From positions 1-40,938 of the forward strand of contig JAJEJD010000025.1 in the NCBI GenBank assembly GCA_022828125.1: a stretch of DNA of 40,938 bases, given 5' to 3'. This document shows, in pieces, positions 1 to 40,938 of the stretch. The notes under the pieces are model-generated. The model did no database searches and was not told the origin of the DNA. It saw nothing but the letters and a program-made list of their open reading frames with translations. Numbering within the stretch: position 1 is the first letter of the stretch; the number at the start of each line of letters is the position of its first letter. The stretch comes from a bacterium. Lineage in GTDB: Bacteria > UBA8248. The position numbers were made by a program, and so were the translations under genes.

Positions 1-48
1 CCCCTTTCGGGGGGAAGCCTTTTTCTTTTTATATTACCCCACCTCGCC

Positions 49-139
49 GGGGGGTTGCTCTTTCAGTCGGGGGTGTTGCTTTTTCCAGTCGAGGGGGCTT
101 GCTTTTCGGGTCGAGCGGGGGTGCTCTTTCATACCCCCC
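49..139. repeat. Degenerate tandem G-tract repeat
   Basis: Four runs of five or six G (49-54, 69-73, 93-97, 117-121) recur every 20-24 nt, each followed by a variant of TTGCTTTTTC and, in the middle units, GTCGA. No convincing gene overlaps it. The first 30 nt of the window (CCCC-TTTC-GGGG followed at a short distance by a T-rich run) may be the end of a terminator of a gene outside the window. Regularly spaced G-runs could form a G-quadruplex; this is inference. Confidence 0.6.
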
Positions 140-173
140 TGTTAAGGGGGGGTAGGGGGGGTTGGTTTTCGAG
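124..173. repeat. G-rich dispersed repeat, copy 1
   Basis: A block of C-run, short spacer, G-run, TAGGGGGGGTTGGTTTTC is nearly identical to 10194-10240. It holds its own inverted repeat (CCCCCCTG against G-runs). It is intergenic and non-coding. Repeats of this type are known as dispersed elements in many environmental genomes, but I cannot name the family. Confidence 0.65.
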
Positions 174-581
174 TCAGGGAGAGCAGGGGGTCAAGCCGGG
201 GGCGCATTTGCCCGCAATTGCCGTCGCGCTGCTCGGGGCGCGAGCGCGTATGATGGCGAAGCCGGCTGCTTCGCTCGAAAATATCGAATTTCCATAAAAT
301 TCGATAAATATCGATAAATTGACGGGGTTTTTCGATAAAAAACTGTAAATTATTTTCTTGGGAAATGGCGCAGCCGGGTCGCGGCGCAGGGGAATTCTGC
401 CATGCCCGCGCCTCACGCGGTAACGGCAAATGCGCGGATTTTCGGGAAGTTGCGCACTTGCTCAGGATATGCGCCCGGCCCAAGGGGCGTAAGCGCAATC
501 GTCGGTGAACGGCGCGCCGAACCATCCTCCGCATTCCAGCGCCGCACCCGAGGACGTTAAACCGTAACTAATTGATTTCGC
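174..581. other. Non-coding region with AT-rich repeat, copy 1
   Basis: No supported gene. Nucleotides about 283-345 are strikingly AT-rich for this genome and carry ATAAAATTCGATAAAT and ACGGGGTTTTTCGATAAA. The same block occurs in the opposite orientation at about 8100-8160. A nearby motif, GCATTTGCCCGCAATTGC at 208-225, also recurs near the second copy. The block has no clear open frame and lies downstream of the minus-strand crotonase gene. Confidence 0.6.
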
Positions 582-1358
<777 letters not shown>

Positions 1359-1593
1359 CTGGTCGAACTCCTTTTGCGTTGCGTATGTGAGATTCTCCAT
1401 CGCGTGGAGAAGTACGAAAGCCCTGATTCGGCGAGAAGATAGCCTATGAAACGGCGTTCGTCATCCGGCGATGCGGCAGGAGGGATGATTGCAGAGAATT
1501 TCAGAAAACTTTCTCGCGCCGCGCTCCCGGCCCGATGGAGCGTGCATCGCTAAATGAAGAAGAATCAGCGAGTTGGAAGACAAATCCATGCTG

Positions 1594-1620
1594 TTAGCAG
1601 CCGAGCGTCTTGAGTGCTAG
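1594..1620 (+). promoter_or_regulatory. CIRCE operator (HrcA site) upstream of groESL
   Basis: TTAGCAGCC-N9-GAGTGCTAG matches the CIRCE consensus TTAGCACTC-N9-GAGTGCTAA at 7 of 9 and 8 of 9 positions with the exact 9-nt spacer. It sits 6 nt upstream of the groES -35 box. CIRCE is the operator of the heat-shock repressor HrcA; hrcA itself is not in the window. Confidence 0.88.
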
Positions 1621-1626
1621 TAGCGC

Positions 1627-1655
1627 TTGACAAACATTCTCATTTTCCATATACA
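1627..1655 (+). promoter_or_regulatory. Sigma-70 promoter of groES-groEL
   Basis: Perfect -35 TTGACA (1627-1632), 17-nt spacer, -10 TATACA (1650-1655). Transcription would begin near 1662, leaving a leader of about 110 nt. Placed directly after CIRCE, it explains housekeeping transcription that is repressed by HrcA outside heat shock. Confidence 0.85.
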
Positions 1656-1772
1656 CACGCTCAGAAACGAGGAGTCGGAAATTCGGGTGATGTGTTTTCC
1701 AGAAACACGACTCCAGGGGACTAACGGTTTCAATGAAATCTGCAACATTTTTCTACTGACAAGGAGGAAGTG

Positions 1773-2075
1773 ATGGCAAAGACCAAAACCAGGATACAGC
1801 CTCTTCAGGATCGCATTTTGGTGAAGCGTCTGGATGAGGAAGAGGAACAGATCGGCGGGATCATCATCCCCGATTCCGCAAAAGAAAAACCCCAGGAGGG
1901 GGAAGTGATCGCCGTCGGCCCCGGCAAGGTGACCGATGACGGGAAACGGCAGGCGCCCGAAGTGGGCGAAGGCGACAAAATTCTTTTCGCCAAGTATGCG
2001 GGCACCGAGGTGAAGTCCGATGGCGAAGAGTATCTGATCATGCGCGAAGACGATGTGCTGGCGGTCGTCAACTAG
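1773..2075 (+). CDS. groES: Co-chaperonin GroES (Hsp10)
   Basis: A 100-residue cap of the GroEL folding chamber. The N-terminal beta strand ([12 protein letters not shown]), the mobile-loop region ([19 protein letters not shown]) and the C-terminal [13 protein letters not shown] are typical of the family, and the length is standard. An in-frame GTG lies directly before the ATG at 1773, but AAGGAGG at 1761-1767 is correctly spaced only for the ATG. It is the first gene of the groES-groEL operon, 33 nt before groEL. Confidence 0.97.
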
Positions 2076-3746
<1,671 letters not shown>

Positions 3747-3765
3747 ACGCTTGATCGGGTGTTTC

Positions 3766-3797
3766 AAAGGGGGCCTTTAAGAGGCCCCCTTTTTTTG
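3766..3797 (+). terminator. Intrinsic terminator of groESL
   Basis: AAAGGGGGCC pairs with GGCCCCCTTT (one further T-A pair inside) around a short loop, followed by an uninterrupted T tract. It begins 20 nt after the groEL stop. Confidence 0.93.
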
Positions 3798-3875
3798 TGA
3801 AGATTTATTCTGATCCGCTGGTTTGCCTTCTCTCACGTATTCAAGCGATGATTAAGATTGAGCAGAGAGGGACGT

Positions 3876-5555
3876 ATGGCGAAAGATAAACCGAACAAAC
3901 TTCCTTTCAACCTTTTCCTGATATCGTTATCGTTGCACCTGATCGTATTCGCGGCATCGAGTCATGAATACGTTTGGAGCAAACCCGTCAAGCCAAGCCA
4001 GCCTATCAAGTTTCGAGTCGTGTCCGTCGAAAAACCTGAGGAAAAACTTCCACTGAACCCCCGGAGCCGTTTTTTGTCGAATGCCAACCGAAAAGAAAGT
4101 GGCGCCGGCAAACCCGGAAAAACACCGCGCTTAAAGCGCGAAGACAGAGACTTGATTCCATCTCGAAGGGGCGCAGTAAGCGCACAGGTAACGTCTTTAG
4201 CGCCGGCCCCAAAACCGAAGGTTCTACCGCCTGCCGTCCCGCCGGTGAGCCCCAAGCCCCCGGTGGTCGTAACACCTGAACCTCAGTTTGAAAAGGTGGA
4301 AAAATCACAGGAAGAGAAATCTCCTGAAATTTCGGAGATATCAGAAACGCCCCAGCCGACAGAGACGACGAGCTTTGAGCTGACACCAGAAACCCCGTCG
4401 CCCGCGATTGAAGAAAAGGTGAAACCGGAAACAAAGCCGATGGCGGATATAAAGCCGGAAAAGAAAAAAATAGAAGCCGAAGCGATTCCGAAGATCAAGA
4501 GCAAGCCCAAGCCGGTGGTCAAGCAGAAACCGGTAAAACAGGTCGTCGAGAAAAAGCTTCGCAAGGGGGACCAGAAAATCGAGGCGAAGGGGGAAAATAC
4601 CCAAAAGCTGGAAATGGCTGCATTGCCTCCGGCCCCGAAGCCGAAGGCCCGAGTTCCAGCCGCCCTGCCGGTGAGTCCAAAACCCCCGGCGGTCGCAATA
4701 CCGAAACCCAAGCCTAAGAAGGTGGAAAAATCACAGGAAAAGAAAGCTCCAGAAAGTTTGGAAACCAAAGAAACGCCAAAGCCAGGGGAAACGGCGAGAC
4801 TTACGCCGGCGCCCGAGCCTTTACCCAAGCCGTCGCCGCCTGTTCGTGGAGAAAAAATAAAACCAAAGCCGGAGGCACAAGACAACCCGGAAAAGAAGAA
4901 AATAGAAACCAAAACGCTTCCCAAAAAGAAGTTCGAACCCAAACCGGTGGTCAGGAAAAAAACGCTGAAAAAGGTGGCCAGGAAAAAGCCTCGAAAGGAG
5001 AACAAGAAAGCCGAGGCGAAGAAACAGACGAAGGAGAAGGTTGAACTGGCCGCGCTGAAACCGGTCTCTCGAACCGTCCGACCGAGGCGGCCATCCCCGA
5101 AGCGGCCTCAGCCCAAAGACCCTTTGGCGCTGTTTCGAGTGAAGCCCCAGCCCAGGGGCAAGCCCGAACTCCCGAAGTTCGATCTTTCGGATGAGGCGGC
5201 GGACAGAATCGCGAAAAAAAGCTTGTCGGATAAAGACTTGGAAAAAGAAGAAGGCGAAACCATTTCGCTCGATACGCGTGATTTTCGATACGCTTCTTAT
5301 TTCGCTCACATCAAGAGAAGGATCCAAAACGCCTGGATATGGCCGGCGGAGGCGCAAAAAAACAGGGGCAAGCTGTTGTTGCGCTTCAAGCTGCGAAAAA
5401 ATGGCACTTTGGAGGACGTGCGTCTAATCAGGTCCGCAGGGGTTCGGATTCTCGATGATTTGGCGATGGCCGCCGTCACCAAGGCGGCGCCGTTCAATCC
5501 GTTTCCTGAAGGTCTCGAACGCAAGGCGATTACCGCCACGTTCGTGTATGACTGA
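3876..5555 (+). CDS. TonB-like energy-transducing protein with duplicated linker
   Basis: A 559-residue inner-membrane protein. Residues about 9-31 form an uncleaved membrane anchor (FNLFLISLSLHLIVFAAS). A very long Pro/Lys/Glu-rich linker follows, and the last 85 or so residues match a TonB C-terminal domain (AHIKRRIQNAWIWPAE, LLLRFKLRKNGTL, AAVTKAAPFNPFP). Such proteins couple proton motive force to outer-membrane transporters or stabilise the envelope. TTG at 3858 is in frame, but the ATG at 3876 has a GAGAGGGA box 4 nt upstream. There is no exbB or exbD nearby; the metal regulator downstream is suggestive only. The linker is internally duplicated (4197 to about 5060). It could instead act as a TolA-like envelope protein. 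Confidence 0.82.
   Translation: MAKDKPNKLPFNLFLISLSLHLIVFAASSHEYVWSKPVKPSQPIKFRVVSVEKPEEKLPLNPRSRFLSNANRKESGAGKPGKTPRLKREDRDLIPSRRGAVSAQVTSLAPAPKPKVLPPAVPPVSPKPPVVVTPEPQFEKVEKSQEEKSPEISEISETPQPTETTSFELTPETPSPAIEEKVKPETKPMADIKPEKKKIEAEAIPKIKSKPKPVVKQKPVKQVVEKKLRKGDQKIEAKGENTQKLEMAALPPAPKPKARVPAALPVSPKPPAVAIPKPKPKKVEKSQEKKAPESLETKETPKPGETARLTPAPEPLPKPSPPVRGEKIKPKPEAQDNPEKKKIETKTLPKKKFEPKPVVRKKTLKKVARKKPRKENKKAEAKKQTKEKVELAALKPVSRTVRPRRPSPKRPQPKDPLALFRVKPQPRGKPELPKFDLSDEAADRIAKKSLSDKDLEKEEGETISLDTRDFRYASYFAHIKRRIQNAWIWPAEAQKNRGKLLLRFKLRKNGTLEDVRLIRSAGVRILDDLAMAAVTKAAPFNPFPEGLERKAITATFVYD
4197..5060 (+). repeat. Tandem duplication inside the TonB-like linker
   Basis: Two units of about 142-144 codons repeat in order: PAPKPK...VSPKPP, KVEKSQE, P-T/G-ET, KPEKKKIE or NPEKKKIE, KPVV, K-rich block, then LEMAAL / VELAAL. 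TTA at 4197 corresponds to TTG at 4623 (426 nt), and GAA at 4611 to GAA at 5043 (432 nt). The units have diverged, so the duplication is old. Confidence 0.85.
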
Positions 5556-5664
5556 GCCGAGAGCGTCGCTCCCGCTTTTTGGGGCGATATATTCGGTTGA
5601 CACCCGCCGGTGCTGATTTTAGGATGATTTTTTGGCGATTCACCGTTAATCAGAGGATTCCCCC

Positions 5665-6336
5665 TTGCCCGAATCATCGCCGCGTTTGAGCAAGCAAATC
5701 GAAGATTACTTGAAGAACATCTTCAAACTTCAACAGGAAGCATCTCCCGTTACCACGAGTGCGATTGCCGATTGCATGGAAATATCGGCCGCGTCGGTGA
5801 CGAGCATGGTCAAGAAACTCGATCACCAGGGCTTGCTCACATACACGCCGTATAAAGGGGTCGTCCTGAGCTCGAAGGGCGAGAAGGTCGCCCTGGAGAT
5901 CATTCGGCATCACCGGTTGCTCGAACTGTATCTCAACCAGAAGATGGGAATCGATTGGGACAAGGTGGATGTCGAAGCGGAGGAATTGGAGCACGTCTTG
6001 AGCGAGGAGCTGGAGGCCGTTCTGGACAAGGAACTCGGCTATCCCACCCTGGATCCCCACGGCGATCCGATTCCCGCCAAAGACGGCACCATGATCGATA
6101 CGAAGGAAATCGGGCTCCTCTCGCTCGAGGCGGGGCGAGCCACGAAAATTACCCGCGTATTGCAGGACGACCCGAACATATTGCGCTACCTGGGAGAACG
6201 GGGGTTTTTCCCCGAAATGCCCATCGAGGTCATCGAGCAATCGCCTCTCGCCGGCACGGTAACGCTGTTGGTCAACGGTAGCAGACATACGTTGGGCCGT
6301 GATATCGCCTCTCGAATTTTCGCGCTGAATGAATAA
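5665..6336 (+). CDS. DtxR/MntR-family metal-dependent transcriptional regulator
   Basis: A 223-residue metal-sensing repressor. Residues about 1-65 form the winged helix (IEDYLKNIFKL, then ISAASVTSMVKKLDHQGLLTYTPYKGVVLSSKG). Residues about 70-140 form the dimerisation/metal domain (ALEIIRHHRLLELYL, EELEHVLSEELEAVLDKELGYP-DPHGDPIP). Residues about 150-223 resemble an SH3/FeoA-like tail, as in the longer iron-type DtxR members. The start is TTG with AGAGGA 7 nt upstream; no better ATG exists. Whether it senses iron or manganese cannot be decided. It follows the TonB-like gene by 109 nt. Confidence 0.9.
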   Translation: MPESSPRLSKQIEDYLKNIFKLQQEASPVTTSAIADCMEISAASVTSMVKKLDHQGLLTYTPYKGVVLSSKGEKVALEIIRHHRLLELYLNQKMGIDWDKVDVEAEELEHVLSEELEAVLDKELGYPTLDPHGDPIPAKDGTMIDTKEIGLLSLEAGRATKITRVLQDDPNILRYLGERGFFPEMPIEVIEQSPLAGTVTLLVNGSRHTLGRDIASRIFALNE

Positions 6337-6380
6337 AACCGCCATCTAAAAGTTCTCAAGTATTTTCATGAGGAGAAGAC

Positions 6381-6944
6381 ATGCCCCCCAGGAAACAGGC
6401 AACCAGGAAGAAGACCGCCAAAAAAGATTTTGACCACCGCTTCCGCGCCACCTACGACAAGGACGTCGAGTGGCAAGAAGATGTGAGCAACGAACTGCTG
6501 ACCCTGCCGCCAGGGGTGAAGGTGAAGATTTTCGCTCACGATCCGGTGATGAAGCGAATCGACATGAAGGTGAAGTTCCCGAAAGGCTATGTGGAGCCTC
6601 GCCACACGCACAAGAGCTGGCACTCCATTTTGGTGACCCGGGGCAGGATGTGCGTGGCGGGCAAGGATTTGAGGCCGGGCGATTACGTTTTCGGGTGGGA
6701 TTTGCCGCACGGCCCGTATGAATATCCCGACGGCTGCGAGGTTTTCGTCGTCTTCATGGGCGAGGGCACACAGCATGTCTGGGAAGAAGAAAAGCATCTC
6801 AAGCACAAACTGAAGTGGGAAGCCAGAAGCGCCGCAGGCAAGAAAGCCGTCGCCAAAGGCGATGCGGCCAGGAAGCAGGCGTTGACCGAAAAAAGGGCCG
6901 CCGCGAAATCCGGGGCGAAGAGAAAGCCGCGTCGCTCGGGATGA
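6381..6944 (+). CDS. Cupin-domain protein with lysine/arginine-rich tails
   Basis: 187 residues. A single cupin barrel occupies about residues 30-135, with the usual His-x-His-type site (EPRHTHKSWH), GDYVFGWDLPHGPYEYPDGCEVFVVF and a terminal GTQHVW. The first 16 residues and the last 50 or so are rich in Lys, Arg and Ala and look disordered, like histone H1-type tails. Cupins bind metals and small ligands; no substrate can be named. Start ATG follows GAGGAGA. The stop lies 4 nt before gpsA, so the two are probably co-transcribed. The basic tails could bind nucleic acid or polyanions; this is inference. Confidence 0.75.
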   Translation: MPPRKQATRKKTAKKDFDHRFRATYDKDVEWQEDVSNELLTLPPGVKVKIFAHDPVMKRIDMKVKFPKGYVEPRHTHKSWHSILVTRGRMCVAGKDLRPGDYVFGWDLPHGPYEYPDGCEVFVVFMGEGTQHVWEEEKHLKHKLKWEARSAAGKKAVAKGDAARKQALTEKRAAAKSGAKRKPRRSG

Positions 6945-6948
6945 CGTA

Positions 6949-7968
6949 ATGACGCCGCAGCGAATCGCCGTAATCGGCGCCGGCGCCTGGGGGACGGCGC
7001 TGGCCGATTTGTTCTCTGAAATCGGCCACGAGGTGATGCTCTGGGTGTTCGAGGCCGACCTTTGCGCCCGCATGGCCGCCCACCATGAAAACGACCTGTA
7101 TCTGCCCGGCGTCGCCCTGCACGATGATTTGCGTTTCACGTCCGATCTGGCGGAAGCCGCCTCGGCGGGCCAGGACGTCCTCGTGAGCGTGATGCCGAGC
7201 CACGTCGTCCGGGCGGTATGGACGAAGCTGGCGCCTTCGGTTCACGAGGAAGCGCTCATCGTGAGCGCCACGAAGGGCGTGGAAGAGAAAACCTTGGCTC
7301 TGCCCACCCAGGTTATCTCCGAGTGCGTCGCCGAGGCGGGCGGCGCTCAGCGCGCCCTCGTCTGCCTCTCGGGGCCGACGTTCGCCCGCGAACTCGCAGA
7401 GAGAAAGCCCACGGCCGTCACGGCGGCGTCGGACGATTCCGGCGCCGCGAAAACGATTCAGGAAACCCTCGCAGCACCCGGTTTCAGGATATACACGGGC
7501 GTAGACCCCGTCGGCGCGCAGCTCGGCGGCGCGCTCAAGAACGTCATCGCCCTGGCGGCGGGGGTCGCGGACGGCATGGAACTCGGCTACAACGCGCGGG
7601 CGGCGCTCATCGTGCGCGGGCTGGCCGAAATCGGACGCCTGGGCGCCGCGATGGGCGGCCGGGCGGAGACCTTCGCGGGCTTGGCGGGCATGGGCGATCT
7701 GGTGCTCACGTGTACGGGAGATCTCAGCCGGAACAGGACGGTGGGCGTGCGGCTGGGCAAGGGAGAGCCCCTCCAGAAGATCCTCGAATCCATGACGGCG
7801 GTGGCCGAGGGCGTCTCCACCGCGCCGGCGGCCGTGGGGCTGGCGGACAAGTTCGGCGTCGAGATGCCCATATGCCGCGAGGTGCACGCCGTATTGTTCG
7901 AGGGCAGGAGTCCCAAAGACGCCGTGCGCGACCTCATGGCGCGTCCGCTCAAGGCCGAACTTCCCTAG
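6949..7968 (+). CDS. gpsA: Glycerol-3-phosphate dehydrogenase [NAD(P)+]
   Basis: A 339-residue cytoplasmic enzyme that reduces dihydroxyacetone phosphate to sn-glycerol 3-phosphate, the backbone of phospholipids. The Rossmann motif is GAGAWGTALA at residues 7-16. Further landmarks are SATKGVEEKT, LSGPTFARELA, the catalytic-lysine segment GGALKNVIALAAGV and ARAALIVRGLAEI. Length is normal. ATG at 6949 starts 4 nt after the cupin stop, and the upstream coding tail supplies little Shine-Dalgarno sequence, suggesting coupled translation. Confidence 0.96.
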   Translation: MTPQRIAVIGAGAWGTALADLFSEIGHEVMLWVFEADLCARMAAHHENDLYLPGVALHDDLRFTSDLAEAASAGQDVLVSVMPSHVVRAVWTKLAPSVHEEALIVSATKGVEEKTLALPTQVISECVAEAGGAQRALVCLSGPTFARELAERKPTAVTAASDDSGAAKTIQETLAAPGFRIYTGVDPVGAQLGGALKNVIALAAGVADGMELGYNARAALIVRGLAEIGRLGAAMGGRAETFAGLAGMGDLVLTCTGDLSRNRTVGVRLGKGEPLQKILESMTAVAEGVSTAPAAVGLADKFGVEMPICREVHAVLFEGRSPKDAVRDLMARPLKAELP

Positions 7969-8616
7969 GGGGCCGTGCGCAATTGCGGGCAGTTGCGGGC
8001 AAATGCGTGCTCGCCGAAAAAATTTTTTGCCGCTGAATCTGAGTGCGGTACGCTAAGGTTTTGAAATAAACTCTTTATATTACAATCAGTTAAATGGGAA
8101 ACAATTTTCAGGAATTTATCGAAAAACCCCGTTAATTTATCGAATTTTACGGGAAATATGATTATTTTCATTTCTCTGCCGTCCCTGAATCCATCCGCGT
8201 CATTTCTTTCCCCGCGATAATCGAACTAGGGCGAGGTGAGCAGGTCTATACTTCTGTAGGTGGTGTCGGACTTCCCCGAGGAGGGGGAGTTCGAATGAGT
8301 TCGCCCGTGTTCTTCTGAACACGGAAGGGTCGTTCCGGCGGAGTATGCGGCTATCACCGCCTTCACTCTTCCCCAAAAGCCTGATTCCATCAGAAAGCCT
8401 CCTCTCCCTGACGGTGGACAATCCTGACCTCCCGCGGCGCGCGCACGATACCTGATTCCGTGGTTTCATAGAGTACGGCAATTGCGGGGAAATGCGGGTC
8501 AATCCCGACCGGGGAGGGCGCGTACACCTCGTCTCGAATCGCAAGTCTCGTAGGGACAGGTCGCGACCTGTCCGGCGTTTGTTTTTGCTCGTCGTTGCGG
8601 CGCCGTTCGCGATGCG
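7969..8616. other. Long non-coding region between convergent genes
   Basis: No supported gene in 648 nt. From the left it holds two copies of a GCAATTGC/CAAATGCG-type motif (7979-8007), an AT-rich stretch including the inverted copy of the 283-345 repeat (about 8100-8160), several hairpins at 8263-8370, another GCAATTGC motif near 8478, and a partial copy of the 28-nt palindrome at 8550-8573. Notable hairpins are a 12-bp stem around GAGGA (about 8268-8296) and CCGTGTTC-TTCT-GAACACGG (8305-8324), enclosed by GGTGGTG/CACCGCC pairing. I do not recognise a known RNA family. Confidence 0.5.
8100..8160 (-). repeat. AT-rich dispersed repeat, copy 2 (inverted)
   Basis: The reverse strand reads TAAAATTCGATAAATT followed by ACGGGGTTTTTCGATAAA, matching 290-345 apart from a short internal insertion in copy 1. 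The two copies are inverted relative to each other and enclose about 7.8 kb from the crotonase gene to gpsA. Confidence 0.75.
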
Positions 8617-9951
8617 CTAGTCGGGTGAACGCGGGTCCGCCGGCGGCCAGCGCCTGTGCAAGTCATCGATCATATACGGATGAACATGCTCGCCCGCGCC
8701 GCGCAGGTGCGGGTGATCGGGAGGGAGGTCGTCGTGACGATGCGCTATTGCGACCGGATCGGAGTTCGGCCACAGCAGCAGCGCGAGCGCCGCGCCGAAC
8801 AGAGCCAGCGCGCTCAACCCGGCGAGCGCGGCGAGCGCGCCATAGGCGGTCATCAACCAGCCCGAGAGCGGATAGGTCGCCAGCCAGCAGGCATGGCTGA
8901 GCGCGAACTGCGCCGCGAAGAGCGCGGGCCTATCCTCGGGGTTCGAGGAGCGCCGCAGCAGGCGTCCCGACGGCGTGAGCACGCCGGAATAGCCGATCCC
9001 CACCGTGACCCATGCGCCGAGCAGGAGGGGCCAGGAGAGCCCGGCGCCCGGGATGAACGCGGCGAGCGCGCACAGGCCCGCGATCATCAGCGCCGCGCTC
9101 GTCAGCATCACCGTCCGTTCCGGTACCCGGTCCAGCAGGCGCGGCAGGGCGAGCGCGGCCAGCATCGAACCTCCTCCGAATGCAGCCATCGCCCATGCCA
9201 CGGCGCTCTCGCCGAGCCCCAGCCCGCCCCGCACGAGCACGACGGTGTTGACCAGCACCATCGCGCCGGCCGCTGCCGCCGCGAGATTGAGCGCCAGGAG
9301 CCCGCGGAGCCGGGGCGTGGCGAGATAGATGCGTACACCGCGGGTCGTGCGCTCGTATATGCTTCGCCGGGCCTTGGGTGCTGTGCTCGGCAGAAGCACC
9401 GAGACCACCAGCAAAGCGGAGGCGAGAAAACCGGCCGCCGTGCCGAGGAACAGGGCGTCGTAGGACATCATCGCCAGAAGCAGCGCCGCGAGAGTCGGGC
9501 TGAAGATGTTCTCGAGGTCATAAGCCAGGCGCGAGAGCGACAGCGCGCGGGTGTAGCGGGATTCTTCGGGCAGCACGTCCGGAATCGTCGCCTGGAAGGT
9601 CGGGGTGAAGGCCGCCGAGGCCGACTGAAGCACGAAGATCAAGAGGTAGAGCTGCCATATCTGCGTCACGAAGGGCAGCGCCAGGGCCGCGGCGGCGCGC
9701 ACGATGTCGAGCGCGACGAGTAGCGCCCGGCGCGGGATACGGTCGGCGAAGGCGCCGGCGATGGGCGCGACCCCGACGTAGGCCACCATCTTGATGGTGA
9801 AGACGGTGCCCAGCACCATCGCCGCGTTCTCTTCCGCGAGGTCGTAGGCGAGAAGTCCCAGCGCAATCGTGGCGAGCCCCGTGCCCGCAAGGGCCGTGAC
9901 CTGTGCGGCGAAGAGGTGGCGATAGGTGCGATCGGCGAGGATATCCAGCAC
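8617..9951 (-). CDS. Major facilitator superfamily exporter with His-rich C-terminus
   Basis: About 444 residues and roughly 12 membrane segments. The start region LDILADRTYRHLFAAQVTAL and GAFADRIPRRALLVALD (loop 2-3 signature) place it in the drug/siderophore-exporter-like MFS_3 group. The open frame extends to an ATG at 10008, but family members begin at the GTG here (VLDILAD), so 9951 is preferred. After the last helix the tail carries many histidines and aspartates (HRHDDLPPDHPHL, HVHPYMIDDLHRR), which could bind metal. Substrate is unknown. Confidence 0.85.
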   Translation of the reverse strand: MLDILADRTYRHLFAAQVTALAGTGLATIALGLLAYDLAEENAAMVLGTVFTIKMVAYVGVAPIAGAFADRIPRRALLVALDIVRAAAALALPFVTQIWQLYLLIFVLQSASAAFTPTFQATIPDVLPEESRYTRALSLSRLAYDLENIFSPTLAALLLAMMSYDALFLGTAAGFLASALLVVSVLLPSTAPKARRSIYERTTRGVRIYLATPRLRGLLALNLAAAAAGAMVLVNTVVLVRGGLGLGESAVAWAMAAFGGGSMLAALALPRLLDRVPERTVMLTSAALMIAGLCALAAFIPGAGLSWPLLLGAWVTVGIGYSGVLTPSGRLLRRSSNPEDRPALFAAQFALSHACWLATYPLSGWLMTAYGALAALAGLSALALFGAALALLLWPNSDPVAIAHRHDDLPPDHPHLRGAGEHVHPYMIDDLHRRWPPADPRSPD

Positions 9952-10008
9952 GGGCGGCCTCAGCGGAAACGGCGGCGAGAAAGGCGAACAATCGCATTCT
10001 ATCCACAA

Positions 10009-10372
10009 AGGAGAGGGTCATGCACGTGGCCGGTGCCACCGAAGCCCGGAGGGGTCTTCAGCGTTAACATCCCCCTCAAGGGACTGTTGATAAAGCCCTT
10101 TTTGTTCAGGGGATAAAGGCAACCCCCCCTACCCCCCCTTGTCAGGGGGGCAAGAAAAAACAAAAGCCCCTCTATCGGCGGCGGGCGCCGCCTTTTCATA
10201 CCCCCCTGACAAGGGGGGTAGGGGGGGTTGGTTTTCAAGGCGAGAGCCTGCACCGCCTGGAAACGCCGTCTGCGCCAACATCGCAGCCTTTCGCGTCGAT
10301 TGGGCTTACTCTCCGCCGCTGCGTGAGCCGGTAATACGCCCGCTCCCGAAACGGGGTTTTCAACAACCCCCC
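10009..10372. repeat. G-rich inverted repeat element (dispersed repeat, copy 2)
   Basis: A left arm at 10121-10150 (AACCCCCCCTACCCCCCC...CAGGGGGG) pairs with a right arm at 10201-10231, separated by about 50 nt. The right arm with flanks (10194-10240) repeats window positions 124-173. No gene is supported here. Near 10350-10370 a GGGGTT...AACCCC hairpin lies just downstream of the minus-strand hydrolase stop and might help end that operon, though no T tract follows. Confidence 0.7.
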
Positions 10373-11209
10373 TCACACATCAATCTCGAGCAAATCACGC
10401 CCCAGGATGACTTCGCCGCCGAAATCCCGCCGGACGTCTTCTTCGATCGCGCGCATGAGGCGCTCGGGTTTTTGGCGGAAATGGGTGAGGACGAGTTTCT
10501 TGACGCCCGCATTCGCCGCGATCTTCCCCGCCTGTTCTGATGAGGGGAACAGGTGGCGGGCGAGGCGTTCGGTGTGCGCGTCTTTGACTTCCGCAGCGGC
10601 CAGATAACAGCACAGTACGAGGGCGTCCGCCCCCCGCGCCAGTCGTTCCAGCCCCGCGCAGGGGACCGTATCGCCGCTGATGGCGAGGGTCTTTCCCTCC
10701 GCCTCCAGGCGGTAGCCCAGCGTCACCCAGTCGAAATCCGGGATTCCTAGGCCCTGGCCGTGCTCGACGAACTCCGCATGTACCTGCCAGCCCCCGCCCT
10801 CGCAGACCAGGCCCGCGCCGGTTTCTTTCACCTCCACCGGCTTCCATCCCCCCACGGCGGGCTCTCCCTCGGCCCGGAAGCGGATGTCCTTCGCGTAGAC
10901 CCGCTCGATGAGGGCGGTTACGATGTCCGCCGTTCCCGCCGGCCCATATACGCGCAATTCACCCGGACGGCCCTGGAGCCAGGTGCTCAGGATTACGTCG
11001 CCCAGATCGCTGATGTGGTCGTAGTGATGATGGGTGATGAAGACGGGATTCACCTGCGCGAGGGGCACGCCCGCCCGCACGAGTTGGGTGACCGCGCCTC
11101 TGCCGCAGTCGAAGAGCAGCCGCTCCTCCCCCAAGTGAACGACGAGAGAGGACCCCTGGCGCGCCGGGTCCGGCCGGGGGCCGCCCGTGCCGAGCAGGGT
11201 GATATTCAT
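10373..11209 (-). CDS. RNase Z-like metallo-beta-lactamase-fold hydrolase
   Basis: A 278-residue binuclear-metal hydrolase. It opens with MNITLLGTGGPRPDP (typical of RNase Z/arylsulfatase-like members) and has the intact HxHxDH motif in FITHHHYDH, a later EHGQGLG, the metal aspartate in AISGDTVP and a final LTHFRQ. The long frame begins further up, but the ATG at 11209 overlaps the tctA stop as ATGA, indicating translational coupling. Co-expression with a carboxylate uptake system suggests an esterase or lactonase acting on an imported substrate; a tRNA 3'-processing role is less likely. Confidence 0.82.
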   Translation of the reverse strand: MNITLLGTGGPRPDPARQGSSLVVHLGEERLLFDCGRGAVTQLVRAGVPLAQVNPVFITHHHYDHISDLGDVILSTWLQGRPGELRVYGPAGTADIVTALIERVYAKDIRFRAEGEPAVGGWKPVEVKETGAGLVCEGGGWQVHAEFVEHGQGLGIPDFDWVTLGYRLEAEGKTLAISGDTVPCAGLERLARGADALVLCCYLAAAEVKDAHTERLARHLFPSSEQAGKIAANAGVKKLVLTHFRQKPERLMRAIEEDVRRDFGGEVILGRDLLEIDV

Positions 11210-12717
11210 TCTTCCTCCTCCGCCGGGAAGTGAGGTGTGCGCTTGCCGCGCAGGAAAAACGGATAGAGGAGCAGGATAGCAGAGGCGATCCACGCGAGCA
11301 GGGCGAGGGGGTGCGCGATGAAGGTTTCATAGCTCCCGCGCGAGATGACGAGCGACTGACGCACCTTTTCCTCAAAAAGCCTACCGAGCACGAACGCGAG
11401 CACGAGCGGCGCGCCCGGATAGTTCATCTTGCGCATCATGTAGCCCAGGAGTCCAAAGACCGCCATGAGCAGGACGTCAACCGGGTTGTTGCTCACGCTG
11501 TAGGCGCCGATGCCGCAGAACAGGAGAATCAAGGGCCACAGGTAGCGGTAGGGCACGGTGAGCAGGCGCGCCCACATGCCCACCAGCGGCAGGTTGAGCA
11601 GCAGGAGCAACGCGTTTCCGGTGTACATGCTCGTCACCACTCCCCAGAAGATGGCAGGGTGCTCGGTGATCAGCAGCGGCCCCGGCTGCACGCCGTGGGT
11701 GAGGAAAGCCGCCGTGAGAACGGCCACCGCCGCGCTCGGGGCGATGCCCAGCGTGAGGAGGGGGATCATGCTGCCCGCCGTGGCGGAGTTGTTGGCCGCC
11801 TCGGGCCCCGCCACGCCCTCGATCACGCCCGTGCCGAACTTCTCGGGGCGCTTCGAGATGCGCCGCTCCAGGGAATAGGAGAGGAACGGGGGCACGATGG
11901 TGCCCATGCCGGGCAGTATCCCCATGAAGAACCCGACGATGCTCCCCCGCCCGATGGCCGGTGCGGAGTCGCGCCAGTCCTGGCGCGTGGGCCACAACCC
12001 CTTGATGCGGCCCTTGAACACTTCCATCTTCTCTGATTTCTCCAGGTTGATCAGCACCTCCGAGATGCCGAACAGGCCGATCACCAAAGGCGCGAAGCCC
12101 ACCCCGTCCATCAGGGTGAAGGTGCCGAAGTCATAGCGCGGCGTGGATTCCACGGGGTCCAGGCCGACCGTGGAGAGGAGGAATCCCAAAAGTGCGGACG
12201 CAGCGGCGCGCGGACGCGAGCCGCCGCTGAACTGGATCACCAGCAGGAAGCTCAGGCACAGGAGCGCGACCAGTTCGGGCGGGCCGATCTTCACGGCCAT
12301 TTCGGCCAGGGCGGGCGCCATGAGCGTGATGCCCAGAACGCCCAGCGTTCCCGCGATGAACGAGCCCCAGGCGCAGATGGCGAGCGCGGGTCCGGCTCTG
12401 CCCTGGCGCGCCATCTGGTAGCCGTCCAGGGTGGTCACGACCGAGGACGCCTCGCCGGGCAGGTTGAGCAGAATCGACGTGGTGGAGCCGCCGTACATCG
12501 CCCCGTAGAACACCCCCGCCATGATGATGATGGCGGCCGTCGGCTCCATCTTGATGGTGATCGGGAGCAGGAGGGACATGGTGGCGACCGGGCCCAGGCC
12601 CGGCAGCACCCCGATGGCCGTTCCCACGAAAACGCCCATGAAGCAGGCGAGGAGGTTGTACGGGGCGAGGCTCACCGAGAAGCCGAAATAGAGGTTTGCG
12701 AAAAGATCGCCCATCAA
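11206..12717 (-). CDS. tctA: Tripartite tricarboxylate transporter, large membrane subunit TctA
   Basis: A 503-residue, roughly 12-helix channel subunit of a TTT-family secondary transporter that imports carboxylates with solute delivered by TctC. The two conserved repeat signatures are VGTAIGVLPGLGPVATMSLL near the N-terminus and GFFMGILPGMGTIVPPFLSY in the middle. MYGGSTTSILLNLPGEASSVVT is also characteristic. The start overlaps the tctB stop as ATGA, and the stop overlaps the start of the downstream hydrolase in the same way. Confidence 0.95.
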   Translation of the reverse strand: MMGDLFANLYFGFSVSLAPYNLLACFMGVFVGTAIGVLPGLGPVATMSLLLPITIKMEPTAAIIIMAGVFYGAMYGGSTTSILLNLPGEASSVVTTLDGYQMARQGRAGPALAICAWGSFIAGTLGVLGITLMAPALAEMAVKIGPPELVALLCLSFLLVIQFSGGSRPRAAASALLGFLLSTVGLDPVESTPRYDFGTFTLMDGVGFAPLVIGLFGISEVLINLEKSEKMEVFKGRIKGLWPTRQDWRDSAPAIGRGSIVGFFMGILPGMGTIVPPFLSYSLERRISKRPEKFGTGVIEGVAGPEAANNSATAGSMIPLLTLGIAPSAAVAVLTAAFLTHGVQPGPLLITEHPAIFWGVVTSMYTGNALLLLLNLPLVGMWARLLTVPYRYLWPLILLFCGIGAYSVSNNPVDVLLMAVFGLLGYMMRKMNYPGAPLVLAFVLGRLFEEKVRQSLVISRGSYETFIAHPLALLAWIASAILLLYPFFLRGKRTPHFPAEEEE

Positions 12718-13175
12718 AATCCCAGCAGGCCGCGGGGGAAGTGCACGTTCAGCAGCTTGACGAAGAGCACGAAAGCCGCCGCCGATGCGACCGCCGAGAT
12801 CAGTAGACCCCGGAACAGCGGCTGGCGGTCGATAACGAGCCAGCAGAACGCCATGAAGATGAACGTCGTGGCGAGGAATCCCGAAAATTCGAGCAGGAGG
12901 CCGAAGAGCGCCGTCCCCGCCATGACGGAGAGAACCCGCCGGAACCGGTCGAGCGTGAATACGGACTCGGATTCGGTGGGCGCCTCATCTTCGGGGCTTT
13001 GACGGAGGTGTCGCGTCATCAGGTAGACCGATGTGGCCGCAAGCCCTGCGCAAATCCAGAAGGGGAAAAATCCCGGTTCGGGCCGGGTGATGCTCCCAAG
13101 ACCTAACCGGTGGGCGAACCAGCCCATGAGGATCGAGACGGCGAGCAGCGCCGCGGGAGGGGCGAATTTGCGCAC
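12714..13175 (-). CDS. tctB: Tripartite tricarboxylate transporter, small membrane subunit TctB
   Basis: 153 residues with four hydrophobic segments: residues 7-24, 38-52, about 80-110 and about 118-142. The GLGSITRPEPGFFPFWICAGL stretch is typical of TctB. A charged cytoplasmic loop (QSPEDEAPTESES) separates the two halves. It sits between tctC (10 nt upstream) and tctA (4-nt overlap), the usual TTT order. Confidence 0.92.
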   Translation of the reverse strand: MRKFAPPAALLAVSILMGWFAHRLGLGSITRPEPGFFPFWICAGLAATSVYLMTRHLRQSPEDEAPTESESVFTLDRFRRVLSVMAGTALFGLLLEFSGFLATTFIFMAFCWLVIDRQPLFRGLLISAVASAAAFVLFVKLLNVHFPRGLLGF

Positions 13176-13185
13176 GTCGCCCCCG

Positions 13186-14154
13186 CTATTTTTTCTTGAT
13201 GCCGACGGCCTTCATGATCTCCCTGGAAGTCTCGTGGTCCTGCCGGGCGAGCTTCTTCGCTCCCGCCCCGTCCACGAATTCCACCCGGAAGCCCGCCTTG
13301 TTCAGTTTTTTCACCACCGCCGGGTCGCCTGCGGTTTTCTTGAGGGCCGCGGAGAGCTTGTCGAGAACCGCCTTTGGCGTTCCCTTCGGCGCCCACAGGC
13401 CGGCCCACAGACCGATGCTCGCGCGTCCGAGTCCCTTCTCCTTCAGGGTCGGGATGTCGGGGAACTTGGGGTCCCGCGCGTTGTCCGTGATGGCCAGACC
13501 CACCAGCTTGCCCGACCGCAGGAGCGCCTGCATCGCGCCGAATCCGCCGGCGGAGAAGTCCACGTGGCCGCCCAGGGCGGCGTTGCGCGCGGGGCCGGAA
13601 CCCTTGTAGTGCACCGGGGTGGCTTTCAGGCCCCTGATGGCGAGAACCGCCGCCATGGTGAGATACGGCGCGGTCGGCGCCCCGCTCGTGCCGTAGTTCA
13701 GCTTTCCGGGGTTTTTCTTGATGTAGGCGAGCAGGCCGTCGAGGTCCTTCCAGCGCTTGTCGGGCTTGGAGACGACCCCCGTCGCGCCGAAAGCGTACGC
13801 GCCGATGTACTCGTAGTCATCGAGCGCGAAGGGCAGGGTGCGCAGCGCCGTTCCTACGGTCAAGGGCGCGGACATGGTGGAGAGGATGGTGTAGCCGTCC
13901 GGCTTGGCCTTCTTCACGTAGGTGTAGGCGATGGCGCCTCCGGCGCCGGGCTTGTTGACGAGCTGGATGGCGCCCCCGAAATTCTTCTGGAGCGCGGGAT
14001 GGATGATGCGAATCGTGGTATCCCCGGGCCCTCCCGGCGGGAAAGAGATGATGAACTGTACGGGATAGCTGGGATAATTGGCCGAATGCGCGCTTTGTAA
14101 GGGCAGGCAGACTAGCGCGACGACGAACAGGAGAAACAGCGAACGACGAGGCAT
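13186..14154 (-). CDS. tctC: Tripartite tricarboxylate transporter substrate-binding protein TctC
   Basis: A 322-residue periplasmic binding protein (Bug/TctC family). Signal peptide MPRRSLFLLFVVALVCLPLQSAHSA precedes YPVQFIISFPPGGPGDTTIR, and NKPGAGGAIAYTYVKKAKPDGYT is the family's ligand-loop signature. The start is the second ATG (14154): GGAGG lies 7 nt before it, inside the alternative start at 14169. First gene of tctCBA-hydrolase. Ligands of this family are di- and tricarboxylates or aromatic acids; the exact one is not readable. Confidence 0.94.
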   Translation of the reverse strand: MPRRSLFLLFVVALVCLPLQSAHSANYPSYPVQFIISFPPGGPGDTTIRIIHPALQKNFGGAIQLVNKPGAGGAIAYTYVKKAKPDGYTILSTMSAPLTVGTALRTLPFALDDYEYIGAYAFGATGVVSKPDKRWKDLDGLLAYIKKNPGKLNYGTSGAPTAPYLTMAAVLAIRGLKATPVHYKGSGPARNAALGGHVDFSAGGFGAMQALLRSGKLVGLAITDNARDPKFPDIPTLKEKGLGRASIGLWAGLWAPKGTPKAVLDKLSAALKKTAGDPAVVKKLNKAGFRVEFVDGAGAKKLARQDHETSREIMKAVGIKKK

Positions 14155-14523
14155 GACGTTTTCCTCCATGCTGCAGGAGATGCGGGGAACCGCGCCGCCC
14201 CCGGCATATCTCCTGGCTCAGGACCGAAAAAACCTCTTCCATGCGGATTGTCTTTAGTTTTCGGGAGTATAGCAAAACGGCGCGCGGGCCGCCATTGGAT
14301 GAGATCGGAGCCTTAGCCGTCATTCCGGCTTTCGCCGGAATTGACGATGCCTATGCTCGGTCGATAAACAAGAATGGACAGATCGCGACCTGTCCCTACG
14401 GACTTGAAAAACGGAAATAATTGCAAATGGCCTGGAAAAAGTTGATATTAGGCCTTTTGCAATTCTTTGTCCGGCTGAAGTGGTGAGGCGCGCATATCAG
14501 CCGATAGACGAAAGGAGTCCGAG
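14155..14523. repeat. Intergenic region with two palindromic repeats
   Basis: Between the divergent tctC and the next hydrolase gene. It carries a REP-like palindrome (CGTCATTCCGGC...GCCGGAATTGACG, 14318-14346) and most of the 28-nt palindrome (14376-14400). Promoters for both genes must lie here, but I see no unambiguous -35/-10 pair. Confidence 0.7.
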
Positions 14524-15468
14524 ATGAACGCTTCTGCGAAGGATGGCTGGAAACCTCTGGACTGGGCGGATTTTCCGGAGGGGTTCACCCCCTTCTTCCT
14601 TGACCCGACGGGGGCGCTGCTGGACGCGAAGGAGCTCTCTCCGGGGGTGTACGCGCTTCTTTCCTCCGTCCCCAACGTGGACAACGCCGGCTTCATCGTG
14701 GGTGACAGAGACGTGCTGGTGGTCGACGCCCACATCAACCCGGCCATGGCGCGCCAGATTCAGGAGCGGGTGCGCGAGGTGACCGACAAGCCCATACGCT
14801 ATCTCGTCAACTCCAACTACCACGGGGACCACACCTTCGGGAACTGCGCGTTTCCGGCCGAGACGGTGATCATCCAGCACCGCCGGACGGCGGAACTCGT
14901 TCCCTGGCACGAGGAAGAGAGGCGCTTCATGCTGCCCTGCGTGGGGAACGACCCGAAGATTCTGGAGGGGGTGGAACTGCGCCGCGCCGACGTCGTCTTC
15001 GACGACTACCTGCGGGTCGACCTGGGGGGAAAGGTGGTGGAGCTGCACTATTTCGGCCCGGCGAACACCCCCGGCGACACCATCACCTATGTCCCCGAGG
15101 CGAAGGTCGCCTGGACGGGCAACATGACGGGCGGAAACCTGATCGTCCCCCTGGAGAGCGACGCGCCGACCTACATGAACTCGATCGCGCGCCTCGCCCA
15201 GGCGCTCGAGGTCGAAACCCTCATACCCGCCCACAACCCCATGTCGGGGCCGGACCTCCTGGGCGGGTACATGCAATACCTGAGCGACGTAACCCAGGCC
15301 GTACGCGGCGCCGTCAGCGCCGGATGGACGCTCGCCGAGGCGATGGAGCGAATCCCGCTCGACCTCGACAGGCCCTACGCCCCGCCCGCGGATCACCCGC
15401 GGTTCGACTTCTTCCAGGACCTTCACAGCTACGCCGTGATGAAGACCTTCCAGTCCTTCACGGGGTGA
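14524..15468 (+). CDS. Metallo-beta-lactamase-fold protein with substituted metal ligands
   Basis: 314 residues of the metallo-beta-lactamase fold (DNAGFIVGDRDVLVVDAH, then the zinc-loop region). The expected HxHxDH reads Asn98-x-His100-x-Asp102-His103. The His of the usual GPAHTPGD is Asn181, the bridging Asp of the usual TGD is Asn200, and the last His (PAH, His237) is kept. This suggests altered or lost metal binding. Start ATG follows AAAGGAGTCCGAG with good spacing. Function unknown; relatives are annotated as cyclases or quinoprotein-associated hydrolases. Confidence 0.8.
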   Translation: MNASAKDGWKPLDWADFPEGFTPFFLDPTGALLDAKELSPGVYALLSSVPNVDNAGFIVGDRDVLVVDAHINPAMARQIQERVREVTDKPIRYLVNSNYHGDHTFGNCAFPAETVIIQHRRTAELVPWHEEERRFMLPCVGNDPKILEGVELRRADVVFDDYLRVDLGGKVVELHYFGPANTPGDTITYVPEAKVAWTGNMTGGNLIVPLESDAPTYMNSIARLAQALEVETLIPAHNPMSGPDLLGGYMQYLSDVTQAVRGAVSAGWTLAEAMERIPLDLDRPYAPPADHPRFDFFQDLHSYAVMKTFQSFTG

Positions 15469-15532
15469 CGGTGCGCCTTCAGGGCGGCCGCAATGTCGAC
15501 TGGAACCGAGGAGGGTGAAATTCCCCTTATCC

Positions 15533-15970
15533 CTACTCCAGATACGCGCCGAGATTATCCAGGCACTCGACCCAGCCTCCCTGGTGCTCGTCGCGCATGT
15601 TCTCGTCCGGGAATCCCTCATGCGTGAGGACGACCGCGGTCTCATCGCCCTCTCCGGTGAAATCGATGCTCACGAGGGTTTCGGGATAATCCCACTCCCC
15701 CCGATCCCACCGGAAGGTGAAGACGAGCCGCTCGGGAGGAGTGATTTCGACGAACTCCCCGTTCAGGTAGAAAGACTCGCCCTCGTCGGTGCGCATCTCG
15801 ACGCGGTATTTCCCGCCGACTTCCAGGTCCATCTCCACCGAGGGGACGGTGTGCCCCTCCGTTCCCCACCACTGCTTTAACGCCTCGGCTTGCGTCCACG
15901 CGGCGAAGACTCTCTCCCTCGGTGCCTGGAAGGTTCGCTTGATGATGAGTGTGTTTGTCATTTCGATCAT
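15533..15970 (-). CDS. AHSA1/SRPBCC-domain protein
   Basis: 145 residues (142 if the ATG at 15961 is used). A START-like SRPBCC fold of the activator-of-Hsp90-ATPase-1-like group: ITRTF-type opening (IIKRTFQAPRERVFAAWTQ), WWG near residue 40, LVFTFRW, and a C-terminal LTHEGFPDENMRDEHQGGW. In bacteria these proteins bind hydrophobic ligands and are usually encoded behind an ArsR-type regulator, as here. The ATG at 15970 overlaps the regulator's stop as ATGA. Confidence 0.92.
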   Translation of the reverse strand: MIEMTNTLIIKRTFQAPRERVFAAWTQAEALKQWWGTEGHTVPSVEMDLEVGGKYRVEMRTDEGESFYLNGEFVEITPPERLVFTFRWDRGEWDYPETLVSIDFTGEGDETAVVLTHEGFPDENMRDEHQGGWVECLDNLGAYLE

Positions 15971-16308
15971 TTCGAAGTCTCCGTGTCAGTTGTTTCATCG
16001 AGATAGCGGGCGAGGGCATCGAATCCCTCCTCCCAGAACCGCTGGTGGAAATCGAGCCATTCGGACGCCTCGCGCATCGCTTCGGCCTTCAAGCTCAGGC
16101 GATGGACGCGGCCTCTTTTTTCCCTATGGATCAGGCCGGCGCGCTCCAAAACGCGCAGATGCTTCGAGATCGCCGGCAGGGAAATATCGAAAGGGGCGGC
16201 CAGGCCGGTGACGGTTGCTTCTCCCCGGGAGAGACGCGAGAGTATGGCCCGCCTCGTGGGGTCCGAGAGCGCGGAAAAAGTCGCGTCGAGACCGGCTCCT
16301 GCGTTCAT
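15967..16308 (-). CDS. ArsR-family HTH regulator
   Basis: 113 residues with the winged-helix core LDATFSALSDPTRRAILSRL, GEATVTGLAAPFDISLPAISKHLRVLERAGL and wing EKRGRVHRLSLK. No cysteine metal site is visible, so it belongs to the non-metal group paired with AHSA1 proteins. The frame is open further upstream, but ATG at 16308 begins the conserved domain, with AAGGAGGG 11 nt before it. First gene of a two-gene operon. Confidence 0.92.
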   Translation of the reverse strand: MNAGAGLDATFSALSDPTRRAILSRLSRGEATVTGLAAPFDISLPAISKHLRVLERAGLIHREKRGRVHRLSLKAEAMREASEWLDFHQRFWEEGFDALARYLDETTDTETSK

Positions 16309-16796
16309 GGGTCGGCATACCCTCCTTCCTGGTGGGCGGAAAAGTTCCGCAAAAACAGGGAATGAATTTCTCAATCGACTTACGCTAGTAAAATGACTCC
16401 CCCCTTGAGGGCTGTTGAAAAAGCCTGACCTGCCCCCTCGCAAACCGCCAACGCCTCATTCCTCACCCTGAGTAGCCGCCGAAGGCGGCGTATCGAAGGG
16501 CGAGCCTCGCGCCGGGCGAGAGGGCATCCTTCGATACGCGGCTCCGCCGCTACTCAGGATGAGGCGAGGAGGGGGTTGTTGGAGAAGCCCACTATGCGTC
16601 CGGTCGGTGGCGTGATGATCTCGTAGGGACAGGCCTCCGTGCCTGTCCTGATGGCAACCATCCTGCAAAGGACAACCACGGAGGGCAGGACAACCCCGAG
16701 AAGGGATTGTCCCTACAACCGCCATTCCTCCTTTATCGGACTTTTTCAACAACCCCTCATCGGTTGTCTCCAACTCTCCTCCTCCGCGGGTTGACC
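16309..16796. repeat. Repeat-dense intergenic island
   Basis: No gene. An outer inverted pair, TGTTGAAAAAG (16410-16420) and CTTTTTCAACAA (16740-16751), encloses nested inverted repeats. One has arms CCTGAGTAGC...GTATCGAAGG (about 16465-16499) against CCTTCGATAC...GCTACTCAGG (about 16529-16559). The other is a diverged GTAGGGACAGG...GTCCCTAC pair (16622-16719). The layout resembles a non-autonomous, MITE-like accumulation site. Confidence 0.65.
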
Positions 16797-17315
16797 TCAA
16801 AACGCCCAGCCGAATCCGGTGATGAAGCCCCGGAGGTAGCAGATCTGCCCGCAGTGCTGGTGATAATCGGTGGCCACTCTCCCCAGGTATTCTCCCGTCT
16901 TGGCGGAGTTGCCGCCGATGTCGGTCATTTCCTTTTCGAGGTCCTCCGCCGAAAGCGCTTCCAGGGTGGATAGCGTCCTCTCCCGGACGGCGTTGGCGTA
17001 GCCGATCAGGTCCTGTTTCGTGAATTTGAGACTCATCACCTGTTCGAGCGAATCCCCGAATCCGATTTGTTTCGGCTCTGCCTCCATGTCGAATTTCTCG
17101 TGCCATTTCCCGGCGACCCAGACCTGCTCCGCTCCGGCGACGGCCGCAAAGGCGCAATCCTCGACCCTCGTCTTGTGCCACATCAACCAGCTGATGGGGT
17201 TGTCCTGGTCGCTGGGCCGCTTCATGAGGTCCTCATCGTCGAGGCCCTTCAGGGCCCGTTTCACGAGACCGTCGCTCATCTCGAATGTGAAGGCGATCAT
17301 CTGCGCTCCGTTCAT
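16797..17315 (-). CDS. DinB/YfiT-family metal-binding four-helix protein
   Basis: 172 residues. The DinB-fold signatures are WLMWHKTRVED (His47) and VATDYHQHCGQICYLRG (His152, His154), which together make the usual three-His metal site. Many DinB proteins are thiol-dependent transferases (mycothiol, bacillithiol), but the role here is unknown. The 5' region (17316-17370) is homologous to 17943-17998, which precedes a small frame also starting ATGAACGG. No clear terminator follows. Confidence 0.85.
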   Translation of the reverse strand: MNGAQMIAFTFEMSDGLVKRALKGLDDEDLMKRPSDQDNPISWLMWHKTRVEDCAFAAVAGAEQVWVAGKWHEKFDMEAEPKQIGFGDSLEQVMSLKFTKQDLIGYANAVRERTLSTLEALSAEDLEKEMTDIGGNSAKTGEYLGRVATDYHQHCGQICYLRGFITGFGWAF

Positions 17316-17394
17316 GGGAACTCCCCTTGTTGAGTAATGCGTGGAATGATTTCGTGATTCACCATATAAGTCTCAGCTTCTGGTTGTATGTTCG

Positions 17395-17808
17395 TCAGAT
17401 GAGTTTCTCTTCGCGGTGGATGAAGCCGATGCAAAGGCCGAACACGCCGAATTGGAGCAGCAGGTAGAGGGTTTCCATCCAGATGAACGCCGACGCGCCC
17501 GGCACCTCCTGCTTGGCGACGAAGGCGAGCACGTGGGAAGTCCAGAAGAAGGCGCCGGTGAGGAGCGCGAACCTGAACCCCCGCCGGAAACTGCTTCCCT
17601 CGGGCTTCAGCATCGGGAACAGGGCGCAGAGCAGAACGCCCTGGAGCACGATGGTGAGCAGGCCGAGCAGAAAGTTCGGCTCTCCCTCGAAGTAGCCGAA
17701 CGATTCGTATCTCTCCTTGAAAAGGAGCACATGCCAGCCCACGGCGAGAAGGAACGTGCAGATCGTATAGGCGGCGGTTCCCAGGATCAGTTTCTTGAAG
17801 TTCATCAT
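17395..17808 (-). CDS. Uncharacterised four-helix membrane protein
   Basis: About 137 residues with four predicted membrane segments near residues 6-28, 45-65, 78-98 and 108-130. The stretch FKERYESFGYFEGEPNFLLG between the first two segments is recognisable from uncharacterised bacterial membrane proteins. GTG (17811) and ATG (17808, 17805) are all possible starts. The stop of the small frame 17808-17942 overlaps the start, so its translation may be coupled. No function can be assigned. Confidence 0.75.
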   Translation of the reverse strand: MMNFKKLILGTAAYTICTFLLAVGWHVLLFKERYESFGYFEGEPNFLLGLLTIVLQGVLLCALFPMLKPEGSSFRRGFRFALLTGAFFWTSHVLAFVAKQEVPGASAFIWMETLYLLLQFGVFGLCIGFIHREEKLI

Positions 17809-17942
17809 CACGCCCCCATGCCAGGATGTAAGGAGGATGCTATGTCCGCTGTTGAATCCGCGCAGGGGGACCTCCTCTCCGAGCGACCTCCTGCCCGGAT
17901 GATTCGGTCCAGCGCGCCGGGGAGTATTTTTACGCCGTTCAT
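17808..17942 (-). pseudogene. Small frame, possibly the truncated 5' end of a DinB-like paralogue
   Basis: ATG at 17942 begins a 44-codon frame (MNGVKILPGALDRIIRAGGR...) that ends on a TGA overlapping the start of the membrane-protein gene. Its start codon and the preceding 55 nt are homologous to the start of the DinB gene at 17315. It could be a remnant of a duplicated DinB-type gene, or a leader peptide that feeds ribosomes into the membrane-protein gene. The rest shows no recognisable domain. Confidence 0.45.
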
Positions 17943-17983
17943 GGAAAGCTCCTGTTATGAGTAGTCATGAGATGATTTAATGA

Positions 17984-17999
17984 TTAACCATATGGTTAA
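17984..17999. promoter_or_regulatory. Perfect 16-nt palindrome, candidate operator
   Basis: TTAACCATATGGTTAA is a perfect palindrome in the AT-rich 5' region of the small frame and membrane-protein gene. A decayed version (TGATTCACCATATAAG) lies at the same place upstream of the DinB gene. Operators of this size and symmetry suit ArsR-family dimers, and one such regulator is encoded nearby; binding is inference. Confidence 0.5.
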
Positions 18000-18136
18000 A
18001 TATATGACATTCCGAACTTACGGTCAACATGCCGCCGGGACAGGATTTGCGGTCGCCCGTCTTGTCGGGGAGCGGGTTATGGGCCATGCTTGCGTGGTGT
18101 TCGCCTCGCCGCCCGAGGACCGAGACGGGTGAGTTC

Positions 18137-18853
18137 ATGAAATCGTTTCTCTTAAGACCCCTGGCCTGGATTGTCGCCATACTCCTGCTGCCCGCCTGCT
18201 GGGGGGCGGCGCTCGCGTTCGGCAAGATCCTCCCGGCCGCTTTTTTCGCTGGTGGCGGGGGTTCATATTGGCCCGCGCCCGAGGGCTGGGCCTTCATCGC
18301 GGGCGCCTGCGCGTACGCCGTCTGGCACCGCCTGCGTCCGCCCGAGTTTCTCTACGCCTTCGTGCACGAGTTCACGCACATGGCCTTCGCCCTGCTCACG
18401 GGGGAGAAGGTGCGTTCGTTCGAGGTAGGCCGGGGGAGCGGGAAGGTGGGCTTGAGCGGCACGAACCCGCTCATCACCTTGGCGCCTTACTTCTTCCCGC
18501 TGCCTACGGTCGCCGTCCTGATTCTGGGAGCGCTGCTCGACTGGATTTTCGGATACGAGGAGATTCGCTGGGTGGCGGCGTTTCTCGCAGGCCTCACGCT
18601 GTGCCTGCACGTGCTCATGACGCTGCGCGCGCTGGGCGCGTCGCAGCCCGACATCGCACGGGGCGGGCGGATTTTCTCCTGGGCCTTCATCTTCTTTTTC
18701 GGGCTCGTATTCATCGGCGGCGCCGCGCTCGTCTCGGCGGGCGGGTGGGGTATGGCGGCCCTATACGGCGTCTCCATCTGGCGCGAAAGCCTGGATGCGT
18801 ATGCGCTGCTCCTCGGCCTGGTGGAGCGGATCGCATGGAGTCTCGGATCGTGA
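18137..18853 (+). CDS. M50-like integral membrane metallopeptidase
   Basis: 238 residues with about six hydrophobic segments. A zinc-protease HExxH motif is seen at residues 77-81 (VHEFTHMAFALLTGE), next to a membrane segment, as in M50 site-2-type proteases. SGTNPLITLAPYFFPLPTVAVLI further on resembles the NP(L/D)G-type second motif region of that group. ATG 18137 is chosen because the upstream frame has no hydrophobic or conserved start; no strong Shine-Dalgarno is visible. The stop overlaps the following lipoprotein gene, so the two probably act together at the envelope. The substrate is unknown. Confidence 0.7.
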   Translation: MKSFLLRPLAWIVAILLLPACWGAALAFGKILPAAFFAGGGGSYWPAPEGWAFIAGACAYAVWHRLRPPEFLYAFVHEFTHMAFALLTGEKVRSFEVGRGSGKVGLSGTNPLITLAPYFFPLPTVAVLILGALLDWIFGYEEIRWVAAFLAGLTLCLHVLMTLRALGASQPDIARGGRIFSWAFIFFFGLVFIGGAALVSAGGWGMAALYGVSIWRESLDAYALLLGLVERIAWSLGS

Positions 18854-19467
18854 AACAAAATGCCTTCATATCGCGGTTTCGAGCCTCCCTGATCATATTC
18901 GTGCTCCTGATGATCCCGGCCTGCGCCTATGAGGTGTCGACGATACAAGTCGTCGCAAGACCGGGGAAGATACGCGCGCTCGAACGGGTCGTCGTCGCTC
19001 CGTTTCGCTACCCGAGCGACTGGACGGGCCTGTTCCGCGACGTCTACGCGCAGGCGGGACTCAAGGCGCCCGAAGTGAGGAAAATCGAGATGGTGGAGGG
19101 CGCCTTCCTGATCCGCGACGCCCTCGCCGCCAAGGGCTACTTGGCGCTTCTTCGGCCAAAAGTGCTGGAAGGGAAAAAAGCAGCCGATCTGCTGAACGCG
19201 GAGGGTGAAATCGCCGAAGTCCATCTTTCGGCGCTCAAAGCTTCGGGCGCGCAGGCGGTAATGTTGGCCGAAGGCGGGCGCGATTGCGAAGACGTCGAAG
19301 TTTGCGTCGCTAGGGTGAAAATACGACTGATCGACCTGGGCTCCCTGGAGACGTTGTGGGAATCACAATCCGCCGCCACGACGGCTCTCTCCCAGGGGGA
19401 TGAGATGAAGGCCGCCGTCGCCGAGGCGTTCGACGCCTTTCCCGAAAAATCGCCCCCTTCGAGGTAA
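18850..19467 (+). CDS. Putative lipoprotein
   Basis: 205 residues from GTG 18850 (GTGA overlap with the protease stop), or 210 from an in-frame ATG at 18835 with GGAG 8 nt before it. A signal peptide ends in a lipobox-like IPAC with Cys25 (numbered from the GTG). The mature part has a mixed alpha/beta pattern: ERVVVAPFRYPSDW, IRDALAAKGYLALLRPKVLEG, AEVHLSALKASGAQAVMLAEGG, then VARVKIRLIDLGSLETLWESQS. It is reminiscent of lipoproteins with GNA1162/LpoB/CsgG-type folds, but I cannot assign a family. Confidence 0.75.
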   Translation: MKQNAFISRFRASLIIFVLLMIPACAYEVSTIQVVARPGKIRALERVVVAPFRYPSDWTGLFRDVYAQAGLKAPEVRKIEMVEGAFLIRDALAAKGYLALLRPKVLEGKKAADLLNAEGEIAEVHLSALKASGAQAVMLAEGGRDCEDVEVCVARVKIRLIDLGSLETLWESQSAATTALSQGDEMKAAVAEAFDAFPEKSPPSR

Positions 19468-19613
19468 AAGCGGGAAATTTCCACCTGACGCATGGTTCCC
19501 CGCCATGACGATTTGTCGTTTTCGCCGGCCATATCGTGACAAAATGACAATTTGACCGAACGTATATATTTTTATCCTATTGAAAAATAAGGTGTTTTCA
19601 ATTTTCATGCAAA

Positions 19614-19629
19614 TGGCACAGCTATTGCA
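19614..19629 (+). promoter_or_regulatory. Sigma-54 promoter of structured RNA copy A
   Basis: TGGCAC-N5-TTGCA matches the RpoN consensus TGGCAC-N5-TTGC(A/T) completely, with GG and GC 12 nt apart. Transcription should start near 19640, 11 nt before the first RNA stem. No enhancer-binding protein gene is in the window. Confidence 0.75.
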
Positions 19630-19639
19630 TACTATAAGA

Positions 19640-19789
19640 GCAGGCTGATTGGGGCGTTCATAGGCGGCACGCCCCGGTTAGCCGGCGAGAGGAGTAGCTG
19701 ATTGGGTCGGCGCTCCTCCGCCACGCAATCATACATCTCGCATCTACCACCTGCGAGAGCCTCCTCCCGGATACGGGAGGAGGTTTTTT
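19640..19789 (+). ncRNA. Structured RNA, copy A (unassigned family)
   Basis: About 150 nt between a sigma-54 promoter and an intrinsic terminator, with no open frame. Predicted stems: GGGGCGT/ACGCCCC (19651-19657 with 19669-19675); a long hairpin 19684-19722 built from GGCG, GAGGAG and GCTGA paired with TCGGC, CTCCTC and CGCC around loop TTGGG; CTCGCA/TGCGAG (19737-19742 with 19752-19757) around a C-rich loop; then the terminator. A second copy at 25885-26035 is about 89% identical, and nearly all differences fall in loops or linkers. It may be a trans-acting small RNA; the C-rich loop and CUCCUC segments could pair with ribosome-binding sites. The distance to the next start codon (143 nt past the terminator) argues against a simple riboswitch. 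Confidence 0.7.
19760..19789 (+). terminator. Terminator of RNA copy A
   Basis: CCTCCTCCCG-GATA-CGGGAGGAGG followed by six T: a 10-bp perfect stem with a tetraloop. Confidence 0.92.
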
Positions 19790-19932
19790 ATTGGCCGGTT
19801 TTTATTCGGGCCAATTTCTTCCGGCGCGGTTTTCAAGCGGGCGATGTTGGGTTATGGTGCGGCCCAAGTGAAATCACTCGGCGTATATTCGATGTTGAAA
19901 ATTCATCCATTCAGTGATTAAGGAGTCGAACA

Positions 19933-20931
19933 ATGGCTACGGACAAGGTGCGCCTCGCCTCTATCGGGCTGGGCTGGTGGGGCGGCGTTCTGGTGGATGC
20001 CCTGAACCGGAGCGGTTCGGGCGAGGTGGTGACGGGTTTCGCGCGCAGCGAGGACGCCCGCAAGGCGTTCTCGGAGAAACACGGCTGCCGGACGGCGGGC
20101 AGCCTGGACGAGCTGTGGAACGACCCGGAGGTGGAGGGCGTCATCGTCGCGACGCCCCACTCCACGCATCTGGACATGATTTCTTCGGCCGCATCGGCCG
20201 GAAAACACGTGTTCGTCGAAAAACCGCTCACGCTGACCGTCGATGAGGCCAGAAAGGCGGTCGAGGCGGCCTCAAGCGCGAACGTCACCCTGCAAGTCGG
20301 CCATCACCGCCGCCGCTTCGGCGCGAACCGCAAGATGCGCGAGATGATCGATAATGACGAACTCGGCATGGTGCATCAGGTGGAGGCGAACCTCTCGCTG
20401 CCCATGGGTTTCGAATCCCGGCCGGGCTGGCGCAACGACCCCGCCGAATGCCCCGCTGGCTCCATGACGGGCTTGGGCGTCCACATGATCGACAACCTGC
20501 AGTACCTCGCCGGCCCCGCGAAGCGGGTGGCCGCGTTCAGCAAGAAGCTGCTCGGCAAGACGAACCTGGATGATGCGACGAGCATCATCATCGAATACGA
20601 GAGCGGCCCGCTCGGCCACATCGGCAGCTCTTTCGTGGTTCCCAAGATCTGCGACACGGCGGCCTTCGGCACGAAGATGCGCGCCTACAGCGAGGAAGAG
20701 GGCGGGAAGCTCTACGTGGCCAAGGTGGGCGAGGAGGCCCGCACCCCGGTCGAGGTCGTGGGCGGTGACGCCCTGGCGGATGAGATGGACGAGTTCTGCA
20801 AGTGCATCCGGGGCGAGGCGACGCCCGAAACCGGCGGGCCCGAGGGGCTCGAGGTCGTCGCCGTGCTCGAGGCGGTCGTCCAGAGCGCGACGACGGGCGA
20901 AGTGGTGGACGTGGCGGCCCTTCGCGGATAG
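19933..20931 (+). CDS. Gfo/Idh/MocA-family oxidoreductase
   Basis: 332 residues. The N-terminal Rossmann domain has GLGWWGGVLVDAL, VIVATPHSTH and the family signature EKPLTLTVDEA (Lys of EKP). The C-terminal alpha/beta domain has GHHRRRFGANRKM and GSMTGLGVHMIDNLQYLAG, where the His aligns with the usual catalytic His. Expected to be an NAD(P)-dependent dehydrogenase of a sugar, cyclitol or related polyol; substrate unknown. AAGGAGTCGAACA precedes the ATG. It is followed after 26 nt by a molybdenum hydroxylase subunit, probably in one operon. Confidence 0.92.
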   Translation: MATDKVRLASIGLGWWGGVLVDALNRSGSGEVVTGFARSEDARKAFSEKHGCRTAGSLDELWNDPEVEGVIVATPHSTHLDMISSAASAGKHVFVEKPLTLTVDEARKAVEAASSANVTLQVGHHRRRFGANRKMREMIDNDELGMVHQVEANLSLPMGFESRPGWRNDPAECPAGSMTGLGVHMIDNLQYLAGPAKRVAAFSKKLLGKTNLDDATSIIIEYESGPLGHIGSSFVVPKICDTAAFGTKMRAYSEEEGGKLYVAKVGEEARTPVEVVGGDALADEMDEFCKCIRGEATPETGGPEGLEVVAVLEAVVQSATTGEVVDVAALRG

Positions 20932-20957
20932 TTCTCGATGATTTTCAGGAGGAAACG

Positions 20958-23204
20958 ATGGCTCAGATGACGCACGTCGGCGCGTCGCCGACGAAAGAAG
21001 ACGCTCTCGCGAAAGCGGTCGGCGATACGGTCTACGGCGATGACTTCCACATGCCGGGCGAGATATACGGGAAAGCCGTCCGCGCCACGATGACGCCGGC
21101 GAGGATTGTGGAGATAGACGCGAGCGAGGCGCTCGCCCTTCCGGGCGTGCACTGCGTCCTGACGGCGAAGGACATTCCCGGCCTGAACGCGGGCCGCTAC
21201 CCCGATTACCCGGTGCTGGCCGAAGAGGTCGTGGTCGATATCGGCGATGCGGTCGCGCTCGTGGCTGCCGACACGCGGGAGTTGGCCGAAGAGGCGGCCT
21301 CGCTCGTGCGCGTCGCCTACGAGCCGCTGCCCGGCGCGTACGACTTCGCCGGCCTCGAAGATGGCGAGGTGGTCTGCGACTGGAAGACGGACAAGGGTGA
21401 CCTGGAGGCGGGCTTCGCCGAGGCGGACGTCGTCGTCGAGAACACCTATTTCTCCGCCTGTCTCGATCACGCCTTCATCGAGCCCGAGGGCGGCGTGGCC
21501 TGGGTGGACGAGCGCGGGGTGGTGAACATCCGCGTGCCCACGCAGATGATCGAGAACTACCAGAACGTCGCGCGGACGCTGGATCTTCCGCTCAGCCGCG
21601 TGCGGTATGACTGCCCGATGCTGGGCGGGGCCTTCGGGGGGAAGGAACACCCGCTGCTCGGCGCGTTCATGGCGCTTTTGTCGATCCGGACGGGACGCCC
21701 CGTGCGCATGGCCTACTCGCGCGAGGAGACCATGAACACCGGCAGCAAGAAGCACCCCTTCCTCATGAAGTACAAGACGGGCGCGACGAGGGATGGAAAG
21801 CTCACCGCCATAGAAGTCGACATCATCGGCGATGCGGGCGGCTACACGGCCAACAGCAAGGGGCTTCTCCTGGGTGCGCTCGTGGTGAGCGCGGGCCCCT
21901 ATGAGATACCCAACGCGCGGGGCCGCGCGCGCGCCGTCCGGACGAACAACCCCTTCACCGAGGCGATGCGCGGCGTGGGCGCGAACCAGGTGTGCTTCGC
22001 CTACGAGGCGCAGATGGATGAGCTCGCGTCGCGGCTGGGGATGGACCCGCTCGAGTTCCGCGAGAAGAACTTCATCGCCAAGGGCCAGACCCTCATCCAG
22101 AACCAGCCCGTGCCTACCCGCGTGATGCTGTCCGAACTGGCCGAGGAGACCAGGAAGCTCATCGGCCGCTCGGCGGGCCGCGTCCCCGAAAAAGACCACG
22201 GCCCCTGGCGCGTCGGCGTCGGGTACGTCGCGAACATCGGCGGATACGGGAGGCCGAGGAACGAGGGCGAGGTCTACGTGGGGGTTGATGAGGACGGCAG
22301 CGTGAGCGTGCGCACGGGCGCTTCGGACGTCGGCGCGGGCCAGACGCAGACGAACCGCCAGATCGCCGCGGAAGCCTTGGGAATAGCGCTCGAGGACGTG
22401 ACGGTGACGATGTCGGACTCACACGTCACCCCGCTCGTGGGCGTCACGGCAGGATCGCGCCAGACGATGATCTCGGGCGGCGCGTGCTACCGGGCGTCGG
22501 CGGAACTCAAGGACAGAATCCTGAAGGGCGCCGCCGAACTTCTCGAAGCGAACCCTGAGGACCTGGATATCCGCGAAAGCAGGGTGTACGTGAAGGCCGC
22601 AGAAGAGCGCGATGTCTCCTTTGCGGAAGCCGTGACGCAGTGCAGGAAGATGGGGGTCGACCTCCACGCCGTGGGCAAGACCAAGCTCGGCGTCCACGAA
22701 TACGAGGGCAACGAGCAATACGGCGACGCGGGCGGCTGGATGGACTACGTGTTCGGAATCCACGCGGCCGAAGTCGAGGTGAACGTCGACACGGGCGAAC
22801 TCCGCGTGCTCAACTACTGGTCGGGCCACGACGTGGGCCAGTCCATCAACTTACAGCACGTGGAAGGGCAGTTCGAGGGCGGCACGATGATGGGCGTCGG
22901 CCACGCCCTGACCGAAGAAGTCCTGACGCAAAAGGGCGCGCTCCTGAACAACGAGTTTCACGGCTACCTCATCCCCACCTCGGTGGATACGCCCGAGTGG
23001 GACAACGTGATACTGGAATCCGGCGAGGGCCTGGGCCCCTACGGGGCGAAGGGCATCGGCGAGCCTCCCTGCACGGCGGGCGCAGCGGCGGTGGCATGTG
23101 CGGCGGGCCAGGCGATAGGCGCGCGCCTCACGCGCATCCCCATCACGCCGGATCACGTCCTGGAAGTGCTCGGCCGCCTCAAGACGAACGGAAGCCAGGG
23201 CTAG
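20958..23204 (+). CDS. Molybdopterin-binding large subunit, xanthine dehydrogenase family
   Basis: 748 residues. An aldehyde oxidase/xanthine dehydrogenase a/b hammerhead domain (residues about 15-125) precedes the molybdenum-cofactor domain. Landmarks: GGAFGGKE near residue 225, AMRGVGANQ near 338, VTAGSRQTMISGG near 500, and GAKGIGEPP with the expected catalytic glutamate at about residue 702. Such subunits hydroxylate purines, aldehydes or N-heterocycles. Normally a 2Fe-2S and an FAD subunit are encoded next to it; none is in this operon, so partners must be elsewhere or electrons take another route. AGGAGG lies 7 nt before the ATG. The longer upstream frame is not used. Confidence 0.93.
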   Translation: MAQMTHVGASPTKEDALAKAVGDTVYGDDFHMPGEIYGKAVRATMTPARIVEIDASEALALPGVHCVLTAKDIPGLNAGRYPDYPVLAEEVVVDIGDAVALVAADTRELAEEAASLVRVAYEPLPGAYDFAGLEDGEVVCDWKTDKGDLEAGFAEADVVVENTYFSACLDHAFIEPEGGVAWVDERGVVNIRVPTQMIENYQNVARTLDLPLSRVRYDCPMLGGAFGGKEHPLLGAFMALLSIRTGRPVRMAYSREETMNTGSKKHPFLMKYKTGATRDGKLTAIEVDIIGDAGGYTANSKGLLLGALVVSAGPYEIPNARGRARAVRTNNPFTEAMRGVGANQVCFAYEAQMDELASRLGMDPLEFREKNFIAKGQTLIQNQPVPTRVMLSELAEETRKLIGRSAGRVPEKDHGPWRVGVGYVANIGGYGRPRNEGEVYVGVDEDGSVSVRTGASDVGAGQTQTNRQIAAEALGIALEDVTVTMSDSHVTPLVGVTAGSRQTMISGGACYRASAELKDRILKGAAELLEANPEDLDIRESRVYVKAAEERDVSFAEAVTQCRKMGVDLHAVGKTKLGVHEYEGNEQYGDAGGWMDYVFGIHAAEVEVNVDTGELRVLNYWSGHDVGQSINLQHVEGQFEGGTMMGVGHALTEEVLTQKGALLNNEFHGYLIPTSVDTPEWDNVILESGEGLGPYGAKGIGEPPCTAGAAAVACAAGQAIGARLTRIPITPDHVLEVLGRLKTNGSQG

Positions 23205-23238
23205 ACGAAAAGACGGAATACAGACTCTCCACACATGA

Positions 23239-23267
23239 AACGCCCCGCACGTGCTGCGGGGCGTTTT
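23239..23267 (+). terminator. Terminator of the oxidoreductase-Mo hydroxylase operon
   Basis: AACGCCCCGCA pairs with TGCGGGGCGTT around loop CGTGC, followed by a short T tract, 35 nt after the stop codon. Confidence 0.92.
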
Positions 23268-23680
23268 TGCGTCGACAGTTGGTGGGAATCCCGACCTTCG
23301 AGATTTCTTCGTAGGGACAGGCCCCCGTGCCTGTCCTGACAGGAAACAACTTGCCCCTACGATTATGGATTTCCAATAGGCCTGCATAGCAGATTACCGT
23401 CATCCCGGCTTTCGCCGGAATGACGAACAAAACCACACTGCCTCTTGTAGGGACAGGTCGCGACCTGTCCCTACGGTGAACGTTCCCGAAAGTTGGGCAG
23501 GGGTTTTTTCAACAAACCCCCATGGGGGAGTGATTCTCTTCGTCTTGGGTGGCTATAAGCCTCAAGGGGGGAGTGAATTCAAGCTCTCAAAAGACATCGC
23601 CCTATCATGGCGTAGTTCGGAATTCAAACGAATGGAACCTGCTAGAGGGCAGCGCTTCAGATTGAAATCCATTATCATCG
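23268..23680. repeat. Intergenic repeat cluster
   Basis: Contains a diverged 28-nt palindrome (GTAGGGACAGGCCCCCGTGCC..., from 23312), a REP-like palindrome CGTCATCCCGGC...GCCGGAATGACG (23398-23425), a perfect GTAGGGACAGGTCG/CGACCTGTCCCTAC palindrome (23447-23474), and a TTTTTTCAACAA run (23503-23514) like those at 16410 and 16740. The remaining 150 nt to the AlkD gene is lower in GC and shows no supported gene. Confidence 0.75.
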
Positions 23681-24361
23681 CTAAATTCGCACATGCTTGA
23701 GTGCTTCGCGCCGGCTTAGATCAGAGAGGTCAGAATGGGTTTCGACGAACTCCACCACCCAGTCCGGATCGGTCTTGGAGTACTCGCGCAACGCCCAGCC
23801 GATGCCCTTGCGCAGAAAGAACTCCGTCTCGCCGATGGCTGGTCGGATCACGTCTGCCAACAGCTTCGTGTCCGTCGCTCGCTTGGCCCGCAGTTGAGCG
23901 AGAATTGCAGTCCGCCGCTTCCAGATGTTGTCGTCCTTTGCCCACTCGCGTAGCAAAGCCTTTATCGGGTGAGGGTGGGCAGCGAGCATGGCGCCCATCC
24001 CTCGGGCGGCAATCGCGTCTACGTAATCCCACCACGCCCCAGTAACAATTAATTCCTCGATCATGGGAATTCTATCCGGTTCAAGCCAGCTGGAGTAGCG
24101 CTTGAAAAGCAGAAGCTCGACTGCCGCGTAGCGTTCCTCCCGATAGGCGGCCTTGCGCCATAGATCGAGAATTGCCGCCTCCCATGCGCACGCGTCGGGC
24201 AGCAGGTGCGTTTTGTACACGTCACTGGCGATACGCCGACACTGCGGTACGCCTACACCGAAGTAGGGCATATCGGACTTCATATATGCTTGTTGCTTAG
24301 GTGCTCTAACCGGGTCGGCAACTTTGCGCAAGGCGGCGATAACAGAATGTCGTATATCCAT
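23681..24361 (-). CDS. AlkD-like DNA alkylation repair glycosylase
   Basis: 226 residues of HEAT-like helical repeats. FGVGVPQCRRIASDVYK, LWRKAAYREERYAAVELL, TGAWWDYVDAIAARGMGAML (Trp and Asp expected at the active site), WKRRTAILAQL and FFLRKGIGWALREYSKTDPDWV follow the AlkD pattern. It would excise N3- and N7-alkylated purines without base flipping. GC content is visibly lower than in the neighbours and both flanks are AT-richer, so recent gain is possible. It is a lone gene; a TATAAAAT box lies about 30 nt upstream of the start. Confidence 0.88.
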   Translation of the reverse strand: MDIRHSVIAALRKVADPVRAPKQQAYMKSDMPYFGVGVPQCRRIASDVYKTHLLPDACAWEAAILDLWRKAAYREERYAAVELLLFKRYSSWLEPDRIPMIEELIVTGAWWDYVDAIAARGMGAMLAAHPHPIKALLREWAKDDNIWKRRTAILAQLRAKRATDTKLLADVIRPAIGETEFFLRKGIGWALREYSKTDPDWVVEFVETHSDLSDLSRREALKHVRI

Positions 24362-24659
24362 TGCCGGCTCGTGGTCAAGATTTTATATTGCGAACAGTGC
24401 GCGATAATCTCTCGAATGTAGCATATCTAATTCTCCAATACTCAGGCGAAGTCCATCTGGTCAACCCGCTCGTCCTTTCGACTTCCCCGCCGCAACCCGA
24501 AATTTCCACAGGTGGAACCCGGCTCCGTCATAACTCCAGATAGGCTGAAATAAAGAAATACGAGGAGCGGCTGCCGTACGAGAATGTACGGCAACACCGC
24601 TGTCCAGCGATATGGGAGAGATTGCGCCGCCGGGGTTGAGCGGTCAGGGAGGGAAAATC

Positions 24660-25823
24660 ATGTACATCAGACCTTTGAAAGGGAGCCCGGCCCGCCGGGA
24701 GCGGTCCGTATCGAGAATGTTCCGGGCGTATGGTGTCGCCGTTCTCCTCGTCTGCGCCGTGGCAATCGGGCTGCCCCCGCCTGCGTCCGCCGCCGTGGCG
24801 GGGAAGGACTATCGCCTGAGCGGCCCCTACACACAGAACAACCTGTCCATCTATCTGATTCACCGCGAAGGCCGAACAGACGGCCCCGCGCCGATCACCC
24901 TCGCCGAAGCGATGAGGCAGGGCCTCGTCCAAGTCGTCGAAACCGGCAGCGTCAGCCGCCTTAAGGTCCGCAACCTGGGTGATCGCGAGGTATTCATCCA
25001 GTCGGGAGACATCGTCAAGGGCGGCAAGCAGGACCGCGTCCTGCTCACCAGCCTCATCATCCCCCCGAAGTCGGGCTACATTCCCATCGGCGCCTTTTGC
25101 GTGGAGCAGGGCAGGTGGGCCAGGCGCGGCCTGGAGAATATATGGGCTTTTTCGATGTCCGCATACCGCATGCCTTCCAGGGCAGGCAAGATTGCGATGA
25201 TGAAAAGCATGGGCTACGAGGCCGCCCCCGAAGCCGGTCGACTCGAAAGGTTAAGGGAGAGATGGCCTGGTTTGAGAATATCGCAGGGGCCGCGGCGGCG
25301 CATGGGCTCAGATTATCAGGGGGATGTTTGGCGCTCGGTCGGGGCGATGCAGAAAGCTTTGGGCCGGGCCATGGGAGCGCGCGTCGCCGACGAACGCTCG
25401 CGTTCGAGCCTCCAGTTGTCATTGGAGAACAAGCGCCTCGCCTCGGTCCTCGTAGATTATGAGAAAGCCTTGGGTGGACTGTCGGCAAAGCATCCGGATG
25501 CCGTGGGCTATGTCTTCTCGGTAAACGGCAGGATCAACAGCGGCGATGAGTTCGAGAGCACCGGCCTGTTCCGCAAGCTGTGGTCGCGGCAGCTCAAGGC
25601 GGCGGCGACGGAGGCCATCGCGGAACAAAAGGCGCACGAGCGCAGGCAGCCGACGCTCGCCGAGGTCGCCGCGTTCATCGATTCCGCGCGCGCCGCGAAG
25701 CCCGCTTCGAGAGCGATGCCGGGCGGCTTGAACCTGGAGACGCGCCGGGCGAGCGGGTCGTACTACATGGAAGTGCGGCGCGGGAACGACCGCTGGGTGC
25801 ACAGGAACTTCGTCGCCCACTAA
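24660..25823 (+). CDS. Exported ARPP-1-like domain protein
   Basis: 387 residues. An N-terminal signal peptide (hydrophobic VAVLLVCAVAIGL, then PASA) leads into LSGPYTQNNLSIYLIH, ITLAEAMRQGLVQVVETGSVSRLKVRNLGDREVFIQSGDIVKGGKQDR, GYIPIGAFCVEQGRW, then QGDVWRSVGAMQKALG and AVGYVFSVNGRINSGDEFESTGLFRKLW. I recognise this order from ARPP-1 domain proteins, linked in some genomes to ADP-ribosylation systems; most are cytoplasmic, so export is notable. Start 24660 has GGGAGGG with good spacing; the earlier ATG at 24612 lacks one. In the 298 nt upstream I see no gene or clear promoter. Function unknown. Confidence 0.75.
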   Translation: MYIRPLKGSPARRERSVSRMFRAYGVAVLLVCAVAIGLPPPASAAVAGKDYRLSGPYTQNNLSIYLIHREGRTDGPAPITLAEAMRQGLVQVVETGSVSRLKVRNLGDREVFIQSGDIVKGGKQDRVLLTSLIIPPKSGYIPIGAFCVEQGRWARRGLENIWAFSMSAYRMPSRAGKIAMMKSMGYEAAPEAGRLERLRERWPGLRISQGPRRRMGSDYQGDVWRSVGAMQKALGRAMGARVADERSRSSLQLSLENKRLASVLVDYEKALGGLSAKHPDAVGYVFSVNGRINSGDEFESTGLFRKLWSRQLKAAATEAIAEQKAHERRQPTLAEVAAFIDSARAAKPASRAMPGGLNLETRRASGSYYMEVRRGNDRWVHRNFVAH

Positions 25824-25884
25824 ACCGGCGCCCGCATCACGCGCATCTTTTGCGCAACACGGCGCTTGTCTTGGATACAAGAAA

Positions 25885-26035
25885 TGCCGATCGGGGCGTT
25901 CTAAGGCGGCACGCCCCGACCGGCCGGCGCGAGGAGCGCTGATTGGGTCGGCGCTCCTCCGCCACGCAATCATCTGTCTCGCATCTACTCCCTGCGAGAG
26001 CCTCCTCCCGGAGACGGGAGGAGGTTTTTCTTTTT
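25885..26035 (+). ncRNA. Structured RNA, copy B (unassigned family)
   Basis: Second copy of the RNA at 19640-19789. Stems: GGGGCGT/ACGCCCC (25893-25899 with 25911-25917); long hairpin 25926-25963, here with an uninterrupted GAGGAGC-GCTGA stem around the same TTGGG loop; CTCGCA/TGCGAG (25978-25983 with 25993-25998); terminator. Compared with copy A, an unpaired TA becomes a C that pairs with the facing G, so the helix is extended. Upstream, CGGCGC-N5-TTGGA (25860-25875) looks like a decayed sigma-54 site in the equivalent place. The next gene (symporter, 26154) starts 119 nt after the terminator. Confidence 0.7.
26001..26035 (+). terminator. Terminator of RNA copy B
   Basis: CCTCCTCCCG-GAGA-CGGGAGGAGG then TTTTTCTTTTT. 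The stem is identical to copy A and the tetraloop differs by one base. Confidence 0.92.
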
Positions 26036-26153
26036 CATGAAGCGCTCCGCGATTCGGGGGGCGTTTCTGCGTCGGGGCGTAGGCCTGCCGTATCGCATCT
26101 TCTTGTCTTTCCCTGTAGGATACGCCCGAAGCCCGCCCAATGAGACATACGCT

Positions 26154-27983
26154 ATGCTCTCGACTCTGGACTGGTCGCTCATCCTCGGCTACGTCGCGTT
26201 CGCCTTGATCGTCGGTGTTCTCACCTCGCGCTCGGCGTCTAAGAGCCTGGCCTCGTACTTCGTTGCCGGGCGCAGCCTGCCCTGGTGGTGGATAGGCACC
26301 TCCATGGTGGCGACCACGTTCGCCTCGGACACCCCCCTCGTCGTGGCCGGCATCGTTGCAAAGCGCGGCATCTCGGGAAACTGGTTCTGGTGGGCGTGGG
26401 TCATCGGGAACGTGGGCGTCGCGGTCTTCTTCGCCCCGCTTTGGCGGCGCGCGGGCGTGGTGACCGACGCCGAGCTCATCGAACTGCGTTACGGGAGCGG
26501 CCCCGGCGCGTTCCTGCGCGGCTTCAAGGCCGTCTATTCCTCACTCATCGTGAACATCATCGTCCTGGGCTGGGTGTTCCGCGCCATGGCGAAGATAGCC
26601 GAGCCCTTCCTGCGGTGGGAGGAGATTCTGCCGCCGAACCTGTGGGCGGCCGTCGAGGCGAACTGGCCCGCCGTCCTCACGATGGGAAGCGTGAACGAGA
26701 GCGTAACGGTCGCTCTACTCGTCTTGATGATAGCGGCGTATGCGAGCGCGGGCGGGATCCGCGGCGTCATGCTCACCGATCTGTTCCAGTTCGTCATCGC
26801 AATGGCCGGAAGCTGCCTGTTCGCGTGGTACGCCGTCGAAGCCGTGGGCGGGCTCTCGGGCCTGAGCGCGAAGCTGGGCGAGGTATACGGCGCCGAGGGC
26901 GCGGCGGAGGTTCTCTCCTTCCTGCCGCCCGAGGGCGCGGGATGGGCGGGGGCGCAGGTGATCCTCATCTATCTGTTCGTGGTCTGGTGGGCGCACAACA
27001 ACGCCGACGGCGGGGGCTACATCGGCCAGAGGCTGTGCTCGGCGCGCACGCCGAGGGACGCCCAGGCGGGTGCTTTCCTCTTCACGATCGGGAACTACGT
27101 CCTGAGGCCCTGGCCGTGGATACTCATCGGCCTGGTGAGCCTGATCCTCGTGCCCAAGGGCATGGACGCGCTGCCCGGCACGATGGAGGCCAAGATTCTC
27201 GCCGACCGCGAGGCGGCCTATCCCCTTCTGATGGAGAAACTTCTGCCCGCGGGGGTTCTCGGCCTTGTGCTCGTGGGTCTTTTGGGTGCGTTCATGAGCA
27301 CGGTGGACACGCACCTGAACTGGGGGATGAGCTATCTGGTGAACGACGTGTATGCGCGTTTCATCAGAAAAGGAGCGGGCGCGCGGGAGGTCGTCTTCGT
27401 CAGCCGCCTGGGCGTGTTGATCATGGCGCTCGGCGCCTTCGCCGTCGCGGGGCAAATCAAAAGCATCGAGGTGGCGTGGAAGTTCCACATCTCGCTTGGT
27501 GCGGGGCTGGGCCTTCCGGTGATCCTGCGCTGGCTGTGGTGGCGCGCGAACGCCTGGACGGAAATCTCGGGAATGCTGGCCGCGGGCGCGACCGCCCTTT
27601 ATCTCCACTGGGATGGGGAGCCGCCCGCGTTTCCCGTATTGCTGGCCGCGGAGGTGGGCGTCGGTTTCGCGGCGATGCTGATAGTCACCTTCATCACGAA
27701 GCCCGCGAGGCCGGATGTTTTAAGGAACTTCTGGATAAGCGTGCGCCCGCCGGGCGCATGGGGGCGGGTGCGCGGGCCAGATGCGCGTTCGGCGCCCGTA
27801 TTCGCCCTCGCTGGTCTGTGGCTGGCTTTAAGCGTATTCGTCTTCGCGCTGATGTTCCTGGTCGGGGCGCTGCTCGTGGGCACCTGGACGCAGGCTGGCG
27901 GGCTCGCGCTCCTGGCGGGGTTCTCTCTCTGCACGGCGTGGTGGATCGACCGAAGGTATCGCTACGGGATTTTGTTCGTGTGA
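26154..27983 (+). CDS. Sodium:solute symporter family protein
   Basis: 609 residues, about 13-14 membrane segments, SSSF fold. Typical parts are SLASYFVAGRSLPWWWIGTSMVATTFASDTPLVVAG (helix 1-2 region with the sodium-site Thr/Ser), WHFWWAWVIGN-like WFWWAWVIGN, YASAGGIRGVMLTDLFQFVIAM, and GAFMSTVDTHLNWGMSYLVNDVY (helix 8 sodium site). The frame is open from 26037, but residues before MLSTLDWSLILGY are not hydrophobic or conserved. ATG 26154 lacks a strong Shine-Dalgarno. Solute unknown. Confidence 0.9.
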   Translation: MLSTLDWSLILGYVAFALIVGVLTSRSASKSLASYFVAGRSLPWWWIGTSMVATTFASDTPLVVAGIVAKRGISGNWFWWAWVIGNVGVAVFFAPLWRRAGVVTDAELIELRYGSGPGAFLRGFKAVYSSLIVNIIVLGWVFRAMAKIAEPFLRWEEILPPNLWAAVEANWPAVLTMGSVNESVTVALLVLMIAAYASAGGIRGVMLTDLFQFVIAMAGSCLFAWYAVEAVGGLSGLSAKLGEVYGAEGAAEVLSFLPPEGAGWAGAQVILIYLFVVWWAHNNADGGGYIGQRLCSARTPRDAQAGAFLFTIGNYVLRPWPWILIGLVSLILVPKGMDALPGTMEAKILADREAAYPLLMEKLLPAGVLGLVLVGLLGAFMSTVDTHLNWGMSYLVNDVYARFIRKGAGAREVVFVSRLGVLIMALGAFAVAGQIKSIEVAWKFHISLGAGLGLPVILRWLWWRANAWTEISGMLAAGATALYLHWDGEPPAFPVLLAAEVGVGFAAMLIVTFITKPARPDVLRNFWISVRPPGAWGRVRGPDARSAPVFALAGLWLALSVFVFALMFLVGALLVGTWTQAGGLALLAGFSLCTAWWIDRRYRYGILFV

Positions 27984-28032
27984 GGGGGCCTCGCGAATCG
28001 CCCCTACGAGGAAGTGAAAACGCAAAAAGATG

Positions 28033-28060
28033 GTAGGGACAGGTCGCGACCTGTCCCTAC
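28033..28060. repeat. 28-nt palindromic dispersed repeat
   Basis: Perfect palindrome GTAGGGACAGGTCG / CGACCTGTCCCTAC, identical to 23447-23474. Partial or diverged copies lie at 8550-8573, 14376-14400, 16622-16719, 23312-23340 and 34224-34250. All are intergenic. Confidence 0.9.
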
Positions 28061-28127
28061 GCCTTTCATCCTCGATGCGGGCAGACACATGGGTCCGCCC
28101 CTGCGAAACCGTTGCCCTGCGAACTTC

Positions 28128-28604
28128 CTACTCGTCCACCTCCTCGAACTCCGCCGTATACTCCACCTGAATCCCCCGCTGAACGCTCTGGCTCGCCGGG
28201 CAGCCTTTCTCGTGCACGGCGAGGGCGCGCTCGGCGTCTTCTCGCTTTCCTTTGGGGATGCGGCACTTGTAATTGACCTTGATCTTCGTGACCAGGGCCA
28301 TGCCGTCCACGTTCTCGATGATGCCTTCCACTTCCGCCACGAGGTTGTCGGGGCTGCTCTTTATCCCACGCGCATCCAGCGCGCCTCCCATGTTGCCCGT
28401 CAGTCAGCCGGCGACGGCGGCGGCCAAGTGATCCAGCGTGGCCGGACGCTCCTCCTCGGGTTCCGCCTTGTAGAAGTTCTTGATGCCCCCGTGGATGCCG
28501 TAGGGAATCGGCTCGTCCGGGAAGGCGTCGAGATAGCCCGTTTTCATTCCCCTGCCGGGTTCCTTGACGATGCGGGCCTTGGTGACGTGAATGACTTCGC
28601 CCAT
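28128..28604 (-). CDS. OsmC-family redox protein with in-frame UGA (probable selenocysteine)
   Basis: Read through one TGA (28404-28406), the frame gives a 158-residue OsmC-family protein. The TGA is codon 67 in TLDHLAAAVAG-U-LTGN, exactly where OsmC/Ohr proteins carry the peroxidatic cysteine (usual form ...AAALAGCLT...). The second family cysteine is Cys135 in HEKGCPASQSVQR. Both sides are conserved, in the same frame, with no other damage, so selenocysteine is far likelier than a nonsense mutation. A hairpin follows at SECIS distance. The role would be reduction of organic or lipid hydroperoxides. ATG 28604 has GGAGGAG upstream; the TTG at 28619 overlaps that box. No sel genes are in the window. 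Confidence 0.82.
28368..28384 (-). promoter_or_regulatory. Candidate bacterial SECIS hairpin
   Basis: GCGCGC-TGGAT-GCGCGT starts 20 nt after the UGA of the OsmC gene: five GC pairs plus a G-U, with a five-base loop holding G at its second and third positions. The loop lies about 26-30 nt after the UGA, within the 16-37 nt window for SelB-recognised elements. It lies inside the coding sequence, as bacterial SECIS do. Confidence 0.65.
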
Positions 28605-28704
28605 CTTGTTCTCCTCCAAAGATAAAGTGTTCGAAAAATTCCCTGAATGATAAACGCACCAAAGAGTAGCACCCCCATGAGGCGAGGGGAACTCTCTCCC
28701 GGCC

Positions 28705-29616
28705 TTACGTGATGACGACGATGGTGCCCGCCACGGTCAGGAGCGCGCCGAGGACGAGCCGGGGCGTGATGTTTTCTATCTCGCGCAGGAAGAGCCAGCC
28801 GAGCAGCAGGACGATGAGCGGCTGGGCGGAGATGATGGCCGTCACGCGAACGGCCAGCGTGTGGACGAACGCGAAGTTATAGAACGGAACGGCGATCGTC
28901 TGGCAGACGGCTGCGGCGAAAATCCACTTCCAGGCCGAGGCGGGGATGGGACCGCGCGATTCCTCGCCGCCCCTGTCGAGCGCCATCAGCAGCGACGCCG
29001 TGGCGGCTCCCACCCACAGTGCGGTCGCGGCGGTGGCGAGCGGATGGAGGTTCAGGGACGCTTTCTTGAAGAAGATCGCGGCTACGCCCCAGAGCAGCGA
29101 GGTGACGCCGGCGGAAATCCAGCCGAAGAGCTGCCACCTGGCGCCGCGGGCTTCGGCTTCCGTCTCCCGGGATGGTTCGGCCTGAACGATGAGCGTGATG
29201 CCGACCAGAAGAATCGCGAGGCCGGTGAAGATGGAGAGCGTCGGCGTCTCCCCGAGCATGAAGGACGCCCCGACCGCCGTGACGACGGGGTAGGTGAGCG
29301 CGATGGGGATGGAGCGGTTCGGCCCGATGCGGTGGATGGCGCGGTAGTAGAACGTGCGCGATATGCCGATATGGAAAAAGCCCGCCAGGAAGGCGAACAT
29401 CAGAGTGGTCGCGGTGACGCTCCAAAAATCCTCGAACGAGATGAAGAAGACGGCGATGAGCGTCACGAGGGCCGCGTTCACGCTCGTCATGGCGGCGGTG
29501 ACCTTGAGGACGGGCGCGTTCATGAGCGCGCGCTTGATGAAATAGACGAACACCGCCCAGGCGGTCGAGGCTATCGCAGCGAGCAAGACGCCGTAGGCGT
29601 TCGATTCGAGGTTCAT
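28705..29616 (-). CDS. EamA/DMT-family transporter
   Basis: 303 residues with ten predicted membrane segments arranged as two EamA repeats (residues about 8-145 and 165-300), separated by a charged loop (EPSRETEAEARGAR). FYYRAIHRIGPNRSIPIALTYPVVTAVGASFMLGETPT and its counterpart FYNFAFVHTLAVRVTAIISAQPLIVLLLGWLFLREI are typical. Such proteins export amino acids or other small metabolites; the substrate is unknown. No strong Shine-Dalgarno precedes the ATG. Confidence 0.9.
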   Translation of the reverse strand: MNLESNAYGVLLAAIASTAWAVFVYFIKRALMNAPVLKVTAAMTSVNAALVTLIAVFFISFEDFWSVTATTLMFAFLAGFFHIGISRTFYYRAIHRIGPNRSIPIALTYPVVTAVGASFMLGETPTLSIFTGLAILLVGITLIVQAEPSRETEAEARGARWQLFGWISAGVTSLLWGVAAIFFKKASLNLHPLATAATALWVGAATASLLMALDRGGEESRGPIPASAWKWIFAAAVCQTIAVPFYNFAFVHTLAVRVTAIISAQPLIVLLLGWLFLREIENITPRLVLGALLTVAGTIVVIT

Positions 29617-29679
29617 TTCAGCGGAGTCGCGCGGGCGGATGCGCCACGCGTCGAGGCCTTCGGAACGTGGCCAAAGGGG

Positions 29680-30303
29680 TTATTTGTCGGGGTTGATGCA
29701 GAGCACCGCGCGCCAGTAGTCAAAAATGTTCACGCGCTCCTGGCGTTCGAGGGTCAGGTTGTTCGTCTCGAGCAGAGGTTCCAGGTCCAGCGTGGTCTCC
29801 CAGCCGAATTTCTTGCAGACCCCGTTGATGAGTTCTTCGAACTTCGCCAGCAGGAATTTCTGGCTCTTGAAATGGTTGATGAAGACGATGCGCCCGCCCG
29901 GCTTGCACACGCGGCATATCTCCGAGACGACCTTGTGCGGGTCGGGGGCGGCGCTCACCACGTAGCAGGCGGTGACGCAGTCGAAAGTGTTATCCGCATA
30001 CGTCATGTTCTGCGCGTCCATCACGGCGAGCTCGACGTTGTCGAGGCCCAGCTTCTCGACCTTCTCCTTCGCCTTCTCGAGCATTTTGGAAGAGAGGTCG
30101 ATGGCAATGATCTCCGAAGTCGACGGGTAGAGCGGCAGGGAGAGGCCCGTGCCCACGCCCACTTCGAGCAGCTTCTCGCCCGGCTGGAGGTCGAGCATGT
30201 CGACGCCGACGTTTCTGCCCTCGTTGAACACGTTCTTGAAGACGAGGTCGTAGAATTTCCCCCAGCGATCGTATATCTTGATGACAGTGTCCGGTGATTC
30301 CAC
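29680..30303 (-). CDS. pmtA: Phosphatidylethanolamine N-methyltransferase, PmtA type
   Basis: 207 residues, Rossmann-type SAM methyltransferase. KIYDRWGKFYDLVFKNVFNEGR, LLEVGVGTGLSLPLYP (SAM motif I), IIAIDLSSKMLEKAKEKV, AVMDAQNMTYADNTFDCV, YVVSAAPDPHKVVSEICRVCKPGGRIVFINHF closely follow the Rhodobacter-type PmtA that methylates phosphatidylethanolamine to phosphatidylcholine. Start GTG 30303 has GAGGG 7 nt upstream and matches the family N-terminus; the longer frame to 30522 has Cys-rich, unconserved codons. Divergent from the next gene, with about 200 nt between. Other SAM methyltransferase substrates cannot be excluded. Confidence 0.85.
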   Translation of the reverse strand: MESPDTVIKIYDRWGKFYDLVFKNVFNEGRNVGVDMLDLQPGEKLLEVGVGTGLSLPLYPSTSEIIAIDLSSKMLEKAKEKVEKLGLDNVELAVMDAQNMTYADNTFDCVTACYVVSAAPDPHKVVSEICRVCKPGGRIVFINHFKSQKFLLAKFEELINGVCKKFGWETTLDLEPLLETNNLTLERQERVNIFDYWRAVLCINPDK

Positions 30304-30506
30304 TTTACATCCCTCAATCAAATTCCCGCGCCCGCAGCAACGCGGAATCCGTTGGGCGAAAGCCGCACAAGGCGTCAAAACGTCCGGCGCAGTTACCGGA
30401 TTGGAACAATTCTCTTCCTTCCAACTTCGGAAGATATGCCATATTGTAGAAAAAAATAAAAATTTTTTCCAGATCAATTGAAACGATAAACACGGGAGAG
30501 CAGGAC

Positions 30507-31292
30507 ATGGCGTGGGAGACAATCAGTTTCGAACTGGAGGGCGGCTTGGCCCTCGTGCGGCTCAATCGTCCCGAAGCGCTCAATGCGCTCGACCGTCAGA
30601 TGGCGCGAGACTTGCACGAGATTTGCGAGCGATGCAGCGAACCCGAGGTCCGCGCGATGGTCTTGAGCGGGGCGGGACGCGCCTTCTGCGCGGGCGGGGA
30701 TCTCAAGGAAATCGAGGCGCGTATCCGGGCGGGCGAGCGGATGGAGGAATTCCTCTGGCCGGATTATCAAAAAGCGCTTGCGAAACTCCATGAGGTCCGC
30801 TGTCCGACGATAGCCGCCGTCCATGGTTTCGCCGTAGGCGCGGGATGTGATATCGCTTTGGCCTGCGACATCCGCCTGGCGGGTGAGGGCGCGTCGTTCG
30901 GGCAGGTCTACTCCAAGGTCGGACTCGTCCCCGATTGCGGGGGCACGTTTTTCCTGCCCCGCGTCGTGGGCAGCGCGAAGGCCCTGGAGTTGATTTTAAC
31001 GGGCGACGTCATCGACGCGGAGGCGGCGCTCGCCATCGGCCTCGTCCGCTCGGTTCACCATGACGACGCGCTCATGGAGGAGGCGGTGGCGCTTGGGCGA
31101 AGGCTCGCCGAGGGGCCTTCGATTGCGCTTCGCGCGGCGAAGAAGCTGATTCGCGCCTCAGGCGGCCTGGATGTGGCGGCGGCGCTGCGCGCAGAAGCGA
31201 GCGCGCAGGCCGAGACGGTCGCCAGCCGGGATTTTCAGGAAGGAATCGCCGCTTTTCTGGAGAAGCGAAAACCCGGGTTCCAGGGCAAGTAG
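30507..31292 (+). CDS. Enoyl-CoA hydratase/isomerase, PaaG-like
   Basis: 261-residue crotonase. Unlike the enzyme at 582-1358, both hydratase glutamates are replaced: GGCEL becomes GAGCDI and FGQPE becomes FGQVYS. SFGQVYSKVGLVPDCGGTFFLPRVVG resembles PaaG/PaaB, where the Asp of PDxGG is catalytic, so an isomerase role (epoxide-to-oxepin or delta3-delta2-enoyl-CoA) is more likely than hydration. ATG follows GGGAGAGCAGGAC. It is likely a single gene or co-transcribed with the exchanger 51 nt downstream. Confidence 0.9.
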   Translation: MAWETISFELEGGLALVRLNRPEALNALDRQMARDLHEICERCSEPEVRAMVLSGAGRAFCAGGDLKEIEARIRAGERMEEFLWPDYQKALAKLHEVRCPTIAAVHGFAVGAGCDIALACDIRLAGEGASFGQVYSKVGLVPDCGGTFFLPRVVGSAKALELILTGDVIDAEAALAIGLVRSVHHDDALMEEAVALGRRLAEGPSIALRAAKKLIRASGGLDVAAALRAEASAQAETVASRDFQEGIAAFLEKRKPGFQGK

Positions 31293-31343
31293 CCCGATCC
31301 CGGCGACTCGGAGCCTTCGCCACATATAGGACGTTTCCCGAAC

Positions 31344-32306
31344 ATGGAAGCATATTTCGCGAGTTTTCCCATCTGGGTGAATTTTCTCTTCTTTGCCGCG
31401 GGCCTGCTCATCGTCACGAAAGGCGCCGACTGGTTTACCGACGGCGCGGTGGGAGTCGCCGAAATCACGGGAATTCCCAAGGTAATCATCGGCGCCACTC
31501 TGGTGAGTCTGGCGACGACGGCGCCCGAGTTCAGCGTCTCCGTCATCGCGGCCTGGCTGGACCATCCCGCCACGTCCGTGGGCAACGCGGTCGGTTCCAC
31601 CATCTGCAACATCGGACTCATCCTGGCGGTGGCGTTCCTGCTTGAGCCGGTGTCCCTCGCCCGGGCGGACGTTTTGCCGAAAGGCCTCTTCATGCTGATG
31701 ATGGGCGTGTTGCTCCTCACCCTGGGCTGGGACGGAAAAATCGCACGCATCGAAGGCGTGGTCTTGTTCGTTTTCGTGCCCGTATATCTGTGGTTCACCA
31801 TGAAGCGGGCCACGTGGACGGATTTCGATATCGGGAGCGCGGTGACGGACCGGGAACACCAGCATATCGGGCTGCGCTTCATCGCCGGCTCGTTGGCGGT
31901 CGTTTTCGGTAGCGTTCTGCTCGTTCAGAACGCGGCGCATCTCGCCCGCGCCATGGGCGTTCCCGAGCTGGTCATCGGCCTTACGCTCGTGGCCGTCGGC
32001 ACCTCGCTGCCCGAACTGATCACGGCCGTCTCCGCATCCTTGAGCGGTCATGGGGACATGGCCGTCGGCAACGTGCTGGGGGCGAACGTCCTGAACATCG
32101 CATGGGTGCTGGGAGGGGCGTCTCTCATCGCGCCTTTGGGGATAGAGCATCAATCGTTCGTTCTGGATTTCCCGTTCATGCTCTTGCTGATGCTGATGTT
32201 CCTGTTTCTCGCCTTATGGAAGCGCGGCATGGGGCGCAGGGCAGGGCTCATGTTCCTGGCCGGATACGTATGCTATCTGGCGCTCATGTTAACGTATTTC
32301 GTTTGA
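31344..32306 (+). CDS. Sodium/calcium exchanger (CaCA family, YrbG-like)
   Basis: 320 residues, about ten membrane segments in two inverted halves. The alpha-repeats GATLVSLATTAPEFSVSV (residues about 49-66) and GLTLVAVGTSLPELITAV (about 213-230) hold the acidic ion ligands (Glu of APEF and LPEL), followed by GNAVGSTICNIGLIL and GNVLGANVLNIAWVL. It would exchange Na+ for Ca2+ or another cation across the inner membrane. Length matches the family. Confidence 0.94.
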   Translation: MEAYFASFPIWVNFLFFAAGLLIVTKGADWFTDGAVGVAEITGIPKVIIGATLVSLATTAPEFSVSVIAAWLDHPATSVGNAVGSTICNIGLILAVAFLLEPVSLARADVLPKGLFMLMMGVLLLTLGWDGKIARIEGVVLFVFVPVYLWFTMKRATWTDFDIGSAVTDREHQHIGLRFIAGSLAVVFGSVLLVQNAAHLARAMGVPELVIGLTLVAVGTSLPELITAVSASLSGHGDMAVGNVLGANVLNIAWVLGGASLIAPLGIEHQSFVLDFPFMLLLMLMFLFLALWKRGMGRRAGLMFLAGYVCYLALMLTYFV

Positions 32307-32410
32307 GCGCTTCGGGCAGTGAAAAATAATTTTCGCTCGACGCCTTTTGCCGGTATATTAAGGCCGATGGTTACGGATAGTTCTAGAGGTTCGCTGGGAA
32401 AGGGAATGAG

Positions 32411-33265
32411 ATGGACATGAAAAAGATATTCGCGCTGCTGGCAGCGATTTTTTTATTCGGCAGCCCCGACGCCGAAGGGGCGAGCAAGAAAACCGGTCCT
32501 TCCATGAAAGACCTGGAACAGGTCGTCATCGAGGTGAACGGAAAGAAAATCACCCTGGGGGAAATTGAAGCGAGACTTAGACAATTGGCGCCCGCCGTGC
32601 GCATCCGAATCCGCAAGAACAAGAAGCGCTTCCTCGAAGGTCTGGTTCAGGGGGAACTTCTCTACCAGGAAGCGATTCGCCAAAAAATTGATGAATCTCC
32701 CGATATCCGTAAAAGGGTCGCGCGCTTGAAGCGAAGGCTCGTCATCGAGGAATTCCTGAGACGCGACGCCGAGACGGCGAGTGCGTCCGAGCAGCAGTTG
32801 CGCGATTTCTTCCTCGCCAACAAGGAGCGGTTCCGCCGCAGGGAAGCGGTCACTCTCGCCCACATCGTGCTCAAGACCGAGCAGGAGGCGTGGGACGCCG
32901 TCGCCGAACTCAGAAAAGGGACGCCTTTCGCGCAGGTGGCGAGGCGGCGCTCGATATTCGAGGGGACGCGCGATGCGGGCGGGATGATGGGAACCGCCGA
33001 ACGGGGAGCGTTGGATAAGGCGATTGAGGATGTGGCGTTCAAACTGCCCATCGGCCAGCCGAGCGACCCGATTCGAACGTCCGCCGGCTGGCAGGTGATA
33101 CGGGTGCTCGAGCGCGTCGGGGCTGCGGAGGCGAAGTATGAAGACGTGAAAGACGACGTAAAGCTCGTTTATTCGGAGCTCAAGCGAAACGAGAGGTACG
33201 AGGCGCTGCTCAGGCGCTTGCGCGAGGGAGCGAAAGTCAAGGTTCACCCGGGTCGCTTCAAATAG
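32411..33265 (+). CDS. Periplasmic peptidyl-prolyl isomerase (parvulin, SurA/PrsA-like)
   Basis: 284 residues. A signal peptide (MKKIFALLAAIFLFGS...AEGA) is followed by a SurA-N-like helical domain (VVIEVNGKKITLGEIEARL, FLEGLVQGELLYQEAIRQK) and a PpiC rotamase domain at residues about 148-238 (LAHIVLKTEQEAWDAVAEL, GTPFAQVARRRS, GGMMGTAERGALDKAIEDVAFKLPIGQPSDPIRTSAGWQVIRV). It would assist folding of envelope proteins. ATG at 32411 or 32417 are both possible. No Cys lipobox. Confidence 0.9.
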   Translation: MDMKKIFALLAAIFLFGSPDAEGASKKTGPSMKDLEQVVIEVNGKKITLGEIEARLRQLAPAVRIRIRKNKKRFLEGLVQGELLYQEAIRQKIDESPDIRKRVARLKRRLVIEEFLRRDAETASASEQQLRDFFLANKERFRRREAVTLAHIVLKTEQEAWDAVAELRKGTPFAQVARRRSIFEGTRDAGGMMGTAERGALDKAIEDVAFKLPIGQPSDPIRTSAGWQVIRVLERVGAAEAKYEDVKDDVKLVYSELKRNERYEALLRRLREGAKVKVHPGRFK

Positions 33266-33654
33266 TCCGTCACGCGGCCGGCATCGCGTTCTATTCACAT
33301 TTTTTCCACAGCTTCTCCCCCGGATACCCCCGGAGCATCCACGGTATATCCACAAGAAATTGTGGTTTTGGGCAAAAAAATCGTTGACGCAGCACTATAT
33401 CTTGTAGTTATATGATTTTCCTCGAAACATGGTGATTATGGCGAATCCCAAGCGCGTCTCTCGTGTTTCGGACCGGAGAAGCGCTTGTCAGGTCTCCCCC
33501 GTTTCGGGCGGACAGGGGAGGTCGTCTGGGGGTGGGGGGAGTTGGTCTCCTCTCGCCCCCAGATATTATGTGCCCGGGAATTTCACCCCCGGGATTTCGC
33601 GCAAAGGTCGTTTTCGGGTTTTCACGAAGCGCTCCGGGAGACGAGGTTCACGCG
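33266..33654 (+). promoter_or_regulatory. dcd upstream region: promoter and leader hairpin
   Basis: No gene in 389 nt. TTGACG (33384-33389), 18-nt spacer, TTATAT (33408-33413) is a plausible sigma-70 promoter. The roughly 240-nt leader contains CTGGGGG/CCCCCAG (33526-33532 with 33556-33562) and a direct repeat of CCCGGGA(A)TTTC near 33573-33600. Upstream of the promoter, TTTTCCACA and TATCCACA-like words (33300-33355) resemble DnaA boxes, but are too few for an origin. Confidence 0.5.
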
Positions 33655-34209
33655 ATGTCGATCAAGTCGGACAAGTGGATATCGAAGATGGCGCGCGAGC
33701 ACGGGATGATCGAGCCCTTCGAGGACAAGCAGGTGCGAGAGGGCGCCATCTCCTACGGCGTCTCCTCCTACGGCTACGACATTCGCATCGCCGATGAGTT
33801 CATGATTTTCACGAACGTGAACTCGACCATCGTGGACCCCAAGAATTTCGACGAGCGCTCGCTCGTCCGCGTCAAGGACGACACCTGCATCATCCCGCCC
33901 AATTCCTTCGCCCTGGCCAAGACGGTGGAGTATTTCCGCATCCCCAGGAGCGTGCTTACCGTCTGCGTCGGCAAGAGCACCTACGCGCGCTGCGGCATCA
34001 TCGTCAACGTCACGCCCTTCGAACCCGAGTGGGAGGGCTTCGTCACACTGGAGGTGTCGAACACCACGCCCCTGCCCGCCAAGATATACGCGAACGAGGG
34101 CATCGCGCAGGTGCTGTTCTTCGAGAGCGACGAAATGTGCGAGACCTCCTACGCCGACAAGAAGGGCAAATACCAGAAACAAAAGGGCCTCACGCTGGCG
34201 AAGCTGTAG
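33655..34209 (+). CDS. dcd: dCTP deaminase
   Basis: A 184-residue enzyme converting dCTP to dUTP for thymidylate synthesis. Conserved blocks: [87 protein letters not shown] (catalytic Glu in the EGFVTLE region) and [15 protein letters not shown]. It belongs to the shorter 184-188-residue type found in Pseudomonas and Rickettsia rather than the E. coli form. ATG 33655 follows AGACGAGG; the open frame upstream is leader. Confidence 0.97.
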
Positions 34210-34223
34210 GCCATGTCGCTTTT

Positions 34224-34250
34224 GCAGGGACAGGTCGCGGCCTGTCCCTC
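34224..34250. repeat. Imperfect copy of the 28-nt palindrome
   Basis: GCAGGGACAGGTCGCGG followed by CCTGTCCCTC. It differs from the perfect copies at both ends and one central base. It lies 15 nt after the dcd stop. Confidence 0.8.
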
Positions 34251-34379
34251 CTCCCCCCCCAAACCCTTGTTTTTCTTTTCACCTTTGATGTTTCGTGATC
34301 CTGTTGTATGATGATCCCATCTAATCCGCCCCAAAAGCGGACTCTCCCGCTTCATCGGTTTCCACGGGAGGTGTTCTCC

Positions 34380-34865
34380 GTGTCCCAGGAACTCTCTCAT
34401 ATCGACGAGCAGGGCCGCGCCCGCATGGTGGACGTCGGGGATAAGGAAGTCACCCGCCGCGAGGCCGTGGCGCGCGGCCGCCTGGAGATGGCGCCCGAAA
34501 CCCTGCGACTGATTCTCGAAGGCGGCCTGCCCAAGGGCGACGTCCTGGGCACGGCGCGAATCGCGGGCGTCATGGCGGCGAAGCAGTGCGCGAACCTCAT
34601 CCCAATGTGTCATCCGCTGCGTTTAACGAGCGTGGAAATAGACTTCTCGGCCGATGAGCCGCTCGGCGAATTGAGCATCGAGGTTGCCGTGCGCGCGCAG
34701 GACAGAACGGGCGTGGAGATGGAGGCCCTGACCGCCGTGAGCGTGGCGGGCCTTACCGTCTACGACATGTGCAAGGCGGTGGATAAGGGCATGGTGCTCT
34801 CGGATGTTCGGCTGGTGAGAAAAACGGGAGGAAAGAGCGGGGATTTCATGCTGGACGAAGAATAG
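34380..34865 (+). CDS. moaC: Cyclic pyranopterin monophosphate synthase MoaC
   Basis: 161 residues, the same length as E. coli MoaC. It forms cyclic pyranopterin monophosphate from the MoaA product, the first committed stage of molybdenum cofactor synthesis. Signatures: [52 protein letters not shown] and [28 protein letters not shown], with the catalytic Lys and Asp of [10 protein letters not shown]. Start is GTG with GGGAGG 8 nt upstream. It could provide cofactor for the Mo hydroxylase at 20958-23204. Confidence 0.96.
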
Positions 34866-35064
34866 TCATTTTTCGCGTCTTATTTTGGGGAGACGATACG
34901 CCTGCCCCGCTTCGCCCTCCACTCGACGCTGCCGAAATCAGGCCGGAAGCCCGGCGCTACATCGTCGAAGGCGGAATGGATTCCGTCCGAAATCATGACG
35001 AAACAAGGTTGTTATAGGATGCCACGGTAATATTTATCGTAAAGATATTCCGGGGGAAACATAC

Positions 35065-36144
35065 ATGAAAGAATCCACCAGAAAGATCTCGATAGAGACG
35101 ATACCGAAGGAGAAAACGGCGGGCCCGAACCGCCTGGGCTTGATTCTGGGCGTTTTTTTCATCGTCCTGTGCGGCGTCCTGGGCGCTGCGCTCACAGAAG
35201 CCCTGGGCGTGGCGGGCCGTGCGGCCGGCCTGGCCGGAGGTGCTTTGGCGGGCGTTTTGCTGCTGGCGCTCGCGAGGGAACTCGGCAAGCTCAAGGTCGG
35301 CGTCCTTGCCGGCGGGGCAGCGGGCCTGCTCTTCGGCCTTCTGGCCGCCCTGCTTTTGTGCGCTCTCATCGGAGAGGCGTTTCCGCAAAACGTCCGTCCC
35401 CTGGCCGGCGCATTCATCGGCCTGCTTTTCAGTTGTTTGGGCGTATTTCTCGGCTCGGTGGCCGGAAGCCTGTTTTCGCCGTCTCCTCCCGCTAAAGGAA
35501 AAGAAGCAAGCGCCAAGAAGCACCATCACGCCAAGATTCTCGACACCAGCGTCATCATCGACGGGCGTATCGCCGACATCTGCGAGGCGGGCTTCGTGGA
35601 AGGCCCCATGGTAGTGCCCCAGTTCGTGCTCAAGGAATTGCAGCAGATCGCCGATTCCTCTGATTCCCTGAAGCGCAACCGTGGCCGCCGCGGCCTCGAC
35701 GTCCTCCACCGGATCCAGCAGAACCAGGACCTCGACATCGACATTATCGAAACGGACTTCCCCCGCGTGAAGGAGGTGGACACCAAGCTCGTGCTCCTGG
35801 GCAAGGAGATATGCGGCAAGGTGATGACCAACGATTTCAACCTCAACAAGGTGGCCGAACTTCAGGGGGTGCGGGTTCTCAACATCAACGAACTGGCCAA
35901 CGCGGTGAAGCCGGTCGTTCTGCCCGGCGAGGACATGAGCGTCTTCGTCATCAAGGAGGGCAAGGAGCACAACCAGGGCGTCGGCTATCTGGATGACGGG
36001 ACGATGGTGGTGGTGGATAACGCCAAGAACCGAATCGGCGACCAGATCGCCGTCTCCGTGACGAGCGTCCTGCAGACCACCGCCGGACGGATGATTTTTA
36101 CGAAAATACGAGATGAAGCCGAACTATCGCAAACCGGCGCCTGA
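35065..36144 (+). CDS. Membrane-anchored PIN/TRAM domain protein (YacL-like)
   Basis: 359 residues. Four membrane segments (residues about 24-46, 52-68, 76-102, 109-135) lead to a PIN nuclease domain ([48 protein letters not shown]; the four acidic positions are present) and a C-terminal TRAM domain ([27 protein letters not shown]). It probably acts as an RNase at the membrane, but the target is not established. Its end overlaps ispD by 32 nt. Confidence 0.92.
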
Positions 36145-36877
36145 GCGCCCTCTCTCTTCTTCTGTTTTGCCGGGTCCCGACGAGACGGCGGCCATCGTTC
36201 CCGCCGCAGGCCGGGGCTTGCGCCTGCCCGGCTCGGTAGCAAAACAGTTCCAAATCCTCGCCGGAAAACCCCTGTTCCATCACTGCCTACTGCGGATCGC
36301 GCGCACGGGCCTCGTGGGGCGAATCGTCTTGGCGCTTCCCCCCGGCACGGACCCGCCCGAGCTTCCCGATGGCCTGGAAGCGGACGTTCGAACCGTCGAA
36401 GGCGGAGCGCGCCGTCAGGATTCGGTACGAAACGGGCTCAACCTCCTGGGAGAAGACATTTCCTGGGTCGTCGTGCACGACGGGGCGCGTCCTCTGGTGA
36501 CGCCCGATCTTATCGAGAGGTGCCTCATCGGCGCGGCGGAGACGGGCGCCGCCATCGCGGCCCTGCCCGTGGTGGATACGGTGAAGACGGGCGACGCCGA
36601 GGGATTCATCAAGGCCACGCGCCCGCGCGAGGGACTCTGGCTCGCCCAGACGCCCCAGGCGGCGCGGCGCGAACTCCTCGCCCGCGCGATGGAGTGGGCG
36701 GACGCGAATGATTTCGAGGGAACCGACGAGGCGGCTCTGCTCGAGGCGGTCGGCGTTCGGGTGAAGCTGGTAGAGGGCAGCGCGCAGAACATCAAGGTGA
36801 CGACGCCCGGCGACATCGAGCGCGCGGCGCGGCTGATGGAGCTCGAACAAGGCGCCGAAGCGGAGGCTTCCACATGA
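36113..36877 (+). CDS. ispD: 2-C-methyl-D-erythritol 4-phosphate cytidylyltransferase
   Basis: 254 residues, third step of the MEP isoprenoid pathway (MEP + CTP to CDP-ME). Nucleotide-binding [36 protein letters not shown] and [50 protein letters not shown] are intact. The first 25 residues extend beyond the usual start and overlap the upstream gene; a shorter start cannot be excluded. The stop overlaps ispF as ATGA. Confidence 0.94.
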
Positions 36878-37356
36878 TACGCGTCGGGGTAGGCTACGAC
36901 GTCCACCGCTTCGAGGCGGGCCGCAAGCTCATTCTCGGCGGCGTGGAGATTCCCCACGAACGAGGTCTCGCCGGGCACTCCGATGCCGATGCGCTCATCC
37001 ACGCGCTCATCGACGCATTGCTGGGCGCGGCGGCCCTGGGCGACATCGGCAGTCACTTTCCCGACACGGACGAGGCCTATCGCGGCGCGGACAGCCGGGA
37101 ACTCCTCGCGCGCGTGGTGGCGCTTCTCGCCGAACGCGGCATGAAGCCGGGCAACGTGGATTCCGTGGTCGTGGCGCAAAGACCGAAACTCGCTCCCCAT
37201 ATCCCCGAGATGCGGGAGGTCATCTCTTCGGTTCTCGGAATTCCGCCCGACCGGGTGGGCATCAAGGCGACGACGGGCGAGGGGCTCGGCTTCACGGGCC
37301 GTGAGGAGGGCGTCGCGGCGCACGCGGTTTGCACGATAAGCGTGGAGTCTCCTTGA
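36874..37356 (+). CDS. ispF: 2-C-methyl-D-erythritol 2,4-cyclodiphosphate synthase
   Basis: 160 residues, fifth step of the MEP pathway. Metal ligands in [39 protein letters not shown] and the C-terminal [22 protein letters not shown] are all present. Translation is coupled to ispD through a 4-nt overlap. Trimeric cytoplasmic enzyme. Confidence 0.97.
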
Positions 37357-37447
37357 CGCCCATCGGCGGGGCATGACAAATTCCCCCCGGACGCGACCTG
37401 AAGCGCATTTTCACACCTGAATCCACGGGTTTTCCGGAGAGAGTCAT

Positions 37448-38911
37448 TTGGGTCTGCAGCTATACAACACGTTGACGAAAAAGAAGGAAACCTTCGAACC
37501 CCTGGAAGCAGGCCGCGTGAAGATGTACGTCTGCGGGGTGACGGTGTACGACCATTGCCATCTCGGCCACGCGCGCGCCGCCATCGTCTTCGACGTGATT
37601 CACCGCTATTTCGAATACCGGGGCTACGACGTTCTCTTCGTGTGCAACTTCACGGACGTGGACGACAAGATCATCGCCCGCGCCAGGCGTCTCAAGGTTC
37701 CCATCAATGAGCTGACCGAAAAATTCATCGGCGAATACTACGTCGACATGGATGCGCTCGGCGTCCGGCGGGCGGACGCCGCTCCCCGCGCCACGGAGAA
37801 CATCGAGGGCATGGTCGAGATGATCGAAAAGCTCATCGAGAAGGGAATCGCCTACGAGGTTGCGGGCAACGTCTACTACGACATCGAGAAATTCGCAGGT
37901 TACGGCAAGCTCTCGGGCCGCAACACCGAGGAACTCGAAGCCGGCTACCGCATCGAACCGGGCGAGGGCAAGCGCAACCCGCTCGATTTCGCCCTCTGGA
38001 AGGCGGCGAAGCCCGGCGAGCCCGAGTGGGAGAGTCCCTGGGGGGCGGGCCGGCCCGGCTGGCACATCGAGTGCTCCGTCATGTCGAGCCGATACCTGGG
38101 CGAGCGGTTCGACATCCACGGCGGGGGTGAGGATCTGGTGTTCCCCCACCACGAAAACGAGATCGCGCAGAGCGAGGGCTGTTTCGGGCACGAGTGGGTG
38201 CGCTACTGGGTGCACAACGGCTTCGTGCAGATCAACCACGAGAAGATGAGTAAATCGAAGGGCAACTTCTTCACCATCAAGGCGATTCTGGAAGACCATC
38301 CCGCCGAGGTGATCCGCTATTTCCTGCTGGGGACGCACTACAGACACCCGGTGGATTATTCCGATCAGGTGGTGGGCGACGCGAAAAAGGGTCTGGACAG
38401 GCTCTACAACGTGCGTCTCAGGCTCGCGCGAAGCGGCGGGGAGGATACGGGTGGCTGGCGCGAGCGGGTGGAGGAGGCGACCGCCGCCTTCCGCGCCCAG
38501 TTCACAGAAGCCATGGATGATGACTTTAACACCGCGCGCGCCCTGGGGTATCTCTTCGACTTCGCGCGCCGCATCAACGGCTTCATCAACGAGGCGGGCG
38601 CGCTGCCGGAATCCGCAGCCGCCCTTGCTCGCGGCGTATTCGAGGAAGTGGGCGATGTGCTGGGCCTGTTCGCCCACCCGCCCGAAGAGTGGTTCCGAAG
38701 CGACGCGGGCGCTCGGTCCTCGGATGGGGATGAGGCTCAAAACGGCGTCTTGCGCGATGAGGAGATAGAAGACCTGCTGGAAAGACGCGCGCAGGCGCGG
38801 GCGAGCAGGGATTTCCCCGAGGCCGACAGGATCCGGGAGGAACTCGCGGAGGCCGGCATCGTCCTGGAAGACGGCCCCGACGGCACCCTCTGGAAGCGAA
38901 GGGCGCCGTGA
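37448..38911 (+). CDS. cysS: Cysteinyl-tRNA synthetase
   Basis: 487 residues, class I synthetase charging tRNA-Cys. Zinc Cys and HIGH motif in MYVCGVTVYDHCHLGHAR, further zinc ligands in WHIECSVMS and FPHHENEIAQSE, KMSKS motif as MSKSKGN, and a C-terminal helical tRNA-binding domain. The start is TTG at 37448 with GGAGAGAG upstream; family alignment (LQLYNTLTKKKE) supports it. It lies 91 nt after ispF, in the common ispD-ispF-cysS-rlmB order. Confidence 0.97.
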   Translation: MGLQLYNTLTKKKETFEPLEAGRVKMYVCGVTVYDHCHLGHARAAIVFDVIHRYFEYRGYDVLFVCNFTDVDDKIIARARRLKVPINELTEKFIGEYYVDMDALGVRRADAAPRATENIEGMVEMIEKLIEKGIAYEVAGNVYYDIEKFAGYGKLSGRNTEELEAGYRIEPGEGKRNPLDFALWKAAKPGEPEWESPWGAGRPGWHIECSVMSSRYLGERFDIHGGGEDLVFPHHENEIAQSEGCFGHEWVRYWVHNGFVQINHEKMSKSKGNFFTIKAILEDHPAEVIRYFLLGTHYRHPVDYSDQVVGDAKKGLDRLYNVRLRLARSGGEDTGGWRERVEEATAAFRAQFTEAMDDDFNTARALGYLFDFARRINGFINEAGALPESAAALARGVFEEVGDVLGLFAHPPEEWFRSDAGARSSDGDEAQNGVLRDEEIEDLLERRAQARASRDFPEADRIREELAEAGIVLEDGPDGTLWKRRAP

Positions 38912-38984
38912 ACGCCGCGCGGGGGCGCGAGGCCGAAGGTTCCAGTCTCGCCGGGTCTCATCCCATCACCGAAGAGTATAACCC

Positions 38985-39749
38985 TTGAAGCCAAAACCCG
39001 AATATGTCTGCGGGGCGCACAGCGTGCCGGCGGCTCTGGCGCGCGGGCCGGGGCGGGTGAAGCGGCTCCTCATCGCCGAAGGCCGCCGGAGCCGCAGGAT
39101 ATCCGAGGCGGTGCATCTCGCCGAGTCATCCGGCATACCCGTCGAGGCGCTCGATCCCAAAGGTCTCACGAATAAGGCCGCCACGGCGCAGCATCAGAAC
39201 CTCGTGGCGGAGGTGCATCCCACGCCGTTTCTCTCACTCGGTGATCTCATCGAAGCCCAGCCCGCGGCGGCTCCGCCCATTTTGCTGCTCGACGGGGTGC
39301 AGGACCCGAGGAATTTCGGCGCTATCTTGAGAAGTGCTGCGGCCCTGGGGGCGGGCGGGGTGGTCTGGCCGAAGGACGGCGCCGTGGGGCTTACGCCCGT
39401 CGCCGCGAAGGCGGCCGCGGGCGCGCTGGAGGTCGTGCCGCTCGCGCGCGTGACGAACCTGGCCCGGGCCGTCTCCGCGCTCAAGGACGCGGGCTACTGG
39501 GCGCTGGCGGCGGACGCTCACGGGGATAAAACCCTGGGCGTCGATGAGCTGCCCCGGCCCTGTTGTCTGGTGATAGGAGCGGAGGGCAGGGGTGTGCGGC
39601 CGCTTGTGTTAAAGAACTGCGATGTGCGCGTGCGGATTCCCATTAAGGAGGGCGTGGTGTCTTCGCTGAACGCCTCGGTCGCCGCGGCGGTCCTGCTCCA
39701 CGGATTACGTGAGAATCACGCGGAGGACGAGGGCGCGGCTCAGGTTTAG
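38985..39749 (+). CDS. rlmB: 23S rRNA (guanosine-2'-O-) methyltransferase RlmB (TrmH family)
   Basis: 254 residues. An L30e-like N-terminal substrate domain (CGAHSVPAAL, HQNLVAEV) is followed by a SPOUT knot domain with motif 1 LDGVQDPRNFGAILRSAAALGAGGVVWPKDGAVGLTPVAAKAAAGALE, motif 2 LVIGAEGRGVRPLVLKNCD and motif 3 IPIKEGVVSSLNASVAAAVLLH. Start appears to be TTG at 38985 with only a weak GAAGAG before it. Length is typical. Confidence 0.94.
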   Translation: MKPKPEYVCGAHSVPAALARGPGRVKRLLIAEGRRSRRISEAVHLAESSGIPVEALDPKGLTNKAATAQHQNLVAEVHPTPFLSLGDLIEAQPAAAPPILLLDGVQDPRNFGAILRSAAALGAGGVVWPKDGAVGLTPVAAKAAAGALEVVPLARVTNLARAVSALKDAGYWALAADAHGDKTLGVDELPRPCCLVIGAEGRGVRPLVLKNCDVRVRIPIKEGVVSSLNASVAAAVLLHGLRENHAEDEGAAQV

Positions 39750-39839
39750 GCCTCTTCCTCGTGGGCACCTTGATATCCGGGGTCGAATTCCTGATCCTGC
39801 GCTCCTTGCGTTTCGCTCTCCCCAGGGGGATAAAGGGGG

Positions 39840-39868
39840 TTGACAAGGTGCGTCGGTGGGCCTAATTT
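39840..39868 (+). promoter_or_regulatory. Sigma-70 promoter of the tRNA cluster
   Basis: TTGACA (39840-39845), 17-nt spacer, TAATTT (39863-39868), 15 nt before tRNA-Thr. It would transcribe all four tRNAs and possibly tuf. Confidence 0.75.
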
Positions 39869-39883
39869 AACCCGCCTTTGCGG

Positions 39884-39959
39884 GCTGGCGTAGCTCAGCT
39901 GGTAGAGCAGCTGATTTGTAATCAGCAGGTCGGAGGTTCGAGTCCTCTCGCCAGCTCCA
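39884..39959 (+). tRNA. tRNA-Thr (TGT)
   Basis: Full cloverleaf: acceptor GCTGGCG/CGCCAGC, anticodon stem GCTGA/TCAGC around TTTGTAA (anticodon TGT), T-arm GGTTCGAGTCC, encoded CCA. First of four tRNAs upstream of tuf. Confidence 0.97.
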
Positions 39960-40123
39960 CGGCGGGACGCGCCTCCCGGACCCCGCGCCAGGATATCCGG
40001 CTGGAGGCGCCCCCGTTCCCCCCGTTCGGGCTTTGGCGAATGTCGCGGCTTCGGGGGCCGATGGTTCCCGCGAGGTATTTTTGATAGCTTTTATGATTGT
40101 TTTTTGATGAACGGCGGTTTTCA

Positions 40124-40208
40124 GGGGAGGTTCCCGAGTGGCCAAAGGGATCAGACTGTAAATCTGACGGCTCAGCCTTCGGAGGTTCGAATCCTCCCCT
40201 CCCCACCA
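40124..40208 (+). tRNA. tRNA-Tyr (GTA)
   Basis: 85 nt with the long variable arm of bacterial tRNA-Tyr (class II). Acceptor GGGGAGG/CCTCCCC, anticodon loop CTGTAAA (GTA), GGTTCGAATCC T-arm, encoded CCA. Confidence 0.97.
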
Positions 40209-40256
40209 GCAGATAGATAGTCGGGACGCTTGAAGACGGGCGCTTTGGATTCAGAG

Positions 40257-40332
40257 GCGGGAATAGCTCAGATGGTAGAGCATCAGCCTTCCAAGCTGAG
40301 GGTCGCGGGTTCGAGCCCCGTTTCCCGCTCCA
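40257..40332 (+). tRNA. tRNA-Gly (TCC)
   Basis: Acceptor GCGGGAA/TTCCCGC, anticodon stem TCAGC/GCTGA around CTTCCAA (TCC), GGTTCGAGCCC T-arm, encoded CCA. Confidence 0.97.
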
Positions 40333-40512
40333 GGATGATTCGGGGCTTTCGCCTTTTCTTGATATGAGTTTCATTCGTGTGGATTTTGGCTTCCGGGGTT
40401 GCTCTGGACGGCATAAGTTGTATTATCCGCCCGGAGCGAATACCGGGGTTCATCGTTCGCCGAGGTTGCTCCGGCTGAAACAAATGATGTTCGCATGCCC
40501 GGCACGCAGCAG

Positions 40513-40588
40513 GCCCACGTAGCTCAGCCGGCAGAGCACTTCCTTGGTAAGGAAGAGGTCACCGGTTCAAGTCCGGTCGTGGGCTCCA
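40513..40588 (+). tRNA. tRNA-Thr (GGT)
   Basis: Acceptor GCCCACG/CGTGGGC, anticodon stem CTTCC/GGAAG around TTGGTAA (GGT), GGTTCAAGTCC T-arm, encoded CCA. The Thr-Tyr-Gly-Thr-tuf order equals that of thrU-tyrU-glyT-thrT-tufB in E. coli. Confidence 0.97.
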
Positions 40589-40690
40589 GGGCGGGCGAAG
40601 TTCATTGAAATTTCGAGGTTCGTGCATTATTCTGCAAGCAGCATGAAACGCCCTGGAATCCCTCGGGTTCGCATGGTTTCCCTTTGGCGA

Positions 40691-40720
40691 TGGACAAAGT
40701 TTCGGCCGAGCGGGTATAAA
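40691..40720 (+). promoter_or_regulatory. Candidate promoter of tuf
   Basis: TGGACA (40691-40696), 18-nt spacer, TATAAA (40715-40720). The leader to the start codon (about 90 nt) holds an 8-bp hairpin GAGAGGAA-ATGG-TTCCTCTC (40749-40768) with no T tract beside it, so it is not a terminator. Confidence 0.6.
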
Positions 40721-40819
40721 GGCGCGTTTTTCGGGAATGGCAAGGGTAGAGAGGAAATGGTTCCTCTCCCCATGAAGATAATTGTTTTTTGAATATCCAA
40801 TAGAAGGAGAATGCAGGTC

Positions 40820-40938
40820 ATGGCGAAGGCGAAGTTTGAGCGCACGAAGCCGCACGTGAACGTAGGGACGATAGGTCACGTGGACCACGGGAAGACGACG
40901 TTGACGGCCGCGATCACGAAGCACCTCGCGGAGCGTGG
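40820..40938 (+). CDS. tuf: Elongation factor Tu, 5' part (runs off the window)
   Basis: The first 39 codons of EF-Tu: [20 protein letters not shown], with the P-loop GHVDHGKT, then [15 protein letters not shown]-Tu GTPase carries aminoacyl-tRNA to the ribosome. AAGGAG lies about 10 nt before the ATG at 40820; an in-frame ATG at 40811 is less likely because the family begins [10 protein letters not shown]. Incomplete only because the sequence ends. Confidence 0.97.

Follow-up and report, generated by a model that had tools for sequence, protein, structure and literature searches.

The window analysed here, a 40,938-nt stretch of contig JAJEJD010000025.1, contains two similar segments of about 150 nt that lie some 6 kb apart on the same strand, raising the question of whether they are leaders of the genes that follow them, debris of a mobile element or genes for a small RNA (sRNA) and, if the last, how such an RNA would be switched on and what it would act upon. 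The first-pass annotation had read them as a paralogous small-RNA pair under selection for RNA structure, an interpretation that gained support from covariation, from the absence of an Rfam match and from synteny. We consider it likely, judging from sequence comparisons, that the segments represent a new RNA family: an RpoN-dependent, stand-alone sRNA acting in trans, of which the second copy is a duplicate that probably depends on read-through from ARPP-1. The features on which this reading is built are listed in Table 1.

Table 1. Features of the two RNA loci and their surroundings (positions are those of the window)
Feature	Position	Strand	Description
Enhancer-like site 1 (TGACGATTTGTCG)	19506..19518	+	96 % mean identity in genus, between variable spacers
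Enhancer-like site 2 (TGACAAAATGACA, conservation continuing to CAATTTGACC)	19537..19557	+	94 % identity within genus
Sigma-54 (-24/-12) promoter TGGCAC-N5-TTGCA (TGGCACAGCTATTGCAT)	19614..19629	+	Kept at all A-type loci
Copy A of small RNA	19640..19789	+	About 150 nt; covariance model match 107 bits
Stem-loop 1	19643..19683	+	Covarying helix with nearly invariant loop AGGCGGCA; 10/17 pairs changed on both sides
Stem-loop 2	19684..19722	+	GGCG/GAGGAG helix, GAUNGG loop; near-invariant sequence; 8/17 pairs unvarying in 19 sequences
Single-stranded conserved linker (ACGCAATCAT...)	19723..19735	+	Alignment across members
Stem-loop 3 (TCTCGCA/TGCGAGA)	19736..19758	+	Restricted to the window's genus
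Intrinsic terminator	19759..19789	+	Predicted fold; stem sequence swapped between genera, hairpin with T run always there
Promoter-like block of downstream gene (GTTTTCAAG...TTGGGTTATGGT)	19829..19860	+	90 % genus identity, after a spacer of 62 % identity
Gfo/Idh/MocA oxidoreductase	19933..20931	+	Pfam; adjoins the A-type RNA in all RNA-bearing genera
Sigma-54 promoter remnant before copy B (AACACGGCGCTTGT versus GGCACGGCTCTTGC)	25856..25869	+	-24 GG lost
Copy B of small RNA	25885..26029	+	Recent duplicate, about 6 kb downstream of copy A
Terminator-like hairpin native to the ARPP-1 gene	26039..26068	+	Separates copy B from the symporter; similar in relatives without copy B

Structure and distribution of the RNA

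BLAST analysis recovered both copies where they had been reported (88 % identity, E value 9.6e-47, match 25886–26029) and no further copy in the 3.9-Mb genome. The pair had been described as differing at some 15 positions, almost all in loops or linkers, a description that did not survive a count on the alignment: about 19 positions differ and about 8 of these fall inside helices, where most of the changes still pair (U-A to C-G, U-G to C-G and G-U to G-C) and two break pairing. An unpaired TA was also said to be replaced by a C opposite G; the C-G pair is indeed found in copy B, but the two bases of copy A are not both unpaired, as they form a U-G pair and a bulged A in the predicted fold. 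Similarly, copies A and B agree completely in the loop TTGGG, the linker and the terminator stem, which is not so across the phylum: there the loop usually reads UNGG, the linker is variable and different genera have different terminator stems.

Both copies fold into the four stem-loops previously described, the 3′ one being followed by a T run, with folding energies of -89.3 (copy A) and -93.1 kcal/mol (copy B) and z scores of -7.9 and -8.1, respectively; 0/200 shuffled sequences folded as well. A consensus terminator scan missed the copy A terminator, which is visible in the predicted fold. The earlier statement that there is no open frame stands: a mini-ORF starting at a UUG behind GAGGAG in copy A was considered and rejected, as its start is not kept in relatives, several of which have UCG or UAG instead.

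Covariation was assessed by taking the structure from copy A alone and applying it to 19 sequences aligned with MAFFT without structural information. Pairing is retained in 91.6 % of the alignment cells and 13 pairs are changed on both sides, with 44 double-changed cells observed versus 13.9 ± 3.8 in shuffles (0/500); in a control in which the partner was slid by one to three columns, pairing fell to 36–51 %. Rather than breaking the stems, the homologues thus keep them and show compensatory changes. Helix 1 covaries freely, while hairpin 2 and the loop of stem-loop 1 are nearly invariant, suggesting a constraint on their sequence beyond pairing. The 3′ part of the RNA is unconserved beyond the window's genus; on this alignment the conserved core comprises the two predicted 5′ hairpins and the linker, and the four-stem plan is the version found in this genus. 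These data are those of a non-coding, structured RNA with a conserved, covarying secondary structure and a predicted terminator of its own.

BLAST identified homologues in each of the seven genomes that represent the genus and, within the same family, in further genera. A covariance model (R1), built from the first 98 aligned nucleotides of 15 of the BLAST-found sequences, allowed the search of related genomes that the first-pass annotation had called for and found the RNA in 16 of the 18 genomes sampled from the phylum, here one family with six genera; outside the phylum, with stricter filters than inside it, it found the RNA in 0/194 genomes. Among the sampled genomes, the family as recognised by this model is confined to a single bacterial phylum. 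Of the two genomes lacking a match, one, G015, has a completeness of 67 %, and a contig end truncates its best match to the syntenic gene. The other, G009 (L268), is a 2.2-Mb family member with 35 % GC at the sampled locus; it carries a gene closely homologous to the downstream one, with no RNA before it, and its rpoN is present but more divergent. A scan of the genome contigs with a 14-base pattern was discarded, as the pattern was too short, returning at least 119 chance matches with homology only over short stretches.

Promoter region of copy A

The -24/-12 element upstream of copy A has the C of its -12 element at 19628, giving a predicted +1 at 19640, the base at which the RNA begins, and an element of the same kind precedes every A-type locus as well as a second copy of the RNA present in G011. 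The putative promoter is thereby positioned at the right distance from the predicted 5′ end of the RNA, as in a sigma-54-dependent sRNA. A sigma-54 promoter of this kind is of the stress or nutrient type.

Further upstream are two palindromic, enhancer-like sites of the form TGNCR-N3-TGNCR, the palindrome of site 2 spanning 19537–19549. The same form occurs upstream in most loci, at times displaced or with one mismatch, site 1 being displaced or imperfect at some loci of other genera. Within the genus, the sites, the promoter, the RNA and the promoter-like block downstream stand out as a footprint of 85–96 % identity against spacers of 56–71 %. A combined pattern (TGACANNNTGNCA, N40–68, GGYAY-N5-TTGC) is found once per genome in 11/18 genomes, always at the RNA, and its reversed control returned 0 matches. 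Taken by itself, the strict sigma-54 pattern does not exceed background in the genus (4 versus 5 control matches in the window's genome, G000), and looser sigma-54 promoters may exist elsewhere in the genome.

A single rpoN gene is present in the window's genome, and rpoN was found in 16/18 genomes of the phylum. Six matches to PF00158 were obtained in the genome, two of which are true activators by match length and score: a GAF-AAA+-HTH protein and a protein of the response-regulator type that adjoins a PAS histidine kinase. Candidate enhancer sites approximately 70–150 bp upstream are therefore accompanied in this genome by rpoN and by putative activator genes. A second clean sigma-54 promoter (TGGCACGGATTTTGCT) was detected at G000:C17:71830–71845 (L225:4831–4846, minus strand), with the GAF-type activator a few kb away. 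A short ORF and a universal-stress-like gene follow this promoter, and its vicinity showed no TGNCR-N3-TGNCR site.

We propose that one of the two enhancer-binding activators would bind both palindromic sites and drive sigma-54 RNA polymerase at the -24/-12 promoter, yielding a transcript that would start at approximately 19640 and end at the intrinsic terminator at approximately 19789. The predicted product would carry the two core hairpins, the near-invariant loop of stem-loop 1 and the linker, both exposed, and the terminator, such that a signal sensed by the activator would be converted into a burst of trans-acting regulatory RNA. Since the enhancer-plus-promoter unit is unique to the RNA in the genome, one might go further and suppose that what has been retained from genus to genus as the output of sigma-54 is the RNA and not a metabolic operon, with signalling running mainly via a structured RNA. 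With no Hfq detected, the RNA would then work with some other RNA-binding protein or without a chaperone. We think this broader proposal rather unlikely to hold.

Copy B and the ARPP-1 gene

In the R1 search of the phylum genomes, copy B was recovered from two genomes only, G000 and the closely related G003. It begins approximately 60 nt past the ARPP-1 stop codon, and in both genomes it is inserted between this stop codon and the terminator-like hairpin of the ARPP-1 gene; in G001, G002, G005 and G006, the gap between ARPP-1 and the symporter contains a similar terminator-like hairpin and no RNA. The surroundings of the two copies had been called unrelated, which is correct for the flanks overall but overlooks the promoter remnant before copy B, in which the -24 GG is replaced by AA in G000 and CG in G003. 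Homology of copy B to the A locus begins near the promoter, so that the enhancer-like sites were not carried over, and none was found at copy B. Comparison of the loci indicates that copy A is ancestral and phylum-wide and that copy B is a recent duplicate. The latter would have retained the RNA without the enhancers and the -24 element, and is probably expressed by read-through from ARPP-1, adding to a common RNA pool. On this reading, it is a clear case of an sRNA gene that was duplicated into a 3′ UTR and left its original regulatory elements behind.

Alternatively, copy B may be a decaying pseudogene and not an active paralogue, which would be compatible with the account given for copy A. 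The loss of the -24 GG and of both enhancer-like sites points in this direction, as does an A-C mismatch in helix 1 of each of the two B copies (G000 and G003); however, copy B has been retained in two species with four hairpins and a terminator intact, and its folding energy is very low. The intact hairpins slightly favour read-through over decay, and we regard decay as possible, if somewhat doubtful.

The ATG of the long symporter ORF (26037) falls at the terminator-like hairpin of ARPP-1, and conservation in relatives suggests that the true start of the symporter is near the ATG at 26154.

Known RNAs, mode of action and neighbouring genes

Searching the window against Rfam 15 at gathering score returned tRNAs only; the RNA was without a match at this score, and scans of both loci at E values up to 10 yielded nothing convincing. 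Weak matches (anti-hemB, nse_sRNA, Scr6106 and others) were far under the gathering score and were rejected. That to anti-hemB (RF02837) reached 24–28 bits over the 3′ hairpins and terminator, far below the gathering score of 49.5, and misses the conserved core, the resemblance being one of terminators only. The tRNA genes of the window include a four-gene cluster (Thr, Tyr, Gly, Thr) at 39884–40588.

Several characterised systems are reminiscent of the RNA described here: GlmY/GlmZ, paralogous structured sRNAs of enterobacteria with sigma-54 promoters (PMC3844500, PMC7073468); the Vibrio Qrr RNAs, sRNAs under the control of sigma-54 and enhancer-binding proteins (PMC10162802); and Pseudomonas CrcZ/CrcY, which are sigma-54-dependent, form their own transcription units and show conserved synteny (PMC8871633). 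With the first, the RNA shares a paralogous structured pair and a sigma-54 promoter (here at copy A); with the second, putative sigma-54 control with enhancer-like sites; and with the third, a sigma-54-type promoter, its own predicted unit and conserved synteny. The Rfam models of GlmY/GlmZ and Qrr were not among its matches even at the relaxed E value; the QseF consensus TGTCN10GACA is found upstream of 1/19 loci and is unconserved, copy B has lost its sigma-54 promoter, and a LuxO-type site is absent. Qrr RNAs act with Hfq, whereas Hfq (PF17209) was detected in 0/18 genomes of this phylum, in which controls were detected. CrcZ is longer than this RNA and carries A-rich Hfq/Crc motifs, which are absent here, and the RNA is not located beside its putative activator genes. 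Site patterns for QseF, LuxO or NtrC were not conserved upstream of the RNA loci, and searching for the NorR consensus yielded no usable result. The RNA thus appears to be a new family that belongs to none of GlmY/GlmZ, Qrr or CrcZ, although sigma-54-driven sRNAs as such are already known. As a family it is well supported, with a promoter type that can be recognised, ends that can be predicted, its own covariance model and a well-delimited phylogenetic range, and it comes from a phylum that has been poorly sampled.

As to how the RNA would act in trans, the only extended complements (12–13 nt) of loop 1 and the linker in G000 were those at the RNA genes, and the complement searches revealed no conserved target for either; any mRNA pairing would therefore have to use a short seed. 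Given trans action, we find pairing of mRNAs with the loop or linker through a short seed an evenly balanced prospect. Opposed to mRNA pairing, and likewise a sub-case of the sRNA reading, is a GlmY- or CrcZ-like decoy in which hairpin 2 and loop 1 would sequester an RNA-binding protein. Consistent with this are the conserved sequence of the paired strands of hairpin 2, while helix 1 covaries freely, the failure to detect Hfq in the 18 genomes, the absence of extended mRNA complements and the precedent of the sigma-54 sRNAs GlmY and CrcZ, which act by protein titration (PMC7073468, PMC8871633). However, most members have no A-N-GGA (CsrA-type) motif and there is no A-rich Crc/Hfq motif, and we judge titration unlikely overall, if slightly less so once trans action is granted. 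In a phylum in which Hfq was not detected, the RNA provides a concrete starting point for the study of RNA-based regulation that does not involve Hfq.

The position of the RNA also has to be considered. In all genera that have the RNA, copy A is located between an unannotated upstream gene and the Gfo/Idh/MocA gene, a constant synteny that would also fit a cis role, i.e. a terminator-type riboswitch or attenuator in the leader of the downstream gene (the oxidoreductase for copy A, the sodium/solute symporter for copy B); the intrinsic terminator at the end of the RNA and the location of copy B upstream of the symporter agree with such a role. However, a conserved promoter-like block, resembled by eye by a block in other genera, lies between the terminator and the oxidoreductase, and the two together would isolate the RNA from this gene. 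Copy B is likewise parted from the symporter by the terminator-like hairpin of ARPP-1. The second copy in G011 (L184:9398–9549) is at another locus, with its own sigma-54 promoter and a convergent gene downstream, indicating that the RNA unit exists without a downstream gene to control. Furthermore, the gene persists in G009 although the RNA is missing, terminator stems are not the same from genus to genus, and a conserved antiterminator was not seen. We therefore rejected the cis reading as improbable; the oxidoreductase's own block and the second G011 copy favour a stand-alone RNA gene over a leader, and the latter argues for action in trans.

Finally, two near copies within 6 kb, together with duplicates at different sites in two lineages, might suggest a repeat associated with terminators or what is left of a small mobile element, but this is contradicted by the copy number (at most two per genome), the synteny of the ancestral copy and the compensatory evolution of the stems, and is very improbable. 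The RNA gene appears to have been duplicated at least twice in the phylum, once giving rise to copy B and once, independently, to the second copy of G011.
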